Assembly (NCBI GenBank): GCA_027037535.1
Contig: JALVZQ010000007.1
Coordinates: forward strand, 248,001 to 312,000
Origin: Acidilobaceae archaeon
GTDB lineage: Archaea > Thermoproteota > Thermoprotei_A > Sulfolobales > Acidilobaceae
Direction of reading: 5' to 3'
Length of the DNA stretch: 64,000 nucleotides
Positions 1-64,000 of the stretch are shown here, one piece after another. A model generated the notes under the pieces. That model was not told the DNA's origin. It made no database searches and worked only from the letters and a program-made list of their open reading frames with translations. Position 1 is the first letter of the stretch. The number at the start of each line of letters is the position of its first letter. The translations under genes were made by a program, and so were the position numbers.

Positions 1-1
1 G

Positions 2-208
2 GTAAGCGTAGGAACTAGCCTAATAGTCGCGGGCATACTCGGAATTTTGATTTCAGGATGGATTATTACTGCAGGATTATTGTTCATCATTTATGTTGAG
101 GAGCCGGAGGCACGATCGATATTTGGAGAAGACTACCATCTCTATGAGGAAAAAGTTCCGCCAATATCGTTGAATATCTTATGTGTAATTAGGCAATTAT
201 TCAACTAG
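2..208 (+). CDS. C-terminal end of an isoprenylcysteine carboxyl methyltransferase-like membrane protein (partial)
   Basis: The frame is open from base 2 to a TAG at 206-208; the 5' end lies outside the window. The visible 68 residues contain a long hydrophobic helix followed by EEPEARSIFGEDYHLYEEKV. This fits the C-terminal signature of the ICMT/PEMT-like integral membrane methyltransferases (E-E...F-G-x-x-Y-x-x-Y...V-P), where this region contributes to S-adenosylmethionine binding. The substrate cannot be told from this fragment. The gene converges on hyuB and their 3' ends overlap by 8 bases. Family assignment rests on the C-terminal motif only. Confidence 0.6.
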   Translation, partial: VSVGTSLIVAGILGILISGWIITAGLLFIIYVEEPEARSIFGEDYHLYEEKVPPISLNILCVIRQLFN

Positions 209-1895
209 ACTCCGGATAAGTGTTTTGCCCTCGACCTACGCAGTTGGATCTTAGAGTCTTTATCCACTCTTCATCTATACGGCCCTCTTCCAAGTCCTTC
301 TCAATCAGATATTGTTCACGTTTACAGGGGTCTCCATAACCTCCTCCTCCCGCAGTCATAATAATGATCTCGTCTCCTTCACCCAGCTGTATCGTGGCCT
401 TGCTTGGAAGTATCTTAGTTCTACCGTCTTTGTATCGTACCATGTATATGGCTGGTTGTCCAGGCATGCCTCCTCTGAGTCCCCATGGACGGGTTCTACA
501 TCTCTCTCCTACAATTGAGACGGTGGTCTTGTCGGAGAGTATTTTTATGCCTCTAATTATTCCATTTCCTCCTCGGTACTTTCCTTGTCCTCCACTGGAT
601 GACCGTATCTCGTATCTCGTAAATAGTATAGGATACTCGGCTTCAAGTATCTCTATAGGAGTATTGAGTGTATTCGTCATATTGGTGTGAACAGCGTCTA
701 CTCCATCGCAACAGGGCCTACCACCAGTGCCACACCCTATGGTTTCATAGAACGCCCATGTCTGGCCGTCCCCTATTATGCCACCTATCATGATATTGTT
801 CATGCTACCGCATGATGCCGCGGGTACTTTATCGGGAAGGGCCTCGGCTAGTGCCCTTAGTACTACGTCTGCTATTCTCTGGCTCGTTTCTACGTTTCCG
901 CCGCTAACTGGTGCTGGTTTTACGGGATTGACTAGGCTTCCCTCGGGAGCCTTTATTTCGACTACTCGTAGGAATCCCTGATTCATTGGCATCTCGGGGT
1001 CGAGCACGCTTTTTAGGGCATATGCTGTGGCGGCAACCGTTACTCCATATACTGCGTTTATGGGGTAGTCGACTTGGGGATGAGTACCGGCGAAGTCGAC
1101 AGTTAGCTTATCTTTATCGAAGGTGATCGATACGTCAATGTTGACTAGTTTATCCTCTAGTTCGAGGTAGTCTCTTGCATGGAAGGATCCTTGGATTCCT
1201 AGATCTTCTAGGAGTCTCCTGGTGTATCTCTCAGTGTAATCTAGGATCTCGCTCCATGCCTCTAAGAGTGCGAAGGATCCATATTTCTTGGCGAGATCGA
1301 GTATTCGTTTTTCTCCAACATTTAGACTAGCTATTTGTGCCCGGAGATCGCCTTCGAAGTATCTGGGGGTTCTGACATTTGACTCTATGAGACGTAGAAT
1401 CTCTGTATCGAGTCTACCGTCCTTGACTATTTTTACGGGAGGTATAACTATTCCTTCTTGGAGGAGCTCTGTGACTTTTCCACCTATGCTTCCTGGAACG
1501 CTTCCTCCTACGTCTACGTGGTGGGCTTTATTCGCTACTATAGCGATGAGTCTCCCATCATAGTATACGGGTTTCATTGCCAGGATATCGTTTAGGTGTG
1601 TGCCTGCTATGTATGGGTCGTTTACAATGACTATGTCTCCTGGGTTTAGGTTCTTGCCTAGTTTCTTTAGCGTTCTGACCGTATTTACAACGCCTATGCT
1701 CATGCTACCTAGGTGGACGGGAATATGCTCTGCTTGTGCCACTATTTCTCCGGTAGGTGCTAGTATTGCACAGCTGTGGTCGAGTCTGTCCTTTATATTA
1801 GGGCTATATGCGGTGTTTCTGAGGACTATTCCCATTTCTTCGCTTGTATATATGGCTGCGTTCTTGATGACTTCTACTGTTATCTTGTCCACCAT
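201..1895 (-). CDS. hyuB: Hydantoinase B / 5-oxoprolinase family subunit (HyuB)
   Basis: The protein has 564 residues, the usual length for HyuB. The N-terminus (KITVEVIKNA, then HSCAILAPTGEIVAQAEHIP) and the glycine-rich C-terminal GGGGYGDP block are hallmarks of the hydantoinase B/oxoprolinase family. With HyuA this subunit forms an ATP-dependent amidohydrolase acting on hydantoins or 5-oxoproline; related complexes are acetone and acetophenone carboxylases. The start has a GGAGGTG site inside the end of hyuA, and only 4 bases separate the genes, so they are translationally coupled. A symporter transcribed divergently suggests the substrate is imported. The exact substrate is unknown. Confidence 0.9.
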   Translation of the reverse strand: MVDKITVEVIKNAAIYTSEEMGIVLRNTAYSPNIKDRLDHSCAILAPTGEIVAQAEHIPVHLGSMSIGVVNTVRTLKKLGKNLNPGDIVIVNDPYIAGTHLNDILAMKPVYYDGRLIAIVANKAHHVDVGGSVPGSIGGKVTELLQEGIVIPPVKIVKDGRLDTEILRLIESNVRTPRYFEGDLRAQIASLNVGEKRILDLAKKYGSFALLEAWSEILDYTERYTRRLLEDLGIQGSFHARDYLELEDKLVNIDVSITFDKDKLTVDFAGTHPQVDYPINAVYGVTVAATAYALKSVLDPEMPMNQGFLRVVEIKAPEGSLVNPVKPAPVSGGNVETSQRIADVVLRALAEALPDKVPAASCGSMNNIMIGGIIGDGQTWAFYETIGCGTGGRPCCDGVDAVHTNMTNTLNTPIEILEAEYPILFTRYEIRSSSGGQGKYRGGNGIIRGIKILSDKTTVSIVGERCRTRPWGLRGGMPGQPAIYMVRYKDGRTKILPSKATIQLGEGDEIIIMTAGGGGYGDPCKREQYLIEKDLEEGRIDEEWIKTLRSNCVGRGQNTYPESS

Positions 1896-1899
1896 TTTC

Positions 1900-3951
1900 C
1901 TACACCTCCGAGATATGGAATGCCCCTAGATTGTCTAGAAGCGCTTCATATCTTTCTGGGACTACGATTGTAGAATCAGGAGCCTCTATTATTGCTGGGC
2001 CCTTGATGAGCGATCCAGGCTCCAGGTATTCTGTTCTATAAATGTTGGATAGCTTCCATCCGTCCTCGAAGTATACGAGGCGCTGGGTTTGTGGCTTGAC
2101 GTGGTGCGGTTCATAGCGTTTCCTACGCGGAAACCTTGGCTTTACTGTGACTCCTATTGCGTCTAGTCGTGCTACGACTATGACTACTTCTTCTTCGTAG
2201 TTCATGAAGCCATATCTATTTTTGTGAATGTAGTGGAATGTCTCGACTATTTTCCGTATGTTGGGATAATATGGTACTAGAAGAGTGTAGCCCTGGCCCC
2301 AATATTTAGCCTCTATATATCTCCTAAACACCCTCCTGGTCCAAGGTATTCCTTCTTCTTCCAGTATCCTGTTGGCTTTTTCCTCGAGCTCCTGGAATAT
2401 CTTCTCCAAGTAGTCCTCCGATAATTCATCTACCTGTTTTACGATTGGATAAGTAAAACTATGCTTGTAGTCGGTAACAAGTAGTCCAAGAGCCGAGAAG
2501 ACGCCTGGTCTGGGAGGAACTATGACCGATGATATTCCTAGATCCCTAGCTATCTCGACCGCATGGAGGGGTCCTGCTCCTCCAAAAGCAAACATCGAGA
2601 ATTCCCGAGGATCATGGCCTTTTTCAACGCTTACCAATCTTAGCGCCTTGCTCATAATAGTGTTTGCTATGGTGATAATACTCCAAGCAGTTTCCTCTAC
2701 ACTGAGTCCCAGTTGACCCGCTAGTCTCCTTATAGCCTTCTCAGCTAGTTCCTTGGATAAGAGTAATCTGGCTCCTGCCAGCTTTGTTGGAAGCCTGCCT
2801 AGTACAAGGTTCGCGTCTGTTATAGTCGGGTCTTTTCCTCCAAGCCCATAGCATGCTGGTCCTGGATCTGCTCCAGCACTGATTGGTCCTACTCGGAGTG
2901 CGCCTCCTTTGTCGATCCAAGCTATTGTTCCTCCCCCGGCGCTAACCTCGGCTAGGTCAATATACGGGAATCTTACGGGGTAACCGCTGCCTCGCACCAG
3001 TCGTCCCATATGGACTTTTCCGCCAACCTCATACATCGTAGTGATCTCTGGTACTCCCTTTATTACGCTTGAGGCCTTTGCAGTTGTACCACCCATATCG
3101 AATCCTAGTGCCTTCTCTATACTCATTAATTGGCTGAAGAAGGCTACTGCTACCGCCCCTGCACTAGGTCCGCTCTCTATAAACATTGCGGGCTTTTCCA
3201 GAGCCTCTGCTATATGGCTGACTCCGCCACTGCTCTGCATTATGAGAAGTTTTCCGCGGAAGCCTGAGCTGCGCAAGGTATTCTCTAAATCGTCTAGGTA
3301 CTTGCTAAGGACTGGTTTTAGCACAGCGTTTACTACTGTGGTGCTCGTCCGCTCATACTCCATTGGCTCCGGGTCTATCCTGTGGCTGAGGACTATTATT
3401 GCGTCTGGACATTTATCTTTGATTATTTTTTCAGCTTCTATTTCATGTACGGGGTTCTTATAACTGTGAAGGAAGCTTACAGCAAATACCTTTATTCCTT
3501 CCTTGCATAAGTCGTCTACCTTGCGGGATAGTTGTTCTTTATCTAGGTTTTCTATAATATTACCGTTTTTGTCTATTCTTCCTCTTACTCCGACACGGTG
3601 GTTTCTTGATACTAAGGGTTTAGGCTTAGAGAAGAAGAGGTTATAGAGCTCGGGTCTATTTTGTCTTCCTATTTCAATTATGTCTATGAATCCTTCATTT
3701 GTTATTAGGGCAACCTTGGGGGGTTCGATACCGATTTGTCCTAGGAACATGTTTGTTCCTATTGTGCTAGCATGGATAATTGTGTCTACTTTTGCAAGGT
3801 CGTCTATTGCTTGTTCAATCGCGTTCATTATTCCGATTACTGGTTCTTTGGGTGTCGTTAGAACTTTGAGATGTTCGAGGACGCCAGACTCTTTGTTGAA
3901 TAATACTAGGTCTGTAAAAGTTCCACCAACATCGATTCCAATTATAGCCAT
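1900..3951 (-). CDS. hyuA: Hydantoinase A / 5-oxoprolinase family subunit (HyuA)
   Basis: The protein has 683 residues. It opens with the actin/HSP70-type phosphate-binding loop GIDVGGTFTDL (about residues 5-15) and carries the second loop GFDMGGTTAK and a later FAFGGAGPLHA motif, all typical of the HyuA ATPase subunit. This subunit activates the amide with ATP for hydrolysis by HyuB. A GGAGGT site lies 8 bases before the ATG. It is the first gene of a two-gene operon whose promoter faces the symporter operon across about 250 AT-rich bases. Hydantoin, 5-oxoproline or another cyclic amide are all possible substrates. Confidence 0.92.
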   Translation of the reverse strand: MAIIGIDVGGTFTDLVLFNKESGVLEHLKVLTTPKEPVIGIMNAIEQAIDDLAKVDTIIHASTIGTNMFLGQIGIEPPKVALITNEGFIDIIEIGRQNRPELYNLFFSKPKPLVSRNHRVGVRGRIDKNGNIIENLDKEQLSRKVDDLCKEGIKVFAVSFLHSYKNPVHEIEAEKIIKDKCPDAIIVLSHRIDPEPMEYERTSTTVVNAVLKPVLSKYLDDLENTLRSSGFRGKLLIMQSSGGVSHIAEALEKPAMFIESGPSAGAVAVAFFSQLMSIEKALGFDMGGTTAKASSVIKGVPEITTMYEVGGKVHMGRLVRGSGYPVRFPYIDLAEVSAGGGTIAWIDKGGALRVGPISAGADPGPACYGLGGKDPTITDANLVLGRLPTKLAGARLLLSKELAEKAIRRLAGQLGLSVEETAWSIITIANTIMSKALRLVSVEKGHDPREFSMFAFGGAGPLHAVEIARDLGISSVIVPPRPGVFSALGLLVTDYKHSFTYPIVKQVDELSEDYLEKIFQELEEKANRILEEEGIPWTRRVFRRYIEAKYWGQGYTLLVPYYPNIRKIVETFHYIHKNRYGFMNYEEEVVIVVARLDAIGVTVKPRFPRRKRYEPHHVKPQTQRLVYFEDGWKLSNIYRTEYLEPGSLIKGPAIIEAPDSTIVVPERYEALLDNLGAFHISEV

Positions 3952-4071
3952 ATGACTGGACCTCCAAAGGGTTAATCTTGGATATGAGGTGTGGGGAAAC
4001 TAGTGATTTTGTGAATTGGGGATTGTATTGTTTTGAGATTTTTATTCTGTTGATATAGGATCTGTATTGTC

Positions 4072-4098
4072 TAGTTTATAAATTTATTATATAAACTA
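4072..4098. promoter_or_regulatory. Perfect inverted repeat with TATA-like arms between hyuA and the symporter operon
   Basis: TAGTTTATA at 4072-4080 is repeated as its exact complement TATAAACTA at 4090-4098, with a 9-base AT spacer. Each arm resembles an archaeal TATA box, so this could serve as a divergent promoter or as an operator for a dimeric regulator. It lies about 120 bases from hyuA and 108 from the symporter small subunit. A further TATA-like AAAGTATAAT near 4175-4184 sits about 25 bases before the ATG at 4206, which would suit a leaderless transcript. No binding protein is identified; the HTH gene at 6157-6498 is a candidate by proximity only. Confidence 0.45.
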
Positions 4099-4205
4099 TG
4101 TATATATTGGGTTTAATTATATGTTGTCCATATAGTAAAGATATATATAATATTGTTTAGTTTATTATTTACAAAGTATAATCCCACCATAGCCCCACCT
4201 CAAAA

Positions 4206-4472
4206 ATGATGGGGGAGGAAAGAGAAATGGGGGAGGAGAAACCTAGGGAAATACAAGACATAGATACAAAAATATTCAAGAACTCTAGAGGCATAATTGC
4301 ACTGTTTCTATTCCTAATCTACATTGTTCTAATGTACCTAACTTATCTTGATCCAATAAATCGGCCAGATCCCAGCATAGGAGGGCTAAGCAAGGCATTC
4401 GCTTACAGCCTAATAATATGGGTCTACGGTATGATAGCAGTATTCTATGCTGCTCTTGAAGGATGGAGGTGA
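4206..4472 (+). CDS. Small membrane subunit of a sodium:solute symporter
   Basis: The 88-residue protein has a charged, Glu-rich N-terminus, then two hydrophobic helices (about residues 29-48 and 64-82) separated by a short polar loop. A small two-helix protein encoded directly before an SSS-family transporter is a known arrangement in archaea and bacteria (DUF4212-like small subunits). It ends 6 bases before the symporter start. Two starts are plausible: ATG at 4206, perhaps leaderless, or ATG at 4227, preceded by a GGGGGAGG site. The sequence ATGGGGGAGGA occurs at both. The family assignment comes from context and topology. Confidence 0.7.
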   Translation: MMGEEREMGEEKPREIQDIDTKIFKNSRGIIALFLFLIYIVLMYLTYLDPINRPDPSIGGLSKAFAYSLIIWVYGMIAVFYAALEGWR

Positions 4473-4478
4473 GGCGTA

Positions 4479-6035
4479 GTGGAGGCATGGCAGTGGGTAA
4501 CAGCAATAATCGTGCTCTACAGTCTAATCGTAGTAGGACTAGGATACTTGGCATACAGGAGGTTTAGACATACAATTGAGGACTTCTTCCTTCTCAGTAG
4601 AAGAGTAGGGTTCCTCGTTCTCTTCCTAACACTGGCTGCAACGTATCATAGCGCGTTCGCGTTCCTAACTAGCGTAGCCGTATTCAGCAAGAGCGGTATA
4701 AGCTTCTGGGTAGCCGCCAGCATATGGACACCATTAGCTGCAGTTTCAGGATACGTTCTAGGGAGAAGATTTCATCTAATAGGAAAGGAAAGAGGCCACA
4801 TTACACCGGCAGACTTACTAGCAGACTTCTATGAGAGCGAAGGACTACGATTTATTACCGCGGTGCTCCTAGCGACCTTCGTAATAGCCTACATGGTGGT
4901 ACAGAGCCTAGGACTCGGAATAGTATTAAGTGTGGGAAGTGCAGGCCACATAAACCTCTTCTGGGCAAGCCTCTTCTTCATGGCAGTCACAGTATTCTAC
5001 CTTGTAGTAGGAGGAAACAGAGCAGCGTTCTGGACGGACGCCCTACAAGGAGTATGGATGTACGTAGGAGTATGGGCCGCGGGCCTTTTCATAGTCTACA
5101 AGTTCTTCCCCGGCGGAGTATCGGATCTAATGAACCAAGTGCGAGAAGTATCGCCAAAGCTTCTAACCATGAACTGGCCACTCTCGCTAACGACAAGCTT
5201 CGTAATAGTATACAGTGTAGGAGTCATACTGCTGCCACACATGTGGCTAAGGTACTATAGTGCAAGAGACAAGACCACACTAAGGCTGAGCGCGGCTGGA
5301 ATGGCGGTATACGTATCAAGCTACTATATACCGGCCGCATTGATAGGACTAGCAGCCGCAGTCTTCAACGCCAAAGGACTAGTAGTAGACGGAAACACAA
5401 TACTGGAACCAGGGTTCATCAGTACGCTCATAAGCGAGTATGGAAGTAGAGACGCAGTCATGGCCTTCATGATATACGCCCTTACTCCAGCAGTATTCGC
5501 AGGATTCCTTCTTGCAGGAGCTGCAAGTGCAGCGATGAGCACTCTCGATAGTCTCCTTGGAGCAACAAGCATGATCTTGACGAGAGACATCTACCAGAAG
5601 TTCTTGAAGAAAGATGCATCTGAGCAGGAACTAATATGGGTGGGAAGACTGTGGATAATAATATGGGGCCTAATAGCATGGTACTTCACTATACAGAAGC
5701 CAGGACTAATATTTGACCTAGTAGCAATAAGTGCTAGCGGAGGCCTCCAATTCTTAATCCCGGTACTCCAGGCAGTGTTCCCGACCAAGAGGAACTGGAT
5801 AACTAGAGACGGGGCAATAGCCGGTGTATTAGCTGGAATTATAGTAAACATATTGCTGTGCAACAAGTTCCCATTCTACGAGGCTCTAGGTTTACCAGGG
5901 TATCATGCGGCTGTTGCAGGAGTAATAGGACTTGTTGTAAATGCAATAGTGGCATTGGTAGTAAGCAGTGTTACTGAGCCTGTCAGCGCGGAAAAGAGAA
6001 GACTATATGCTAGAATCCTCTCAGAAGAAAATTAA
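4479..6035 (+). CDS. Sodium:solute symporter (SSS family)
   Basis: The 518-residue protein is strongly hydrophobic with about 13 membrane segments. It shows SSS-family features: an N-terminal YRRFRHTIEDFFLLSRRVGF segment, a GxRAAFWTDALQG region, and a central ASAAMSTLDSLL segment in the region of the second sodium site. It probably imports an organic solute with sodium. The GTG start follows GGAGGTGA by about 7 bases and is coupled to the small subunit. Divergence from hyuAB suggests the substrate could be a hydantoin, 5-oxoproline or similar compound; this is inference. Synonymous codons are strongly A/C-ending. Confidence 0.88.
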   Translation: MEAWQWVTAIIVLYSLIVVGLGYLAYRRFRHTIEDFFLLSRRVGFLVLFLTLAATYHSAFAFLTSVAVFSKSGISFWVAASIWTPLAAVSGYVLGRRFHLIGKERGHITPADLLADFYESEGLRFITAVLLATFVIAYMVVQSLGLGIVLSVGSAGHINLFWASLFFMAVTVFYLVVGGNRAAFWTDALQGVWMYVGVWAAGLFIVYKFFPGGVSDLMNQVREVSPKLLTMNWPLSLTTSFVIVYSVGVILLPHMWLRYYSARDKTTLRLSAAGMAVYVSSYYIPAALIGLAAAVFNAKGLVVDGNTILEPGFISTLISEYGSRDAVMAFMIYALTPAVFAGFLLAGAASAAMSTLDSLLGATSMILTRDIYQKFLKKDASEQELIWVGRLWIIIWGLIAWYFTIQKPGLIFDLVAISASGGLQFLIPVLQAVFPTKRNWITRDGAIAGVLAGIIVNILLCNKFPFYEALGLPGYHAAVAGVIGLVVNAIVALVVSSVTEPVSAEKRRLYARILSEEN

Positions 6036-6062
6036 TTTTTTCCTATCCTTAACTCGTTTTTT
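6036..6062 (+). terminator. T-tract terminator after the symporter
   Basis: Two runs of six T residues (6036-6041 and 6057-6062) follow directly after the symporter stop. Crenarchaeal transcription commonly ends at such T tracts without a hairpin, and none is seen here. The next gene is on the opposite strand. Confidence 0.45.
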
Positions 6063-6156
6063 ATATTTGATCTTTAGAGGGTATTTTGTTGCTTTGTTAT
6101 CTTCTTTTAGGGAAAATAGGTTTGTAATATTGTCTATCTACTAAACATTGTTTTTA

Positions 6157-6498
6157 TTATTTAATAATATTTGATACTACGTCTAGGATCGATTTACATT
6201 CGTTCACGAGGTTAGACAACATAGGTTTGTATAATTTTACTAGTTTCTTGGCTCTGCCTCTGCCACCAGAAGGCTTAACTTTGCTTGTTTCTACTACTCC
6301 AAGAGATTCGAGCTCGTTTACGACTTTGAGGACCATTGGGTAGCTTATGCCTAGTTCTTTGCTTAATTCTCCCATTGTTGATCCTTTGTCCTTGTTTAGG
6401 AGGTGTTCTATCAATCTTGCAGCCAGATCTGCGTCGGGTACCTGTTTACATTTCATAAGGGATTTCAGCGCCTGGGATACGCTGACTGGAATTGACAT
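6157..6498 (-). CDS. Winged-helix HTH transcriptional regulator
   Basis: The 113-residue protein has a clear helix-turn-helix at about residues 38-62 (STMGELSKELGISYPMVLKV) followed by a basic wing (KPSGGRGRAKKLVKLY) and a C-terminal helix that may serve for dimerisation. The length fits the ArsR/MarR-like single-domain winged helix regulators of archaea. No metal-binding Cys/His cluster is evident. The start has GGTGA 6 bases upstream. It lies alone between the symporter and the exporter genes, so its target could be either or itself; nothing in the sequence decides this. Confidence 0.8.
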   Translation of the reverse strand: MSIPVSVSQALKSLMKCKQVPDADLAARLIEHLLNKDKGSTMGELSKELGISYPMVLKVVNELESLGVVETSKVKPSGGRGRAKKLVKLYKPMLSNLVNECKSILDVVSNIIK

Positions 6499-6660
6499 CG
6501 TATTTCACCTCGATCCTATTATGAAATGGTATATGTTTTCTTTTTAAATTTTGCAAAGCTTCAATTATAAATGTATTTTCAATAACATTTATTTCTAATC
6601 CTAATATATAGATTGGTGAAATAATCGTGAAAGATATAACTCGTTAAACAATATAGACCA

Positions 6661-6741
6661 CTAGAGGCCGATGAAGATCCAGCACCTAGGTGACCACGGA
6701 AAAAGGGGATGAGCCCTTCCCTGCGGAACGAGGCCTCTATC
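6661..6741. ncRNA. Candidate structured non-coding RNA, strand uncertain
   Basis: About 80 G/C-rich bases sit in an AT-rich gap. The ends form a perfect 8-bp stem: TAGAGGCC at 6662-6669 with GGCCTCTA at 6732-6739. Inside are a CACCTAGGTG self-complementary hairpin (6683-6692) and a GGG/CCC hairpin around 6705-6720. On the minus strand the inner hairpin is extended by CCGC pairing with GTGG through a G-U pair that would be A-C on the plus strand, which slightly favours minus. GATGA after the stem and CGA before its closing strand resemble a kink-turn, but spacing does not fit a canonical C/D box RNA, and no ACA box follows. Family unknown. Confidence 0.45.
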
Positions 6742-6991
6742 TCAAAATTAGATGATTTCTCAAATATACTAACAAGCCAAGCTCTAAAAGAATTAGTATA
6801 GCGCCTAGTGCAGGTACGTAATCTCTATGTTTCATAAAATAGAAGAAGTATACTACCACAGTGGACCAGGGAATTCCTATAACGACGTATACTAAAATTG
6901 AACAATATTTAGCTCCAACAATTAATCCCGCTACATATATCCCTAGAAGGACTATGCTTAGATATCTAAGGATCTTTTCAAGGTTATCCAT
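6737..6991 (-). CDS. Small three-helix membrane protein linked to the TauE/SafE exporter
   Basis: The 84-residue protein is almost entirely hydrophobic, with three predicted membrane helices (about residues 9-27, 30-52 and 59-79) and a short basic loop. It starts 6 bases after the TauE/SafE gene with a GGAGGT site, so the two are co-translated. Small DUF1634-like membrane proteins often accompany TauE/SafE genes in archaea, and this may be one, but no diagnostic motif was recognised. Its last codons overlap the outer stem of the candidate RNA at 6661-6741. Confidence 0.65.
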   Translation of the reverse strand: MDNLEKILRYLSIVLLGIYVAGLIVGAKYCSILVYVVIGIPWSTVVVYFFYFMKHRDYVPALGAILILLELGLLVYLRNHLILR

Positions 6992-6997
6992 ATCAAA

Positions 6998-7759
6998 CTA
7001 CCTCCTTACAAGCATTAATACAGCTATTATAATTAGCACTATTGAGAACAGTAGTTGTAGGGTTCTATTCGATGTCTTTACACCGACCTTGGAACCAAGG
7101 TATGCACCACTTATAGTACCAAGACTTAAACTAAACGCAAAGCACGGATCAAGTACTCCGGCAATATAGTATCCTAGAGCTCCAGCAGACGCAGTTATGC
7201 CGACAAGTAGCTTACTCGTAGCTACACTAGTTTTCATATTTAATCCTATAACCTTTCTGAATATCGGGATATTTACTATGCCGCCTCCAATACCAAGCAA
7301 CGCGGAGGCTAAGCCTGCAATATATTTCAATAGTCCTCCAGCTAAAATCCTCCTAATTGGTATATTTGATCCGGCTGGAAGACCTTCACTGTTTTCTCTT
7401 CTTGGCTTACGAATCATCGAGTAAGCTGTGTAAACCAATATTCCAAATAGTAATATTTTTATTATTATGTTATTGAGTCGAAGAGCTAGGAAAACCCCGG
7501 TTATAGCACCTAGCGTGGATAAGGGTTCAAGTATAAGAGCAAGTCTAATGTCAACGAGCTTCTCCTTCATATAAATATTGAGTCCACCAATACTCGTACC
7601 AACTATCGCTAGTAGACTAGATGCGACCGCCACCTTCGTATCTATACCTACGGCAATCATGAGTGGAGTCATGAGGCTTCCTCCACCGATACCGAGAAGA
7701 CTCCCTACAAATCCTCCAAATACCCCGATTATTAGTACAATCAATTGTGCATCGTACAT
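6998..7759 (-). CDS. TauE/SafE family anion exporter
   Basis: The 253-residue protein has about eight membrane helices and the duplicated glycine motif of the family: FVGSLLGIGGGSLMTPLM near residue 20 and SALLGIGGGIVNIPIF near residue 155. Members (formerly DUF81) export sulfite, sulfoacetate and related organosulfur anions, or import such compounds. It is first of a two-gene unit with the small membrane protein downstream. In a sulfur-metabolising hyperthermophile a sulfur oxyanion is a reasonable substrate, but the sequence does not prove it. The start has GGGA 5 bases upstream. Confidence 0.88.
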   Translation of the reverse strand: MYDAQLIVLIIGVFGGFVGSLLGIGGGSLMTPLMIAVGIDTKVAVASSLLAIVGTSIGGLNIYMKEKLVDIRLALILEPLSTLGAITGVFLALRLNNIIIKILLFGILVYTAYSMIRKPRRENSEGLPAGSNIPIRRILAGGLLKYIAGLASALLGIGGGIVNIPIFRKVIGLNMKTSVATSKLLVGITASAGALGYYIAGVLDPCFAFSLSLGTISGAYLGSKVGVKTSNRTLQLLFSIVLIIIAVLMLVRR

Positions 7760-7835
7760 CTTTTCCCAACTCCATTGGTCCTCTTTATCGATATTGCATA
7801 CTGTCAGCGAATCATTTGGAAGTGTGGATGTGTTT

Positions 7836-8732
7836 CTAGCCGAATATATTACGTATTCCGAAGTAAGCTCCTATTATCTCTCCGAATACGTAGCTTGCGA
7901 ACGCTGTTCCAAGCATGAGGCCTACGCTTTCAATGAACTCACGTTTAAAGTTTCTGTCAAATACAATTGAGCCATAGAAAGTGAATATTCCTATCAGCAA
8001 TACTCCTAGTAGAATAGACGCTGTAAAGGCATAAGCCATATTATGTGTTGCGAAATATGGTAATGCCAAGAGAACTACCGCGCCTACATATCCTATTCCC
8101 GTCATTATGGCACTCGTAGTCGGATTTCTTGTCGGATCATGTTTAGCTTGAATGTACGCTGCACTACTCATAGATATTGCTGCTGAAAGTCCCACTATCA
8201 GGCCGGCTATTCCAGCCATTATCGTATAGCTAGTTACTCCAAGGAATCCAGCGTGTACGCCTGTTATTTCGACAATCGCATCCGCTAAGCCTAAGACGAT
8301 AAAGCTCATATACTTGACGATTGTTTCCTCTATGTTAGACATTAATTCATGCTCATGTTTTTCTTCGTCCAAAATGATTTCCTGTAGTTTTTCTTTCTCG
8401 GAACCCTGGAGATACTTGAGGTAATCTTTATACGCTTCAACGACTTCTTCTTCATGTCGTTCGAGCCACTTAAGAGTAAACGTCAGACCAAAGATTTTCC
8501 TCATTAACTTTATTCTTCGTAGATAACCACTACTTAATTCCTGGCTACAATCTTTGCCTACAATATTCTTCCAGAACTCATAGTGTCTGTATTCGTCTTT
8601 GGCCAGTTCTTCTAGTATTTTCTTGTGTTTATCATGCTTTTCATGTTCCGATAAGTATTTGTATATCATGTAGTCTATGTACTCGTCCTTGCAGAATTCT
8701 TCTGCTAGTCTTAACTGTTCTTCTCCGAGCAT
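7836..8732 (-). CDS. Rubrerythrin-like ferritin domain fused to a VIT1/CCC1-type metal transporter
   Basis: The 298-residue protein has two parts. Residues 1-135 form a soluble four-helix ferritin-like domain with the repeated metal-ligand pattern E-x-x-x-D-E-Y-R-H (LAKDEYRHYEFW) and ILDEEKHEHEL. Residues 136-298 form a five-helix VIT1/CCC1 membrane domain beginning VLGLADAIVEITGVHAGFLG. CCC1/VIT1 proteins move Fe(II) or Mn(II); ferritin-like fusions (MbfA type) are known as iron exporters. It probably senses or oxidises iron and moves it across the membrane, protecting against iron-driven oxidation. The start has GGGTGTGA 8 bases upstream. Confidence 0.85.
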   Translation of the reverse strand: MLGEEQLRLAEEFCKDEYIDYMIYKYLSEHEKHDKHKKILEELAKDEYRHYEFWKNIVGKDCSQELSSGYLRRIKLMRKIFGLTFTLKWLERHEEEVVEAYKDYLKYLQGSEKEKLQEIILDEEKHEHELMSNIEETIVKYMSFIVLGLADAIVEITGVHAGFLGVTSYTIMAGIAGLIVGLSAAISMSSAAYIQAKHDPTRNPTTSAIMTGIGYVGAVVLLALPYFATHNMAYAFTASILLGVLLIGIFTFYGSIVFDRNFKREFIESVGLMLGTAFASYVFGEIIGAYFGIRNIFG

Positions 8733-8850
8733 TAACAGTCACACCCTTACTAAGGCTCGCTCTGTCAATTGATGATCCAACTACCCTTGATAGAATCAGT
8801 AATGTAGTATGAATATAAAAGATCAATCTCCATACATATCATGAGACGTC

Positions 8851-10941
8851 TTAATCGTTGCTTGTGTAGAGTGCTGCCGGTGCTACAAGCGTGTCCTCGT
8901 CTAGTATTGCTCCTTGTGTTTTTTCTTCGACTCTATAACCCTTTAGCTTCAAGTATCTTCTTATTACTGTCTCATGAGTTCTCTTACTTGGTCTTCTCCA
9001 TGCTATCGGGTTATCCCAGAGTAGAGCACTGTATATTCTCTCTATTGTGACGTCTGCTAGAGGACAGTTATCTAGACATAGCTTGCAGTGGATACAGGTT
9101 CCAGAGTTCACTCTCGGAACGTATCTTCCATTCTCGTAGTATACTTTGATAGCACTGGTTGGGCAACTTGTTTCACATGCTTTACATCCGGCACAATGAG
9201 TCCATCTAAAGGATAGTTTGAGAGCATCTATCAATAACTCTCTGGCATGAGTCTTTCTGGCCCCGTCAATCTGGACTCTGTTCTTCTTTATATGTACTCT
9301 AACGCCTGCTCGTGAGCTGAGTATTAGTTCGTCTTTATCGTTCTTAGTAGGCTCAAAGGCTCCTAGCACACTAAACTGGTCTAGTAGACTCTGTGGATCA
9401 TAGCTTCGTGAAAGAACTGCTTCTATTCCTGAACTAGTCTCTTTGACTTCGACAAGGGCCGGATCTAGCCATCTCTTGTAGAGAGTTCTCCAATCGGGTA
9501 ACTCGACCCCCAGCCTATAGGCTAATCTTTGCTTTTGTGCGGCCGGCGTTAACCATCTCCACAGGCCTTTTTTAACATATGCATCTCTAAGTGAGCCGTT
9601 TAGCCCTAATCTGTCAGCCCATCTTTCAAGTACATGCTCCCATTTTTTCCAGAGTTCTGGTCTCGTTTCCTTGACAAATTCATATTCGGCGTTGAATGCA
9701 GCGGGACACATGAAGCATCCGATCCTGTCAAAGCCTCTCTCATATAATGGATTATATTTTAGGCCTTCTCTCCAAATGTAGAGCCATATTAACAATTGTG
9801 GCCAATCCTGTATTGGACTTATATTAAGTATCTTAGGGAGCCATCTATTTCTCCATACCCGGGGGCTTCTTGCCCTGTCATAGCTTTCAAAGGCTCTCTG
9901 CCCAACTATGTTTAAAGCTCCGTCCGGAAACTCTTTTTCGAGCAGACGTGCAAGAGGAGCGAGTTTAGTTACCTTGCAGCACCATCTATAATCTTTTCCA
10001 GGAGGTCCTACCCTCTCCACGGCTCTCCAGAACGCGTCTCCTGCTTCTGCTTTTAGGAGATCCAGCCCATATGTTTTAGCTATACTGGTTACTATCTCTC
10101 GTGTTTCCGGCATCTCTATACCAGTATCATTGAACAGAAGTATTGGTTTGAGCCTGGTCTTTAGTGTTAAATGAAGTGCTACGAGGCTGTCTTTACCTCC
10201 GCTAAACGATACGATGACAGGCTTCTGGACTTTTTCATTCATTACGTGGATGAACTTTATGGCCCTGCTCGTGTAATAGTATAGATAATACTCGTTTGCT
10301 TTTATAACATCGTCCCATGTAGTATTATTTTCTCCTCTGGCAAGGGGACGATCCTTCCAGAACCCGCTGTGTACCTTTATCTTATCTCCGCGTGGTAGAA
10401 CATAGCCTATGCCTATTGGATTGCCTTGTTTGTCGACGAAGACTATTTGCGATCCAGGAGGATATCCATGTATGTTATCGAAGGTACGCCGCCTAGCGAT
10501 ATCCTTAAGGCCTCTATCCAGAACATGTTTATTAAGGGGAGCTATATTCCATATCCTTTTGAGCCCTGGAAGACTGAACCTAAACCTCCAACCCGACTCC
10601 GCCGGGTCCCAATAAAGTCTTCCTATAACTACTCCTTGGCTTATAACCTCATACATGAGGTCCATAAAGGGAACCTTATTGTAGAGTATGACTCCTTTTC
10701 CCCGGAGCTCTTGGAACCCGTCGAGGCCTCCTGTTTCACGCCTGTAACCTCGCTCTAAGATTTCCAAGTCATGTTTGAAGGCTGGTCTAGCGTCGCCAGG
10801 CTCTGTAATATGTAGCCTTATAGGGGTTCCTCCACCCTGGCATTCATCACCTAATAGAGGAACATTTAGTTCGGGACACCAGTATATTTTTACCTGGACC
10901 GGCCAACCCTTGCTACGAGCTTTTCTCCTTATCTTTTTCAT
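8851..10941 (-). CDS. PAPS-reductase-like PP-loop protein with C-terminal 2x[4Fe-4S] ferredoxin domain
   Basis: The PP-loop SFSGGKDS lies at about residues 250-257, numbering from the upstream ATG at 10956. CC at 326-327 and CFMC at 414-417 resemble the cluster-binding pattern of APS-type reductases. Two CxxCxxCxxxCP motifs (588-599 and 621-632) form a bacterial-type ferredoxin. An N-terminal YWCPEL...DEC may bind zinc. Large archaeal proteins of this layout are known but uncharacterised; sulfur transfer or reduction, or a nucleotide-dependent tRNA modification, are possible. The ATG at 10941 is chosen because GGAGGT lies 8 bases before it. The gene stands alone. Confidence 0.85.
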   Translation of the reverse strand: MKKIRRKARSKGWPVQVKIYWCPELNVPLLGDECQGGGTPIRLHITEPGDARPAFKHDLEILERGYRRETGGLDGFQELRGKGVILYNKVPFMDLMYEVISQGVVIGRLYWDPAESGWRFRFSLPGLKRIWNIAPLNKHVLDRGLKDIARRRTFDNIHGYPPGSQIVFVDKQGNPIGIGYVLPRGDKIKVHSGFWKDRPLARGENNTTWDDVIKANEYYLYYYTSRAIKFIHVMNEKVQKPVIVSFSGGKDSLVALHLTLKTRLKPILLFNDTGIEMPETREIVTSIAKTYGLDLLKAEAGDAFWRAVERVGPPGKDYRWCCKVTKLAPLARLLEKEFPDGALNIVGQRAFESYDRARSPRVWRNRWLPKILNISPIQDWPQLLIWLYIWREGLKYNPLYERGFDRIGCFMCPAAFNAEYEFVKETRPELWKKWEHVLERWADRLGLNGSLRDAYVKKGLWRWLTPAAQKQRLAYRLGVELPDWRTLYKRWLDPALVEVKETSSGIEAVLSRSYDPQSLLDQFSVLGAFEPTKNDKDELILSSRAGVRVHIKKNRVQIDGARKTHARELLIDALKLSFRWTHCAGCKACETSCPTSAIKVYYENGRYVPRVNSGTCIHCKLCLDNCPLADVTIERIYSALLWDNPIAWRRPSKRTHETVIRRYLKLKGYRVEEKTQGAILDEDTLVAPAALYTSND

Positions 10942-11115
10942 TAATGATACCTCCATCGCAGGCCCATTACCTGTCTTCGTTACTAGATATGCTTAGTGTG
11001 GTCGTTTGTATTCGATTCATCATGACCCTAATAAGGTAATATACGTACAGGGCTTTAGGACTATGGCATATTAATAAAATCTCTTCGGAACCAGGTATAT
11101 GTGTGGGGTTATCAC

Positions 11116-11550
11116 TTGAAAGTGCTAGTAATCGAGAGCAGGAACGGAAAAATATTAGAATCAAGAATAGTTGAAGACGACTATTTCAAAGTAGTTAAGG
11201 AGGTAACACGGGAAGCCTTAGAAAAATGGTCTCCTGACAGGAGCGATCTTGTCGCTGTAAGAGATGTATGGGATATAGAAGTTGATGAAACTATTGGAGA
11301 AGACCTGAGAAAGAAGTTTGAGGAGCTAGGACTATTAGTAAAGGAGGGTTCAAAAATAATAGCAAAGATCCCGGTATATACTATAAGTTATGACAACAAG
11401 ATGTTTAGTCCTGAAGACTATGCTGAGAGAGGATTATACATGGTCGTACCATTTATAGACGAAGAACTTAAAAACATATTCGAGGCCGAGGCAGCAGACC
11501 TTACAAGCGAGAAAAGGGAGCCAAAGGGATTCATAGATTTAAGTAACTAA
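11116..11550 (+). CDS. Conserved archaeal hypothetical protein (possibly DUF2286)
   Basis: From a TTG at 11116 the protein has 144 residues; a GTG at 11101 would add five. The TTG is preferred because it gives MKVLVIES, a normal first strand, with GGGGTT just upstream. The protein is acidic and mixed alpha/beta, with no catalytic motif or membrane segment. Length and style resemble the crenarchaeal DUF2286 family, which I name only tentatively. It is transcribed towards the CoA-transferase, and about 50 T/A-rich bases separate the two stops. Function unknown. Confidence 0.7.
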   Translation: MKVLVIESRNGKILESRIVEDDYFKVVKEVTREALEKWSPDRSDLVAVRDVWDIEVDETIGEDLRKKFEELGLLVKEGSKIIAKIPVYTISYDNKMFSPEDYAERGLYMVVPFIDEELKNIFEAEAADLTSEKREPKGFIDLSN

Positions 11551-11602
11551 AAGCATTTGTGCAAGTACACTTTGAAACAAAAAATAAAAATAATGTTAAA
11601 GA

Positions 11603-13255
11603 CTATTTTTTAATTATATTTTTAAACTCTTCTACTATACCCATCGTGTGCTGAGAGAATATTCTCTTATCCATCTCAACATACTTCTGAGCAACAGGCT
11701 CAAACTCCATCTTCGCCAATATATCCTTCTCCACATCTACACCCGGTGCTACCTCTACGAGTTCTAGCCTACTCTGGCTCAGGCGGAAAACCGCTCTCTC
11801 AGTAATATACAAGTGTTCCCTTCCCTCTTCCTCAGCACTGCAAGGACAGTATAGAATCTTGTAGACGTGGTCAACGAACTTGATTATATCACCGTCCTTA
11901 ACGATTCGGAGACCCTTCCCCGGCTCTATACGTATATCCTGCTTGCCAGCCGTGAAGAGCCCTGCGAAAAAGAGCTTCGGGGCACCAGTAGAAATACATG
12001 GGAAGCCTCCTGGACCCATGAGGCGGCCGGGAAGCATACTCGCGTTTACGTTTCCATGTTTATCGACTTGGAGGAACCCTAGGCTAGCAGCATCGATAAT
12101 GCCTCCTTCATATATGCTGAACTGGTCTATTAACGGTATTATGGCCTTAGGACTTATAGCAACGCCAAAGTCAGGTCCATGTAGAGGTATTCCTCCCCAG
12201 GGACCACTCTCCACCGTGGAGACAACCATTTCACTTACGTCTTCCTCCGCGGCAACACTGCTCACAAGGCTCGGTATACCTACACCAAGGTTTACAACGG
12301 TATAACCTTTATCCTCTGCTAGCTTCAGCATCTCTAATAGCACTCGTCTCGCCACTACTTTTCTAGTTGTCAACGGTACAGGTTTAATCTCAAGATATTC
12401 GATCGGTACCGAGATCTGGCCCGATACCCTTGGATCATACTTGATAGTTGCACTCTGCCAGTGCTTGTCTTCTGGCGCCCGAACAATATAGTCGACTATA
12501 GGCCCAGGAATAGCGACCTTCTTGGGCTCTATACTACCACTACGCACAGGATACAGAATCTGGACAATAACCATACCCTTACGGCCACGGCTCTTAACAC
12601 TCTGCGCCATTTGGAGTACAGGCCCGATTAACCCCTCCTCACACAAGCTAATATTCCCATGGTCGTCGGCCCGGCTACCACGGATCAAGGCGACCTCGGG
12701 CAAAGGAGCCTTATAGAATAAGTATTCTTTATCTTCTACGGATACAACCTCGGGCCAAGCAGTCTTCCTCTCCTTCGCAAGATCATTCAACGCTCCTCCA
12801 TCGAGACGAGGATCAATGAAAGTACCAATACCCACACGGCTCAAAGTACCAGGCTTGCCAGCGCCAACATCACGGAGCCAATGAGCCAACACACAGATAG
12901 GCCAAGTATAGGCCTCGAAGAGATTCTCCTCAGCCATCTTCTGAAGCCAACGACTCCAACCATAATACGCGACAAGCATGCCACGAATAAACTCCTGGTG
13001 TTCTCCCTCCTCACTATACAATCTCTCTGCTAACCAGTCCAATCCACGGCCAGGACTGCCAGGAAACGTATCACTAATAATGAAAAGATCCTTTGGATGG
13101 CCACTAGCTCTATACAACCGGTAAAGACCCTGAATCAAATACTCAGGGGTCAGGCTCAAGTTAAAACCACTAATCACAACAACACTACCATCACGAATAC
13201 GACTAAGAGCCTCCCAAGCCTCCACAAACTTAGACTCCGCACGCGGCAACGGCAT
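11603..13255 (-). CDS. Family I CoA-transferase / acetyl-CoA hydrolase-like enzyme
   Basis: The 550-residue single chain carries both halves of a family I CoA-transferase. The N-terminal half contains GSRADDHGNISLCEE. The C-terminal half contains VNLGVGIPSLV and the catalytic E-x-G motif in VESGPWGGIPLHGPDFG, with Glu at about 349. Such enzymes (propionate CoA-transferase/YdiF type) move CoA between acyl groups and carboxylates through a glutamyl-CoA intermediate. The specific acids are unknown. GGTGTATC lies just before the ATG. The synonymous sites are reversed relative to neighbours: the line 13141-13200 has 42 A+C of 60 on the non-coding strand. Confidence 0.87.
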   Translation of the reverse strand: MPLPRAESKFVEAWEALSRIRDGSVVVISGFNLSLTPEYLIQGLYRLYRASGHPKDLFIISDTFPGSPGRGLDWLAERLYSEEGEHQEFIRGMLVAYYGWSRWLQKMAEENLFEAYTWPICVLAHWLRDVGAGKPGTLSRVGIGTFIDPRLDGGALNDLAKERKTAWPEVVSVEDKEYLFYKAPLPEVALIRGSRADDHGNISLCEEGLIGPVLQMAQSVKSRGRKGMVIVQILYPVRSGSIEPKKVAIPGPIVDYIVRAPEDKHWQSATIKYDPRVSGQISVPIEYLEIKPVPLTTRKVVARRVLLEMLKLAEDKGYTVVNLGVGIPSLVSSVAAEEDVSEMVVSTVESGPWGGIPLHGPDFGVAISPKAIIPLIDQFSIYEGGIIDAASLGFLQVDKHGNVNASMLPGRLMGPGGFPCISTGAPKLFFAGLFTAGKQDIRIEPGKGLRIVKDGDIIKFVDHVYKILYCPCSAEEEGREHLYITERAVFRLSQSRLELVEVAPGVDVEKDILAKMEFEPVAQKYVEMDKRIFSQHTMGIVEEFKNIIKK

Positions 13256-13348
13256 ACCGATACACCTATTTAATCAATAATACTAGAGAGTAACATTAAG
13301 CTAATATTTGTAAAAACCAAGTATTTACAAATATTACTTGGCAATAGG

Positions 13349-13807
13349 TTATTTTGAATAGACCTGGGAAGGGTACACGAATCCATTCTCGGTAAAGATC
13401 TTAAAGCTCACAGCAGTACCAGGAGCAAACGAATGATCAACATCAATCCTTACAACAAACACAGTGCCGGGACTGGCCTTAATAACACTACCCTGCTGAA
13501 CAGCAGTACCAGACTCAACATTCACCAAGCTAACATTAGTGACATTAGCTCCCGAAACCCAAACCTCCGTTATAATGACCTCTGGCCTGATCTGAGCTCG
13601 AAGCCTTAATATAAGAGAACTATTAGAACTATCAAAATATGATCCTGGCAATACTTCTAATCCCTCGTATTTCTCGGTACTCTCCACATGCCAAACACCC
13701 ATAAGCCAACCAGCGACAGCAATACTAATAGCGATAGTTACTGCAACAAGGATAACAACTACGATAGTCGGATGAATACCCCTCATCGACATAATTCTCA
13801 ATCCCAT
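13349..13807 (-). CDS. Archaeal type IV pilin-like protein
   Basis: The 152-residue protein begins with a short basic leader followed by RGIHPTIVVVILVAVTIA and an unbroken hydrophobic helix ending AVAGWLMG, the class III signal peptide and assembly helix of archaeal pilins (Arch_pilin/DUF1628). Cleavage by a PibD-type peptidase would fall after the RG pair. The C-terminal beta-rich domain is exposed and shares little with the pilin upstream, so the two may be major and minor subunits. It is the last gene of the pilus cluster. No clear ribosome site is seen; ATGs at 13807, 13792 and 13786 are all possible starts. Confidence 0.85.
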   Translation of the reverse strand: MGLRIMSMRGIHPTIVVVILVAVTIAISIAVAGWLMGVWHVESTEKYEGLEVLPGSYFDSSNSSLILRLRAQIRPEVIITEVWVSGANVTNVSLVNVESGTAVQQGSVIKASPGTVFVVRIDVDHSFAPGTAVSFKIFTENGFVYPSQVYSK

Positions 13808-13855
13808 AAATAACTAATAATTTAGAGATAATAAAAAAGCTTGGAAATATCAAGA

Positions 13856-14272
13856 TTATCCTGACTGAGCTACTACATAGCCCTGGTAAACACCACCGCT
13901 GTCAGTATATACCTTGATTGCGTATTGTGCACCAGCATTTATTCCTGTAACTGTTCCAGTAAAGCATGCTACTTCTCCAGGGCCTACTTGGAATGAAGGA
14001 TCTGCAGAAAGATTTGCTTGAGCAAGTGTAGCTACGCCTACTACTTCTATTTCAGTAACTGTTGCTGACTTACTTCCAGTATTCTTTACACATACTTTTA
14101 GATTACTAGTATTAGCTGTTGTTAATGTTGAGTTTGGTAGTACTTGTAGCTGCTCCGTTGCTCCGAAGGTACCCCAGAGTCCCATGAGCCATCCGGCTAC
14201 TGCTATAGATATTGCAATTGCCACCGCCACGATTATCACTGTTGCGATTACTGGGCTTATACCTTTTCTCAT
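13856..14272 (-). CDS. Archaeal type IV pilin (probably the main subunit)
   Basis: From ATG 14272 the protein has 138 residues: MRKGISPVIATVIIVAVAIA, then SIAVAGWLMGLW. This is a textbook archaeal class III signal peptide with cleavage after KG. The remainder is Thr/Ser/Val-rich, has two Cys residues that could form a disulfide, and looks like a beta-sandwich head. A TTG at 14278 is an alternative start. The 205-base gap upstream holds a TATA-like element at 14343-14356, so this gene likely has its own strong promoter inside the cluster, as expected for a major subunit needed in excess. Confidence 0.88.
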   Translation of the reverse strand: MRKGISPVIATVIIVAVAIAISIAVAGWLMGLWGTFGATEQLQVLPNSTLTTANTSNLKVCVKNTGSKSATVTEIEVVGVATLAQANLSADPSFQVGPGEVACFTGTVTGINAGAQYAIKVYTDSGGVYQGYVVAQSG

Positions 14273-14342
14273 ATCCAATCACTCTCACTTAATCAGTTTG
14301 ATTTATGGGTTATTAGTCTATTATACTTTACTATGATGATAG

Positions 14343-14356
14343 TCCTTATATATTTT
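14343..14356 (-). promoter_or_regulatory. Predicted TATA promoter of the main pilin gene
   Basis: The minus strand reads AAAATATATAAGG, a good crenarchaeal TATA element. Initiation about 25 bases downstream would give a leader of about 45 bases before ATG 14272, containing a GAGAGTGAT sequence near the start. The gap 14279-14483 holds no other feature I can support. Confidence 0.45.
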
Positions 14357-14483
14357 ACCCGTAGTGGTATTATGTTTATATTTAGATTTCTAGTTAAAAA
14401 ACTTGTTTGTAATTATGTATCAATAAAATATGTATTTTATATATATTTTATTCTTATTATTTGACTTTGTTCTTGTTCGAATA

Positions 14484-16316
14484 CTATAATGGTACTGATC
14501 GGAGTGTTACTATTATTGTTATTATTGTTATTATGACTAGTATTATTCCATGTAGGAATCCTGCTACTATTTTTCCATCTTGTATTTTTCCGGCTACTAT
14601 ACCCATTAGGTAACTGTTGAGTACGGCTCCTAGGCTTAATAGTAGTGCTACATTGCCTAGTTTTGTCGCTGATACTGCTTGTGGTGCTTCGGCTCCGGCA
14701 ACTCCAAGGCTTTGTCCTGTGAAGGAGAGTACTAGGATGCTGGAGGCTGCCACTAGGATTGCTCCCATGTATGGCATGAATATGTAGCTTCTTAGTCGTT
14801 TTTTGAATTCTTTTTGGAGCTCTGTTAGGTTGAAGGCATATCTTGCTAGGCTTTCGAGGGTTTCGGGGCTTCCGCCGCCTACGCTTATGCTGTCTACTAG
14901 GAATCGGAAGTTTGATAGGAGGAGCCAGTCTCTGTATCCTCTTATTGCTCTTCTGACGGCTCTCTCGAGGTGTAGTCCTAGGGTTAGTGCTATGTTGAGT
15001 CTCCTGGTTATTGGGTTTAGTGGGCCGTAGTCGCGTGTTGTTACTATTAGTATGCTTTTTTCTGGGCTGAGGCCTGTTTTTCGTACTTCGGTTAGGTCTC
15101 GTAGGAAGCTTGCTACTGCGTCTCCTAGGTTCTTTGTTTTTCTTGATTCTCTCATGTATAGTATTGTGCTTGGTAGGCTCATTGCTATTAGTGTTCCTCC
15201 TAGTGTTGTGGTGAATCCTATTATGTTACGGTATGTTGGTGGTTTACCTTGTAGTAGGCTGTATGCTCCTGTTGCGTAGAATAGTATGGGGAATACTACT
15301 AGTGCTATTGGTACTCCGATTGTTAGTAGTATGGCGTATGGACCGTAGTGGGTTATAGGGGTTTTTGGCTGGCTACTGTGGATCATCCATAGCAGGAAGA
15401 ATGTGAGCATTGGTAGGAAGACGAAGCTGAATAGTGCTAGTTGGGCTATGCCTCCTCCGGGCGCTCCTCCTGTGGGGATGATGCTTTGTATTGTGAAGAA
15501 TATGTAGAATACTAGGGTCATGATTACGGCTAGTGTAACGTAGATTTCTGTAAACATGCTCATTCTTTCGGCTATTAGCTTCATCTGGTTCATTCTGTTG
15601 TTGAATATGTCTTGGGTTCTTATTTCTAGATAGTGGAGTACGTCTCCTCCGGTCTTGACGCTTGTCACGTAGCCTAGCATGAAGTCTCTGTAGAGTGGGC
15701 TGGGGTGGAAGAGGGCGTTTTCTTCTATTGCGTCTAGCGGGCTTTTTCCCAGGAGCCTCATATCTCTTAGGATCATGCTTGCTTCTTCGCGTATAGCTTT
15801 GAATATTTTCAGCGTTGAGACTCTTTCGACGACGTTTGCTATCGAGACGCCTGCCCGTGCCATTGTTGTTAGGTATGCGGCAAAGAATGGTAGTTCTGTC
15901 TCTACGTTGTTCTTACGCTCCTCTCTTTTAGCGGCCGGGTATACTAGTACTCCTGCAAGGACGAATATTGGGAGGAGCATTAGTATTATTATTGAGATCA
16001 CTTTTATCGCGAGGGCTAATGGGCTGACAGCTAATAATATAGAGACGTATATCGAGAAGAAGATTGATGTAAATATGTAGAGGAGTCCTCTTGCGGCATA
16101 AAGAGTAGGATAAGTCTGGAGGCCGGCTTGGGCAAGTTGTTTCTGGAGGTCAAAAGTTTTCGCAAACTTATCGGCTATGTGTCCGAAATATGCTATGGCT
16201 ATGAAATCGAGCACGTCTCCTAGGGTAACCTTCCTCTTAGGCCTATATGCTACTTGTTTTGGCTTTCGCCTGAAAAGACTCTTGAACGCTTTCTTGAGTC
16301 TGCTTTCACTGCTCAT
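14484..16316 (-). CDS. TadC/FlaJ-like type II/IV secretion membrane protein
   Basis: The 610-residue protein has a basic cytoplasmic N-terminus and two type II secretion F (GspF/TadC) modules, about residues 140-240 and 395-500, each with cytoplasmic helices flanked by membrane segments. FFAAYLTTMARAGVSIANVV is a typical T2SSF motif, repeated as AVASFLRDLTEVRKTGLSPE. It forms the inner-membrane platform that couples the ATPase to pilin assembly. It lies 46 bases after the ATPase gene and before the pilins, completing a standard archaeal pilus operon. Coding sequence is strongly A/C-ending. Confidence 0.9.
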   Translation of the reverse strand: MSSESRLKKAFKSLFRRKPKQVAYRPKRKVTLGDVLDFIAIAYFGHIADKFAKTFDLQKQLAQAGLQTYPTLYAARGLLYIFTSIFFSIYVSILLAVSPLALAIKVISIIILMLLPIFVLAGVLVYPAAKREERKNNVETELPFFAAYLTTMARAGVSIANVVERVSTLKIFKAIREEASMILRDMRLLGKSPLDAIEENALFHPSPLYRDFMLGYVTSVKTGGDVLHYLEIRTQDIFNNRMNQMKLIAERMSMFTEIYVTLAVIMTLVFYIFFTIQSIIPTGGAPGGGIAQLALFSFVFLPMLTFFLLWMIHSSQPKTPITHYGPYAILLTIGVPIALVVFPILFYATGAYSLLQGKPPTYRNIIGFTTTLGGTLIAMSLPSTILYMRESRKTKNLGDAVASFLRDLTEVRKTGLSPEKSILIVTTRDYGPLNPITRRLNIALTLGLHLERAVRRAIRGYRDWLLLSNFRFLVDSISVGGGSPETLESLARYAFNLTELQKEFKKRLRSYIFMPYMGAILVAASSILVLSFTGQSLGVAGAEAPQAVSATKLGNVALLLSLGAVLNSYLMGIVAGKIQDGKIVAGFLHGIILVIITIITIIVTLRSVPL

Positions 16317-16362
16317 ATCCCGCCGGCCCCCACAGTTACTTATCCAATAATTATGCCGTGTG

Positions 16363-19300
16363 CTATGTGTAGCTTTCGTAGCGTGGAAGCTCCTTCTCCA
16401 CCATGCTCATGATCTTAGAAGGCCTCCTATAATACTCGGTTATGACACGGCCCACGTCCTGATAACTTGTCAACCTCTTGTATGTCATCCACCGAATTAT
16501 CTTCTCGCGTCTTTCTATATCTTCAAAGACCACGTCTAGCGATGTACCAGTCATCTCCGCTATCCTTGGAAGCAGTATACTATCTTCAAGCATCAGGTTA
16601 TGAGACTTCATAGCAGGATCCCATCTAGAGACAAGAATATACTGGTCATAGTCCTGAATCTCCCAAACCTCAGTAACCCTCCTCTCCACACGATACACAT
16701 CAGGCTCAATAGGAATCCTCACACGCTTAATCGCAATAGCAAAATTAACCAACGGAATATAACCCTTCGGAATCTCCATAGGCGGACTAGTCAACCTCTT
16801 CACAGCAGCATCAATATGCTCAGCGTGAATAGTAGTAATACCTCCGTGTCCAGTGTTGTGGAGGAGTATAGGTGTGTTACCTCCAAAGAAGGATTCTGTG
16901 CCAGGCACGCTGATGTCATAGACGAATCCATCGTAGTCTTCTACATGTATTTCTTTTACTTTGACTGGTCTAAGGTTTCCGTTAATGAATTTGATAATTC
17001 TATTATATTGTTCTAGTCCTTCACCATCTAGAGAGCCTTTGTCCAGTATCAATTCTAGTATTTTGAAAGCGGTTTTTATGCTAACATTGGTTCGTCTGAG
17101 TATGTATGTCAAGTTATAGGGCATTGACTTGGTATTGGCGAGCTTTGCGAGTCTTAGGAGTGCCTTAACAGGGACTCGTTCTGCATCATTGGGTTCTTTA
17201 TAATCATTGTCGAAGTAGATGTTTACGTTATAGTATATTCGTCCTTTGTTTCTACCTGTGCCCCTTTCTACTGCTAGCAGTGAATACCAGCCGTGTAGCC
17301 TTGCTAGCCATAGGAGCTGTATGGCTAGGCTCTTATTGGCCGTGGTGTAGTTTACATAGCGTCTCTTGTTTGTTCTTCTGGAGTCGGTTCTTAGTCCTTC
17401 GAAGAATGCCTTAACGATATTATTATCGGCATTCCAGAGAATGCTTGGGACTCTTTTCTCGTCGAGTTTCCTGCCCATAAGTTGCTCGAATCTCTTTGCT
17501 AGTAGTGTGTTATTATACTCGTACATTACATAGGTTCCTCTGTCAGTAATCGTTGGGACTAACCCATACTTGTTCTTCATAATGCGTATAACTTGCTCTG
17601 CCATCTCCTTTTCTCTAGCTCCAAGTGTGAAACAGATCCGTGCTCCTCTATGATGTTTTACACATCCATCTGCTAGATATACACCCATAAGATATGCTAG
17701 ATCCTCGTCGAGCCTTCCTAGTATAGGATCAGTTCTAGACGCATAACTTGTTCCCTCTATTTGTTGTAGGAGTTTGAGTCTACCCGAAGATACATTGGAA
17801 TACGTGGTGTTTTCTGCATGTCGTTTCTTACGCATATCTGTGCCTATGAAGGTGACTAGTAGGTCTCCTGGAATGAGTTCGTCAACGCGTTTTTCCTTGA
17901 TTTCTAGTGTCTCAGGATCCAGCACGAATACGCTATGGCTTCCGGTGGCACGAATCTCTGCACCGGACTCTGCTTTTATACGATATATCTTGTTTGCCCG
18001 GTGTCGTAGCACGTACTTTATTGGTTTCCAAACTGTTCTATACCCGTCGTGGCTCAAGATCCAGAATCCCTTGACGTCTTTAGCGATCCTCTCCTCTCTG
18101 GGGTCATTATAGAACTTGTCGACGAATTCTCCTATGTTTACAATTTTGATATTCCCGTTTTCGTCCTTAATAGTTATAGGTGTATCCCAGGATACGCTTG
18201 CAATAGCCTGGAATAGTACTTTTGCTTCTTCTCCTCGTACCTCTCCTACTATTACTACGTCTGGTCTGTATCTTAGGCTTACTCTTACTAGGTCGTATAG
18301 GCTTATTTCGCCCATTCCTCCTTCGAAGCCGTAGCTTGGCCTGCTGTAGAGTTGTACCCAGTTTTCGTGGGTGAGTCTGAGTTCTGGGGTGTCTTCTATT
18401 GTGACTATTTTTATTGTTGGTCTGAGGAGTGTTGCGAGTGCGTTTAGTAGTGTTGTTTTTCCTGCTCCTGTTACTCCCATTATTAGGCCTGTCATGTTGA
18501 ACTCGAGTATTTTCCAGAAGTATGCTGCTAGTAGGCTGCTTACTGTTCCTCCGAGTACTAGGTTTATGATGCTTAGTGGTTTGTCCTTGAATTTTCTTAT
18601 TGTGAATGTTGATCCATCTCTGCTGACTTCCCTCTTGTAGGTTGCGGCGAGTCGGTGGCCTTCTGGAAGTATTGCGTCTATTATTGGGAATGCCACGCTT
18701 ACGTGTTTTCCTGCTTTGTGGGCTAGCTTTACTACTAGGTCGTCTAGTTCCTCGTCGCTATCGAAGCGTATGTTTGTAGGTATGCTCTCGTATCTGGAGT
18801 GCCATACGTAGATTGGTCTTCCCACGCCATCGCAGGAGATATCTTCTATTGCTGGATCCTTCATGAGGGGGGTTATAGGGCCATATTCTATGGAGTCACG
18901 GTTAATATAGTACTCTATCTTTTGCCAGCTTATACCCGGGTGGATACTAGAACTGAAGCGTAGCCTGAACTTCCTAATGATCTTGGATACCTGTTTCTTG
19001 AAGTGCTCACGGGGATCCTCCCCGCTGGGTGGAGGCTCGAGCTCCCAGTATAGGATATCCATTACTTTCTCGTACAGTTGTCGTTCCTCCGTGGTGAGGG
19101 GTATCTCGTCGACAAAGTAGAGTAGGGATCCGTCAACTTTTCTCTCGAGGATAAGGGCACGCGCCCATGGATCGACGAGAGGATAACTCTCTAAAATCCT
19201 ATAGTCTGCGCGGAGACTAACAATCTTCTCATAGATTAACCGGTCAAAGTCTACCTTTACTTCTCTCTCCTCCTCTACAGGAGGAGTTTCAACGTCTTTC

Positions 19301-19371
19301 TTTCCTTTCCAGGGGAACCTTAACTTAAACACTATCATACACCAGCCAAAGACGAGATATTTACTCAGCAT
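16363..19371 (-). CDS. Type IV pilus / type II secretion ATPase (VirB11/TadA-like) with an intein
   Basis: The 1,002-residue product is an assembly ATPase of about 554 residues interrupted by a 448-residue intein. Walker A GVTGAGKT is at 299-306, Walker B VVIVGE at 372-377, and the His box GHGGITTIHAEH begins at 841. Removing residues 392-839 restores LFQAIA-TGHGG, the family consensus. The ATPase powers pilin extrusion with the TadC-like protein downstream. Starts at 19371 and at residue 12 (19338, just after GGTG) are both possible. The 250 bases after the intein have reversed codon style compared with the N-terminal half. Confidence 0.93.
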   Translation of the reverse strand: MLSKYLVFGWCMIVFKLRFPWKGKKDVETPPVEEEREVKVDFDRLIYEKIVSLRADYRILESYPLVDPWARALILERKVDGSLLYFVDEIPLTTEERQLYEKVMDILYWELEPPPSGEDPREHFKKQVSKIIRKFRLRFSSSIHPGISWQKIEYYINRDSIEYGPITPLMKDPAIEDISCDGVGRPIYVWHSRYESIPTNIRFDSDEELDDLVVKLAHKAGKHVSVAFPIIDAILPEGHRLAATYKREVSRDGSTFTIRKFKDKPLSIINLVLGGTVSSLLAAYFWKILEFNMTGLIMGVTGAGKTTLLNALATLLRPTIKIVTIEDTPELRLTHENWVQLYSRPSYGFEGGMGEISLYDLVRVSLRYRPDVVIVGEVRGEEAKVLFQAIASVSWDTPITIKDENGNIKIVNIGEFVDKFYNDPREERIAKDVKGFWILSHDGYRTVWKPIKYVLRHRANKIYRIKAESGAEIRATGSHSVFVLDPETLEIKEKRVDELIPGDLLVTFIGTDMRKKRHAENTTYSNVSSGRLKLLQQIEGTSYASRTDPILGRLDEDLAYLMGVYLADGCVKHHRGARICFTLGAREKEMAEQVIRIMKNKYGLVPTITDRGTYVMYEYNNTLLAKRFEQLMGRKLDEKRVPSILWNADNNIVKAFFEGLRTDSRRTNKRRYVNYTTANKSLAIQLLWLARLHGWYSLLAVERGTGRNKGRIYYNVNIYFDNDYKEPNDAERVPVKALLRLAKLANTKSMPYNLTYILRRTNVSIKTAFKILELILDKGSLDGEGLEQYNRIIKFINGNLRPVKVKEIHVEDYDGFVYDISVPGTESFFGGNTPILLHNTGHGGITTIHAEHIDAAVKRLTSPPMEIPKGYIPLVNFAIAIKRVRIPIEPDVYRVERRVTEVWEIQDYDQYILVSRWDPAMKSHNLMLEDSILLPRIAEMTGTSLDVVFEDIERREKIIRWMTYKRLTSYQDVGRVITEYYRRPSKIMSMVEKELPRYESYT
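16855..18198 (-). mobile_element. Intein with LAGLIDADG homing endonuclease in the pilus ATPase
   Basis: The insertion begins at Ser392 (SVSWDTPITIKDENG, block A) and ends at Asn839 (GGNTPILLHN, block G), with Thr840 as the +1 nucleophile. Block B appears as ATGSHSVFVL, and DGFVYDISVP matches block F. The middle holds two DOD endonuclease motifs, YLMGVYLADG at 561-570 and AFFEGLRTDS near 655-664, so homing activity may persist. It sits between the Walker B region and the His box, a conserved position where insertion is hardest to lose. The first splicing residue is Ser, not the commoner Cys. Confidence 0.93.
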
Positions 19372-19601
19372 ACAGCTATATGTCTAACGGCTGGACTATT
19401 CTCTTGTAGCCCCGTAATAATGCGTCTGCAGAGGTTTTTCTACTCTTCTATCAAGCCTATAATATGCAGGTATTGGAGACTTAAGATGCAAACTCATATT
19501 ATTCTGAGAGCACTTTAATGAGACTTGGTATAGTATAGTAATAGTATATAGTATCGAGACGATTGATAGTTTTGGGATGGTTAGATTTGGTGAAGGAAAT
19601 A

Positions 19602-22600
19602 ATGAAAAAAGCACTGATCCCAGGAATACTCGTGGTACTTGTAGCCTTGGCCTCTCTACCTTCTATAGCCAGTTCATTCTCCGAGGAACCCGCTGCCTCC
19701 TCTATTTATTTGCAGGCCTATACTTTGCCAGCCAGCCTCACCCATGTCTATAATATGCTGGAATACTCTCTCCCCGCAAACACTATTCCCCAAATAATTG
19801 ATGCCCAGTTTATAGGGCAAACGATCCTAGCAGTAGGTCCCTCGACCTACGCTTTAATGTCGGTTCACCCTATAGACCGTGGTCTATCCATTGAGGCCTC
19901 TGGAGCAATTGTCGGTACTGGAAAAGGAGTATTTGTATCCTCCACAATAGGGAGCTCCTGGTACGGAGTTTACACGGATCACGGAGAAATATTATTGATT
20001 AACTCGACCGATTATTCATATCTCGTATCATACTACACAGCCACAAGACAACCTGTAGTATCAGCAAGCCTCTATGACGGCTTAAACTCCACGAAGCTAG
20101 TGGCTCTAGACCAGGAAGGGTACGCCTATATACATACCGTTCCACAACCCTATGTCTTGGAAATAGGTCCCTCATCTCATGATACTGCTTTAGCGAGTCT
20201 GCCATACTTCACGCTCTTCGCAGAGTCCCAGGTAAAACAGTTCGTGTCCGGTACGAACTGGGTAAACACTAATCTCTCGATGCTACCTGTAGCATCGTAC
20301 ACCTATACTGGCAATATGGAAACAACTCTGTACTACTGGAACTCTTCATCAGCATCATATGAGCCAGTGATACCGGGCTCATCGGTTAGCGGTGGAAACA
20401 TAACAGTGAAGAAACTATACCTGTACCTAGTTGACTACAACAACCTCTCAGTAAAGTCTCTTACCATAGAGTCCTCGGTTACAAACACGTTCTTGTTTTC
20501 AAATCTTCCTCCGGGAACACGAGAGATATTTCCAGTATTCGAAATAACCGTAAAGAATGCTACTACTAATACAATAATATCGCAACAATGCTACACGTCT
20601 GGCAGGGTTCCCGTAACAGTTGTTCCGGGATCAACTCTCTCCCTCACGCTTAACCTGGATCCAGCGGGTTCTAGTCTTTCAAACTGTCTCCAACTATATA
20701 ACGTAACTGTATTACAGGACTCGATCTATCTACCCATACTTGTCGTAAACCTAGATACAGTGAATTCGACTAATCTATACGATGTGCCGGATTATGGGGC
20801 CCCATTATGGATGACGATTCTCCCCATTTCAGGAGACGTTGGACCAGACACAATAAACTTCATCGAGGCATACAAGGTAACGTCAAAACCAGCGGGATGG
20901 CCGGCTAACGCGAGTGGCATCCTGGTAGTAGGTGCAAATAGATACGTCTATGTATATCTTGTAGATGATAATCTAGTCCCCCAGGAATTCAACACGGCTA
21001 ACAAATACTATGAAGTACTAGACGTAGGAACAACACCGACCACGATCCATGTCTACGGAGATGGCTCAACGATATACGTTGGAACAAGTTATGGAACCAT
21101 ATATCAATATGCATGGAACTCAACATATCAGAAATATCTAGAAACCTACAGTTACCAACTAGACACCCAGCAAGTCGTATCACTGAAGCTAAGCGAGGAC
21201 GGAACCCGTCTGATCGCATCGAGCAAAGGCGGCCTCCTACAGCTAATAGATACTGCAAACTGGACTCCGCTATGGAGAGGAATACCGGGATATACGGGTG
21301 TTGAGACAAGTATGGATTCACCAATACTATTAGGTGATCCGAGCAGAACACTCATCATATACTCTACAGAATCCTATGCTCTATCGGCAATGTATAATAT
21401 ATCGACGCAACTCGTACCCGTGAGAATCTCCCTAGACCTCAGGCTTAGAGACCTAAACGGTACATTATCGAGTCTCCAGATACCGGAAGGAACAAACGCG
21501 ACAATATACTATAACGGATCACCGGTAGCTTACTCCTCCCTAGGCTCGAATACAACCTTCTATCTTCCACCAGGATCATATACAGTCAATATAACGATAC
21601 CGGGAATAGGAAGCCTACAGAAAAGCTACAATGTGCCATATCCAGGCATACAAGACACAATCACCGTGACACTTAGACAAGTAGATATCTATGCTTACAC
21701 GCCGCAATCCATTGGAGACCCCCAGAGAGATCCAGGATACTATCTCATGAGTGGGCCTAAGCCTGGAACAAATATACAACTGTCACAAATAGCATTCGAT
21801 CCCCTACTTGGATACACGCCCTCGACCCCGATAGTTACATCTGTCACAGATGAAACAGGGCATACAATAGTTGTTGTATGGGAGGGTGTGTCGTATCTCT
21901 TAACAGGTTCTTTACAGGACTATACAATATCGCCTGTAACGGTCTCGTATTATGGTTCACAACACGTAAACGTCATAGCCAACCCCACACTAGTTCCCTC
22001 CCTTATTGAGGTGGTGGACAGCGACAGCCTAGGGACCAGCACACCTTATTATATTGACGGGGCCCAGGCCATACTATACTATACTGTAACAGGTAGAACC
22101 GTGACTCTAAGCATAGGCCCAGGCCCCTCACTCTACTATCTACCTGAAGGAAACTATCTAGTAAATGTCACAGCCCAACACTATATACCGACAACAACGT
22201 ATCTAACAGTAACCTCTCCTACAGCATCTCTAAACGTATCGCTCTCACCAGAAATATACTTGCTCCAACAAAAAGTATACAGCCAAGACCCGACCAGCCT
22301 AGGAATAGCTAACGGGCCAATAGGTGGAGCCACGGTATCAATAACAATGACTTGGCCGATACCCGGCCTAGTAAACCTAGTAGTCTACACGGGTCCAAAC
22401 GGAGAAATAGACATTCCTCTAAGATACGGAACGTACCAAGTAACAGTAAACTATACCTATGCAGATCCCGTGACCTATACACTCGTACTAGGATCAGACA
22501 CAGCTAAAACAACAACTCTGACCCTATATGAGTCAAGCATAGTCTACACGATACACGATGCGGAGTATACCGTGTACCGTGTCCAAAACGTTACACTCTC

Positions 22601-25328
22601 AGTTACATATGTGGGATCAAACTACCAGAATACCGTTAATATAACAGTACCTTCGGGGCAAACCATCGTAACACTGCCACAGGGGCAATATATAATCAAG
22701 GCCTCGGCAAAATACTATAACACACTTACAATAAACCGGGTATACTCAAGTAGCCATATATCAGAGCTTCTATACCTTCAGCCCAAATACGTACAAGTAA
22801 CGATACATGTAGAGTATTCTCCCTCTCAAGGAAACCTTGCTGAGGGACCCATACAAGGGGCAGAGGTACAGGCAGAAATCAAATATCCAGCGTTTCCAAT
22901 ACCACCAGTAACCACATATACCAACGCGCAAGGAGACGCGGTTATTCTCCTAAGAGAAGGAATATACAATATCACTGTACGGAACCAGTACACCACAAGC
23001 CTCGTATTTACATACGAGATAGTGGGCAACTCAGTAGTGCCGGTGCAACTCTACCCACTCTATAGCAACATTACACTAGAGATCCTCGACTCCGAAACAC
23101 AGATACCAATACCAGGCGTAAACGTTAAAATATCCAAGATAACCCCAGGAAACGCTAACACAGCCGAGTATATTCTCGAGAACGGTTCCCTTACAATAAC
23201 CCTTCCAGCCGGAGAATACCTCGTCCAGGCAGAATACATAGGCAGATACTACACACAACAAGCTACAATAATACTACTCCCCGGATCAAATAATAGTAAG
23301 ACACTATCGCTGTCTCCAATATACGAGACCCTCACAATAACCACCAACGTCTCACAGGCCATGCTCGTTATAAATGGGCAAAGCTACCAGCTACCAGAAA
23401 CAAGGATATCACAAGTACAGCTGGCCATATATCCGGATGATCCATTGCTAAAGACAGTGTATAACCAAACAATGATCGTATACACAGGTAGAACAGGAGA
23501 AATAACCCTCATGCTTAGGACAGGAATATACCAGGTAACAGCCGTAAAGCCTGGATACATTACAAAAATACTATCCATGAATGTAACGACGCAATCACAG
23601 ACCCAGATAATTAAACTCGTTCCAAAAACAAATAATGTAACACTCCGAGTATTAGACAACGAGCTAGTCAATCCAGTACTCTCGGGCTACAATATAACAA
23701 TATCTTCGTATAATGACGTCCCAGTTAACATCGCAATTACGAATATTCAAGATATACTTCAAATACAGGCGCCCACAGGAATATATCAGATAACAGTAGG
23801 GAAACTCCTATATCATAACCAGACAATCCAGACCTATATCCAAAATAATACGCAACTGACCGTGGAGCTAGCACCTATAACTAGAAACATACTCGTTACA
23901 ATAAATGTTCAAGCACAAAACATTGGAGGACAAGTAACAAACGCCACGCTAGTTTTAAAGTCAACAACATGGAATCTAGCCGATCCTTACATTAACACCT
24001 CGATAACCACGGGAACAGCGACGCTACAATCAATAAGACTAGGACAATATCAGGTATGGCTAGTAAACGAGTACTATGGAATAAACATTTCACTAGGAAA
24101 CATAACAGTTAACGAGACTACTATAGGAATAACTCTTATAGCGGAGCCCCAGACATCAAACGTGACAATATCACTCTACGACTCCGACCTCACAGAACCT
24201 ATAATAGGAAATGCAGTGCTTAGATTTAACTATCAAGGACCACTAGGACAAGGAGTCATAACAGTCGCAGTAGTAAATGGAACTGGTCAAGTAGAGTTAC
24301 CGAAAGGAGAATATAGTGTCGAGATAACCTCCGACTACTACAAGGATTACTCCAGCCAGTTCACAGTTGCGGGAGATACACAATACTTCGCCCTCCTATT
24401 ACCAGTAAGAGTAAACACGGTTCTCGATCTACTCGATATAGATGGGAACCCCGTAACAATATCCGGAATACCCGTGGTATTCATTCATAGCGCAACCGGT
24501 GAAGTAACTCAGGGAGAAGTAATAGAAGGCAAAATAGTACCATATAGAGGACTAAGACTTGGAACCTACGAAGTAATAATACAGCCACCAGAAGACTCCT
24601 ATATCGACACCACAACTACACATATAATAATATCAGCATCCGGGTCGAGCCCGGACAAGATAGTTGCTAACCCGAAGTTCTACGATCTTACGATTCTAGT
24701 GTATGACCCGGTCAGAAATGGGCCGACTACACAAGAAGTAACAATAACAGTTACAAGGGCAGGTACAGGAGGAGAGAAATACGGACTACCACTAGTAACC
24801 AATGTAACTAATGGAACAATAACACTCAACCTACCATATGGACTATACACGATCTCGGTAGATACAGGGCCCAACTCATACTTCCAGAACCCTAACCCAG
24901 TATCAATATCGCTAATGGCGGATCAAACACTGAAAATAAACCTAATACCCAAACAGTACCAGGTAACAGTCTACGTAATAGACGATAGAGGAAACCCAGT
25001 ACAAGACGCGCTAGTCGAAGTATACCGTGCAGGAACCCTAGTAGCATCATTAAAAACGGATGCTACCGGACAAATAGTATTCTCGGGCTACTACGGAGGA
25101 TACCAGATAATGGTAACAGCAGACGGCTATAAGCCAGCACAAGTAGCAATTAATGTGCCGACCCAGCAGTCAGTAACAATACCGATTGAGCCAGGACCAA
25201 AAGTAATCGTCAAGAGATATCTTCCATTGACTATAGGGATGCTCGGAATAATAATAATTGCAAGCATATTCTATGTAGCGAGAAGCAAGATAATGAGTAG
25301 ACTAGCCGAAGAGGAAGAATACTTCTAG
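19602..25328 (+). CDS. Giant membrane-anchored surface protein with beta-propeller-like and tandem beta-sandwich domains
   Basis: From ATG 19602, with GGTGA upstream, the protein has 1,908 residues; a TTG at 19563 would add 13. It has a signal peptide (KKALIPGILVVLVALASLPS), then about 600 residues with propeller-like repeats such as SLKLSEDGTRLIASSKGG. About ten beta-sandwich repeats resembling carboxypeptidase-regulatory/PEGA domains follow (for example PVQDALVEVYRAGTLVASL). A C-terminal membrane helix (LTIGMLGIIIIASIFYVA) and an acidic tail end it. Many N-x-S/T sites suggest heavy glycosylation. It is divergent from the pilus operon and may be an S-layer, stalk or adhesion protein. Confidence 0.85.
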   Translation: MKKALIPGILVVLVALASLPSIASSFSEEPAASSIYLQAYTLPASLTHVYNMLEYSLPANTIPQIIDAQFIGQTILAVGPSTYALMSVHPIDRGLSIEASGAIVGTGKGVFVSSTIGSSWYGVYTDHGEILLINSTDYSYLVSYYTATRQPVVSASLYDGLNSTKLVALDQEGYAYIHTVPQPYVLEIGPSSHDTALASLPYFTLFAESQVKQFVSGTNWVNTNLSMLPVASYTYTGNMETTLYYWNSSSASYEPVIPGSSVSGGNITVKKLYLYLVDYNNLSVKSLTIESSVTNTFLFSNLPPGTREIFPVFEITVKNATTNTIISQQCYTSGRVPVTVVPGSTLSLTLNLDPAGSSLSNCLQLYNVTVLQDSIYLPILVVNLDTVNSTNLYDVPDYGAPLWMTILPISGDVGPDTINFIEAYKVTSKPAGWPANASGILVVGANRYVYVYLVDDNLVPQEFNTANKYYEVLDVGTTPTTIHVYGDGSTIYVGTSYGTIYQYAWNSTYQKYLETYSYQLDTQQVVSLKLSEDGTRLIASSKGGLLQLIDTANWTPLWRGIPGYTGVETSMDSPILLGDPSRTLIIYSTESYALSAMYNISTQLVPVRISLDLRLRDLNGTLSSLQIPEGTNATIYYNGSPVAYSSLGSNTTFYLPPGSYTVNITIPGIGSLQKSYNVPYPGIQDTITVTLRQVDIYAYTPQSIGDPQRDPGYYLMSGPKPGTNIQLSQIAFDPLLGYTPSTPIVTSVTDETGHTIVVVWEGVSYLLTGSLQDYTISPVTVSYYGSQHVNVIANPTLVPSLIEVVDSDSLGTSTPYYIDGAQAILYYTVTGRTVTLSIGPGPSLYYLPEGNYLVNVTAQHYIPTTTYLTVTSPTASLNVSLSPEIYLLQQKVYSQDPTSLGIANGPIGGATVSITMTWPIPGLVNLVVYTGPNGEIDIPLRYGTYQVTVNYTYADPVTYTLVLGSDTAKTTTLTLYESSIVYTIHDAEYTVYRVQNVTLSVTYVGSNYQNTVNITVPSGQTIVTLPQGQYIIKASAKYYNTLTINRVYSSSHISELLYLQPKYVQVTIHVEYSPSQGNLAEGPIQGAEVQAEIKYPAFPIPPVTTYTNAQGDAVILLREGIYNITVRNQYTTSLVFTYEIVGNSVVPVQLYPLYSNITLEILDSETQIPIPGVNVKISKITPGNANTAEYILENGSLTITLPAGEYLVQAEYIGRYYTQQATIILLPGSNNSKTLSLSPIYETLTITTNVSQAMLVINGQSYQLPETRISQVQLAIYPDDPLLKTVYNQTMIVYTGRTGEITLMLRTGIYQVTAVKPGYITKILSMNVTTQSQTQIIKLVPKTNNVTLRVLDNELVNPVLSGYNITISSYNDVPVNIAITNIQDILQIQAPTGIYQITVGKLLYHNQTIQTYIQNNTQLTVELAPITRNILVTINVQAQNIGGQVTNATLVLKSTTWNLADPYINTSITTGTATLQSIRLGQYQVWLVNEYYGINISLGNITVNETTIGITLIAEPQTSNVTISLYDSDLTEPIIGNAVLRFNYQGPLGQGVITVAVVNGTGQVELPKGEYSVEITSDYYKDYSSQFTVAGDTQYFALLLPVRVNTVLDLLDIDGNPVTISGIPVVFIHSATGEVTQGEVIEGKIVPYRGLRLGTYEVIIQPPEDSYIDTTTTHIIISASGSSPDKIVANPKFYDLTILVYDPVRNGPTTQEVTITVTRAGTGGEKYGLPLVTNVTNGTITLNLPYGLYTISVDTGPNSYFQNPNPVSISLMADQTLKINLIPKQYQVTVYVIDDRGNPVQDALVEVYRAGTLVASLKTDATGQIVFSGYYGGYQIMVTADGYKPAQVAINVPTQQSVTIPIEPGPKVIVKRYLPLTIGMLGIIIIASIFYVARSKIMSRLAEEEEYF

Positions 25329-25338
25329 CCTAACTCGA

Positions 25339-25351
25339 TTTTTCTTTAACT
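25339..25351 (+). terminator. T-rich terminator after the surface protein gene
   Basis: A run of five T residues followed by CTTT lies 10 bases after the stop codon. Such tracts end transcription in archaea. The following 120 bases are AT-rich and lead to the mtnA start. Confidence 0.35.
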
Positions 25352-25471
25352 ATACAAGGCTACACCTAGAACGTATCACGTTTTTATCACGATATCCTAT
25401 ATTTTACAGCCTCTACATTATAATATTATTATCCCAAGACTCATTGAATAACACAGCGTGGTGTATAAACA

Positions 25472-26566
25472 ATGATAGAACCACTCAGGAAACTAGAATC
25501 ATACGAGGAATACCTTAAAATCAAGAGTGTATACTGGGATGTAGATAAAGAAGAATTCGTCTGGCTAGACACAAGACTTCTACCGTTCGAGGAAGTATAT
25601 AGGAGAACACGGGACTATAACCGAGTAGCAAAAGCAATCAAGACACTTGAAATAAGGGGAGCCCCGGCAATAGGCGTCTCTGCGGCATATGGTATGGCTC
25701 TAGCCGCAAGATACAGCCAGGCAAAAACGGTTGAAGACCTATTGAAAGACCTAGAAACAGCCTATAATATTCTAAAAAATACGAGGCCCACGGCGTTCAA
25801 TCTCTTCTGGGCACTTGATCGCGTAATGAAAAAGGCGAGGGAAACAGCAAACTCTTCAACAGATCCCGACAAAGTTAGGGAATCAGTCCTAACCGAGGCT
25901 GCAACCATACACCTAGAAGACGTAGAGTCCAACATACAAATAGGCCGCCACGGCGCAAAACTCATTGACAACGGCGATATAATCCTGACACACTGCAATA
26001 CAGGGGCACTCGCGACAAGCGGATTTGGAACAGCCCTAGGAATAATAAGATATGCATGGTACGAAGGAAAGAAAATCAAGGTAATAACAACGGAGACAAG
26101 GCCAGTCCTCCAAGGGGCAAGACTAAACGTATGGGAGCTCAAGAAAGAGGGAATACCATTCACGCTCATAACAGATGGAATGCCGGGAATAGTATTCAGA
26201 AACAACATGGCCGACATGGCTATAGTAGGAGCAGATAGAATTATACTAACAGGCCATACAGCAAACAAGATAGGCACATACATGGTCGCATTAGCAGCGC
26301 ATGACAATGATAAACCGTTTTATGTCGCAGCTCCAACCAGCACAATACAAGAGACTTGGAACCCAGATGACATAGTTATAGAAATAAGGGATCCAGAAGA
26401 AGTCAGAACAATACTTGGAAGATATAGACTAACGCTCGAAGACGTTGACGTCTACAACCCCAGCTTCGACATCACTCCACCCAGATATATAACGGCGATA
26501 ATAACAGAGAAAGGAATAGCCTATCAACCCTTCGGGAAAACGATTCCAAAGCTCCTCAAACGATAA
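25472..26566 (+). CDS. mtnA: S-methyl-5-thioribose-1-phosphate isomerase
   Basis: The 364-residue protein belongs to the MtnA/eIF2B-alpha fold family. Substrate-loop RGAPAIG is at 62-68, catalytic Cys175 lies in HCNTGALATSG and catalytic Asp255 in GADRI, the set that separates isomerases from regulatory eIF2B subunits. It interconverts the aldose and ketose forms of methylthioribose 1-phosphate in methionine salvage. The length fits MtnA better than the shorter archaeal ribose-1,5-bisphosphate isomerase, which is the main alternative. The gene is monocistronic, with no other salvage gene nearby. Confidence 0.88.
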   Translation: MIEPLRKLESYEEYLKIKSVYWDVDKEEFVWLDTRLLPFEEVYRRTRDYNRVAKAIKTLEIRGAPAIGVSAAYGMALAARYSQAKTVEDLLKDLETAYNILKNTRPTAFNLFWALDRVMKKARETANSSTDPDKVRESVLTEAATIHLEDVESNIQIGRHGAKLIDNGDIILTHCNTGALATSGFGTALGIIRYAWYEGKKIKVITTETRPVLQGARLNVWELKKEGIPFTLITDGMPGIVFRNNMADMAIVGADRIILTGHTANKIGTYMVALAAHDNDKPFYVAAPTSTIQETWNPDDIVIEIRDPEEVRTILGRYRLTLEDVDVYNPSFDITPPRYITAIITEKGIAYQPFGKTIPKLLKR

Positions 26567-26651
26567 AAATATCCTAAAAAGGAATATGTTTCTCTATTAA
26601 TTAAATTCTTGAAGACTATAATGTTTTAATAATCCTTGAGTGCCTCTACGA

Positions 26652-27299
26652 TTATTTCCCGGGAAGATAACTATTGAGAATACTCGAAAACCTCGTCATT
26701 AACGAGGAAAAATCATTTCCTCCAATGTCAAGTCCAATATAAAGAGCATATAATAAGATAGTACCAGCAACGATTACAAATATTGTCCTAGTCTTCAGCG
26801 TGTGCGGATGCTTTAGGCTTCTAGCTATAACTAGTCCCAGGATCGTCGTATAGGAGAAGAAAAGTCCACCTATAGCACTGTGCACCACGCTGAAAGCCGA
26901 GGACAATATTGTTGAGTCAGACAGTGATCCTATTATGCATAACCAGACTATAGTCGACGCCGCGTATCCGGACAAGCCAGCTGTTACAAGGCTTAAGCTT
27001 CCATAGAATAGAATATTGTACTTGTTTATTAGACAATGTGGTGTGGCACCCTCTAGATATAATACAATATAGGATACGGCGCCAGCTACCATTGGTGTAA
27101 GTATAGCAGCGCCTAATGCTCTATAGGGCCTAAGCTTCCCTAAATAATATACTGGAATGGGATAGAATATCAGGCTTGCAGTAATTGTTGCAATTGTTGG
27201 ATTACCTGTTGCTTTATAGACGAGACCTGTACTTGCAGCAGCTATTATTATCATTATAGAGCTGAGCAGTCCCTTACTCTTTTTTCGTTTTGTACTCAT
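26652..27299 (-). CDS. Hypothetical integral membrane protein
   Basis: The 215-residue protein has a basic N-terminus (KRKKSK) and about six hydrophobic helices spread over its length, with short loops. There are no charged residues within helices that would suggest ion coupling, and I do not recognise the family. It is on the opposite strand to mtnA, and the 3' ends converge across 85 bases. The gene is separate from the JAMM/phosphoesterase pair by about 100 bases of non-coding sequence. Function unknown. Confidence 0.65.
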   Translation of the reverse strand: MSTKRKKSKGLLSSIMIIIAAASTGLVYKATGNPTIATITASLIFYPIPVYYLGKLRPYRALGAAILTPMVAGAVSYIVLYLEGATPHCLINKYNILFYGSLSLVTAGLSGYAASTIVWLCIIGSLSDSTILSSAFSVVHSAIGGLFFSYTTILGLVIARSLKHPHTLKTRTIFVIVAGTILLYALYIGLDIGGNDFSSLMTRFSSILNSYLPGK

Positions 27300-27397
27300 A
27301 TCTTTGCACCGCGAATATCCCTAGGCCCCTATGTAGGGTGCCGTTATCTCTGTGCCAGATTAATTGTCTCCGTCTCTTGTCGAAATATCAATAAGTC

Positions 27398-27814
27398 CTA
27401 AACATATAAAAACTTAATAGATAGTTCTCGGAGATTTCCGCCAACCAATATATAGGCCCTAGTCTCCTGCTTTGACGCAATAATCCAAGGAACCCTCCAA
27501 AGCTCCATGCCTCTAAGATCCAGCCTGCTTGGGAAGGGCCTGCCGCAGGGATGGGTATGGAAAACAGCTACGAGGTCCAAACTATACTTCTCAGCTACAA
27601 GATGACCCACGACGATGTCCCAGGGATCCATCTCGAACCTAACACTGCTATCTTCTATGTTCCTAGTAGGAAAGAAAACACGGCAGATGGCCACGTCATC
27701 GATAATTTCACCGAAGAAAAGCCCAGTCTGCTCGGTATCGTATCTAAGTAAAGCATCTATTATGGTCCTGAAGCCTGAGCAATCTATTTTCTCTGGCAAC
27801 AGCCTCTCCTTCAT
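27398..27814 (-). CDS. JAMM/MPN+ metalloprotease-like protein
   Basis: The 138-residue protein carries an intact JAMM zinc site: Glu36 in GLFFGEI, then His86-x-His88-x7-Ser96-x2-Asp99 in HTHPCGRPFPSRLD. This is the motif of Rpn11/CSN5 and archaeal desampylases, which cut isopeptide bonds to ubiquitin-like proteins; related bacterial enzymes process sulfur carriers. The window also encodes a ubiquitin-like sulfur carrier (62894-63088), a conceivable substrate by inference. The start overlaps the stop of the upstream phosphoesterase as ATGA, so the two are translationally coupled. Confidence 0.85.
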   Translation of the reverse strand: MKERLLPEKIDCSGFRTIIDALLRYDTEQTGLFFGEIIDDVAICRVFFPTRNIEDSSVRFEMDPWDIVVGHLVAEKYSLDLVAVFHTHPCGRPFPSRLDLRGMELWRVPWIIASKQETRAYILVGGNLRELSIKFLYV

Positions 27815-28326
27815 AAGTCAATGAACCTCACGTCCATAGATTGTATATCAAGCAAGGCAATACTAGGCTTATCTAATACACCTGCAGCCTCTCCGGGATT
27901 AAGCACAAGTTTACCCTCGACGATCTGCTTATCTCTCATATGTGTATGACCGTATAGAATTATGTCCCATTCTCCCCCTCTGGCGATTGAATATACAATA
28001 GACTTCGTCATATCAGGGCTGCCATAGCCATGAACCATGAGAATACGCTTACCACTAATCATTAGTTCGTGAGGTGGTTCATACAGCTCTACGCCAAGGC
28101 CTTGAGCAACTCTCTGTAAACCTAGTTTTTCGCCGCAATTATTACCATAGATGCCCACCACACGTATCCCTTCAAGGACTTCTGCAAGGGCCATTAGCGT
28201 GAATGGAGCCACTATGTCTCCTAGATGTAGAACAATATCTACTCCTGCATCCTTGAATATTTTCGCGGCTTTACGCGTGTTAGAGATATTGTCATGTGTA
28301 TCACTTATAACTCCCACGAGAACCAT
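27811..28326 (-). CDS. YfcE/MJ0936-type metallophosphoesterase
   Basis: The protein has 171 residues from ATG 28326; a GTG at 28338 would add four, but GGGGGAG lies just before the ATG. Motifs of the calcineurin-like phosphoesterases appear in order: GVISDTHDN, LHLGDI, GNNCGE, MVHGYG and GHTHMRD, giving a dinuclear metal site. MJ0936-type enzymes hydrolyse phosphodiesters with manganese or nickel; the natural substrate is unsettled. It precedes the JAMM gene in an overlapping pair and is divergent from the glyoxylate reductase gene. Confidence 0.87.
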   Translation of the reverse strand: MVLVGVISDTHDNISNTRKAAKIFKDAGVDIVLHLGDIVAPFTLMALAEVLEGIRVVGIYGNNCGEKLGLQRVAQGLGVELYEPPHELMISGKRILMVHGYGSPDMTKSIVYSIARGGEWDIILYGHTHMRDKQIVEGKLVLNPGEAAGVLDKPSIALLDIQSMDVRFIDL

Positions 28327-28425
28327 TATCTCCCCCACTATACTATAGTAGTGAATATACTATATTGTACTTCAACATATATTTCCGGCATACAGGACTA
28401 ATTAGATAAATGGTGAAACAATAAA

Positions 28426-29442
28426 ATGCCTAAACCAAAGGTTTTCGCCACAAGGAAACTACCTGGAAATGTATTTGAGCGGCTAAGCGAATACTACGAG
28501 GTAGAAGTCTGGCCAGAATACACTGCTCCACCCTACGAGGTATTAATAGAAAAAGCAAAACAGAGCGACGCCCTAATAACACTCTTAACTGACAAAATAG
28601 ACTGCAACCTGCTGGAATCGGCACAGCCACGTCTACGCATAGTATCACAATATGCTGTAGGATACGATAACATAGATATAGAGTGTGCAACTAGACTAGG
28701 AGTATACGTCACTAATACGCCTGGTGTCCTAACAGATGCAACAGCAGACCTGACATGGGCACTGATAATGGCGATAACCAGGCGTATTGTAGAAGCAGAC
28801 AAATTCGTGAGATCCGGAGAGTGGTATAGGAGTGGTACAGGATGGCATCCTATGATGCTCCTAGGCTTCGAGATAACCGGTAAGACTCTAGGCATAATAG
28901 GAATGGGTAGGATAGGAAGAGCAGTAGCACAGCGAGCGAAAGGGTTCAGAATGAGGATAATCTACTATGATAAGTATAGGTTACCCGAAGAAATGGAAAA
29001 GGAGCTGGGAGCAGAATACGTGGATCTAGAGACTCTGCTAAGAGAAGCTGACGTAATATCGATACATACCCCATTAACGCCGGAGACATACCACATGATA
29101 GGAGAAGAACAGCTCAAGAAAATGAAGAAAACAGCTTATCTCGTAAACACGTCACGAGGAAAAGTAATAGATACAGAGGCACTCGTCAAAGCTCTAAAAG
29201 AGAAATGGATAGCGGGGGCCGCACTGGATGTATTCGAAGAGGAGCCTATAAGCCCAGATCACCCCCTAACAAAGCTAGATAACGTTGTGCTGACACCACA
29301 TATAGGAAGCGCGACCTGGGAGACTAGGACCAGGATGGCCGATATCGTGGCAGAAAACCTCATAGCTTTCGCCAAGGGAGAAGTGCCTCCAACACTCGTT
29401 AACAAAGACGTTCTTAAAGTGAGATCTCCAGGCTTCAAGTAA
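28426..29442 (+). CDS. gyaR: D-2-hydroxyacid dehydrogenase, probably glyoxylate reductase
   Basis: The 338-residue protein has the Rossmann motif [11 protein letters not shown] near residue 165 followed by an acidic strand end (YYDKY), the catalytic Arg in [13 protein letters not shown], the Glu in DVFEEEP, and the catalytic His in [13 protein letters not shown]. It matches archaeal glyoxylate/hydroxypyruvate reductases of the GyaR type, reducing glyoxylate to glycolate with NAD(P)H. Other 2-oxoacids are possible. GGTGAAA lies 9 bases before the ATG. It heads a same-strand run with a DUF2283 protein and a HAD phosphatase, but the 83-base gap suggests separate transcripts. Confidence 0.87.
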
Positions 29443-29525
29443 CCTTATTATTCCTGAGAATATACTTTTTCCTCTACCTGTATGCTGAATGAATTCTGGG
29501 AACGTTGAACTGAGGTGTGGGGATT

Positions 29526-29768
29526 ATGAGTGAAGATAGGCTGAAAGAGTATCAGGAGGCATTGAATAGAGCCCGGGAATTAAAGATTGCCGATATAGAA
29601 AAGCTCTGGATAGAATACGACAAGCAGAGCGATATCCTATACATTAATTTTGGCACAGAAGAGCCAGATGAAAGCATAATGATCGGCGACGACGTAGTAG
29701 TTGGCATAAAAGACGACAAAATAGTTGGTATAACAATATTCGAATTTTCGAAAAGAGCAGGACTCTAA
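29526..29768 (+). CDS. DUF2283 family protein
   Basis: The small, acidic protein has 80 residues from ATG 29526 (GAGGTG lies 8 bases upstream; the GTG at 29517 is inside that site). Its C-terminal half, IEYDKQSDILYINFG followed by GIKDDKIVGITIFEFS, is the characteristic DUF2283 pattern of short beta strands. The family is widespread and of unknown function. Here it is preceded by a charged helix. It is close to the HAD phosphatase downstream (44 bases) and could be co-transcribed. Confidence 0.78.
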   Translation: MSEDRLKEYQEALNRARELKIADIEKLWIEYDKQSDILYINFGTEEPDESIMIGDDVVVGIKDDKIVGITIFEFSKRAGL

Positions 29769-29812
29769 CACAAACCTTAATAGAGTTAGTCCAGCTTGGA
29801 GAGTTGAGAAAA

Positions 29813-30517
29813 ATGCCGCGGAAAATCAAAATGGTATTGTTTGATATGGATGGAGTGTTAGTTCCAATAAAGAGTAGCTGGGAATATATCCATAAACTCC
29901 TTGGAGTAGACGAGGACGCAAGAAAGCTTATAGACCAGTTTGAGAAGGGAGAAATAAACTATATACAGTGGATGGAACTAGACACGGGCCTATGGGTAAG
30001 AGCTACAAACGGAGAACTAACTATATGGAAGCTACGAGAAATGTTCGAACATGTACAGGTTAGAGAGACCGCGGTGAAAATAGCAAAATGGCTACGTAGA
30101 AAAAGTATAGTTATAGGAATTGTCAGCGCTGGTATAGATCTTCTTGCAAAAAGAGTAGCAGAAGAGATAGGAGCAGATATCTGGTTAGCTAACCAATTAT
30201 CATACGATAAAAGAGGAAGGCTTATCCCCGGGGGGAAGCCGCTTGTTGGAGTTAGAAAAGATCGAGTAGTAAAACGTATAGCGGGGGAGTATGGTGTCCC
30301 TCTAAGTAACGTGATGTTCGTAGGGGATAGTGTGTGGGATAAGGAGGCAATGAGTATCGTTGGATACCCCGTTATTTATGGCGACTGTCAGCATCCGGAA
30401 CTAGAGAACGTTGCAAAGTACAGAATATCCTGTCTTGACGAGCTACCGGATCTTATAACCTGTATAGAAGATGGAGCAGACTGTTCTCGCTGGAGAATAA
30501 TTAAAAAGAAAGAGTAG
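29813..30517 (+). CDS. HAD-family phosphatase (SerB-like)
   Basis: The protein has 234 residues from ATG 29813, which follows a GGAGAG site; a TTG at 29804 would add three. HAD motifs are complete: nucleophile FDMDGVLVP, motif II Ser in GIVSAG, the motif III Lys region, and motif IV GDSVWDKEAM. The helical cap after motif I resembles phosphoserine phosphatase-like (HAD-IB) enzymes. The substrate is unknown. A cysteine-rich tail (Cys at the ISC, LITC and DCS positions) is unusual and may be structural. It converges on the isocitrate dehydrogenase gene with a 16-base gap. Confidence 0.82.
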   Translation: MPRKIKMVLFDMDGVLVPIKSSWEYIHKLLGVDEDARKLIDQFEKGEINYIQWMELDTGLWVRATNGELTIWKLREMFEHVQVRETAVKIAKWLRRKSIVIGIVSAGIDLLAKRVAEEIGADIWLANQLSYDKRGRLIPGGKPLVGVRKDRVVKRIAGEYGVPLSNVMFVGDSVWDKEAMSIVGYPVIYGDCQHPELENVAKYRISCLDELPDLITCIEDGADCSRWRIIKKKE

Positions 30518-30533
30518 GCTTCGGGAAGAGGTC

Positions 30534-31826
30534 TTACTGTTTTCCTAGGACTTCTCCTAGATCGGCCTCTTTGATGAAGCCGACTAGGGCGTCCGTATAT
30601 TCTGTTGTCTTTACAGGCTCTACTCCGGGCATGTGTCTTGCAAGGTCGTATGTTACTATCTTTTCTGATATTGCTTTTCTTATAGCGTATTCAACCACTG
30701 GTCTTACTTCTCTCCATCCCATGAAGTCTGCTACTAATAGAACTCCACTTAGTATTTCTGCTGTTGGGTTTATGACGTTCTTTCCAGCATACTTTGGCGC
30801 TGTTCCGTGTACGGGTTCTCCTACAGCTATGGCGTCTCCCATGTTCATTCCGGGAGCCATTCCTATTCCTCCTACTAGAGCGTTTGCCTCGTCGCTGATA
30901 TAGTCTCCGTTTAGGTTGGGTGTTACTATTACCTCGTAGTCCCATGGCCTGGTAATAATCTGCTGTAGCATGTTGTCCGCAATCCTATCGTTTACGAGGA
31001 TCTTGCCCTCGGGGAGCTGGCCATTGTACTTCTCCCAGAGCTCCTCCTCTGTTACTACGTATTCTCTGAACTCCTGGACTGCGACCTCATAAGCCCATGC
31101 TCTGAATGCTCCCTCAGTGTACTTCATTATGTTGCCTTTGTGCATTATTGTTACATGCTTGTTGCCGTGGCTTATAGCCCATTCCATTGCTCTTCTCATG
31201 TGTCTCTTTGTCTTGAACTCGCTAATTGGCTTGATTCCTATTCCGCTGTCCTTGGGTAGCTCGATACCGAATTCTTTCTTGAGGAATTCTATTATCTTGA
31301 GTGCCTCCTGGCTACCCATAGGCCACTCGATACCAGCGTATACGTCCTCTGTGTTCTCTCTGAAGACGACGAAGTTTACCTTGTCGGCATACCTGTGCGG
31401 GGCTGGCTGGCCATACCACTTGACTGGCCTTATGTTGCTGTAGAGGTCGAGGAGCATTCTTATCGCGACGTTGAGGCTCCTGAAACCACTGCCAACAGGG
31501 GTTGTGAGAGGGCCCTTGAGGCCAAGTCTCGTCATCTTTATAGCTTCAATCGTAGCCTCGGGTAGAAGCTTGCCACAAAGTTGTTGTGCTTTTTCGCCAG
31601 CTGCCATTTCCCACCAGACGATTTTTCTCTGTGTACCGTATACTTTCGAGATTGCAGCGTCGAGGACTTTTCTAGCGCTCGCCATTATTTCGGGGCCTAT
31701 TCCGTCTCCCTCAATAAATACTACGACAGGGTTATCTGGTACGACGACTTTTCCATCGACAACCTTTGCAAGCTGTCCCTCTGCCGGAGGCTTAAGCTCC
31801 TCCGGTGTACATGGGATACCGGCCAA
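30534..31826 (-). CDS. icd: Isocitrate dehydrogenase (probably NADP-dependent)
   Basis: The 430-residue protein matches the hyperthermophilic archaeal isocitrate dehydrogenases over its full length, closely resembling that of Aeropyrum pernix as I recall it. Visible are the substrate Ser loop SGFRSLNVAIR, FRENTEDVYAGIEW, the metal Asp region ITRPWDYEVIVTPNLNGDY, and the cofactor segment HGTAPKYAGKNVINP. It oxidatively decarboxylates isocitrate to 2-oxoglutarate. The start is TTG, with GGTGAT just upstream. A TATA-like element lies at 31860-31873. NADP preference is inferred from family. Confidence 0.93.
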   Translation of the reverse strand: MAGIPCTPEELKPPAEGQLAKVVDGKVVVPDNPVVVFIEGDGIGPEIMASARKVLDAAISKVYGTQRKIVWWEMAAGEKAQQLCGKLLPEATIEAIKMTRLGLKGPLTTPVGSGFRSLNVAIRMLLDLYSNIRPVKWYGQPAPHRYADKVNFVVFRENTEDVYAGIEWPMGSQEALKIIEFLKKEFGIELPKDSGIGIKPISEFKTKRHMRRAMEWAISHGNKHVTIMHKGNIMKYTEGAFRAWAYEVAVQEFREYVVTEEELWEKYNGQLPEGKILVNDRIADNMLQQIITRPWDYEVIVTPNLNGDYISDEANALVGGIGMAPGMNMGDAIAVGEPVHGTAPKYAGKNVINPTAEILSGVLLVADFMGWREVRPVVEYAIRKAISEKIVTYDLARHMPGVEPVKTTEYTDALVGFIKEADLGEVLGKQ

Positions 31827-31859
31827 TTATTATCACCATGCTATTATCCGCGTAGCTGC

Positions 31860-31873
31860 AAATATTAAAAACA
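31860..31873 (-). promoter_or_regulatory. Predicted TATA promoter of icd
   Basis: The minus strand reads TTTTTAATATTTGC. Initiation about 25 bases downstream would leave a leader of roughly 15 bases that includes the GGTGAT ribosome site before the TTG start. The gap 31874-32022 is AT-rich and holds nothing else I can support. Confidence 0.4.
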
Positions 31874-32022
31874 ATAGATAGAATATAGTAATGTGCTATA
31901 CCCAAAATATTATATAAAAGTGCAGAAGAATCCTAATAAGTAGAGTGTAATTGAACAGTAGCATAATAAAAATAAATAAAAGTAAATACCATTATGTTAT
32001 TCTCCTAGATCAATGTATATGA

Positions 32023-32799
32023 CTAGACGTATTTTCCTATTGAAAGGCCAACTGCGTATAACAGTCCTATTATACCCGCGGCTACAAGTATCCCGGTTAT
32101 ATATGTCAGACTGATACTATATCGGAGATTATCAGGATACGAGATTATTTTTTCTCCGGCGTCAATGTTGATCTTGCTTACTTTATAGTTGTATACTGCA
32201 ATGTCAGGATAAGACTCCTGGCCATACACCTTCTTGTAATAGGTATCGCTCTCTAGGAGGATTCCTGTAGCCGGATCATATTTACCATCATATTTTTCCA
32301 GTACGTATACAGCGGTTGCTGGGTTTCCTACAAGTTGCTTGACCTCGCGCGTGATATTTATACTAAGCCAGCTTCCATACGGGGTCGAGACCCTAGAACG
32401 ATTATCCTGTACTAGGACATCACGGGGAAGTATTACGCTGAAATTATAGGCATTACCGGCAATATATGCTGGATATACATACATGCCGCTAGCCGATGAG
32501 AAGAGATAGTAGAGAGTTTCATTTACACAGTCCGCCTTTAGGACTGCAACGGCGACGGGCCCGGTAAGGGACTGTACACTCGTTCCATTATTCCAGTACA
32601 TGTTTAGACTTGTTTCATATTGTAAGGTGACGCTAGTTAGATTAACTAAGTAATCATATTCGCCGCAGGCCTGTCCTTTAAACGCGTCTGGCTCCAGGCT
32701 AAGCTTGCTAGTGTAGCTTGTATAGATATAGACGCCTGATAGTATGACGATGAGCGATATAATAATTGACAGCATTATCAATGCGGATTCACGTGCCAA
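32023..32799 (-). CDS. Hypothetical membrane-anchored extracytoplasmic protein
   Basis: The 258-residue protein has an N-terminal membrane helix (ALIMLSIIISLIVILSGVYIY), a beta-rich outer domain of about 200 residues with several N-x-S/T sites, and a C-terminal membrane helix (ITGILVAAGIIGLLYAVGL). I do not recognise the family. The start is TTG with GGTG upstream. It lies 85 bases after the site-2 protease gene on the same strand. A single-pass protein with an exposed domain next to such a protease could be a substrate, which is speculation. Confidence 0.65.
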   Translation of the reverse strand: MARESALIMLSIIISLIVILSGVYIYTSYTSKLSLEPDAFKGQACGEYDYLVNLTSVTLQYETSLNMYWNNGTSVQSLTGPVAVAVLKADCVNETLYYLFSSASGMYVYPAYIAGNAYNFSVILPRDVLVQDNRSRVSTPYGSWLSINITREVKQLVGNPATAVYVLEKYDGKYDPATGILLESDTYYKKVYGQESYPDIAVYNYKVSKINIDAGEKIISYPDNLRYSISLTYITGILVAAGIIGLLYAVGLSIGKYV

Positions 32800-32884
32800 C
32801 TTCCACGCACCAGGGCTTTATAGATGGTATAAAGGATACTATTTACGGTTTGTTATCATTATCATTCGAGATATTAATAATGAG

Positions 32885-34015
32885 CTAGGAGAAAGTGAGC
32901 TTTGTCAAGCTCATCAACGATATAACAGCCGCTAACGTTAGAACACCTACTAGGACTGTTAGTATAGCAGCTTTTTCCTCACCAACCTTTGGTGCGAGAA
33001 GATCTCGTAGTATTTGAGCGCCGTCAGTGTATAGCATGCCGCCCGGTAAAGGGATAGCTAGTGGAGCAGCATTTACTAGTGCTAGGCTGAAGTTGATAAT
33101 GTATAGTGCCCTAAGCAAGGAGACTACTACTGCATGATCATAGCTCTGTTTAATGTATATTCCTATGAGTGTTTCCCCGGCAGGTTTCACAACAGTAATA
33201 TTCTCTATGTTGCCATCAGGCAATTTCACGGTGAGAGTAACACTAACGGTCTTATTTGTGTTATGAAGGTTAATTTCTTTAAACAACTCAGCGAGCTCCC
33301 GTGTATTGTTCACAGGTATCCCGTTAACTCCTATAATTATCATCCCTGGTCTTAGACCTGCATCCCAGGCAGGACTATCTTCTACTACGTTCGTAATCAA
33401 TACACCTGACTCCCAGGCGACAGCAGCCTGCGATAGTAGGCCGAGGACAATAAATGTGAGAATAATGTTTGCTCCGACCCCTGCACTATATACAAGGAGC
33501 TTATTCTTTACAGGTGCTCTCTTCAATTCTTCCTCGTCAGGTTCGACGAAGGCTGCTGGTATAAACAGGAACAATGCTATTCCTGCGTCTTTAACCTTGA
33601 CACGTACTGCTCTGGCAACGAAGGCGTGTGCCATCTCATGAAAGAATGCTGCTACCCCGACCGCGAAGAATACATAGAGTGTATCAACTAGTCCCAGTGT
33701 AACTCCAGGTATCAAGGGGCTGAAACCGGCTACTGGTTGCTCCGGCTGCTTTATGTATTTTAAGACAATAAGGTCCCCGACATAATAATAGAATAACCCA
33801 GCACTAACAGCGAGGAGAACCACGCTTATCCAGCCATAGACTATTAGTAGCTTTCTCTTCTTCCCCTCTGGCATAGGGTCAAGGCTTATTCCTGCCCTAA
33901 TAAGTAACGCTCCCGGATACACCTCTATTTTGCCCTTCTTATCTCTCCCAAGCAGATATACTATTGTCCAGAATCCCAGGAGTCCCGCTATGAATGCTAA
34001 AACCGTGCTACTCAT
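32885..34015 (-). CDS. Site-2-type membrane metalloprotease (M50) with PDZ domain
   Basis: The 376-residue protein has the zinc motif HEMAH at 126-130 inside a membrane helix and the third-ligand motif NAAPLAIPLPGG...YTDG near residue 325. A PDZ domain lies between them (AWDAGLRPGMIIIGVNGIPV). This is the layout of RseP/S2P proteases, which cut membrane proteins within the bilayer, often to release regulators. Seven or so hydrophobic segments are visible. It lies 2 bases after the sugar kinase gene. Substrate unknown. Confidence 0.9.
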   Translation of the reverse strand: MSSTVLAFIAGLLGFWTIVYLLGRDKKGKIEVYPGALLIRAGISLDPMPEGKKRKLLIVYGWISVVLLAVSAGLFYYYVGDLIVLKYIKQPEQPVAGFSPLIPGVTLGLVDTLYVFFAVGVAAFFHEMAHAFVARAVRVKVKDAGIALFLFIPAAFVEPDEEELKRAPVKNKLLVYSAGVGANIILTFIVLGLLSQAAVAWESGVLITNVVEDSPAWDAGLRPGMIIIGVNGIPVNNTRELAELFKEINLHNTNKTVSVTLTVKLPDGNIENITVVKPAGETLIGIYIKQSYDHAVVVSLLRALYIINFSLALVNAAPLAIPLPGGMLYTDGAQILRDLLAPKVGEEKAAILTVLVGVLTLAAVISLMSLTKLTFS

Positions 34016-34017
34016 TA

Positions 34018-34833
34018 TTATCCATCTCCAAGAGAGTGGGAGTCCGATGACAAGTTTTTAACCAAATCGTTTATAGTAGGAAGTATGTTATACGTGATTA
34101 TAGACGCCCACTCGACGCTCTCAACTACACTATAATCACGACAAAACCTATAAGCGAATAAAAATGTGAACACGTCGCCGGCCCCCGTTGGGTCATTTAA
34201 CTCTCCCACGGCATGACCTATTACTTCCACGCTATTTTCATGGACGAGTCTTATCGGTCCATAACCTGAAGTTTCAAGTATATGGCTCTTAACAATGTTG
34301 TAGATATCCTCAGCCTCCTTGTCGCTGGCATGGATAAAAGAAGCTACAATAGGAGGTAATCCTCGAGCTAGTCCTCTACGCTGTAGGCCTTGTATATCGA
34401 AGAAGATGCATTCATTATAGTTATGATATAGAAGGCTTGGAGTACCTATAGTTACTTCGCCATATACCGGTGATAATACCACTATATCGGGACGTATCTT
34501 TTCTATTGCGTTGAATATCGTAGAAGAGGGTAAAGCTGTTGCTGTGCCTATCATCGATGATACCCTGTTAACCCCCCGGTAAACATGCTCAAAAACTAAC
34601 CCCTCCACCCAAGGAAAATACGTACCAATCCATAATCCACCTAATTCTCCTATAACTCGAAGAGAACCCAGAGTCCTCCACCCAACAACACCAAGAACAT
34701 ATACTTCTAGATCGAGCTCCAATACAGAGGCAGCTGCAGAAACATAAATACCAGGACCACCATACCTTACAGTTCTCTCTCTATCAACAACTACGATATC
34801 ATGAGTAGGACCCCCAACCACCAACACCCGCAA
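34018..34833 (-). CDS. PfkB/ribokinase-family sugar kinase
   Basis: The chosen TTG at 34833 gives a 271-residue protein beginning RVLVVGGPTHDI, with GGTG 6 bases upstream. Longer versions reaching ATG 34902 add a hydrophobic stretch unlike the family. The PfkB signature with catalytic Asp appears as NDPTGAGDVFTF, and GGPGIYVSAAA matches the sugar-binding region. It phosphorylates a sugar or nucleoside with ATP; which one is unknown. The first 90 or so codons are T/G-ending and the rest A/C-ending, with a switch near 34560. It is first in an operon with the M50 protease. Confidence 0.8.
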   Translation of the reverse strand: MRVLVVGGPTHDIVVVDRERTVRYGGPGIYVSAAASVLELDLEVYVLGVVGWRTLGSLRVIGELGGLWIGTYFPWVEGLVFEHVYRGVNRVSSMIGTATALPSSTIFNAIEKIRPDIVVLSPVYGEVTIGTPSLLYHNYNECIFFDIQGLQRRGLARGLPPIVASFIHASDKEAEDIYNIVKSHILETSGYGPIRLVHENSVEVIGHAVGELNDPTGAGDVFTFLFAYRFCRDYSVVESVEWASIITYNILPTINDLVKNLSSDSHSLGDG

Positions 34834-34969
34834 GCACAACACCAAAATATAGTAACACGATGACATCATAATTATTGAACCGCCCCAAGGAATAAGAACC
34901 ATACAGGCACAAAATCAAAGAACGGAACATGAACCCGGATAAAATACTAGTCTAACAGAGGATACTAAG

Positions 34970-35656
34970 ATGAAAAGAAACTGCCCTGATCAAACACTGC
35001 GAGCAGAAATACACGTTCACACAACAGCCAGCGACGGCTCAATGAGCCCAGACCAACTAATAAAGCTAGCAAAGAAAAAACACCTGGACACAATAGCTAT
35101 AACGGACCACGACACCTTCAGAGGAGCCAGTCTAGCTCTAAGAATAAGTAAACTCATGGACGATCCTCCCCTCATCATACCAGGGGCAGAGATAAGAACA
35201 GTAGACCACGGAGACATAATAGTATTGTGCCAAGAACCACACGAAGACTATCCCAAATACCTTGACGAGCTCAAAGACTGGGGGAAAGAAAACAACTGCA
35301 TCCTTATAGCCGCACATCCATATCATATAGGCAGGCATAGTATAGGTAAAAGTATTAAAGAGAACCTAGACCTCGTAGATGCAATAGAAGTATGGAACAG
35401 CCGAGGCGTACCACTACTAAACTATCCAGCGATCAGACTAGCGGAGGAAACAGGTAAACCGTACACAAGCGGAAGCGATGCCCATGTGCCAAGAGAACTC
35501 GGAACAAGCCCTATACTATACTGCGACGATATCAGGGAACCTGCGGACTTATTTGATCTAATAACAAGTAAGAAAATTATCCCAGTGTTTGGAGTTCCAG
35601 GACCCGTAACCCTAGCCGAAATAGTGGCTTGGGCGATAATAAAGAGACTAGGCTAA
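34970..35656 (+). CDS. PHP-domain phosphoesterase
   Basis: The 228-residue protein has the PHP metal motifs in order: EIHVHTTASDGS, AITDHDTFRGA, PGAEIRT, AAHPYHIGRH and SGSDAHVPREL. It resembles the TrpH/YciV group, which remove phosphate from nucleotides or RNA 5' ends with three metal ions. The start has GAGG 8 bases upstream. It is divergent from the sugar kinase and overlaps the 3' end of the GIY-YIG gene by 9 bases. Coding strand is strongly A/C-rich. Confidence 0.87.
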   Translation: MKRNCPDQTLRAEIHVHTTASDGSMSPDQLIKLAKKKHLDTIAITDHDTFRGASLALRISKLMDDPPLIIPGAEIRTVDHGDIIVLCQEPHEDYPKYLDELKDWGKENNCILIAAHPYHIGRHSIGKSIKENLDLVDAIEVWNSRGVPLLNYPAIRLAEETGKPYTSGSDAHVPRELGTSPILYCDDIREPADLFDLITSKKIIPVFGVPGPVTLAEIVAWAIIKRLG

Positions 35657-36133
35657 TTGTTTCCTATCTACGAGGACGAATGATAATCCAAGGCTTCTAA
35701 AGCACTCTGGCAAGAGTTTTTCAACTAATATGGCGGGGTCTCCGCGGTAAACAAATAGATGAGTCCTGTTATACGGATCATCTCCAGATCCGAACCTGGA
35801 TGGTCCCTCCTCTAATACTAAAGAGCATTTCTCAGCCAGATCTTTCTCGGCACTCTTATTAGTAGTGCATCCGTAAAGAACGTATTGTATGTCAATGTCT
35901 TGGCGACTCGTCAAATAATCTATATGCCAGTATAGTTTCTTGCCGGACCTCGAGAGATGGCGCTTTAGCCGGGCAAGAAGGCCTCCAGGGCCCATAGCTG
36001 AACCGACATATACTAGTACTATATTTGGACTTAGGACTATCTCTATGCTGGATTTGCCGATTTTAGCTGTGCCATCTGATCTAGGGACCATTACTAGGAG
36101 ATATACTCCTTTGCATCTAGGAATCGGTTCCAT
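35648..36133 (-). CDS. GIY-YIG-type Uri nuclease (DUF123)
   Basis: The 161-residue protein shows GVYLLVM, then VYVGSAMGPGGLLARLKRHL and YWHIDYLTS, the pattern of the DUF123/COG1833 Uri endonuclease group within the GIY-YIG superfamily. Related domains occur fused to endonuclease III in archaea, suggesting DNA repair, though catalytic activity is not established here. Later Cys and His residues may stabilise the fold. GGAGGAAAG lies 10 bases before the ATG. Its stop overlaps the converging PHP gene. Confidence 0.83.
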   Translation of the reverse strand: MEPIPRCKGVYLLVMVPRSDGTAKIGKSSIEIVLSPNIVLVYVGSAMGPGGLLARLKRHLSRSGKKLYWHIDYLTSRQDIDIQYVLYGCTTNKSAEKDLAEKCSLVLEEGPSRFGSGDDPYNRTHLFVYRGDPAILVEKLLPECFRSLGLSFVLVDRKQLA

Positions 36134-36257
36134 TTCTTGCTTTCCTCCTCATGATGTATTCCTCCTCGTAATGTGCCTGTTCATCATATGTCTCCTCTAT
36201 ATAAGTGCCCAATTAGAGGAATACATGTATCGGGGTTGACATCGGGAGGATTAAGCT

Positions 36258-36791
36258 ATGACTATTGTTCCAGTTTATGGGCAAGGGTTCTTCCATTTAT
36301 CGCACAATACTATATACTATACAATTGTCTTCGACTATTATGATAAGGGAGGTGACTATGTCCAGATCCTGAGGGATCCACGTAGTCGAAGAAAAGAAGA
36401 GAAAGAGATCAAGAAGAACATGCAGAGACTCATGGATGAGGAGAGAATTGTAATAAATGGAAGAGATGTGAGAGCGGTAGTTGATTCGGCGGTATTGGAG
36501 CCTAGAGGGAACAGACGGCTCCATAGCGTCGTGTTCCATGTACGAATGGACTACATGCCTATTGAGGGAGTTAACGTATATGAGAACTTCTATGAGGCTG
36601 ATACTGCCGAATACGACTATACAGTATACTGGATCGCTCCGCCAGGTGGAGAAATCCTAGCAATAGAATCAGAGGGCAGAGTATACTATCAGGCAAATAA
36701 GAGGATAGCCATTATACGAGTGCCGAAAGGAACAAGGCTTTCAGGATACGAGGCTGTCTCGTTCAGGCTGGGATCCCTATCATATCATTAG
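36258..36791 (+). CDS. Conserved hypothetical protein
   Basis: The 177-residue soluble protein starts at an ATG with GGGAGG 8 bases upstream. A charged helix (RRKEEKEIKKNMQRLMDEER) separates an N-terminal strand region from a beta-rich C-terminal half with many Tyr and Val residues. I recognise no family or catalytic motif. It converges with the next gene, and the two overlap by 29 bases at the 3' end. Function unknown. Confidence 0.6.
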   Translation: MTIVPVYGQGFFHLSHNTIYYTIVFDYYDKGGDYVQILRDPRSRRKEEKEIKKNMQRLMDEERIVINGRDVRAVVDSAVLEPRGNRRLHSVVFHVRMDYMPIEGVNVYENFYEADTAEYDYTVYWIAPPGGEILAIESEGRVYYQANKRIAIIRVPKGTRLSGYEAVSFRLGSLSYH

Positions 36792-37140
36792 CTCCAGTAA
36801 GAGGCCAATGAGAGTCATGGACCTCTACGTATCTGATTACTAGCCTCCTTATCCTTGACAGCATATTGCTGGGTAGCCCGAACGTCTTGAAGAGTCTTAT
36901 AAGCCTATCGAGGCTCTCCAGCTGACTTCTTCTTATCTTATAGTCGAGTACTGAGTCGGCCATCTCGCCAAGTAACTGGCTTGCAAGATCAAGTAAAGCT
37001 GCTCTATTAGGATCACTCATATCACTAGCCATCTTCCTCAGCTTGTCAGCGTACTCGCCTAGGATTATCCATAGCTTTACGTTTGTAGCTTCCATCCCTC
37101 GGCACCATCTATCATAAATTATAGAGTGTTCTAAGGACAT
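36763..37140 (-). CDS. Conserved hypothetical helical protein
   Basis: The 125-residue protein is nearly all alpha-helical, with heptad-like Leu spacing (YADKLRKMASDM, LLDLASQLLGEMADSVL). No enzymatic motif is seen. ATG 37095, just after GGTGCCGAGGG, is an alternative start giving 110 residues beginning MEATNVKLW, and may be the real one. The 3' end overlaps the converging gene by 29 bases. Function unknown. Confidence 0.55.
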   Translation of the reverse strand: MSLEHSIIYDRWCRGMEATNVKLWIILGEYADKLRKMASDMSDPNRAALLDLASQLLGEMADSVLDYKIRRSQLESLDRLIRLFKTFGLPSNMLSRIRRLVIRYVEVHDSHWPLTGANDMIGIPA

Positions 37141-37259
37141 GTGTGAGGCCTGGTATTACCCATGTAATTCTAAGACACGTTATTCAAGGAGCACGGTATC
37201 GAGGATTCGGGGATGAGGCTTGGTTATCTTGGCAAAAATGATTAGAATAGGTCGATAGG

Positions 37260-37859
37260 TTACTCGAATATGATACCGTCGACGGACTCGACGATTATCC
37301 CTTTATAGAGGAAGTCTATTTGTCTGAGGGAGGCGTGATAGTCGAACTCGTTAAGGGCACTTATTCCATCCATAGGTACTATTACCTTATACCATCTGAG
37401 GGCGGCGCTTGCAGCTGTGTGGAGTACACATATGTTGGCTACAGTCCCTACGATTACCAGGTACTCGATCTTATAGACTCTTAGTAGGTCGTCTAGTGGA
37501 GTTCCATAGAATCCATCGTATCTTGTTTTCTCCACTACAATGTCTCCTTCACGGGGCTTCAACTCGTCTATTATTTCCCAGCCCCAAGTTCCTTTCTTAA
37601 CGTGTTCTCCCCAGATATCATATTCTGGGTCATCGTCATAGTGGGTGTCCTTTGTATAGAATATTCTCACTCCTTTCTCTCGGGCCTTTTCGAGGAGTCT
37701 TCTGATCGGCTCAATGGTTTCTTTGGCGGTTGGGACATGTAATTTACCTTGGGGCTTCACAAAGTCATTCTGCATGTCCACAACTATTATAGCTGTCTTG
37801 CCTGCTGGAAGCCTAACAGTATCCACGACCCTATATTGAGGTACAAGTACAGACTTCAT
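37260..37859 (-). CDS. Isochorismatase-family hydrolase, possibly nicotinamidase
   Basis: The 199-residue protein has the cysteine hydrolase triad: Asp28 in VVDMQNDF, Lys111 in EKTRYDGFYGT and Cys144 in VANICVLHTA. The metal-binding D-x-H arrangement of nicotinamidases (Asp/His near KDTHYDDD) is partly present, which supports nicotinamidase, converting nicotinamide to nicotinate for NAD salvage. Other amidases of the family cannot be excluded. GGTGACGG lies just before the ATG. It is divergent from the NAD(P)HX repair gene, which fits a shared link to NAD metabolism. Confidence 0.83.
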   Translation of the reverse strand: MKSVLVPQYRVVDTVRLPAGKTAIIVVDMQNDFVKPQGKLHVPTAKETIEPIRRLLEKAREKGVRIFYTKDTHYDDDPEYDIWGEHVKKGTWGWEIIDELKPREGDIVVEKTRYDGFYGTPLDDLLRVYKIEYLVIVGTVANICVLHTAASAALRWYKVIVPMDGISALNEFDYHASLRQIDFLYKGIIVESVDGIIFE

Positions 37860-37995
37860 AAGCCGTCACCAAGGATTAATTATGTTGAGACACGGCATTA
37901 AGTTCTTAGACTAAACTAATAATATTAGTTGTACGGATGAATACATTCAACGTATATTCCTGGGAGCACACAATATATGACAAGGGTGCGTATAA

Positions 37996-39552
37996 GTGGA
38001 AACAACGCCATGCCCCGGGCTCAGACCAGCGGATCCTAGAAAAGCGGTTACAACGGAACACATAAGAGCTTCCGAAATAAATGGAGTCTCCCTTGGCTTG
38101 CCACTAACTCTCCTTATGGAAAATGCAGGGAGGAGCATTGCTGATTTCATTGAGTGCCGGCTCGGCCACTTAAAAGGGAGGACAATTCACATATTTGCAG
38201 GTAAGGGAGGAAACGGTGGCGATGGACTAGTAGCAGCACGCCACTTATCTCTTAGGGGAGCAAACGTAGTTGTTCACCTATCGCATGTGCCAGAGCAAAT
38301 AGTACATTCTGACACTAGATTAAACCTAGAAGTCCTCAAGTCCATGGAGAGAGTCAAGATAATACGTCCACACAACAAGGGGTGGCTGGAAGTATCAGAG
38401 GCCGACGCAGTAATAGACGCATTACTCGGAATAGGCGTCAAAGGAGAGCTGAGGCCACCGATATCCCTAATGACTGAGGCATACAACGAGGCACCAGGAT
38501 TAAGAATATCAATAGACACGCCAACCGGGCTAGACCCAGATACAGGTTATGCGGCCTCAAATAGTGCTAGGAGCGATGCTACGATAACTATGGGGCATGA
38601 GAAGCAAGGATTCTTCGCTGAGAACGCATCGTTCTATACTGGTGAGGTCTACGTTGCAGAGATAGGATTAATGAAGGAAGCCGAATACTATGCTGGGCCA
38701 GGAGACGTGCTCATTAGAATCCCTAGAAGGCCGAGGAACGCTCATAAGGGGATGGGAGGAAGAGTACTGATAGTGGCAGGGAGCAAATACTTTGTGGGCG
38801 CACCAGTCCTCTCAGCCTATTCAGCAGCAAGGACGGGAGCCGACCTGGTATTTCTCTCGTCTCCAAGCAGGGTAGCTTATACTGCTGCCTCAGAATGCAG
38901 TACAGTCGTACCCAGACCATTCAAGGCCGAGAATCTGGGCTATCAAGATGTTGAAGAGATCTTAGGATACGTGGAGAAAGCACATGCAACGGTAATAGGA
39001 CCGGGCCTAGGCCTAGACGAAGACACCATAATAGCAGTAGAATCTCTTCTTGAAAGAATGCATGGAAAACCTATTGTAATCGACGCAGATGCAGTCAAGG
39101 TCGTCGCGAAGAGAGGGCTAAAACTATGGAAAGAAGCAGTACTAACCCCTCACCGGGGAGAAGCCGAGCTCTTATTAGGAGAAAAGATAAATGATGCAGA
39201 GAGTGCTGCTAAGAGAATAGCCGAGAAGTATAATGCAACGGTGATAATTAAAGGACCAATCGATGTAGCTTGCGACCCAGAAGGATACTGCAGAGCGAAC
39301 AAGTCTGGAGTACCGGCGTTGGCTGTTGGAGGAACTGGAGACTTGCTTGCAGGCTCGATAGCGGCTATACTAGCGCGGAGAACTGCATTGAACAAAGATC
39401 CATCACCTGTGGATTCAGCTGTTACAGCCGCTTACATTATAGGTAAAGCTGGGGAGCTAGCATATGGAGATAAACGTGAATCCATGACGGCTTATGACGT
39501 CCTAGATTATATTCATAAGGTCTTTATCGAAGCAGAATTACATTCAGAGTAA
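37996..39552 (+). CDS. nnr: Bifunctional NAD(P)HX epimerase/dehydratase
   Basis: The 518-residue protein is a fusion. The N-terminal YjeF epimerase domain (about 20-225) carries LLMENAGRSIADF and GKGGNGGDGLVAARHL. The C-terminal ribokinase-like dehydratase domain (about 235-515) carries LTPHRGEAELLLG and the GGTGDLLAGS loop. It repairs hydrated NADH/NADPH, a damage product favoured by heat. The start is GTG with GGGTG 7 bases upstream. It is divergent from a possible nicotinamidase. Both active sites look intact. Confidence 0.92.
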   Translation: METTPCPGLRPADPRKAVTTEHIRASEINGVSLGLPLTLLMENAGRSIADFIECRLGHLKGRTIHIFAGKGGNGGDGLVAARHLSLRGANVVVHLSHVPEQIVHSDTRLNLEVLKSMERVKIIRPHNKGWLEVSEADAVIDALLGIGVKGELRPPISLMTEAYNEAPGLRISIDTPTGLDPDTGYAASNSARSDATITMGHEKQGFFAENASFYTGEVYVAEIGLMKEAEYYAGPGDVLIRIPRRPRNAHKGMGGRVLIVAGSKYFVGAPVLSAYSAARTGADLVFLSSPSRVAYTAASECSTVVPRPFKAENLGYQDVEEILGYVEKAHATVIGPGLGLDEDTIIAVESLLERMHGKPIVIDADAVKVVAKRGLKLWKEAVLTPHRGEAELLLGEKINDAESAAKRIAEKYNATVIIKGPIDVACDPEGYCRANKSGVPALAVGGTGDLLAGSIAAILARRTALNKDPSPVDSAVTAAYIIGKAGELAYGDKRESMTAYDVLDYIHKVFIEAELHSE

Positions 39553-39643
39553 TGAAGGACTATACGAGGATTTAGGCTGGGATGCTAGATAGACTCACGG
39601 CATCTAATAATTAAAGTCCTATTACTCTATGAAGGTGGCATCG

Positions 39644-41137
39644 ATGAATAATAGAGAGCATGGTAGAATAATGGTTATAAGATTACTATTCTTTTTTCTA
39701 AGTGCGATTATAACTGTAATTTCAGGCATGATTCTTGTTAGAAAATTATCACTAGCGGAGTACGCGGTGTATCAGGTTATAAATAAAAGATTCACATTAA
39801 TAACATTAGGAATTATTAATGTAATTGATATTTGGATATTTAGAGACGTTGCCAGGTTATATAAAAAGTCACTCTTTGCATCTATAAAAATAGGCTTCTT
39901 GTCAGGCATATTGTTAGCTATACTCACTTACTTATATGTTAATACAATAAATGGAGACTCTATAGTAGGTATATTATCAGCATTCGCAATATTTATTTAC
40001 TCGTTATGGCTTGTAGCATTAAATGTCTTAGAAGCCACCCGTCCTGTCATAGTTTCTATTCATCGATTTGTAACTAGATCAATATACGTGATTTCAATAA
40101 TACTATTAGTATATATATTAAAAGAAGGTATTTTCGGAGCCCTCTCTTCTTTATTAATGGGATATTTCATAGGCGTAATTTTGGCATACTACTGGATAAA
40201 GAAACGGGTTGATATCCGTTTAAGTGAAGTCCATTCAACTAATATACGTGATCTATTAGATAAAAACAGAATAACAACAGGAATATTTCGAGGTCTTATA
40301 TATATATTATCGGGACTCGATGTCATTGTTGTGCTGAACTTTATTGGGAATATTGTTGTATCAGCTTTTTTCGTGCTCAAGCTTATACATGGTATTATAC
40401 TAGAAGCGTTCAACTCCTCTTTTAGATATCTCCAGTATGCTGGTTTGAAAGGTGAGTCAGCATCGAATCTAATATCGCTACTTAAACTTGTTTTAGCAAT
40501 TGTTATCGGTCCCTTAGCTTTCATGTCAATTTATTCCACTCATGTTGTCTATCTATTGAATCCTCAATATGAGTGGATAGCCCCATTGATCTGGCTGATT
40601 AGCATTCAAGTTACAATGGACTTGTTATCTAGTGGATTAAGTAATATTTTAATGGGGGAAATAAGAGAGAGGGGATCCAGCGAAGCGTTAAGTTTGAAGA
40701 TGTATTTTAGGGCTAGGTTTATAGTAACATTGTCGTATCTATGCTATGTGATAGTACTAGTTGGTTTGGATAAAAGTAACCTGATAGCGATAGATAGGTA
40801 TACTTTTATGATTTTATGGCTATTAGGTCTCTTACTATCCTCTTTTGGTAACTTTATATCATACTATGCTGTAAAATGGTTTCGCAGCATTATGCCTTTA
40901 AAAACTATAGCAAGGAACATCTTATCATATATAGCTATGTACTCCGTGGTTGGTTTGCTCCTATCATTCGTAATAGGTCCCCGAAGCAGCCCGAGCGTGT
41001 TTTTCTGGGAGGAATTAAGTATACTGATTAGCCCGGCTCTTATCTTCTATATTTTTTACCTTTTACTTATTATTTTCTTCGATAAAGATGTAAGAAACAT
41101 AATACTAGGGATAGCTAAGACTTTAATGAATAAATAA
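39644..41137 (+). CDS. Oligosaccharide flippase-like membrane protein (MATE/Wzx type)
   Basis: From ATG 39644, preceded by GGTGG, the protein has 497 residues; an in-frame ATG at 39629 contains that site and is less likely. About 12-14 hydrophobic helices and the N-terminal VRKLSLAEYAVYQV segment resemble polysaccharide flippases, which move lipid-linked sugars across the membrane. No glycosyltransferase cluster is adjacent. The gene is visibly AT-richer than its neighbours (15 G+C in the 60 bases 39661-39720), suggesting transfer. It precedes the heme locus. Confidence 0.75.
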   Translation: MNNREHGRIMVIRLLFFFLSAIITVISGMILVRKLSLAEYAVYQVINKRFTLITLGIINVIDIWIFRDVARLYKKSLFASIKIGFLSGILLAILTYLYVNTINGDSIVGILSAFAIFIYSLWLVALNVLEATRPVIVSIHRFVTRSIYVISIILLVYILKEGIFGALSSLLMGYFIGVILAYYWIKKRVDIRLSEVHSTNIRDLLDKNRITTGIFRGLIYILSGLDVIVVLNFIGNIVVSAFFVLKLIHGIILEAFNSSFRYLQYAGLKGESASNLISLLKLVLAIVIGPLAFMSIYSTHVVYLLNPQYEWIAPLIWLISIQVTMDLLSSGLSNILMGEIRERGSSEALSLKMYFRARFIVTLSYLCYVIVLVGLDKSNLIAIDRYTFMILWLLGLLLSSFGNFISYYAVKWFRSIMPLKTIARNILSYIAMYSVVGLLLSFVIGPRSSPSVFFWEELSILISPALIFYIFYLLLIIFFDKDVRNIILGIAKTLMNK

Positions 41138-41251
41138 TACTATAGTTTTACGGGTTATGACAAATACAAACTATAGATACCTCCATAGTAATACATTATA
41201 ACATATCTACTAATTATTAAGTGTATTTCTCCATGCGATGGGGACGATTTA

Positions 41252-42418
41252 GTGATCAAGGGTAAATGGCCTTTCGATAAGAAGCCTCTGCTAATATTTT
41301 GGGAAACCACCAAGGCCTGTCAATTAGTATGCAAACATTGTAGGGCTAACGCAATAACACATCCTCTGCCAGGAGAGTTATCGACAAGAGAGGCGTTCAA
41401 GCTATTAGATGATATAGCAAATTTTGGAAAACCAAGTCCTATATTAGTTTTTACAGGCGGAGACCCATTAATGAGGAGAGATTTTTGGACATTAGTGAAT
41501 TATGCTAGGGGTCTTGGGCTACGGATGGCTGTAGCTCCAAGCGTTACACCCCTCTTAACAAGAAGAATCATGTTTAAGTTTAAGAACGAAGGGATTTCTG
41601 CTATTAGTATTAGTATAGATAGTTTTCGCAGAGAAGTACACGATACGATCAGAGGAATACCTGGAACATTTGATAGAAGTCTTAAGGCCCTAGAGTGGGC
41701 AAAGGAGGCTGGTCTACGGGTCCAGGTTAATACTGTTGTGATGAGAGAAACAGTTTCGGATCTTCCGGGAATGGTGAAATTACTTTTAGAGAAAGGCATC
41801 CGGGTATGGGAGGTATTCTATTATGTTCCGACAGGTAGAGGAGGTAAAGAAAGCGACCTCACGCCACGTGAATGGGAGGACGTGAGCCATTTCCTCTATG
41901 AGGCTAGCCGTTATGGTATAATGATAAGGACCGTTGAAGGACCCATTTTCCGGCGAGTTGCATTGACGAGGAGATACTACGAGAAGAAACAGTTATTGTA
42001 TAAACTAGACGAGGAGCTCGGCGAGCTATATCATATGCTTATGAGCGAGCTAAGGAGTCTACTTGGCGAACCACTAGGCGAGGCCAGGGCCCATACTGTT
42101 GGGACAATGGACGCGCGGGGAATAGTCTTTGTATCCTATGACGGAAACGTCTATCCAAGCGGATTCCTACCATTGTCGGCCGGAAACGTAAAGGAACAGA
42201 GCATAGTCGAGATATACCGCCGGAGCAGGCTGTTCAGCAGGCTAAGAGATGAACTCAGGGGTAGATGTGGAAGATGCGAGTTCCGCAGTATTTGTGGAGG
42301 TAGCCGGGCAAGAGCTTATGCCATAACCGGGGATCCTTACGCCGAGGATCCTGCCTGTATGTACGAGCCTGGGTCTCTCCCGAGAGAGGTGATAGAGAAC
42401 ATTGCAGTGTCTCGATGA
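41252..42418 (+). CDS. ahbD: Radical SAM heme b synthase (AhbD)
   Basis: The 388-residue protein has the radical SAM cluster motif CQLVCKHC (Cys23, 27, 30) and a SPASM-like C-terminal Cys set (CGRCEFRSICGGSRARAYA, later C-M-Y-E-P). The order WETTKACQLVCKHCRANA and PGELSTREAF matches AhbD, which converts Fe-coproporphyrin III to heme b by oxidative decarboxylation of two propionates. GFLPLSAGNV is another family signature. The start is GTG with GGGG about 9 bases upstream. Related radical SAM proteins of the same architecture act elsewhere, but the neighbouring ahbAB and ahbC settle the call. Confidence 0.88.
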   Translation: MIKGKWPFDKKPLLIFWETTKACQLVCKHCRANAITHPLPGELSTREAFKLLDDIANFGKPSPILVFTGGDPLMRRDFWTLVNYARGLGLRMAVAPSVTPLLTRRIMFKFKNEGISAISISIDSFRREVHDTIRGIPGTFDRSLKALEWAKEAGLRVQVNTVVMRETVSDLPGMVKLLLEKGIRVWEVFYYVPTGRGGKESDLTPREWEDVSHFLYEASRYGIMIRTVEGPIFRRVALTRRYYEKKQLLYKLDEELGELYHMLMSELRSLLGEPLGEARAHTVGTMDARGIVFVSYDGNVYPSGFLPLSAGNVKEQSIVEIYRRSRLFSRLRDELRGRCGRCEFRSICGGSRARAYAITGDPYAEDPACMYEPGSLPREVIENIAVSR

Positions 42419-43370
42419 ACTTGATAAGCGGATATTGATGGAGCTACAATATGATTTTCCTAGAGACGCTTATCCATTCGATATCGTAGCTGAGAGACTA
42501 GATTTGAGAGTGGACAAGCTAATCGATAGAGTAAACAAGCTCCATAGATACGGTATATTGAAGAGGATAGGCTTCTACGTAAACTATAGAGGCATTAGGC
42601 TTAAAGCAGCATTAATAGCTTACGAGTCAAAAGGACTGGTGGATGAACTAGCCAAAATCTATTCTAGGGATAAGCTCGCTACACACGTATATCTTAGGGA
42701 TCATCCAGTATACGATGTATGGGTAGTTACAAAGAGAAGAACCCTTGATGAACTCGTGGAACACGCTTTGGAGGTTTCTTCTACTCTTGGTATAAATCAC
42801 ATAGTCTTATACTCTAAACGGACCTACAAGCTCAGCGTCAAATTCGACCTATATCAGGGAATATCTCGCTCGGGAAAATACAGCTCTATAAGCATCAGTC
42901 CCCCAAGCCCAGAGACCTTCGGTATATCACCAGGCCAACTACGCATGTTTAGAAGACTAGATGTATCCAGGGAACCCTATAGGAAGATCGCAGAAGAGCT
43001 AGGATTATCGCAGGAGGAAGCTGCCAGTCTTGCGTGGAAACTCGTAGACGTAGGCCTATTGGGTGATCCAGGAGCTGCACTCGACGGGAAGAAAATAGGC
43101 TTTGAAGAAAATGCTATGGTGGTGATGGAGCCTAACGGCGATGAAGACACGTTCTGTAGAATGGCTGTGGGCTTGCCATATACGTCGCACGTTGTTCTTA
43201 GAGGATCTATACCGGAAGGTGCTTGGACGCATACATGTTATTTCATGATCCATGCGGTAGATAAGGATAGAATCAGGTCATTGATCGACGATGCAGTTGT
43301 AAAGATGAGACCTCGGAGCTTCATGGTGTTGAGAAGTCTGGCCGATTTGAAGCCTGGAACCATACGCTAG
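42402..43370 (+). CDS. ahbAB: Fused siroheme decarboxylase AhbA-AhbB
   Basis: The 322-residue protein has two Lrp/AsnC-like siroheme decarboxylase modules in tandem. The first starts LDELDKRILMELQYDFPRD with an HTH and a following ferredoxin-like fold. The second begins near residue 180 with SPGQLRMFRRLDVSREPYRKIAEELG. In most organisms AhbA and AhbB are separate subunits that remove two acetate carboxyls from siroheme. The assigned start is TTG, overlapping the end of ahbD by 17 bases, with GAGGTGAT about 9 bases upstream. The Lrp-like fold could mislead to a regulator call, but context supports the enzyme. Confidence 0.87.
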   Translation: MQCLDELDKRILMELQYDFPRDAYPFDIVAERLDLRVDKLIDRVNKLHRYGILKRIGFYVNYRGIRLKAALIAYESKGLVDELAKIYSRDKLATHVYLRDHPVYDVWVVTKRRTLDELVEHALEVSSTLGINHIVLYSKRTYKLSVKFDLYQGISRSGKYSSISISPPSPETFGISPGQLRMFRRLDVSREPYRKIAEELGLSQEEAASLAWKLVDVGLLGDPGAALDGKKIGFEENAMVVMEPNGDEDTFCRMAVGLPYTSHVVLRGSIPEGAWTHTCYFMIHAVDKDRIRSLIDDAVVKMRPRSFMVLRSLADLKPGTIR

Positions 43371-43410
43371 GAGGGTTTTCTATTATGGTCTAGTATTAGG
43401 GTGATATGGC

Positions 43411-44580
43411 GTGATTCCTTTATCGGTCATGATAACGGGAAAGGGCACTGTATCTACTAGGATTAAGGGGCGTTATCATAGAGGGAGGCCCAGCAGGTTT
43501 ACCAGTATTATCAGGCCAGTAGTATTCTGGAATATCACGTATAAGTGCAATCTAAGATGTCAGCATTGCTATATTAATGCGGGTCCAGATGTTTCATTAC
43601 CTGAGCTTTCGTTTTCACAGACTCTGGACGTGGCTAGACAAATCGTAGAGCATGGGATTCCCCTAGTAGTGTTTACAGGGGGAGAGCCTCTTGTCTCGGA
43701 AAAGTTCTGGAAAACCCTAGAATATTTCCATGAAATAGGTAAGCCAAAGACAAGCGTGTCAACCAACGGTACATTGATAGACCATAGAAATGCCAAGCGA
43801 CTAAAGAAACTAGGCATAACTTATGTTGGGATAAGCCTAGACAGCTTGGATCCAGAAAAACACGATAAGTTTAGAGGAGCAAAGGGAGCATGGAAAGCAG
43901 CCGTCAACGGTATGAAGAATAGCGTTGCGGCAGGTCTACCGACGGGTCTAAGAGTAACCGTAACAACAGGGAATATAGAGGAAGTTCCCTCTATGATAGA
44001 TTTCTCCGCGGATCTAGGACTACAAAGAATCAGCATATATCTCCTAGACACGGTAGGTCGTGGAGCAAAGATTATCTCCCACGTACCACGTGGAGAGATG
44101 CTGAGAGAACTAATAGATAAACTAGTGGAGAAAGCCAGAGAATACGATGGAGTACTCGAGATACTCCTGGTGAGGATGAATTTCGCTGGAATCTATCTCG
44201 CAGATAAGCTCTCCAGCCACAGGCAGGAATTCTACGAGTATCTAGAGTTACTAGGCTCGCAAGGAGACTGTGGAAGGAAAACCGCCAGTATCTATCCCGA
44301 TGGAACAGTCCGACCATGCCAATTCATAGACTACGTGATTGTAGGCGATCTAAGAAGACAGAGTCTCCAAGAAATTCTATCACCAGATAATCCAAGGCTC
44401 AAACCATTCATAGATACCGCGTCACGTCTAAGAGGAACCAAGTGCAGATCATGCCCCTTCAAAGACGTGTGTGGCGGGGGTAGCAGGAACCGGGCGTTGA
44501 CTGCAACAGGAGACTTCTGGGGAGATGACCCAGCATGCTTCATTAACCCAGCAGAGATAGCAGAGAGGTGGAAGTCATGA
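43411..44580 (+). CDS. ahbC: Radical SAM 12,18-didecarboxysiroheme deacetylase (AhbC)
   Basis: The 389-residue protein has CNLRCQHC (Cys46, 50, 53) preceded by RPVVFWNITYK, the AhbC pattern, then FTGGEPLVSEKFW and a SPASM-like C-terminal region (CRSCPFKDVCGGGSRNRA). AhbC removes acetate groups from 12,18-didecarboxysiroheme to give Fe-coproporphyrin III, between AhbAB and AhbD. GTG start with GGGTGAT upstream. The end overlaps the precorrin-2 dehydrogenase start as ATGA. Sequence becomes more A/C-rich toward the 3' end. Confidence 0.88.
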   Translation: MIPLSVMITGKGTVSTRIKGRYHRGRPSRFTSIIRPVVFWNITYKCNLRCQHCYINAGPDVSLPELSFSQTLDVARQIVEHGIPLVVFTGGEPLVSEKFWKTLEYFHEIGKPKTSVSTNGTLIDHRNAKRLKKLGITYVGISLDSLDPEKHDKFRGAKGAWKAAVNGMKNSVAAGLPTGLRVTVTTGNIEEVPSMIDFSADLGLQRISIYLLDTVGRGAKIISHVPRGEMLRELIDKLVEKAREYDGVLEILLVRMNFAGIYLADKLSSHRQEFYEYLELLGSQGDCGRKTASIYPDGTVRPCQFIDYVIVGDLRRQSLQEILSPDNPRLKPFIDTASRLRGTKCRSCPFKDVCGGGSRNRALTATGDFWGDDPACFINPAEIAERWKS

Positions 44581-45260
44581 AAAGAACCTGGATACCCCTA
44601 TACATTGATCTAGTGGATCTACGAGTAGCGGTTCTAGGAGGTGGACAGCTAGGAGAGAGAAGAGCGAAAATGTTTGCTGAAGCTGGTGCCAAGGTAAGAG
44701 TATACGCGCTTAGATTCACAGACTCGCTAAAACAATACGCGGACAGATACAGAATAGAACTCGTCAAAACAGATCTCCTCCAAGAGAGTAATATCCTTGA
44801 GGCCATCAAGTGGGCCGACTTAGTCGTCATAGCAACAGGAGTAGACGTTATTGACAGGAAAGCAGCGGCATATGCCCGTGAAATGAGGAAACTCGTGAAC
44901 AATGGTGTAGACGCAGAACGAGGCAATGTAATAGTACCCTTCCAGGGAGAGACAAGTTATGGCCTCAAGTACGCTGTTACGAGTCTGGGAAAGACGGGCA
45001 TAGCGGCACGTATAGCTAGGGATAGGATAAAAGAATGCTTGGAAGACCAGAGTCTAGCCATAATGTACAGGGTCATGGCCAGGATAAAGAAATACATGAA
45101 AACTAATATCAAAGACGCTAAACAGAGGCTCCCATTATACTTTATTATAGAAGAGGACAAGGTATTCCAGAGATATGTCTCGCAGGGAGAAGAAGAGAAG
45201 GCGTTTCAAAGAGCACTAGAAATTATATCTAACCATATCAGTTATCCAGACCGCGAGTAG
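44577..45260 (+). CDS. Precorrin-2 dehydrogenase (Met8/CysG N-terminal type)
   Basis: The protein has 227 residues from ATG 44577, which has GAGGTGG upstream; GTG 44568 is less likely. The NAD site VAVLGGGQLGERRAKMF and the later TSLGKTGIAARIARDRI segment match the NAD-dependent dehydrogenase that oxidises precorrin-2 to sirohydrochlorin. Met8/CysG also chelates iron in some species; here a separate chelatase candidate is encoded opposite. Its 3' end overlaps that gene by 45 bases. The start overlaps ahbC by 4. Confidence 0.87.
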   Translation: MKRTWIPLYIDLVDLRVAVLGGGQLGERRAKMFAEAGAKVRVYALRFTDSLKQYADRYRIELVKTDLLQESNILEAIKWADLVVIATGVDVIDRKAAAYAREMRKLVNNGVDAERGNVIVPFQGETSYGLKYAVTSLGKTGIAARIARDRIKECLEDQSLAIMYRVMARIKKYMKTNIKDAKQRLPLYFIIEEDKVFQRYVSQGEEEKAFQRALEIISNHISYPDRE

Positions 45261-45809
45261 ATCCCTCGATAAGGGTAGAAGAGATCCATCAATAACCTCA
45301 TGATTTTCCTTTCTTAACATATTGTAAAGTCGGCCTCCTCGTAGCAAGCTCAACGACACAATGCACTCGTCTCCCCTACGATAAAGGCTCCACTCGTCTA
45401 GACTCACTGGTATGATATTGTATCGAGTGATTCTCTCAGCGAGCTCTATTGCCTTCCTGATGGAGGACGCGTGTCTCTCCTTGAATCTATGTGAAGGCCA
45501 ATAAACTATGACGGCTCTCCTACATTTGTTCCAGTCTATTACCCTAGCTAAGTGAAGAGAAAGTATCTCTACCGGGATAGGACCGTGAATCCTTACGTTT
45601 TTTCCGAGAAGAGCGTTCTTCACAGCTTCATAATGCCCACCCGGAGCGAGAGACAAGATAAACACATGTCCATTAGTAATATCGTCTACTTCTTCATAGC
45701 TCTGGGCTCTGGTCTCGACACCAGTTAAGGCCTGAACAATATATGCGAGATCATGAAGATCTCTTATACTGTCAGGGTTTCCAGGTCTATGCGCCAGGAG
45801 CACGATCAA
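45216..45809 (-). CDS. Putative sirohydrochlorin chelatase-like protein (CbiX/SirB-type, divergent)
   Basis: The 197-residue protein shows two similar halves. The first has VLLAHRPGNPDSIRDLHDLA and ILSLAPGGHYEAVKNAL; the second has VIVYWPSHRFKERHASSI and IVSLSLLRGGRLYNML. This mimics the duplicated class II chelatase fold, where His near the N-terminus (His7) and His59 would be catalytic; in the second half His107 is kept but the other position is Arg. It lies inside the heme locus on the opposite strand, the only cluster gene able to supply the missing iron insertion. The start is TTG. Assignment by pattern and context, not certain. Confidence 0.55.
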   Translation of the reverse strand: MIVLLAHRPGNPDSIRDLHDLAYIVQALTGVETRAQSYEEVDDITNGHVFILSLAPGGHYEAVKNALLGKNVRIHGPIPVEILSLHLARVIDWNKCRRAVIVYWPSHRFKERHASSIRKAIELAERITRYNIIPVSLDEWSLYRRGDECIVSLSLLRGGRLYNMLRKENHEVIDGSLLPLSRDLLAVWITDMVRYNF

Positions 45810-45860
45810 CTACAAGTGCACCGTGGTCTCTTGCTGTCTACGTCTCGGCGATAATAGGAC

Positions 45861-45897
45861 GCATACTTACATGTAAATACGCGTAAGATAAGCGTAT
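45861..45897. promoter_or_regulatory. Palindromic operator-like sites between the chelatase candidate and hemA
   Basis: Positions 45861-45882 form an imperfect palindrome (18 of 22 positions match the reverse complement; the four mismatches are all transitions) centred on the perfect core TTACATGTAA (45867-45876). A second inverted repeat, ATACGC with GCGTAT, spans 45877-45897. A TATA-like AAGTATAATTA follows at about 45900-45910. The gap 45810-45939 is the divergent promoter of hemA and the chelatase candidate. A dimeric regulator could bind here; no regulator is identified. Confidence 0.5.
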
Positions 45898-45939
45898 ACA
45901 AGTATAATTACTCATCGTGAATAATCACCAGGCCCAATT

Positions 45940-47091
45940 ATGGAAGCGGGTCTAAACGGAATGATCGCTGACAATCCGCTCAATACTCTCGTCGCAGTTT
46001 ATACGTCTCATAAGGAATCAAGCCTTGATGCTATCGGAAGACTCGGAGAGCTAAAAGAAAAAGCATATGGACTCATAGACGCGCAAGGAATAGTTATCCT
46101 GTCAACATGCAATAGGTTCGAGGCCTATCTAGACAATCACCGAGACGTAGCGCCACTAGTAGAACTAATAGAGAGTACGGGCGGAGAACCAAGAATAATA
46201 ACCGGCCCAGAGGCAGCCCTTAGACTCTTTAGAATCGCAGCAGGCCTAGAGTCCCAGATCATAGGCGAGCACGAGATACTTGGCCAGATTAGAAGAGCAT
46301 TGAACGAGGCCCGATCCCAAGGAAGGGTCACACGGCTCCTAGACACTGTGTTCCGAAGCGCGATTATGGTTGGTAGAAGAGTCCGCAACGAGACAGGGAT
46401 AGGAGAAGGAGGAGCAGGATATCCATATGCAGCCGTTAGACTTGCTAAGACTCTGTCGGGAGAGGATCTAGGAAGAGTTCTCATAATAGGCTCTGGGAAG
46501 GTTTCCCAGCGGATACTCTATCTTATATGCGATGAGGCATCGGAAATAGTTGTCGCGTCTCGGAGTCTCTCGAGGGCAGAAAAAGTCTCATCCCATTGCA
46601 GGAATGCGAAGCCAATAGAGCTCGATGAACTAGTCGGCGCCTATAATGTAGTGTTTATAGCCGTGACAGGATATAGACCAGACCTAACGAGGATCAAGGC
46701 TGTGACAATCATAGATCTCTCGATTCCCCCTGTGACAGTAAAAGCAAGTGGTGTTTATCACCTAGAGGATCTGAGAGACGTACTCCAGGAGTCGATCCGA
46801 TACCGTGCTAAATGGATCCCTGCGGCTGAGAAGATTATAGGAGAGGAGCTAGAGAATCTAGTCCATAAGCTTATAGAGGCACAGGTATCCACGGCGGCGA
46901 AGACCATCCTGGAATATGGTGAGAGACTACTAGACCAGTTCCCGGTCAATGGTGATAGAAGGATACTTGAGCGATATATGAGGAGTCTTCTTCACCCACT
47001 CCTTGTCTCCCTTAGGAGAGCCTCGAGGGAGGCTTCTTCCTTCGATGATTTTGTAAAAATTCTTGTCGAAGAATATGGTGGAGGAACATGA
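45940..47091 (+). CDS. hemA: Glutamyl-tRNA reductase
   Basis: The 383-residue protein has the catalytic Cys57 in ILSTCNRFEAY, the signature AAGLESQIIGEHEILGQI, and the NADPH-binding VLIIGSGKVSQ. It reduces glutamyl-tRNA to glutamate 1-semialdehyde, the first step of the C5 tetrapyrrole route. It begins the six-gene run hemA-hemB-hemL-hemC-cobA-hemD. The hemB ATG overlaps its stop as ATGA. A palindromic site lies upstream, so the operon may be controlled by heme or iron status. Confidence 0.95.
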   Translation: MEAGLNGMIADNPLNTLVAVYTSHKESSLDAIGRLGELKEKAYGLIDAQGIVILSTCNRFEAYLDNHRDVAPLVELIESTGGEPRIITGPEAALRLFRIAAGLESQIIGEHEILGQIRRALNEARSQGRVTRLLDTVFRSAIMVGRRVRNETGIGEGGAGYPYAAVRLAKTLSGEDLGRVLIIGSGKVSQRILYLICDEASEIVVASRSLSRAEKVSSHCRNAKPIELDELVGAYNVVFIAVTGYRPDLTRIKAVTIIDLSIPPVTVKASGVYHLEDLRDVLQESIRYRAKWIPAAEKIIGEELENLVHKLIEAQVSTAAKTILEYGERLLDQFPVNGDRRILERYMRSLLHPLLVSLRRASREASSFDDFVKILVEEYGGGT

Positions 47092-48101
47092 TCAAGCTCC
47101 CTAGATTTCCGGTAATGAGGCCTAGACGTCTTAGGGTGTCTCCCGCCATACGTAGTCTTGTGAGAGACGTTTATGTCTTGCCGAGCGACTTTGTGCTCCC
47201 TGTATTCGTTGATGAGAGGATAACGACGCCTAAGCCGATAAAGTCGCTTCCCGGACACCAATATTATCCTCCTCGCTCGAGCGAACTAGTAACCTTGATA
47301 CAGGAAGCAATGGATCTTGGCGTAAAGGCCTTCCTGTTATTCGGTGTACCGAATCGAAAAGATATGGAGGCTACAAGAGCATATGCCAGGGATGGCCCTG
47401 TCCAGGAAGCCATCAGGAACATAAGAAAAGAGACGGGCTGGGAACCTGTCCTAATAACGGATCTCTGTATATGTGGATATTCTAGTCATGGACACTGCGG
47501 GGTACCAGTAGATTGTAGACGTGGTAAATGCATAGATAATGACCGCACATTAGAGCTATACAAGAGAATCGCTGTTTCACAGGCAGAAGCAGGAGCCGAC
47601 ATCATAGCGCCGAGCGGTATGATGGATGGACAAGTAGCCGCTATAAGAAGCGCATTAGACGACAACGGATACAGTGATGTGGGTATCATGTCTTATAGCG
47701 TAAAGTACGCTAGTAGCTTCTATGGCCCCTTCCGCGACGTTATGGATAGCAGTCCCCGATGGGGAGACCGTTCAACATACCAAATGGATCCAAGCTACAC
47801 CAGGGACATCCTAAAGGAGGCATTGATGGATGTAGAGGAGGGAGCCGATATACTGATGGTGAAGCCAGCACTACCCTACCTGGACGTAATCTATAGACTG
47901 CACACAAGTATACCGACGCATCCACTAGCCGCATATAATGTTAGCGGAGAATACAACATGATAAGACTCCTAGCAGAGGAGGGTCTAGGCCTCTATGAGG
48001 ATCTCGTCCTGGAGGTTCTCTCCTCTATCAAGCGGGCGGGAGCCGATGTAATCATAACGTACCATGCCCTAGAGGCGTCCAAGTATCTCGAAAACAGGTG
48101 A
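47088..48101 (+). CDS. hemB: Delta-aminolevulinic acid dehydratase (porphobilinogen synthase)
   Basis: The 337-residue protein has the zinc cysteine site DLCICGYSSHGHCG (Cys127, 129, 137) and two active-site lysines, Lys206 in SYSVKYASSFYGP and Lys259 in ILMVKPALPYLD. It joins two aminolevulinates into porphobilinogen. The presence of three cysteines indicates a zinc-dependent enzyme. It overlaps hemA by 4 bases, and its own stop overlaps a GTG of hemL. Confidence 0.95.
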   Translation: MIKLPRFPVMRPRRLRVSPAIRSLVRDVYVLPSDFVLPVFVDERITTPKPIKSLPGHQYYPPRSSELVTLIQEAMDLGVKAFLLFGVPNRKDMEATRAYARDGPVQEAIRNIRKETGWEPVLITDLCICGYSSHGHCGVPVDCRRGKCIDNDRTLELYKRIAVSQAEAGADIIAPSGMMDGQVAAIRSALDDNGYSDVGIMSYSVKYASSFYGPFRDVMDSSPRWGDRSTYQMDPSYTRDILKEALMDVEEGADILMVKPALPYLDVIYRLHTSIPTHPLAAYNVSGEYNMIRLLAEEGLGLYEDLVLEVLSSIKRAGADVIITYHALEASKYLENR

Positions 48102-48106
48102 TTCTC

Positions 48107-49384
48107 ATGACGAACAAGGAGAAGCTTCTAAACAGGGCAAAAGAGGTCCTGGTGGGCGGAGTAAACAGTCCGATCCGTGCGCTTACCAAGCCAGAACAAC
48201 TAATAGCGGTCAAGGGCCAAGGCCCATATATCTATGACGAATCACTGGGCAAACTAGTAGACTACGTCCTCGGATACGGTCCACTAATCCTCGGCCACGC
48301 ACACCCAGATGTAAAGAAAGCAATAATTGAAGCCCTTGAAAACGGATGGCTGTATGGGGCTACTAGTCCACTAGATATCCGGCTTGCAGAGAAAATACTC
48401 ACACACGTGTATCCAGGAGGAAAAATACGTTTCGTGAACAGTGGAACAGAGGCAACAATGCTAGCACTAAGACTAGCGCGAGCGTACACTGGCCGGAACC
48501 TCATAGTTAAATTCGATGGCTGTTATCACGGAGCTCACGATTATCTTCTTGTATCTGCTGGAAGCGCCGCAGGTCATCTGGGAGTGCCAAAGAGCCCTGG
48601 CATACCATCAGAGGTTTCCAGGCTAACACTCATAGCAGAGTACAATGATCCAGGCGGGCTAGAGGAGATATTCTCGAAGTACGGAGACCATATAGCAGGA
48701 GTAATAGTAGAACCAGTAATAGGTAATTACGGAGTTATACCGCCGAGCAAGGAGTTTTTACTCAAACTGAGGAAACTAACGGAAACATACGGAGCGGTAC
48801 TTATCTTCGACGAAGTAATAACAGGGTTCAGATTATCCCTTGGAGGGGCACAAGAGTACTTCGGTATAAGAGCAGATCTGGTGACATTAGGTAAGATTAT
48901 TGGAGGAGGCCTCCCCATCGGGGCCGTGGCAGGCCGTCGCGAGATAATGGATCTAATCACCCCTGTGGGCAAAGTATTCAATGCAGGGACTTTTAACGGC
49001 CATCCACTAGCAATGGCCGCTGGGCTAGCAACAATCAGGGTTCTCGAGAAGGAAGGACTAGGCAGAGCAGTCAATCATGCAAGGGCATTAGATGATATAA
49101 TAAGGGAGACTCTAGACTTGGCGGGCATAGCATATGCTGTGAATAGGATTGGACCAATGATGCAGTTTTATCTAGGAGTAGAGAACGTTGAGAAGCCTTC
49201 TGATATCCTGCCTCAAAGCAAGGACCTCTATACAAGAATCCACGAAGAGATGACGCGCCACGGAGTACTCATAGCGCCCAGCCAGCTCGAAGCACTCTTT
49301 ACAAGCATAGTTCATGGAGACAACGAAGCAGAACTCTTCCACCAAGCATACAATAACGCCGTCAGGAGGGTACTCAAAGGATGA
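48107..49384 (+). CDS. hemL: Glutamate-1-semialdehyde 2,1-aminomutase
   Basis: The protein has 425 residues from ATG 48107, after GGTGAT; a GTG at 48098 overlapping the hemB stop is the other possible start. It is a class III PLP aminotransferase with RFVNSGTEATMLALRLARA, IFDEVITGFR and the PLP Lys266 in LGKIIGGGLPIG, numbering from the GTG. It isomerises glutamate 1-semialdehyde to 5-aminolevulinate. The stop overlaps the hemC ATG as ATGA. Confidence 0.95.
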   Translation: MTNKEKLLNRAKEVLVGGVNSPIRALTKPEQLIAVKGQGPYIYDESLGKLVDYVLGYGPLILGHAHPDVKKAIIEALENGWLYGATSPLDIRLAEKILTHVYPGGKIRFVNSGTEATMLALRLARAYTGRNLIVKFDGCYHGAHDYLLVSAGSAAGHLGVPKSPGIPSEVSRLTLIAEYNDPGGLEEIFSKYGDHIAGVIVEPVIGNYGVIPPSKEFLLKLRKLTETYGAVLIFDEVITGFRLSLGGAQEYFGIRADLVTLGKIIGGGLPIGAVAGRREIMDLITPVGKVFNAGTFNGHPLAMAAGLATIRVLEKEGLGRAVNHARALDDIIRETLDLAGIAYAVNRIGPMMQFYLGVENVEKPSDILPQSKDLYTRIHEEMTRHGVLIAPSQLEALFTSIVHGDNEAELFHQAYNNAVRRVLKG

Positions 49385-50262
49385 AACTGGTAGTCGCAGC
49401 AAGAACAAGCAAGCTGAGCCGAATACAGGTTGAAATAGCTTTAGACTACATAGCTAAGAAACTAGGCAACATAACATACCAGTTCCTAGGAGTAAAAACC
49501 ACAGGCGACATAGTCAAGGACAAGCCACTCCACCTAATCGGCAAAAAAGGAGTATTCGAGAAAGAGGTAAACAACGCAGTACTCGGGGGAGAAGCCGACA
49601 TAGCAGTCCACAGTCTAAAAGACCTACCCTCGAAGCTACCAAACGGCCTGGAAATAGTCCTAATACCTCCCAGAGGCCCCAGAGAAGACTCACTAGTACC
49701 ACGTAAAGAACTTTCCCCAACGAGGCCGAGCGACCTACCAAAGGGTACACGCGTAGCCGCAGGATCTCCTAGAAGGCAGGGAATGCTATATCACGCAAAC
49801 CCAAACATTGAGACAGTATGGATAAGAGGTAACCTGGATACCAGGCTCAGGAAACTAGACAACGGACAAGCAGACTACCTTGTAGTAGCCGAAGCCGGCC
49901 TCACACGCCTAGGAATCTCCAGGCCGAGGATCATTCTCCCAGCCGTGAAGTACGTGCCAGCACCAGGCCAAGGCCTGATAGCAGTTGTAGCAGTTTCAGA
50001 GACAAGTATTGCAAGAAAGCTGAAAGAAATAACACATACTCCCACGACACTAGAGGCGATAGCCGAAAGAACATTTCTAGAGTCCATAAAAACAGGATGC
50101 GGTGCCCCCATAGGGGCAACAGCATGGTACAATAATGGTAGTATCAAAATCATATCAGCGAACTATGATGTGAACCTCGAGAAACCACTCTACATAACGA
50201 TAACACACAATGATCCCGTAGAGGCCGGGAAACAGGCAGCAAGTCTCCTCAGGGAGGCGTAA
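49381..50262 (+). CDS. hemC: Porphobilinogen deaminase (hydroxymethylbilane synthase)
   Basis: The 293-residue protein carries HSLKDLPS with the catalytic Asp81, the substrate Arg segment AGSPRRQGML, and Cys240 in IKTGCGAPIGATAW, which attaches the dipyrromethane cofactor. It polymerises four porphobilinogens into hydroxymethylbilane. Length is normal. The start overlaps hemL by 4 bases and a 2-base gap leads to cobA. The coding strand is markedly A/C-rich. Confidence 0.95.
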   Translation: MKLVVAARTSKLSRIQVEIALDYIAKKLGNITYQFLGVKTTGDIVKDKPLHLIGKKGVFEKEVNNAVLGGEADIAVHSLKDLPSKLPNGLEIVLIPPRGPREDSLVPRKELSPTRPSDLPKGTRVAAGSPRRQGMLYHANPNIETVWIRGNLDTRLRKLDNGQADYLVVAEAGLTRLGISRPRIILPAVKYVPAPGQGLIAVVAVSETSIARKLKEITHTPTTLEAIAERTFLESIKTGCGAPIGATAWYNNGSIKIISANYDVNLEKPLYITITHNDPVEAGKQAASLLREA

Positions 50263-50264
50263 AC

Positions 50265-51005
50265 ATGCCAGGCACAGTCTACATTATTGGAGCTGGGCCA
50301 GGAGACCCCGACCTAATAACACTGAAAGCACTCAAAGTAATCAAAGAAGCAGACACGATACTCTATGACCGACTAGTCAGCCCAGAAGTCCTAGAACACG
50401 CTAAGCCAGGCGCAGAACTAATATACGTCGGGAAAGCGCCAGGAAATCATGAATTTACGCAGAAAGAAATAAACAAGCTGCTCTATGCCAAAGCGCTAAC
50501 AGCTAGAACAGTCGCTCGACTCCACGGGGGAGATCCTTTATTCTATGGTCGAGGAGAAGAAGAATGCCTCTATCTAATAACTAGAAGAATAAGATGTAAG
50601 ATAATTCCCGGTGTTCCATCACCATTCGGAGCGGCTGCAGAACACCTTATACCGCTGGCAGGAAGAGACATCGCTAGCAACGTATTATTCTCTACGGGTA
50701 CATTTAAGGGAGGAACAAAGATCTCCGTCGAGGAGGCAATGAACATTATTCGGGCTTCACACCACTCAGTATTCCTAATGGCTACCTCATCGTACAAGAA
50801 TATTGTTAAAGCATCAATAATAGCCAAAGGCCCAGACACTGCAGTAGCCGTAGTAGAAAAAGCCACAACTCCTGAGTCAAGACTCGTCATCGGTAAGTTG
50901 CAAGAATTACTAGGAAATGAATGGATTCCATCACCGCCCGCAATCATATTCGTCGGAGGAGGCCCCAGATGGCGCCTAGAGAAAATAAATGCACAGTACT
51001 ATTAG
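50265..51005 (+). CDS. cobA: Uroporphyrinogen-III C-methyltransferase
   Basis: The 246-residue protein has the SAM-binding start VYIIGAGPGDPDLITLKAL, LYDRLVSPEVLEHA and the loop RLHGGDPLFYGRGEEE typical of SUMT. It methylates uroporphyrinogen III twice to precorrin-2, the branch point for siroheme and Ahb heme. GGGAGG lies 7 bases before the ATG. Its end overlaps hemD by 37 bases. It is a monofunctional methyltransferase, with the dehydrogenase encoded separately at 44577-45260. Confidence 0.93.
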   Translation: MPGTVYIIGAGPGDPDLITLKALKVIKEADTILYDRLVSPEVLEHAKPGAELIYVGKAPGNHEFTQKEINKLLYAKALTARTVARLHGGDPLFYGRGEEECLYLITRRIRCKIIPGVPSPFGAAAEHLIPLAGRDIASNVLFSTGTFKGGTKISVEEAMNIIRASHHSVFLMATSSYKNIVKASIIAKGPDTAVAVVEKATTPESRLVIGKLQELLGNEWIPSPPAIIFVGGGPRWRLEKINAQYY

Positions 51006-51736
51006 CAGGCCCCGATCCACCACCAAGCAAGCTAGGGCCCTGCACAACCATTTGGGTTCCCCTAATAGAAACGCATACTGTGAAAAGATCATCTCTAATA
51101 CTCCTAAATATTATTAATCAATACGACACTGTACTTTTCACCAGTCCAAGAACGCCACGACACCTGAAGGAAGACGCAGAAACACATAACAAGATAAGAG
51201 AACTCAAAGAAGCACTAACGAGCAAAAACATTTGGAGTATTGGGCCTAGAACAAAAAAGTCCCTAGAAAAACATTTGGGATTAAACTCGAACACTCCCAA
51301 AGAATACAACACAATAGCTCTAGCATACGAGCTCAGAAACAGGGGAGTAAAGAACGTTCTGGCTCTACGTAGGCCGGGAGCAGGCCCAGAACTCGCTGAC
51401 ATAATAACAAGGTGGGCGACATATACCGAGCTACACATCTATCGAGTCAAGCTAGACGAATTTTGGCAATATAAGGTCGCAGGAATCCACGTAGATTACG
51501 TCGCAGTAACAAGTAGGCAAATAGGAGATTACGTTGCAAAAATGAACTGGACCTCAAAGCCCGCTATAGTATCTATTGGATCGTTAACAACTAAGAGACT
51601 GGAGAAACATGGTATAAAGCCCCTCTGTACAGCCAATATATACACGTTGGAAGGACTCGCAATCTGCCTCGAATCCCTCGAGTCAGAGAAAACGGGTAAA
51701 CGGCCCAGGCCTGGAGGAGAAAGATATGGAGGCTGA
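50969..51736 (+). CDS. hemD: Uroporphyrinogen-III synthase (divergent)
   Basis: The ATG at 50969 is preferred over 50921 because GGAGGAGG precedes it, giving 255 residues. HemD is poorly conserved, but the domain order, TVLFTSPRTPRHLKED in domain 1 and VDYVAVTSRQIGDYV then IGSLTTKRLEKHGIKPLCTA in domain 2, matches the two-lobed synthase. It closes hydroxymethylbilane into uroporphyrinogen III. Context after hemC and cobA supports the assignment. Its last 11 bases overlap the PhoU-like gene. Confidence 0.83.
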   Translation: MAPRENKCTVLLAGPDPPPSKLGPCTTIWVPLIETHTVKRSSLILLNIINQYDTVLFTSPRTPRHLKEDAETHNKIRELKEALTSKNIWSIGPRTKKSLEKHLGLNSNTPKEYNTIALAYELRNRGVKNVLALRRPGAGPELADIITRWATYTELHIYRVKLDEFWQYKVAGIHVDYVAVTSRQIGDYVAKMNWTSKPAIVSIGSLTTKRLEKHGIKPLCTANIYTLEGLAICLESLESEKTGKRPRPGGERYGG

Positions 51737-52685
51737 AATAAGAAAACTCCAGAAATTGGGATCAGGAAGCATAGTAGTTACACTCCCCAAACACTGGGCA
51801 CAAAGGCTAGGTCTCGAACCAGGAAAAAACGTTATGCTCATCAACGAGGATGACGCTATTAGAATTTTACCACTCGAAAAATCGGAGATAAGTGAATGCA
51901 TCCTCGATTTAAAGAATACGAATCCTCATCTTGCCCTCGGAGTCCCTATTTGCACGTATCTATCCGGTTTAAAGAAGGTCACGGTAAAGCTACCGCCAGG
52001 AGGAGAAGACCTAGTTCTCCCCCTAGTTGAGCGAGCAATGAACTTTGTAGGCCTCCAAGTATATCACCAGTCACGGGGAGAAGTCAGGATAGAGGTCCTA
52101 CTAGACCATGACAAAATAGATCATATAAAACTAATACGGAACATGGGATCCGTCCTCCAAGCCCTAACAAAACAAATAGCAGAAGCCCTAGAAACAGGTA
52201 AAACGAGCATGGAAAAAGCCAAAATATACAGACGTGAGCTCCTACGAGAACTCTACATGGCGATAAGATACGTATTATCAACCCACAAACAAGCCCAAAA
52301 CATAATAACAAAAGAGCTAACAGCCCTCACAGCCAGCTACCTAGGCCTAGTAGTTGACCTACTCTACGAGACACTCGAAACAATAACCAATACAAGCCTA
52401 CCAATAACAGAAAACGATAAGCAAAGAATAGCCCAGATATATCATGCATTATCAGACACCAGCCTACTCTTCATACTAACCATAGCCAATCCAACACAAT
52501 CAAAAGTAACAAAACTAACCCAAAGCATCCACCAGATAAAAAACACGATCCAACAAATGATAGATACCTTAGAAAGCCCAATGGGAGGACTACTAGCCGG
52601 AAGACTACAAGATGTAATAAGAGTACTAACTTTAACAGTTTACATACTTACATGTAGGGCTCTATTTGAGAAAAATCGTTTATAA
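51726..52685 (+). CDS. AbrB-PhoU-type regulator
   Basis: The 319-residue protein has an N-terminal SpoVT/AbrB-like DNA-binding domain (LGSGSIVVTLPKHWAQRLGL, residues 11-30) and two PhoU-like helical repeats (about residues 115-300) rich in Leu, Ile and Thr. Such archaeal proteins are annotated as phosphate uptake regulators, though their DNA targets are mostly unknown. It is the last gene of the heme operon, overlapping hemD, so it may couple heme synthesis to a regulatory signal. The line 52501-52560 has 49 A+C of 60, an extreme case. Confidence 0.82.
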   Translation: MEAEIRKLQKLGSGSIVVTLPKHWAQRLGLEPGKNVMLINEDDAIRILPLEKSEISECILDLKNTNPHLALGVPICTYLSGLKKVTVKLPPGGEDLVLPLVERAMNFVGLQVYHQSRGEVRIEVLLDHDKIDHIKLIRNMGSVLQALTKQIAEALETGKTSMEKAKIYRRELLRELYMAIRYVLSTHKQAQNIITKELTALTASYLGLVVDLLYETLETITNTSLPITENDKQRIAQIYHALSDTSLLFILTIANPTQSKVTKLTQSIHQIKNTIQQMIDTLESPMGGLLAGRLQDVIRVLTLTVYILTCRALFEKNRL

Positions 52686-52748
52686 TATTTAATTATACAC
52701 AATGATATTAGGGATATATTGCTTACACCAAAAGATGAGGACGATAAG

Positions 52749-53552
52749 ATGATACGTATAAAAACAATTTTAGATTCATATAAAATAGTCGGTCCAAAAC
52801 TCTTATTAAAAGAAGCAATAAGAAGGATTTTTGGAATAAGATACTCTTATAATGGAATAGTTGTTAATGATTTGAGAACATTCCGTATAATAAAAAATGC
52901 AATGAAGAATGGATATGTCATAACTTCTATCGATGGAAATTGTGTATTGATTACTGACTATGGTAAACTAGTAGTTCCCAAACAAAAATGCAGTTTATTT
53001 TCTATATCTGCAGTCGAGAATTTCAGCAGGCTATATGGAAGATTAAATGCAAAATCCAGAATAGTATTAGATGTTGGAGGATACATAGGTGATACGGCGT
53101 TATATTTCTTGAATAACGGTGCAAGATTAGTTATAGTATACGAACCCGTAAAAGATTTGTTTAAATTATTATTAAACAACATAGAATTGAATAATGTTTC
53201 AGAAAGAGTTGTCGCTATAAATGCGGGAGTTTGGATAAAGGACGGCACTATCGTTTTACCGGCTGAAGAATCATACATTAAAACAGTATCATGGCAAAGT
53301 GTTATAAAAAACGTTTCTCAGTATGGGAATAATATAGTTGCAAAAATTGATTGTGAAGGATGTGAGTATGGACTTATAGGAGTTTCTTGTAAGGATCTGA
53401 TGATATTAGACGAATATATTATAGAGATACACGGAAAAAGTGGTCCATTGGTTATGAAATTTACGGACTGCGGTTTTGAAGCTGAAAAAGTTGAAACTAT
53501 AAACGCATGTACTTCTATATGGTATTTTAAAAGTAATGTTACTAGGTCGTAA
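52749..53552 (+). CDS. FkbM-family methyltransferase
   Basis: From ATG 52749, with GAGG 8 bases upstream, the protein has 267 residues; a TTG at 52719 would add ten. It has the FkbM SAM-binding pattern IVLDVGGYIGDTALYF, then VYEPVKDLFKLLLNN and KIDCEGCEYGLI. These enzymes methylate sugars or glycan chains. It is AT-rich (16 G+C in the 60 bases 52861-52920), unlike the preceding heme operon, suggesting transfer. No other glycan gene is adjacent. Confidence 0.8.
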   Translation: MIRIKTILDSYKIVGPKLLLKEAIRRIFGIRYSYNGIVVNDLRTFRIIKNAMKNGYVITSIDGNCVLITDYGKLVVPKQKCSLFSISAVENFSRLYGRLNAKSRIVLDVGGYIGDTALYFLNNGARLVIVYEPVKDLFKLLLNNIELNNVSERVVAINAGVWIKDGTIVLPAEESYIKTVSWQSVIKNVSQYGNNIVAKIDCEGCEYGLIGVSCKDLMILDEYIIEIHGKSGPLVMKFTDCGFEAEKVETINACTSIWYFKSNVTRS

Positions 53553-53659
53553 ATTTTTAATCATAATCTAAGACGCTATCCTGTAAAATTGGTGCATAAC
53601 TATGATATCGCGCTAATTATAATAAAAATATAAAACAATAATATAGTATATAGTAGTTT

Positions 53660-54424
53660 TTAGTCATACATTATGTCGATACCTATCTTTTCTAGTGTGC
53701 TAAGCCATTTGAGAAACATTGATACTGTTGGTCCCTGAAATATCGCACCGTGCTGGGGGGCCAGTACTTCTATATTAAGATCCTTGACTCGTGATAGCCA
53801 GTAATCTAGTGCTTTTTTACAGCATAGATAGCGTTTGTGGAATCCTTCTATATATGCTAAGTGTTTGTCGAAGTTATCTACGAATAAGTACCATTCGTCT
53901 TTCGGAAAGACAGCAGCTCCAATATCTCCGCTGAACAGGACTCTAAGATTATGATCATATAGGGTGAAATTACCGGGTGAGTGTAAGAAGTGGGCAGGTA
54001 CGGCTTCCAGATTTACTCCACCAATTTCTATAATATTTCCATTGTCAGGTATTTCTATAATATTAAGATCTGCTATTGCTCCTAGATGTGGGAGGAATCT
54101 TGTCCAGAGTGCTGAGATGTAAATATTAGCGTTTGGGAAGAAATCTAGTAAAAGATTTATTGATCCTACTACGTCAGGATCTTGATGACTATAAAATATT
54201 GCTTTTACTTTTGATGGATCGAGATACTTGCTTACGGCCTCGAGTACTTTTTGGAAAACGAAATATCCGCCAGGATCTAAAAGAATACCTTCACCATTAT
54301 GAACTATAAGATATTGATTAGTTAGGATGCCTTTCTCAGCATCGGCTTCGTCCAGGCCAAGCCATATAAATTTATGATTTTCGTTGCCAACAACCACAAG
54401 AGGTCTATGAAGTTTACGAACCAT
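53660..54424 (-). CDS. Metallo-beta-lactamase-fold diiron (ODP-like) protein
   Basis: The 254-residue protein resembles the diiron core of flavodiiron proteins without a flavodoxin domain, and the ODP oxygen-sensing domain. Ligand motifs are SHQDPDVVGS (His, Asp, Asp), HFLHSPGNF, SGDIGA and PQHGAI, in the expected order. The usual E/D-H pair is replaced by D-V, as in ODP proteins. It probably binds oxygen or NO at a diiron site. It overlaps the upstream unknown gene by one base (TAATG), so the two act together. The pair lies in an AT-rich region. Confidence 0.8.
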   Translation of the reverse strand: MVRKLHRPLVVVGNENHKFIWLGLDEADAEKGILTNQYLIVHNGEGILLDPGGYFVFQKVLEAVSKYLDPSKVKAIFYSHQDPDVVGSINLLLDFFPNANIYISALWTRFLPHLGAIADLNIIEIPDNGNIIEIGGVNLEAVPAHFLHSPGNFTLYDHNLRVLFSGDIGAAVFPKDEWYLFVDNFDKHLAYIEGFHKRYLCCKKALDYWLSRVKDLNIEVLAPQHGAIFQGPTVSMFLKWLSTLEKIGIDIMYD

Positions 54425-55176
54425 TACTCTATCGCCTCCGGACTATGTAAGAATGAACCATATATTTTGACCCTATATAAACCTTCGATCTTATTGAGCG
54501 CAGTAGGATCTTCTAGTAATTCATCTCCCGAAATAATAGCATAGGTTCCGGCTAGTTGACCATTAATAAATAGTAGTCTGAAGCTTCCGTTACCACTACC
54601 TGAAACGTAAACTACCTTATACTTATTAAAAATTCCTTGGCTATGGAGGTCTTCAATAAACTTATTAAACTCTCCTTTAATTATGCTTACATCCATAGTC
54701 TTAACTAGCATTGACTTCATTAGAAGCTTTGAAATCCAAGAAATATCTGCTAGTTTCCGTGAAAAATCTCTAGCGGTAGTTTGCTTTAGATTTCTGGCAT
54801 TAACTGAATGATTTACAGCATGTTCTAAGATAGAATAGGCTAGGTTCCTTAACTTAGGCCATACTATACGTTTTCGCGGACCAGTATAGTCAGCGAACAA
54901 TAGTATCTTGTTAGTATAGATCTTATACAATAATTTAATCGTGCTAGCATCGCCTTTAAGTGTAATTACAATCTCGTTATCGGTGCTATGCTCGATTGAT
55001 ATTTCATAAGTATCTTCGAATTTAAAAAAGAATCTTTTGAACATCAATCGTAATTTATCATTAAATAATCCTACAACATATGGAATACTTGGAAGTAGAT
55101 TGTTCTTTTCTTTGAGGTATGTTATAAGATTTTCTTTATCAAATTCTTTCTGGAGTTCGCCTATTTTCTTAATCAA
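54424..55176 (-). CDS. Unknown protein paired with the diiron protein
   Basis: The 250-residue protein has a helical N-terminal half and a beta-rich C-terminal end, including SGSGNGSFRLLFINGQLAG and a following strand region. I do not recognise the family. The TTG start has GAGGGAG 7 bases upstream, and a TATA-like AAATTATATAATG lies near 55238-55250 on the minus strand. Tight coupling to the diiron protein suggests a partner, target or output of that sensor or enzyme. AT-rich. Confidence 0.65.
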   Translation of the reverse strand: MIKKIGELQKEFDKENLITYLKEKNNLLPSIPYVVGLFNDKLRLMFKRFFFKFEDTYEISIEHSTDNEIVITLKGDASTIKLLYKIYTNKILLFADYTGPRKRIVWPKLRNLAYSILEHAVNHSVNARNLKQTTARDFSRKLADISWISKLLMKSMLVKTMDVSIIKGEFNKFIEDLHSQGIFNKYKVVYVSGSGNGSFRLLFINGQLAGTYAIISGDELLEDPTALNKIEGLYRVKIYGSFLHSPEAIE

Positions 55177-55709
55177 ATAGTTCTCCCTCTTTCTTCTTTT
55201 GTTTTAGATACCCAACTATATTTCTTGTGAGTATGTTCATTATATAATTTGGTTTTAGAAAATAAGTATAGTCATCTAGAACTAATCATTTGAAATATTT
55301 ATTATAACAATATTATTTTATGTTGCTTTGGTTCTAATAGGATATTGTAAGAATTTCGTCATGTTTAATATTTATTATTTATATATACATGATTTGTTAC
55401 CAGTATTACATTATTTAAATAAAAATAATCATTGTAACTATAAAATTATGTATAGAACATGCTTTTAGTACTATAGAATTAATAGATCTTTACAATTATG
55501 TTTAGTATCCAGATAACTTGAGCAAGAGCAGGACTACATAATATTATATAATATATTATTATAATTGGAAACAAATAGAGAGCCTACGTTTATAGGTAAT
55601 TTGGATTTCTATAAAAACATTAAAATATTTTTAACTGTCTTGTTAGCATCTTTTATATTTCGTTATGATCTAATACACCTACTTGGCGTCTAGATTGCTG
55701 TGTTCATCG
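55177..55709. other. Non-coding AT-rich gap
   Basis: No open frame of useful length and no RNA gene is seen in these 533 bases. The right part includes runs such as TATTATATAATATATTATTA. The left part holds the probable promoter of the 54424-55176 gene. It may be leftover sequence from an integrated element, given the integrase remnant at 56436, but nothing in it proves that. Confidence 0.5.
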
Positions 55710-56096
55710 TTAACCCTTATGGCCATGGTTATTATCTTGGTAGTAGGCCCTGATAAATCCTCTCATATTACCGATCGTCCCCGTATAATCATCTATGCTG
55801 GTATGGACAGACCACAAGATAGCGATTGGGAAGAGCATAGAGAGAAAGAGGTAGAGGGAAGCATCCAACCATTCAACAGGTTCAGGTAATATTCCTATTG
55901 CTAAATATACCCCACCAAAAATAGTAACGATAATAGCTATCTTAGCCTGTCTGTTTTTCTCATAGATTACACTATCACAGTCATAACTCACGTATATACA
56001 GTAACTTTCGAGATCTTTCACAGGTTTAATAGTCCTTAAGTAAGATACTATACTTCGGCACTCTTTGTGCAAATCCGCGAGCTTGCCGAGTTGCAT
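55710..56096 (-). CDS. Hypothetical small membrane protein
   Basis: The 128-residue protein has a cytoplasmic N-terminal half with three Cys (positions about 13, 33 and 40) and two hydrophobic helices (about 53-70 and 80-98), ending in a polar His/Asn-rich tail. I recognise no family. No ribosome site is obvious. It lies in the AT-rich stretch left of the integrase remnant, flanked by non-coding gaps. It may be a remnant of an integrated element; coding status is moderately certain. Confidence 0.5.
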   Translation of the reverse strand: MQLGKLADLHKECRSIVSYLRTIKPVKDLESYCIYVSYDCDSVIYEKNRQAKIAIIVTIFGGVYLAIGILPEPVEWLDASLYLFLSMLFPIAILWSVHTSIDDYTGTIGNMRGFIRAYYQDNNHGHKG

Positions 56097-56435
56097 TATT
56101 ACATATACAAGAATAGGGACGCCGACGGATCCGAAATAAAAGATGATAAGAGCTAGCGCTTCAGTACGGTTAAGACGTTATTGCTCAAATCCGATCCTTT
56201 TTCTCTTAATCCGAAATCCTAAACTACAATGAAGAGTATATTATAAATATCTATAAATATTATTTTAATCGGTGAGCTTCGAAGCGTCCTAATCGGGTAA
56301 TCAAGAATCTGCAAAATAAACAAGAAGAGGTGGACGAGGTAATATATTTTATGGTTGTTTTTGTTTGGAATTTCCACGCTCTACTATATGTAATGTTATG
56401 CGGGGTGAGCCTCTAAAACGACAAATGTTCCAACG
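56097..56435. other. Non-coding gap before the integrase remnant
   Basis: About 340 bases without a supported gene. One plus-strand frame from about 56277 reads 46 codons without a stop (including VIKNLQNKQEEVDEV) but lacks a ribosome site or recognised motif, and may be decayed coding sequence. The rest is AT-rich. Confidence 0.45.
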
Positions 56436-56703
56436 TTGGAAAAGGGACAGGAGTTGGGAGTAAACTACTATCTGAGAGAGAAGAATGGCAGAGTATACCT
56501 CTACATGGTTATATGTAAGAATAACAGATGCAGGCAGGAGAACATAGCAAACGTTGAAGCACTCCATACAATAGCAAAATGGTTCAAATACCGGTGACTA
56601 CACCTAGACAAACGCACAGCCGAAAAAATACTAGAACAAGTCCTAAACCGCAACTGCCCACCATGCAAGGAAATGAAGAGTAGGAGCCCCGCATCTGTTT
56701 GTG
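56436..56703 (+). pseudogene. Decayed N-terminal fragment, int(N), of an SSV-type integrase
   Basis: From TTG 56436 the frame reads GVNYYLREKNGRVYLYMV, then ICKNNRC and LHTIAKWFKYR, stops at TGA 56595-56597, and continues in the same frame (LHLDKRTAEKILEQVL, NCPPCKE) straight into the antisense of tRNA-Arg, giving GPGGFEPPTTGLGG. SSV1 integrase has the same order: a Y-x-L-R-E-x-x-G-R-x-Y-x-Y strand pair, a short helical linker, then a tRNA-derived PGFEPGTSG segment. Integration of such elements leaves int(N) overlapping the tRNA. The TGA makes it a remnant. The catalytic domain is absent. Confidence 0.7.
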
Positions 56704-56781
56704 TGGCGGGCCCGGGGGGATTTGAACCCCCGACCACTGGCTTAGGAGGCCAGCGCTCTGTCCTGGCTGAGCTACGGGCCC
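56704..56781 (-). tRNA. tRNA-Arg (anticodon CCU)
   Basis: The minus strand from 56781 folds as a complete cloverleaf: acceptor GGGCCCG paired with CGGGCCC, D stem GCTC/GAGC, anticodon stem CTGGC/GCCAG with loop CTCCTAA, and T arm GGGGG-TTCAAAT-CCCCC. The anticodon CCT reads AGG, a common Arg codon here. The discriminator is G and CCA (56704-56706) is encoded. No intron is seen. An SSV-type integrase remnant overlaps it from the 3' side. Confidence 0.96.
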
Positions 56782-57010
56782 TTCTATCGGTGCCCGTTGT
56801 TGTTTCCTTCTTATTGGTTTTTGTTGTGCAGGTTTTAAAGGTTATTTTTGATTCTTGTTTTATTGTTGGCTAACGTATTGTCGTGATAATATTAACATAG
56901 AATTATTCTATTATAATGTTGGACATTAAAGTGATCTGTAATTTTTTGTAATACCACGGGCAGTATTTTTATAGGGGTAATGGATGTGTTTGTAATCAGG
57001 GTGTAAACCT

Positions 57011-58384
57011 TTGGCAGAGAATAGTATTCTCGAGAGGCTGTTTCACATCTCCAAGCGTGGATCAAGCATACGTAAAGAAGTAATTGCTGGCCTTACGACG
57101 TTTATGACAATGGCGTATATCTTGTTCGTGAACCCGGCTATTCTTGGAGCCGCTGGAATGCCAAAGGACGGGGTAGTTGCAGCCACTGCCTTGTCAGCAG
57201 CGATAGCAACTATAATAATGGGTCTCCTCGCTAATGCTCCATATGCCCTCGCACCAGGTATGGGTCTAAACGCCTACTTCGCATTCACTGTAGTACCCTT
57301 CACGGCGGCGGTTCTTGCAACGAAGGGTATAGATGGAGTAGAACCTTGGCAGATCGCGCTTGGAGCAGTCCTCGTTGAAGGAATCGTGTTCATAATACTA
57401 TCGCTGACACAGGTCAGAAGCGCAGTAGCAAACGCCATACCTATGAACTTAAAATATAGTATAGCAGCCGGAATTGGACTTTTCTTGACTCTTATTGGAT
57501 TCGCCGATGCAGGAATCATTAGACCCTCAAGTTTTGCTATCGAGTTTAACACCCAGGCGTTTACAGAGCCCGCTCCACTCCTTGCAATACTCTTTACATT
57601 ACTTGCAGGTGCATTAATGGCCCTGAGGGTCCCCGGAGCACTACTCATTTCGATAATCACGGCAATGCTCGTTGGATGGATAGGAAACGTAAGCAATCCC
57701 CCAGAAGCAATCTTAAGCACACCGTCGTTCTCGGCAGCCTTTAAAGCAGATATATCCGGACTATTAGACCTAGGTATAGCGGCTGCGGTAGCAATAGTAT
57801 TCACGTTCTTCATAGTAGACTTCTTCGACACCCTTGGAACAGTAACAGGATTGTCCGCTATGGCAGGACTGATGAAGAAGAACGGGGAAATAGAGAACCT
57901 AGATAAAATGCTGTTATCCGACGCTATAGGAACAACGGTAGGAGCCGTACTAGGGACCAGCACTGTCACCACATATATTGAGAGTGCTGCGGGAGTAGAG
58001 GAAGGAGGTAGAACCGGTCTAACCGCTATTGTCGTAGGTATACTATTCCTCCTAGGACTTGTATTCACACCAGTATTCACGGCTACACCAGCCTACGCAA
58101 CGGCGCCAGCACTAATAATAGTAGGACTACTCATGGCCTCGACAATAAATAAGATCGAGCTAAAAGACCCTACAGAGTCGCTTCCAGCATTTTTAACAAT
58201 AGCAGGGATACCATTCACGTTCAGCATAGCGGACGGTATGGCTCTAGGATTCATAAGCTATGTATTCCTGAAAATAGCGACTGGCAGATGGAGAGAGCTC
58301 AACCCAATACTAGTAATAGTAGCACTAATATTCCTAGTATACTTCGTGAGCCTTCCACGAATACATGCAAGCATAACAGGCTAA
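57011..58384 (+). CDS. Purine permease (AzgA/PbuG-type, NCS2 superfamily)
   Basis: The 457-residue protein has about 13 membrane helices and family motifs FMTMAYILFVNPAILGAAGM, LAPGMGLNAYFAF and FFDTLGTVTG, with TTYIESAAGVEEGGRTGLTA later. It most resembles guanine/hypoxanthine permeases, importing purine bases with protons. The start is TTG, with GGGTG about 7 bases upstream. It is monocistronic, between the tRNA and an ABC exporter. Strong A/C codon bias in its second half. Confidence 0.9.
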   Translation: MAENSILERLFHISKRGSSIRKEVIAGLTTFMTMAYILFVNPAILGAAGMPKDGVVAATALSAAIATIIMGLLANAPYALAPGMGLNAYFAFTVVPFTAAVLATKGIDGVEPWQIALGAVLVEGIVFIILSLTQVRSAVANAIPMNLKYSIAAGIGLFLTLIGFADAGIIRPSSFAIEFNTQAFTEPAPLLAILFTLLAGALMALRVPGALLISIITAMLVGWIGNVSNPPEAILSTPSFSAAFKADISGLLDLGIAAAVAIVFTFFIVDFFDTLGTVTGLSAMAGLMKKNGEIENLDKMLLSDAIGTTVGAVLGTSTVTTYIESAAGVEEGGRTGLTAIVVGILFLLGLVFTPVFTATPAYATAPALIIVGLLMASTINKIELKDPTESLPAFLTIAGIPFTFSIADGMALGFISYVFLKIATGRWRELNPILVIVALIFLVYFVSLPRIHASITG

Positions 58385-58491
58385 TCTCATTAGACTGTTT
58401 AATTCGTCTTTTTCCCTTTCCCATATACAATAATAATCTTAACAGTACTGTGCTCGTCTCAGCGATTCGCTGAATATATTGTGTGAGGATA

Positions 58492-59730
58492 TTATGCTTC
58501 TATAGCTCTCTCTAACAATTTTCTATAGGTCAATACTCCGATCGCGAGAACTACTATTGTGGCTATGATCGATGGAACAGCATCATATAGGGCCTCACCG
58601 GGAGATACGCCGTATATGAGTATTTTCCGGACATCCTCCATTAGTCTGGATAATGGCCAGACATCTGCGAATCCCCGTATCCACTCAGGAAGTATCTCCT
58701 TCGGAACTACTAGTCCACCCGCGAACATGACAGGCCACGCGATAGCGTTCGCCAGTATACCGGCTCCCTCAGGGGTCCGCGCAAGTGGAGCAATTAGTAA
58801 TCCTACAGCTATAGAGAAGAGGGTTCCAATGAATAGTAGTAGTGAGATCACAGCCACAGATGCGGGGCTAAGGCCTTGGTATCTTGCTCCAACTATAAGA
58901 CTTACAGCGAATACAGTTATTGAGGCTAAAGCGACAGCTACCATGCCTGATATTATGTCGGAGGCCAGTATTTCTGTCCCGGATATTGGGTTTGACAACA
59001 ATACTCTTAGAGAGCCTTCTCTCTTCCTCTCAATAACGCTAGATACTCCTGTGAAGAGTCCGACGAACAGGCTCTCCACGCCTATCATAGCAATCGCATA
59101 GAAGGCCTTTATTCCCGCGCTCGTCGCTATAAGGGGTGGAGTGTACGTGTTCTCTGTGATTTTAAGAGGGTTCTCTATTAAGCGTAGCCATTTTGTCGTA
59201 TAGTTATAGTATTCGGGTGGTATGGAGATGTTTCCTTCCTCCATGTACTCTATGCTGGTATTGATATATTGTGATCTGATCTGGTCTGCGAAGCCGTTTA
59301 GGAACCCTTCCAAGTAGCCTGAGGCTATTCGGCCGTCATTTGTATCAACGGTGTAGAGTATTACCTGTCCTTGGAATCCACTTAGTAGATTACTTGTGAA
59401 GTTGGAAGGTATGTATAGTCCAGCGCTAACCTTCCCTTTAGAAACCGCGGCCTCAAGATCACTGGTCGTCTTATACATTTTCACGTTGAAGAGGCCGCTT
59501 TCATTCATTGCATCAACAAGTATGCAGCCCATACAGGTGTTATTCACAGGGTTATCGGTATTACACACTCCTATTGTAACGGGGTTTGCCTGGGGATTGC
59601 CCCAGATGGCAACCATTAATCCATACCATAGGAGGGGGAAAAGTATTACCCAGAACAATATCTCCTTGTATCTAAAGAGTCCTCTGAGGAACACGTAGGT
59701 CTCGCTCAGAACCCTCCATATCACGGCCAA
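58492..59730 (-). CDS. ABC-2 type transporter permease
   Basis: The 412-residue protein has an N-terminal helix, a large outer domain (about residues 45-215), then five helices ending in a cluster typical of ABC-2 permeases (GVSSVIERKREGSLRVLLSNPISG and FAGGLVVPKEILPEWI). The TTG start follows GGTGA, with one base separating it from the ATPase stop. With the ATPase it forms a two-gene exporter, substrate unknown; drug, lipid or polysaccharide export are all possible. Confidence 0.87.
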   Translation of the reverse strand: MAVIWRVLSETYVFLRGLFRYKEILFWVILFPLLWYGLMVAIWGNPQANPVTIGVCNTDNPVNNTCMGCILVDAMNESGLFNVKMYKTTSDLEAAVSKGKVSAGLYIPSNFTSNLLSGFQGQVILYTVDTNDGRIASGYLEGFLNGFADQIRSQYINTSIEYMEEGNISIPPEYYNYTTKWLRLIENPLKITENTYTPPLIATSAGIKAFYAIAMIGVESLFVGLFTGVSSVIERKREGSLRVLLSNPISGTEILASDIISGMVAVALASITVFAVSLIVGARYQGLSPASVAVISLLLFIGTLFSIAVGLLIAPLARTPEGAGILANAIAWPVMFAGGLVVPKEILPEWIRGFADVWPLSRLMEDVRKILIYGVSPGEALYDAVPSIIATIVVLAIGVLTYRKLLERAIEA

Positions 59731-59731
59731 T

Positions 59732-60682
59732 TTAAGTCACCTCTGAAACGCTAGCTGTACCATGTAGGAGCTCGCCTGTGACTTCGAGGAAAACTTGTTC
59801 TAGTCCTGGACGGATAACTTCAATACTCTCAAGAACAAGTCCTTGCTGGAGCAATGTTTCTACGATTTTAGGAAGCTCAGAGCTAGGATCATCAACTATA
59901 ATAGTGAGTTCTCTATCCTGTCGGTAATATTTCCATTTCAGCATGAGATTCTTTACAGGAGAAGACACCAGTTTAACTCTAATCGAGGACTTTCTCGCGT
60001 ATCGTGTTATGAGAGCTCTGGGAGATCCCTCTGCCGCTATCCTACCCCTATGGAATATGTAGACATAGTCTGAGTGTCTTTCCGCTTCCTCGGCTATGTG
60101 GGTCGATAACAGTATGGTTTTATCACGTGAGAGTTCTCTCAAGAGCCTCCATAGTCTTTCACGGGCCGCGGGATCCAGGCCGCTTGTAGGTTCGTCTAAA
60201 ACAAGTATTCTTGGGTTCCCAACTAGGGCAGCCGCGATTGCTAGTCTCCGCCTTTGCCCTCCACTGAGCTTGTCTACTCTGTACTTAGCATATTCAGATA
60301 ATTCTACTTGGTCTAATACCTCTAGGGCTCTATTCTTTGCTTTTCCCGGGGAGAGCCCTCTAATCAGGCCGAACCATAGAAGGTTTTCTAGCGCCGATAG
60401 TTTTCCTCGAAACGGCATGTCCTGGGAAGCGTATCCAAGGCACATGCGTGCTAGAACTGCTTGTCTCCTGTCGCCCCATAGATCATATCCGCAGATCCTT
60501 ATTTGGCCACTTGACGGTCGTAGAGATCCTGTGAGCATGTTTAGCGTTGTTGTTTTGCCACTTCCATTCGGTCCCATGAGCGTTGTTATGCTTCCTTCTT
60601 CCACCCTGAGAGATATATTGTCCACAGCTAGGTATCCGTTAGGATATCTTTTAGACAAGTTATATGCTTCTATAATGGCCAA
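59732..60682 (-). CDS. ABC transporter ATP-binding protein (DrrA/CcmA type)
   Basis: The 316-residue protein has Walker A GPNGSGKT (37-44), the signature LSGGQ (139-143) and Walker B LVLDEPTSGLD (160-170), then a C-terminal domain of about 100 residues usual in DrrA-like exporters. The start is TTG with GGTG 8 bases upstream. It is the first gene of a two-gene exporter operon with the permease. Confidence 0.9.
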   Translation of the reverse strand: MAIIEAYNLSKRYPNGYLAVDNISLRVEEGSITTLMGPNGSGKTTTLNMLTGSLRPSSGQIRICGYDLWGDRRQAVLARMCLGYASQDMPFRGKLSALENLLWFGLIRGLSPGKAKNRALEVLDQVELSEYAKYRVDKLSGGQRRRLAIAAALVGNPRILVLDEPTSGLDPAARERLWRLLRELSRDKTILLSTHIAEEAERHSDYVYIFHRGRIAAEGSPRALITRYARKSSIRVKLVSSPVKNLMLKWKYYRQDRELTIIVDDPSSELPKIVETLLQQGLVLESIEVIRPGLEQVFLEVTGELLHGTASVSEVT

Positions 60683-60850
60683 TGGACTAGCACCAAGAAA
60701 ATATGTAGTGTGTTTTTCTAGTATATGTTTTATCTGGTACTATAATATGATGGGATAGATTGTAAATATCGGCGTAGAAGGACGCCAAGTTATTGAGATA
60801 GGTTAAGGAGAAGATAAAGGTCTTATTTTAGAATATTAAGATGTGTGGGG

Positions 60851-61255
60851 CTAGGAGCTTCTTACTCTCATAATCTTGGGACGGCCCATGATAATCCAGT
60901 ATTCTACTGTGACTCCAGGCTGTAGCTTCGAGACGAGTTGCTCGTCGTCTGTTGGCTTCTCTACTTCGAAGGTGTCATAGGTCTCCATATCCATTATCTG
61001 CACTACATCGCCCATATCTGCGAGTATCTGTCCTAGCCTCTTCTCAATTATGGGTACCTGTACTCGTGTATCGACGGGTGCTACAAGCGTCTTCTTCTGG
61101 CCTGTGAAGACACTTATCGCTACTACGTGCGCTTTCGCGCTTCCGTGTTTACCGGTTTTTGCACGGGTTATTTCGACGATTCTACAGGGCTCCCCGTCGA
61201 TTACTATGTAGCTTCCTTTCTTTAGGTCTCCTAGGGTTGCATAGTTTACGCTCAC
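60851..61255 (-). CDS. eif5A: Translation initiation factor aIF5A
   Basis: From GTG 61255 the protein has 134 residues beginning [19 protein letters not shown]; a GTG at 61264 overlaps the GGTGA ribosome site and is less likely. The hypusine loop TGKHGSAK has Lys36 as the modification site. The C-terminal OB fold is complete. It helps ribosomes form difficult peptide bonds. A TATA-like element lies at 61291-61302. Monocistronic. Confidence 0.95.
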
Positions 61256-61290
61256 TATATTCACCCGCTTAGGATAAGGGGTTTACGCCG

Positions 61291-61302
61291 GGTTATAAAA
61301 CC
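61291..61302 (-). promoter_or_regulatory. Predicted TATA promoter of the aIF5A gene
   Basis: The minus strand reads GGTTTTATAACC, a strong archaeal TATA element about 37 bases before the GTG. Initiation near 61270 would leave a leader just long enough for the GGTGA ribosome site. Confidence 0.5.
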
Positions 61303-61359
61303 TAATATACTGTATATTGCAATTCATTGATACAGGACTCGTACTACTGGGGACAACCA

Positions 61360-61902
61360 ATGGCCTGGAAACTCGAAAAAATACTAGTATATGCATCTAT
61401 AGGCTTCGTCCTACTTGCCCTCGTGATAATACTTGGTTATGGCCTGTCACAGGGCCCAGGTTATCCATGGCTTGCTAATGGTTCATATGCAGAATATGCA
61501 GCGAACGTGTCTTTCCAAGGGCTAAATTTGACATACAAAATCAGGCTAGAAATGGTAAATAGTAGCGAGGATTATGCAAGACTACTATTAGTCTTCTCAC
61601 GGACAATCCCTGGATCCGGTGAAATAACCACGGGAACTGTAAACGTTTACTTCTACTATTCGAACGAGACATTCGTATTGGATGATCTAGCACCTACATC
61701 ATATAATACCACGACAATTACTGTAAATAATAAAGAATACAATTGTATAGTTTACACATACAAGGACAATTCTGGACTACTGTATCTCTATGTTGATCAA
61801 GAAACTTATTTCCCTGTAAGATGGGTCTTTAAAAATGCAATAGGCGGATATATTGATCTAGTATATAATCTTACTGAAACGAATATTGAAGGCCTCGGAT
61901 AG
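61360..61902 (+). CDS. Hypothetical single-pass membrane protein
   Basis: From ATG 61360, preceded by GGGG, the protein has 180 residues; a TTG at 61327 would add 11. It has one N-terminal membrane helix (VYASIGFVLLALVIILGYGL) and an outer beta-rich domain with eight or so N-x-S/T sites and one Cys. I recognise no family. It is divergent from aIF5A and convergent with ttuA. Function unknown; it may be a glycosylated surface lipoprotein-like factor. Confidence 0.62.
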   Translation: MAWKLEKILVYASIGFVLLALVIILGYGLSQGPGYPWLANGSYAEYAANVSFQGLNLTYKIRLEMVNSSEDYARLLLVFSRTIPGSGEITTGTVNVYFYYSNETFVLDDLAPTSYNTTTITVNNKEYNCIVYTYKDNSGLLYLYVDQETYFPVRWVFKNAIGGYIDLVYNLTETNIEGLG

Positions 61903-61941
61903 CCGTGTTAACCGGGGAGTAAACATTGTTCCCGGACATCG

Positions 61942-62901
61942 TCAACTATGATTCCTTAGCGTCGAAAAATATCTTCTAACCATGGGCCCGGCCGGCGATT
62001 TTCTCAGCCTCCTAGTTATACGGCAGAAACTACATTCTCCCCCTAGACTCAATAATCCACAATGCCTGCAGGATCGAGCTTCAACGATCTTCGGATAGTT
62101 TGAGCCCTTTCTCGCTAGCATTTTTACGTATTGTATTTTGATGCTTGGAAACTTTTCTTCTAGCTTGTTAAGGAACTCCTTAATTGTGAAGTCAAGCGAA
62201 TCAAGCCTAGCGTGAGGACACTCCTCATGGTAATAGGGAAGTTCTCGAAGCAGAGAATAGAGGAACGATTCCTTCTCGTACACAGTATAAAGTGGTTTTA
62301 TTTTGCGAACTGCAAGATTATCAATAGACTCAGAGACAGGAACAAGTTTTCCGATGTTCTCCAAGTTCTGGAATAGGAACTCCTTAAGTGCATAGGAACC
62401 GATATCATCCGCGTTGTGCCCGGTCGCAACACTATCAGCTCCCAGCTCTATACCTGCGGCATTCATAACGTATCGCTTAACAATGCCGCAGACACTGCAA
62501 GCTCTCCTTCTCAGTCTCAGAGCCATTTCTGGTATACTGTATCCGAGCATTTCTTTTACATCGAAAATTACAAGTTCCAGACCTAGTCTGTGGGCTAACC
62601 GGACAGAGGCCTCCCTACTCTTCCTACTATACTCGGATATGCCTAGATCAATATGAAGAAGGATCAGTTCAAAACCTATCCGATCCCTTAAACGGTCAAG
62701 TACACCGGCTAAGGTAGCGCTATCCTTTCCACCGCTAATAGCGGCGATTACTCTATCTCTCTTCCCAATCATTTTATACTCTTTTATCGATCGTTCAATT
62801 TTTCTCTCGACAAACTCGATGAAGTGCTCGGCACAAAACCTCCTCCTCGCATATCGCAGATCAACGACAGCTGGTTTTCCACATATACTGCATTTAGCCA
62901 C
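61942..62901 (-). CDS. ttuA: tRNA 2-thiolation enzyme (TtuA/Ncs6 type)
   Basis: The 319-residue protein has an N-terminal zinc finger (CSICGK...FCAEH), the PP-loop SGGKDS (56-61), central cysteines near 135-140 (ACSVCG) and a C-terminal zinc finger (CRHCGLLSLGGECSFC). This is the TtuA/Ncs6/CtuA layout, which thiolates U54 or wobble U34 in tRNA using a sulfur carrier and, in archaea, an iron-sulfur cluster. The GTG start lies inside the GGTGGC encoding the terminal Gly-Gly of the carrier, with an 8-base overlap. The carrier gene directly upstream supports the call. Confidence 0.92.
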   Translation of the reverse strand: MAKCSICGKPAVVDLRYARRRFCAEHFIEFVERKIERSIKEYKMIGKRDRVIAAISGGKDSATLAGVLDRLRDRIGFELILLHIDLGISEYSRKSREASVRLAHRLGLELVIFDVKEMLGYSIPEMALRLRRRACSVCGIVKRYVMNAAGIELGADSVATGHNADDIGSYALKEFLFQNLENIGKLVPVSESIDNLAVRKIKPLYTVYEKESFLYSLLRELPYYHEECPHARLDSLDFTIKEFLNKLEEKFPSIKIQYVKMLARKGSNYPKIVEARSCRHCGLLSLGGECSFCRITRRLRKSPAGPMVRRYFSTLRNHS

Positions 62902-63088
62902 CGCTTAGCACCCTAACAAGTACAACCTCCTCATCATCCTTTACCCTCCGGGATTCCACTACAGGCTTACCGTTAACAAGCGCAACATATGCTTCCCTAC
63001 TATATCCAAGCTCCCTGAAGATATCCTCTACTCTCTCAGCCTCTACGTCCAGTATCTTTCCTTCCGGCAGTACACGTACCTTTACCAT
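62894..63088 (-). CDS. ttuB: Ubiquitin-like sulfur carrier (TtuB type)
   Basis: The 64-residue beta-grasp protein (KVRVLPEGKILDVEAER, then VALVNGKPVV) ends in the exact Gly-Gly tail, VRVLSGG. The tail is adenylated and thiocarboxylated to donate sulfur. Coupling to ttuA indicates tRNA thiolation; some archaeal relatives also tag proteins (SAMP), and a JAMM protease is encoded at 27398. The ATG has GGTG 7 bases upstream. Confidence 0.9.
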   Translation of the reverse strand: MVKVRVLPEGKILDVEAERVEDIFRELGYSREAYVALVNGKPVVESRRVKDDEEVVLVRVLSGG

Positions 63089-63090
63089 AA

Positions 63091-63411
63091 CTAGACACCG
63101 GGCTCAACCATCTCAACCAATAGTATCTTCCCGGGAAGACTACCGTCGTGTTTAGAATTCTCAGCCTCAAGCCAGTCCTGCAATCCATTGTACGGTGTGA
63201 ATTCAACTAATCTCTTGAGCTCCTCCACAGAGGGTTTTTCCACTAGATCTTTTACTACTGCATATATCCATTTTGCCTGCTCCTCGTTCCATATCATGAG
63301 CCTCGTTCCAGGCTCTAACCCTATCCAGGAATAAAACGCCAGCTTCCCCTTATCAGCCAGCAGTCTTATTTGCTCCTCATTCAACCCCCTATATATTATT
63401 GGTTGAGGCAA
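63091..63411 (-). CDS. Hypothetical protein in the ttuB-ttuA operon
   Basis: The 106-residue protein has a mixed alpha/beta fold with several aromatic residues (IYRGLNEEQ, YSWIGLEPGTRLMIWNEEQ). It ends 2 bases before ttuB and starts at TTG after GAGG. I recognise no family, though the size could suit a small RNA-binding domain of ASCH/PUA type. It may serve thiolation or simply share the transcript. Function unknown. Confidence 0.62.
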   Translation of the reverse strand: MPQPIIYRGLNEEQIRLLADKGKLAFYSWIGLEPGTRLMIWNEEQAKWIYAVVKDLVEKPSVEELKRLVEFTPYNGLQDWLEAENSKHDGSLPGKILLVEMVEPGV

Positions 63412-63487
63412 CTGTCCTCACTCTCCTAGAATAAACTATACTACACGATGTATAATCTTTATGCAAGTATTCCTCATAACATTGCCC

Positions 63488-63589
63488 ATGATAAGGGATA
63501 ATTTAAAGCCTCCTCTACTTCAACAACGGAGTAGGAGACTGGGAGTCCGGCAAATGAGATACGTAACAAGATTAGAGAGGGGTAAATGA
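63488..63589 (+). CDS. Candidate 33-residue arginine-rich leader ORF
   Basis: ATG 63488 opens a 33-codon frame rich in Arg and Leu (LLQQRSRRLGVRQMRYVTRL), stopping at 63589, 3 bases before the potassium channel GTG. A TATA-like element at 63451-63463 would place the start at or near the transcript's first base, as in leaderless archaeal genes. No ribosome site is seen. It could be a leader peptide or chance; there is little else to support it. Confidence 0.3.
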   Translation: MIRDNLKPPLLQQRSRRLGVRQMRYVTRLERGK

Positions 63590-63592
63590 ATA

Positions 63593-64000
63593 GTGCCTGT
63601 GGTCATAGCCTATAGGTTGCTGAGGGTAATAAGGAGGCTTGCTGTATCTAAGATAAAATTTCTCCTCTTATTCTTCATGGTAGCATGGCTTACGAGCGCC
63701 GGGTTGTTCTATTGGAGCGAGCACATTCTAGCGGGAAGGAGTGATGTAGACTGGGCGACAAGCCTATACTGGGCACTTATAACAATGGCTACTGTAGGAT
63801 ATGGAGACATAGTTCCTTCTCGAGGAATAGGATGGGCGGTGGCAGCGATTGCTGCCGTCTTCGGTATAAGCGTGTATACACTCTTTATTTCGACAATTGC
63901 AGATAGATTCTTGGAGGCTACGGTGAAGGCAAGCATGGGTCTAGGAAGACTAGTGGGCAAGGATATAGTTGTCATCGGAGAGGGACCAATATGCGAAGAA
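63593..64000 (+). CDS. Potassium channel, two-helix type with RCK domain (partial)
   Basis: The 136 visible codons begin at GTG 63593 (GGGGT lies about 9 bases upstream) and run past the window. There are two membrane helices with the selectivity filter TVGYGD between them, in ALITMATVGYGDIVP. The following KDIVVIGEG is the start of a Rossmann-like RCK/TrkA-N domain. This is the layout of MthK-type channels, opened by calcium or nucleotides at the RCK domain. The 3' end is missing. Confidence 0.88.
   Translation, partial: MPVVIAYRLLRVIRRLAVSKIKFLLLFFMVAWLTSAGLFYWSEHILAGRSDVDWATSLYWALITMATVGYGDIVPSRGIGWAVAAIAAVFGISVYTLFISTIADRFLEATVKASMGLGRLVGKDIVVIGEGPICEE

Follow-up and report, generated by a model that had tools for sequence, protein, structure and literature searches.

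A candidate iron-inserting chelatase in the heme gene clusters of several heat-loving archaea

The locus and the gap in its heme pathway

Iron insertion is the step documented as missing from archaeal heme synthesis: no obvious ferrochelatase was found in archaeal heme clusters (PMC3004389), the chelatase was named as the one enzyme still lacking in Methanosarcina barkeri (PMC3942049), and the haloarchaeal heme route has been reconstructed save for iron insertion (PMC8305020), each according to the accessible part of the source, as holds for the papers cited below. Which protein, then, inserts iron at the heme locus of an Acidilobaceae archaeon? The analysis presented here points to a small, previously unannotated protein, encoded within that locus, which very probably serves as the missing inserter of iron in several heat-loving archaea, its activity being predicted from models and conserved residues, and which would thus fill the recorded gap in these organisms. 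No paper assigning a gene of this family was found within the partly accessible literature on archaeal siroheme and heme chelatases, most subscription journals lying outside it.

The window, the whole stretch of 64,000 nucleotides that was analysed, carries a series of forward-strand genes leading to heme. These encode an AhbD-like radical SAM protein (41252..42418; TIGR04053 at 512 bits, above its cut-off, and the AhbD model at 295 bits, under its cut-off), a fused AhbA-AhbB siroheme decarboxylase (42402..43370; PF17805, PF22451 and the NCBIfam AhbA/AhbB models), an AhbC-like radical SAM protein (43411..44580; TIGR04546 at 229 bits, under the cut-off) and a sirC-type precorrin-2 dehydrogenase of the CysG N-terminal/Met8p family (44568..45260; TIGR01470 at 72.2 bits, cut-off 62.3; also aligned to CysG). 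Further along are hemA for glutamyl-tRNA reductase (45940..47091; TIGR01035 at 143.7 bits, under the cut-off), hemB for porphobilinogen synthase (47088..48101; NF006762 at 415 bits, above the cut-off), hemL for glutamate-1-semialdehyde aminomutase (48098..49384; NF000818 at 520 bits, above the cut-off), hemC for hydroxymethylbilane synthase (49381..50262; TIGR00212 at 239.6 bits; PF01379), the gene for SUMT, the uroporphyrinogen-III C-methyltransferase (50265..51005; TIGR01469 at 219 bits), and hemD for uroporphyrinogen-III synthase (50921..51736; PF02602 at 87.3 bits). Curated cut-offs were passed by hemB, hemC, SUMT, hemD and the CysG N-terminal domain of sirC, and for hemL the subfamily model was passed and the equivalog narrowly missed; hemA, ahbAB, ahbC and ahbD are good matches under the equivalog cut-offs and are therefore named by best similarity.

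Within this cluster the reverse strand holds the open reading frame at 45216..45809, which starts with TTG and encodes 197 amino acids, as found in the list of reading frames and confirmed by reading the codons. It lies where the preliminary description had located it, on the strand opposite to sirC, hemA, hemB, hemL, hemC, SUMT, hemD and the ahb-type genes. It is convergent with sirC, the two 3' ends overlapping at 45216-45260, and divergent from hemA. The product is treated here as a candidate sirohydrochlorin ferrochelatase, a putative divergent class II chelatase of two halves, on the evidence of the reading frame, its family, its predicted fold and its co-occurrence with other genes.

Family, predicted fold and conserved residues

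A search with the single protein retrieved family members from 27 of 60 relatives, and a profile of 26 sequences found the family in 38 of the 48 genomes of its own GTDB family; the close relatives carry the names Aeropyrum sp., Acidilobaceae, Hestiella and Thermodiscus. Apart from one copy that is 97% identical, members share 16-32% identity with the window protein, and since such distant relatives occur in dozens of genomes the reading frame is not a chance one. None of the libraries searched recognises the family. The window protein has no Pfam or NCBIfam match and no credible match by sequence in the PDB, and it does not match PF00762 and PF06180, which we take to be the HemH ferrochelatase and CbiK models. 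Scanning the family members against NCBIfam gave scattered weak matches at most, a PHROGs search gave no match, PDB profile searches with the family found no chelatase, and the curated cut-off of PF01903 (CbiX/SirB) was not reached. Judged by sequence, the family thus stands outside CbiX/SirB as now modelled and is not a CbiX-S.

The predicted structure gives a more definite picture. AlphaFold2 models were built with 13 sequences for the window protein (pLDDT 94.1, pTM 0.89) and for a relative from Aeropyrum sp. with 26% identity to it (pLDDT 94.9, pTM 0.90). In VIA-align, the top row for the window model was SirB 5zt7, with Z 17.7, rmsd 2.7 and 194 of 197 residues aligned, and the top row for the Aeropyrum sp. 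model was likewise SirB (Z 16.3, rmsd 3.2, 196 residues aligned). The first 45 rows for the former and the first 38 for the latter are all SirB, CbiK, CbiX, FetB and ferrochelatases; below them come DR2241 (Z 11.6 and 11.2, respectively), then PrpR (10.8 and 9.3) and other folds. SirB is also the top Foldseek match of both models, at E 2.3e-4 for the window protein and 3.9e-5 for the Aeropyrum sp. protein. Of the 16 Foldseek matches of the Aeropyrum sp. model at E <= 0.001, however, 11 are sugar-binding-type proteins with TM of about 0.4, and the case for the fold therefore rests on the whole-chain alignments. The comparison by structure prediction that had been proposed for this protein thus returned a predicted class II chelatase fold in two models.

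The preliminary description had also noticed two similar halves, a likeness that holds at profile level. When the family profile was split at about residue 95, hhalign aligned the N-half with the C-half at a local probability of 96.2 and E 2.6e-9, none of 200 column permutations being as good, and a reversed control gave 0.22. The N-half also aligns with archaeal CbiX-S (E 8.2e-4; 0 of 200 permutations as good, the best 0.0043), and this alignment places His7 on the His of GHGS and His59 on the His of GxH; the C-half gave no alignment of that kind with archaeal CbiX-S. CbiX is less similar to either half than the halves are to one another. With the whole family profile the same His pairing to CbiX is recovered, but at E 0.011 and probability 3.8. 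Direct proof by sequence of homology to CbiX, for which one could cite this probability and the best PF01903 value among the 26 members (E 0.035, in one member), was set aside as weak at best.

The two histidines and a few other residues mark the family. His7, Gly57, His59 and Pro79 are invariant in the 26-sequence set, and after eight more distant sequences had been added to the alignment His7 and His59 were each found in 32 of 34 sequences, Pro79 in all 34 and Arg108 in 30. Before the residues were counted, one off-cluster paralog (L026, from genome G032), in which Glu replaces His7, was excluded from this alignment (A1). Every one of the 32 in-cluster sequences aligned has both histidines, and the two sequences that do not are off-cluster paralogs from one genus. 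In the window the His7 codon (45789..45791, reverse strand) follows strand 1 of the model (residues 2-6) and that of His59 (45633..45635, reverse strand), within the (R/P)GGH motif, follows strand 3 (residues 46-51); by position they would correspond to His10 and His76 of SirB and to His9 and His75 of CfbA. Both codons are where the preliminary description had put them. The invariant Pro79 belongs to a GPIP motif (codon 45573..45575, reverse strand) and Arg108, in the second half, to a YWxxKRF motif (codon 45486..45488, reverse strand). The SirB ligand Glu43 finds no conserved counterpart, position 40 being Glu in 14 of 34 sequences. By its predicted fold of two Rossmann-like halves, its repeat and its His pair, the family is accordingly assigned, on modelled grounds, to the class II chelatases.

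The second half reads differently from the earlier proposal that it had kept one catalytic His and replaced the other by Arg. Position 107 is Lys in 23 of 34 sequences and His in two, and His107 is therefore no retained catalytic His, the conserved residue at this place being Arg108; the Arg at the equivalent of His59 (GGR, 159-160) is loosely kept.

Some members show features of their own. Second copies of the family gene lie outside the heme cluster in genus g13 (L076:3615-4316, reverse; L077:5972-6712, reverse; L158:230-874, forward; L167:3411-4112, forward), and in the three that were read residue by residue neither the first His nor the RGGH motif survives, so that by their residues these copies are paralogs and probably non-catalytic. 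Clustered cysteines, such as a CxxC with a further C, occur in the second half of L017, L018, L021, L010 and L013, resembling the Fe-S motif described for long CbiX, and do not occur in the window protein. In G006 the gene adjoining sirC (L156:2261-2865, reverse) is in two frames, through either a draft sequencing error or a break in the gene.

Neighbourhood, distribution and rival readings

In 42 of 45 genomes other than that of the window, a heme-pathway gene lies at most 1.1 kb from the family gene, the usual overlapping or adjoining neighbours being sirC, hemA or hemB. The remaining three are G019, which gave no reading frame and is counted by its coordinates, about 1.9 kb from ahbAB; G032, which contributes only the paralog lacking the His; and G069, whose gene is on a 3.8-kb contig without heme genes.

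Co-occurrence was assessed among 121 genomes of the order that are at least 90% complete. Of these, 64 have hemC, 28 the new protein and 33 a CbiX recognised by Pfam, and none has both of the latter; all 28 and all 33 belong to the hemC-bearing genomes, and neither gene occurs in any of the 57 that lack hemC. Among the 61 order genomes with ahb over the cut-off, 28 have the new protein, 31 CbiX, two neither and none both, an outcome that agrees with the co-occurrence check proposed in the preliminary description. It had also named a standard cbiX or sirB elsewhere in this genome as evidence against the assignment; the genome is 99.94% complete and gives no Pfam CbiX/SirB match, nor does any of the 48 genomes of its family. 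Among the 25 of these that are at least 90% complete, hemC and the new protein occur in the same 20 and both are absent from the other five. Fisher values for the co-occurrence are very small, a calculation that ignores shared ancestry; because the genomes share ancestry the counts are not independent, and what can fairly be said is that the pattern extends over three families (f1, f7 and f10), with joint absences inside f1 (genus g6 and G011). We take f1 to be Acidilobaceae, f7 Pyrodictiaceae and f11 Sulfolobaceae, and, among single genomes, G017 to be A. pernix, G025 A. camini, G023 Acidilobus saccharovorans, G008 Caldisphaera lagunensis and G051 Pyrolobus fumarii. Outside f1, f7 and f10 the family is absent among 165 genomes of the class, and a search of 397 genomes of the phylum gave 18 matches, all in f1 and f7.

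A few genomes depart from the two main arrangements. Three with hemC have neither the new protein nor CbiX (G049, G059 and G038); their loci L063, L064 and L065 (G059 and G049) and L066 (G038) carry early heme genes, with ahb in two of the genomes, and both profiles found no chelatase candidate in the stretches fetched from them. Two CbiX genomes of f3 are without ahb and have CbiX only as a CbiX-CbiC fusion. Such fusions, of about 330-350 amino acids and apart from the short CbiX, were seen in f11 and f3 (L108, L109, L110, L113, L098 and L099).

Could the neighbouring SirC be bifunctional like Met8p or CysG and insert the iron itself, leaving the new protein another role in the pathway? This is very improbable in our judgement. 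Aligned to CysG, the window SirC has Asp115, Glu117 and Gly144 at the places of Asp104, Pro106 and Pro133; the Asp agrees with such a role, as does that kept at the Asp104 place in G049 and G059, which have ahb and neither chelatase and which may use either a bifunctional SirC or a third chelatase. Among the SirC proteins of relatives with the new protein, however, neither of the two Pro places ever has Pro and the Asp104 place holds D, E, S or K, while in five SirC proteins from CbiX-bearing genomes of f11 the latter place is Asn, Ser or Asp; SirC and CbiX coexist in Sulfolobaceae-type genomes, and the mutual exclusion of CbiX and the new protein speaks against the SirC reading as well. According to the accessible text of PMC7018833, CysG requires Asp104, Pro106 and Pro133 are linked to its reaction, and Bacillus SirC has Ser at the Asp104 place, where an introduced Asp fails to restore chelation. 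The CysG chelatase residues are not kept in the SirC proteins of the relatives, and SirC alone is therefore unlikely to be the iron inserter across the group, a small chance of this being left in the present organism.

Still less probable is a protein that has the chelatase fold but does not catalyse, and that would instead chaperone or carry iron, sirohydrochlorin or siroheme. One of the best fold matches is FetB 9b86, which is listed as a heme-group protein, and the SirB Glu ligand is not conserved in the family, both of which would suit a carrier; the two histidines, however, are kept in every in-cluster sequence aligned and lost only in off-cluster paralogs, and CbiX is missing wherever the new protein occurs. 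As for a class II chelatase acting on another metal or ring, for instance inserting cobalt for a corrinoid, or nickel, it is the least probable of the three, even though SirB, CfbA and similar enzymes accept several metals (PMC11301274, accessible part), for ahb is the only route after sirohydrochlorin seen in these clusters, and cbiC, present in 29 other genomes of the order, is found in none of the 28 with the new protein. A role in cobalamin synthesis was rejected on this last ground.

Identity with HemD was also rejected, the window having a separate HemD and the presumed A. pernix genome a separate HemD reading frame of 59.6 bits to PF02602. In two Aeropyrum-type genomes HemD lies between sirC and the new gene (L073:5526-6248, forward, 59.6 bits; L083:10553-11269, reverse, 64.4 bits, both to PF02602), contrary to the accessible text of PMC3004389, where A. 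pernix is said to have no recognisable hemD.

Proposed mechanism and comparison with known chelatases

The reading of this protein as the missing sirohydrochlorin iron chelatase, first put forward in the preliminary description, gains support from the predicted fold, the His pair, the neighbourhood and the exclusivity with CbiX, its catalysis and its metal being inferred from these. We consider it highly probable that the family protein acts as sirohydrochlorin ferrochelatase in the heme pathway that runs through siroheme, with substrate, metal, monomeric state and residue roles as presumed in what follows. It would be a SirB-type class II chelatase, monomeric, built of two halves and very compact at about 200 amino acids. 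SUMT and SirC would supply sirohydrochlorin, for which the cleft separating the halves would be the binding site. In the first half, His7 and His59 would hold Fe2+ and also help to remove the pyrrole protons, and the second half, through Arg108 and its neighbours, may hold carboxylate groups of the ring. The siroheme so formed would pass to AhbAB, AhbC and AhbD. A possible, if rather doubtful, history is that a CbiX-S-like ancestor was duplicated independently of SirB and CbiK to give the family, which, like SirB, lost its second His pair, was reduced to about 200 amino acids and replaced CbiX for iron in f1, f7 and f10. What is new is a named candidate gene, with two predicted catalytic residues, for a group that includes Aeropyrum; if the assignment is true, it adds a compact hyperthermophile enzyme to the class II chelatases and a new point to the picture of their evolution.

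Among known enzymes, the HemH/CpfC ferrochelatases share the fold class (Z of about 14-15) but have about 310 amino acids, a porphyrin substrate late in other heme routes and His/Glu in the second half. Closer is the CbiX of Paracoccus (PDB 4ccs; Z 15.9), which was identified as the 'missing' chelatase for siroheme in alpha-proteobacteria and so closed a pathway gap of the same kind, although His127 and His187, which are essential to it, lie in its second half (accessible text of PMC4063343) and the family pair is in the first. With CbiX-S/CfbA the family shares two His in matching topology in its N-half, a weak profile match and the pathway slot that CbiX occupies in sister families; these are, however, one-half proteins (115-143 amino acids here) against two halves in 197 amino acids, and homodimers with two His pairs (PMC11301274, accessible part), whereas the second half of the family has no His pair. 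The closest likeness is to SirB of Bacillus subtilis (PDB 5zt7 and 6jv6), whose fold the window model matches over 194 of 197 residues. Both proteins join two halves in a single chain, the first half carrying a His pair and the second an Arg, which is conserved in the family. The metal site of SirB is made up of the first-half residues His10, Glu43 and His76, Arg134 and Leu200 belonging to the second half, and some CfbA also lack the Glu (PMC11301274, accessible part). The family differs from SirB in its low identity (about 13%), in being more than 50 residues shorter, in lacking a conserved Glu ligand, in escaping detection by PF01903 and in having motifs of its own (VYHxPG, RGGH, YWxAKRF and GPIP), and it is most likely a compact SirB-like class II chelatase that has diverged too far for the existing profiles.

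Follow-up and report, generated by a model that had tools for sequence, protein, structure and literature searches.

The question raised by this locus is what the interrupted reading frame that runs into a tRNA gene once was, and what became of the DNA that brought it there. The window, as the whole stretch of 64,000 nucleotides analysed here is called, comes from the genome of an Acidilobaceae archaeon (G000) and contains a single tRNA gene, an intact tRNA-Arg with anticodon CCT. SSV-type suicidal integration has been characterised mainly in Sulfolobales and Thermococcales. The locus is very probably what a vanished element left behind, the orphan int(N) of such an integrase, a suicidal tyrosine recombinase acting at tRNA-Arg(CCU). 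PMC8371274, which cites She et al. 2002, reviews SSV1-type integrases and the int(N) and int(C) pseudogenes belonging to integrated elements.

The frame lies on the plus strand from 56436 to 56703, continues in phase into the antisense of tRNA-Arg(CCU) and stays open throughout the tRNA. Read from the TTG at 56436 it gives LEKGQELGVNYYLREKNGRVYLYMVICKNNRCRQENIANVEALHTIAKWFKYR*LHLDKRTAEKILEQVLNRNCPPCKEMKSRSPASVCVAGPGGFEPPTTG, with one TGA as its sole interruption, and so agrees with the decayed frame, broken at 56595, that the original prediction had described from the letters. The TTG is probably the true start, since its column in the alignment of relatives holds TTG or ATG. Upstream lies a conserved block with a TATA-like stretch, likely the int promoter, degenerate in the window. 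An uninterrupted full-length integrase frame is lacking, both because of the TGA and because the catalytic part is absent from the window locus; a C-terminal tyrosine-recombinase catalytic domain was found in the relatives only.

The coding frame of int(N) runs on into an att that has the same sequence as the tRNA 3' half. This core is present once in the genome and shows no difference from the core of the relative G035 and a difference of one base from that of the relative G159. Directly 3' of the tRNA, the frame crosses a trailer-like sequence whose TAGGAGCCC motif also stands 3' of tRNA-Arg(CCU) in relatives lacking an int(N). The motif AGGAGCCC follows tRNA-Arg(CCU) in many int(N)-free members of the family, and the window, G038 and G035 have it at the end where int(N) lies; from this, the tRNA trailer seems to travel with the elements together with the 3' half. 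The features are collected in Table 1.

Table 1. Features of the tRNA-Arg(CCU) locus, in positions of the window, and of the two elements elsewhere in the same genome, in positions of their contigs.
Feature	Position	Strand	Remark
Orphan membrane protein gene, 128 aa	55710..56096	-	Only gene in the interval between 55279 and int(N)
GGAATTTCCACGC block and TATA-like stretch, upstream of int(N)	56367..56389	+	Conserved in the relatives' alignment
int(N): SSV-type integrase, N-terminal coding part as far as the tRNA	56436..56703	+	TGA-interrupted
N-domain core GVNYYLREKNGRVYLY...NVEALHTI, common to fuselloviral integrase N-termini	56457..56573	+	hhalign
In-frame TGA	56595..56597	+	Sense codon at this column in the uninterrupted frames of G036 and G029
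Trailer-like TAGGAGCCCCGCATCT..., directly 3' of the tRNA	56681..56703	.	int(N) frame gives ..RSPASVCV..
tRNA-Arg(CCU), attachment gene	56704..56781	-	tRNA call
Inferred att core, covering the tRNA 3' half as far as the anticodon loop	56704..56748	.	Equals the 45-bp core duplicated in G035
SSV-type elements in tRNA-Leu	G000:C8:224924-235445 (L149); G000:C7:28400-40311 (L150)		int(N), int(C), duplicated att

A terminal GPGGFEPPTTG arises from any such tRNA and by itself proves nothing. The tRNA-derived part was removed before the profile tests, the profile of the relatives' N-domains was built without the window, and 500 shuffles served as the control for each test. Against the relatives' profile the window N-domain scores 79.1 bits, a value reached by none of the 500 shuffles, whose maximum is 6.4. 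The same domain scores 17.6 bits against a profile of fusellovirus N-domains, again beyond all 500 shuffles, and a profile-profile comparison with hhalign aligns 36 columns with an E value of 1.1e-6 and a probability of 91%. The original prediction of an SSV-type int(N) is thus borne out by fuselloviral homology that lies outside the tRNA-derived part. When the test is reversed, the relatives' profile gives the N-domains of SSV1, SSV2, SSV7, SSVK1, ASV1, SSVRH and pXZ1 11.5 to 18.9 bits (0 of 500 shuffles). The SMF1 N-domain was not significant against the relatives' profile, nor were the relatives G038, G035 and G042 against the fusellovirus profile.

These scores bear on the possibility that a chance open frame simply joins the ordinary GGFEPPTTG of any tRNA-Arg antisense. 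The tRNA-derived part alone does match many unrelated tRNA loci, but the N-domain stripped of it far exceeds its shuffles and its identity to the frame of G036 reaches far upstream of the tRNA, which leaves a coincidence of this kind with next to no probability. Identification of the fragment as an int(N) draws on its relatives and on profile comparison. Scanned directly, the fragment matches neither a Pfam family nor an integrase family of PHROGs, tblastn against phage and plasmid records gave chance or tRNA matches only, scans of viral contigs gave no relatives, and a scan of genome contigs gave matches to the tRNA-derived end only. The int(N) profile picks up scars and elements that escape ordinary family searches.

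A family-wide search found an uninterrupted frame in G036 that is 52% identical to the fragment over residues 6-102 and overlaps tRNA-Arg(CCU). In the family, frames run into tRNA-Arg(CCU) in G036, G038, G035, G008 and G028 and into tRNA-Gly in G029 (two frames) and G033; a profile search at the level of the order adds tRNA-Ser(GCU) in G019 and G016, tRNA-Gly(CCC) in G042 and tRNA-Arg(CCU) in G159. Another frame found by profile, at tRNA-Gly(CCC) in G182, begins like the N-terminus of the SSV1 integrase. A frame on contig C85 of G038 was considered as a second int(N) of that genome and rejected, being membrane transporter-like and then followed by a tRNA-like end.

Two subtypes of int(N) can be told apart. 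The long subtype of the window, G036 and G029 carries an extra stretch before the tRNA part, G038 has the short subtype, and the window and G038 match well only over the last ~29 bases before the tRNA. Because these close genomes carry different subtypes at the same tRNA, the tRNA-Arg(CCU) site has probably been struck at least twice in this genus. The same comparison weighs on the idea that int(N) has been kept as a small functional gene for a domesticated DNA-binding protein or regulator, instead of being a scar. Such a gene would fit the recurrence, in several genomes, of int(N) frames that have no interruption and a conserved block upstream. The window copy, however, has a stop in mid-frame, the presence of two int(N) types at one tRNA in G000 and G038 fits repeated integration and not a conserved host gene, and G037 has the same tRNA-permease locus with no int(N) at all. 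Domestication is therefore highly improbable, and the frame is better read as what an integrated element left behind.

What such an element looks like when it is in place can be seen in the relatives. In G159, on a single contig, int(N) lies at tRNA-Arg(CCU) and int(C) at the opposite end of the element, and each end carries the tRNA 3' half as an exact core of 45 bp, the two cores lying 15,069 bp apart; this core, TGGCGGGCCC...CTTAGGAG, terminates in the anticodon loop. In G035 the two halves are on separate contigs, with one and the same core preceding int(C) on C25 and following int(N) on C54. Such an arrangement is the one described for SSV-type, suicidal integrases. The int(C) of G035 matches PF16795 (1.9e-9) and that of G159 the integrase family phrog_5127 (1.2e-14). 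A matching int(C) behind a second core is thus present in both relatives and absent from the window's own genome. Comparison of the locus in relatives, which the original prediction had proposed, accordingly yielded a complete element in G159 and both integrase halves in G035.

In G038 (contig C205) and G035 (C54), 7-10 kb of small genes, mostly on the same strand, lie upstream of int(N). A phrog_9634 nuclease is common to the elements of G035, G038 and G159, and nucleases of Sulfolobus spindle-shaped viruses match the G038 copy weakly. The integrated elements are accordingly spindle-virus-like or plasmid-like; of the proteins scanned, none belonged to a fusellovirus coat protein family. The element of G159 (contig C1, L153), about 15 kb long at tRNA-Arg(CCU), holds many uncharacterised genes in addition to an SSV-like nuclease and is possibly an undescribed provirus.

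The window, in contrast, retains one half only. No int(C) and no second tRNA 3' end lie within its 64 kb, as the original prediction had noticed, and the search for a matching int(C) and tRNA-Arg 3' half that it proposed for the whole genome found none on the 8 contigs of the assembly (1.65 Mb, 99.94% complete). The G035 int(C) matched G000 only through the tRNA part at the locus itself, so that a tRNA-Arg-type int(C) was not found. Even with up to 3 mismatches allowed, the core has no second copy outside other tRNA genes and tRNA-like sites, and a 23-mer of the core recurs exactly only in a tRNA-Met. The window int(N) is called an orphan because the int(C) for this site is absent from its own genome.

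The same genome provided a positive control. It holds two complete SSV-type elements, of about 10.4 and 11.8 kb, in tRNA-Leu(UAA) and tRNA-Leu(CAA). Their int(N) frames match N-terminal positions of phrog_5127 (2e-6 and 5e-5), and one element encodes an SSV DnaA-like replication protein (E 3e-35). The int(C) of the two elements were considered as partners of the tRNA-Arg int(N) and rejected, because the att cores that go with them are tRNA-Leu and an int(N) of its own accompanies each. The two int(C) are 95% identical, the cargo is otherwise mostly different, and a PriX-type primase occurs in one of the elements, as the SSV DnaA-like protein does in one.

Could the tRNA-Arg element still be in the genome, with its int(C) and second att in an assembly gap or moved away by rearrangement? 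The assembly does consist of 8 contigs, and both halves were retained for the two tRNA-Leu elements; yet the nearly complete genome has neither a tRNA-Arg-type int(C) nor a second core, and the DNA left of int(N) is chromosomal by 55.28 kb, so no large element adjoins the scar. Persistence of the element is on this evidence improbable, and the small chance that int(C) falls into a gap is the remaining doubt about its loss. Occupied sites in relatives and the want of a cognate int(C) in G000 agree instead with integration followed by loss, as originally proposed.

The extent of what the element left is narrower than first supposed. The AT-rich stretch from 52.7 to 56.4 kb had been suggested as its residue, and most of this suggestion does not hold. 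The sister genome G038 aligns to the window at 45575-52656 (94%), 53627-55279 (87%), 56347-56476 (73%) and 56675-57908 (89%), and the homologue of 53627-55279 directly adjoins the PhoU-like gene in G038. Within this segment a pair of genes, ODP and a hypothetical gene (53660-55176), is also found in G041, G016 and G037. These genes are chromosomal, because they align in G038 and the pair recurs elsewhere, and 53.63-55.28 kb was rejected as element residue. Any residue is limited to about 55.3-56.7 kb at most, and left of int(N) it could occupy 55.28-56.44 kb. The G038 contig ends at the homologue of 55279, where the left junction is expected, and for this reason the beginning of the G038 element is placed somewhere between that point and int(N). 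The membrane protein gene in the corresponding interval of the window has its sole relative, among the family genomes searched, in G019 (63%). That relative adjoins a winged-helix gene, which is related, at 26% over 201 residues and E 2.8e-10, to a winged-helix gene in the element of G035. The membrane protein gene may be element residue, which is a lead and not a result. Between the PhoU-like and ODP genes lies an FkbM-like methyltransferase gene (52719-53552) with a GC content of about 30-33%. It is missing at that place in G038, is unconnected with the tRNA, and is a separate insertion or loss beside the ODP pair.

From these observations we infer recombination steps and an order of loss and decay for an element whose exact nature is likewise a reconstruction. 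A small circular element, virus-like or plasmid-like, would have carried attP inside its own SSV-type integrase gene; this attP would have copied the 3' half of the tRNA, which extends from the anticodon loop to the 3' end. When the element recombined with the tRNA, the gene would have been cut, joining int(N) to the regenerated tRNA and placing int(C) at the far end of the element. In the window lineage the rest of the element, including int(C) and the second att copy, would later have been deleted or rearranged away, and int(N) would have acquired its nonsense codon.

Comparison with known systems places the locus among familiar ones. Like the SSV1-type systems of Fuselloviridae, it has a homologous N-domain and an overlap with the tRNA 3' half from the anticodon loop, with the gene split into int(N) and int(C) in its relatives and a core of 45 bp, against 44 bp for the annotated SSV1 integration site. 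Unlike them, the window retains int(N) only, with a stop codon and with neither int(C) nor a second att, and SSV integrases do not have the extra stretch of the long subtype. The G159 element shares the tRNA, a related int(N) and nearly the same core, but is complete and belongs to another family of the same order. In Aeropyrum pernix, split-integrase proviruses are flanked by direct repeats and parts of the split integrase gene (PMC4158269); by this description they are alike, but they are complete and inducible, whereas the window has a scar only. Integrases of the pNOB8 type are also archaeal tyrosine recombinases acting at tRNA genes, but classical pNOB8-type integration leaves the gene unsplit (PMC8371274), and the window fragment is of the split kind.

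That the locus is an ordinary scar of a known process is therefore well supported. Its interest lies in the repetition, one tRNA-Arg(CCU) gene having been a recurrent target of SSV-type suicidal integration in the window's family, and in the small natural series for element loss that results: a complete element in G159, of another family, occupied sites in G035 and G038, a scar in the window and no int(N) in G037. Sister genomes bear two int(N) subtypes on the same tRNA end, trailer included, and because of this integrase N-domains might be regarded as exchangeable modules, an orphan int(N) being reusable by a later element to give a chimeric integrase. This idea varies a recombination model that PMC8371274 discusses for integrases of the suicidal kind; it is speculative, and we think it unlikely. 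The two subtypes also differ in their cysteines: the long int(N) of the window and G036 has a CX4C and a CX2C pair, which could bind metal, while the core of the short int(N) of G035 and G038 has the CX4C pair only.
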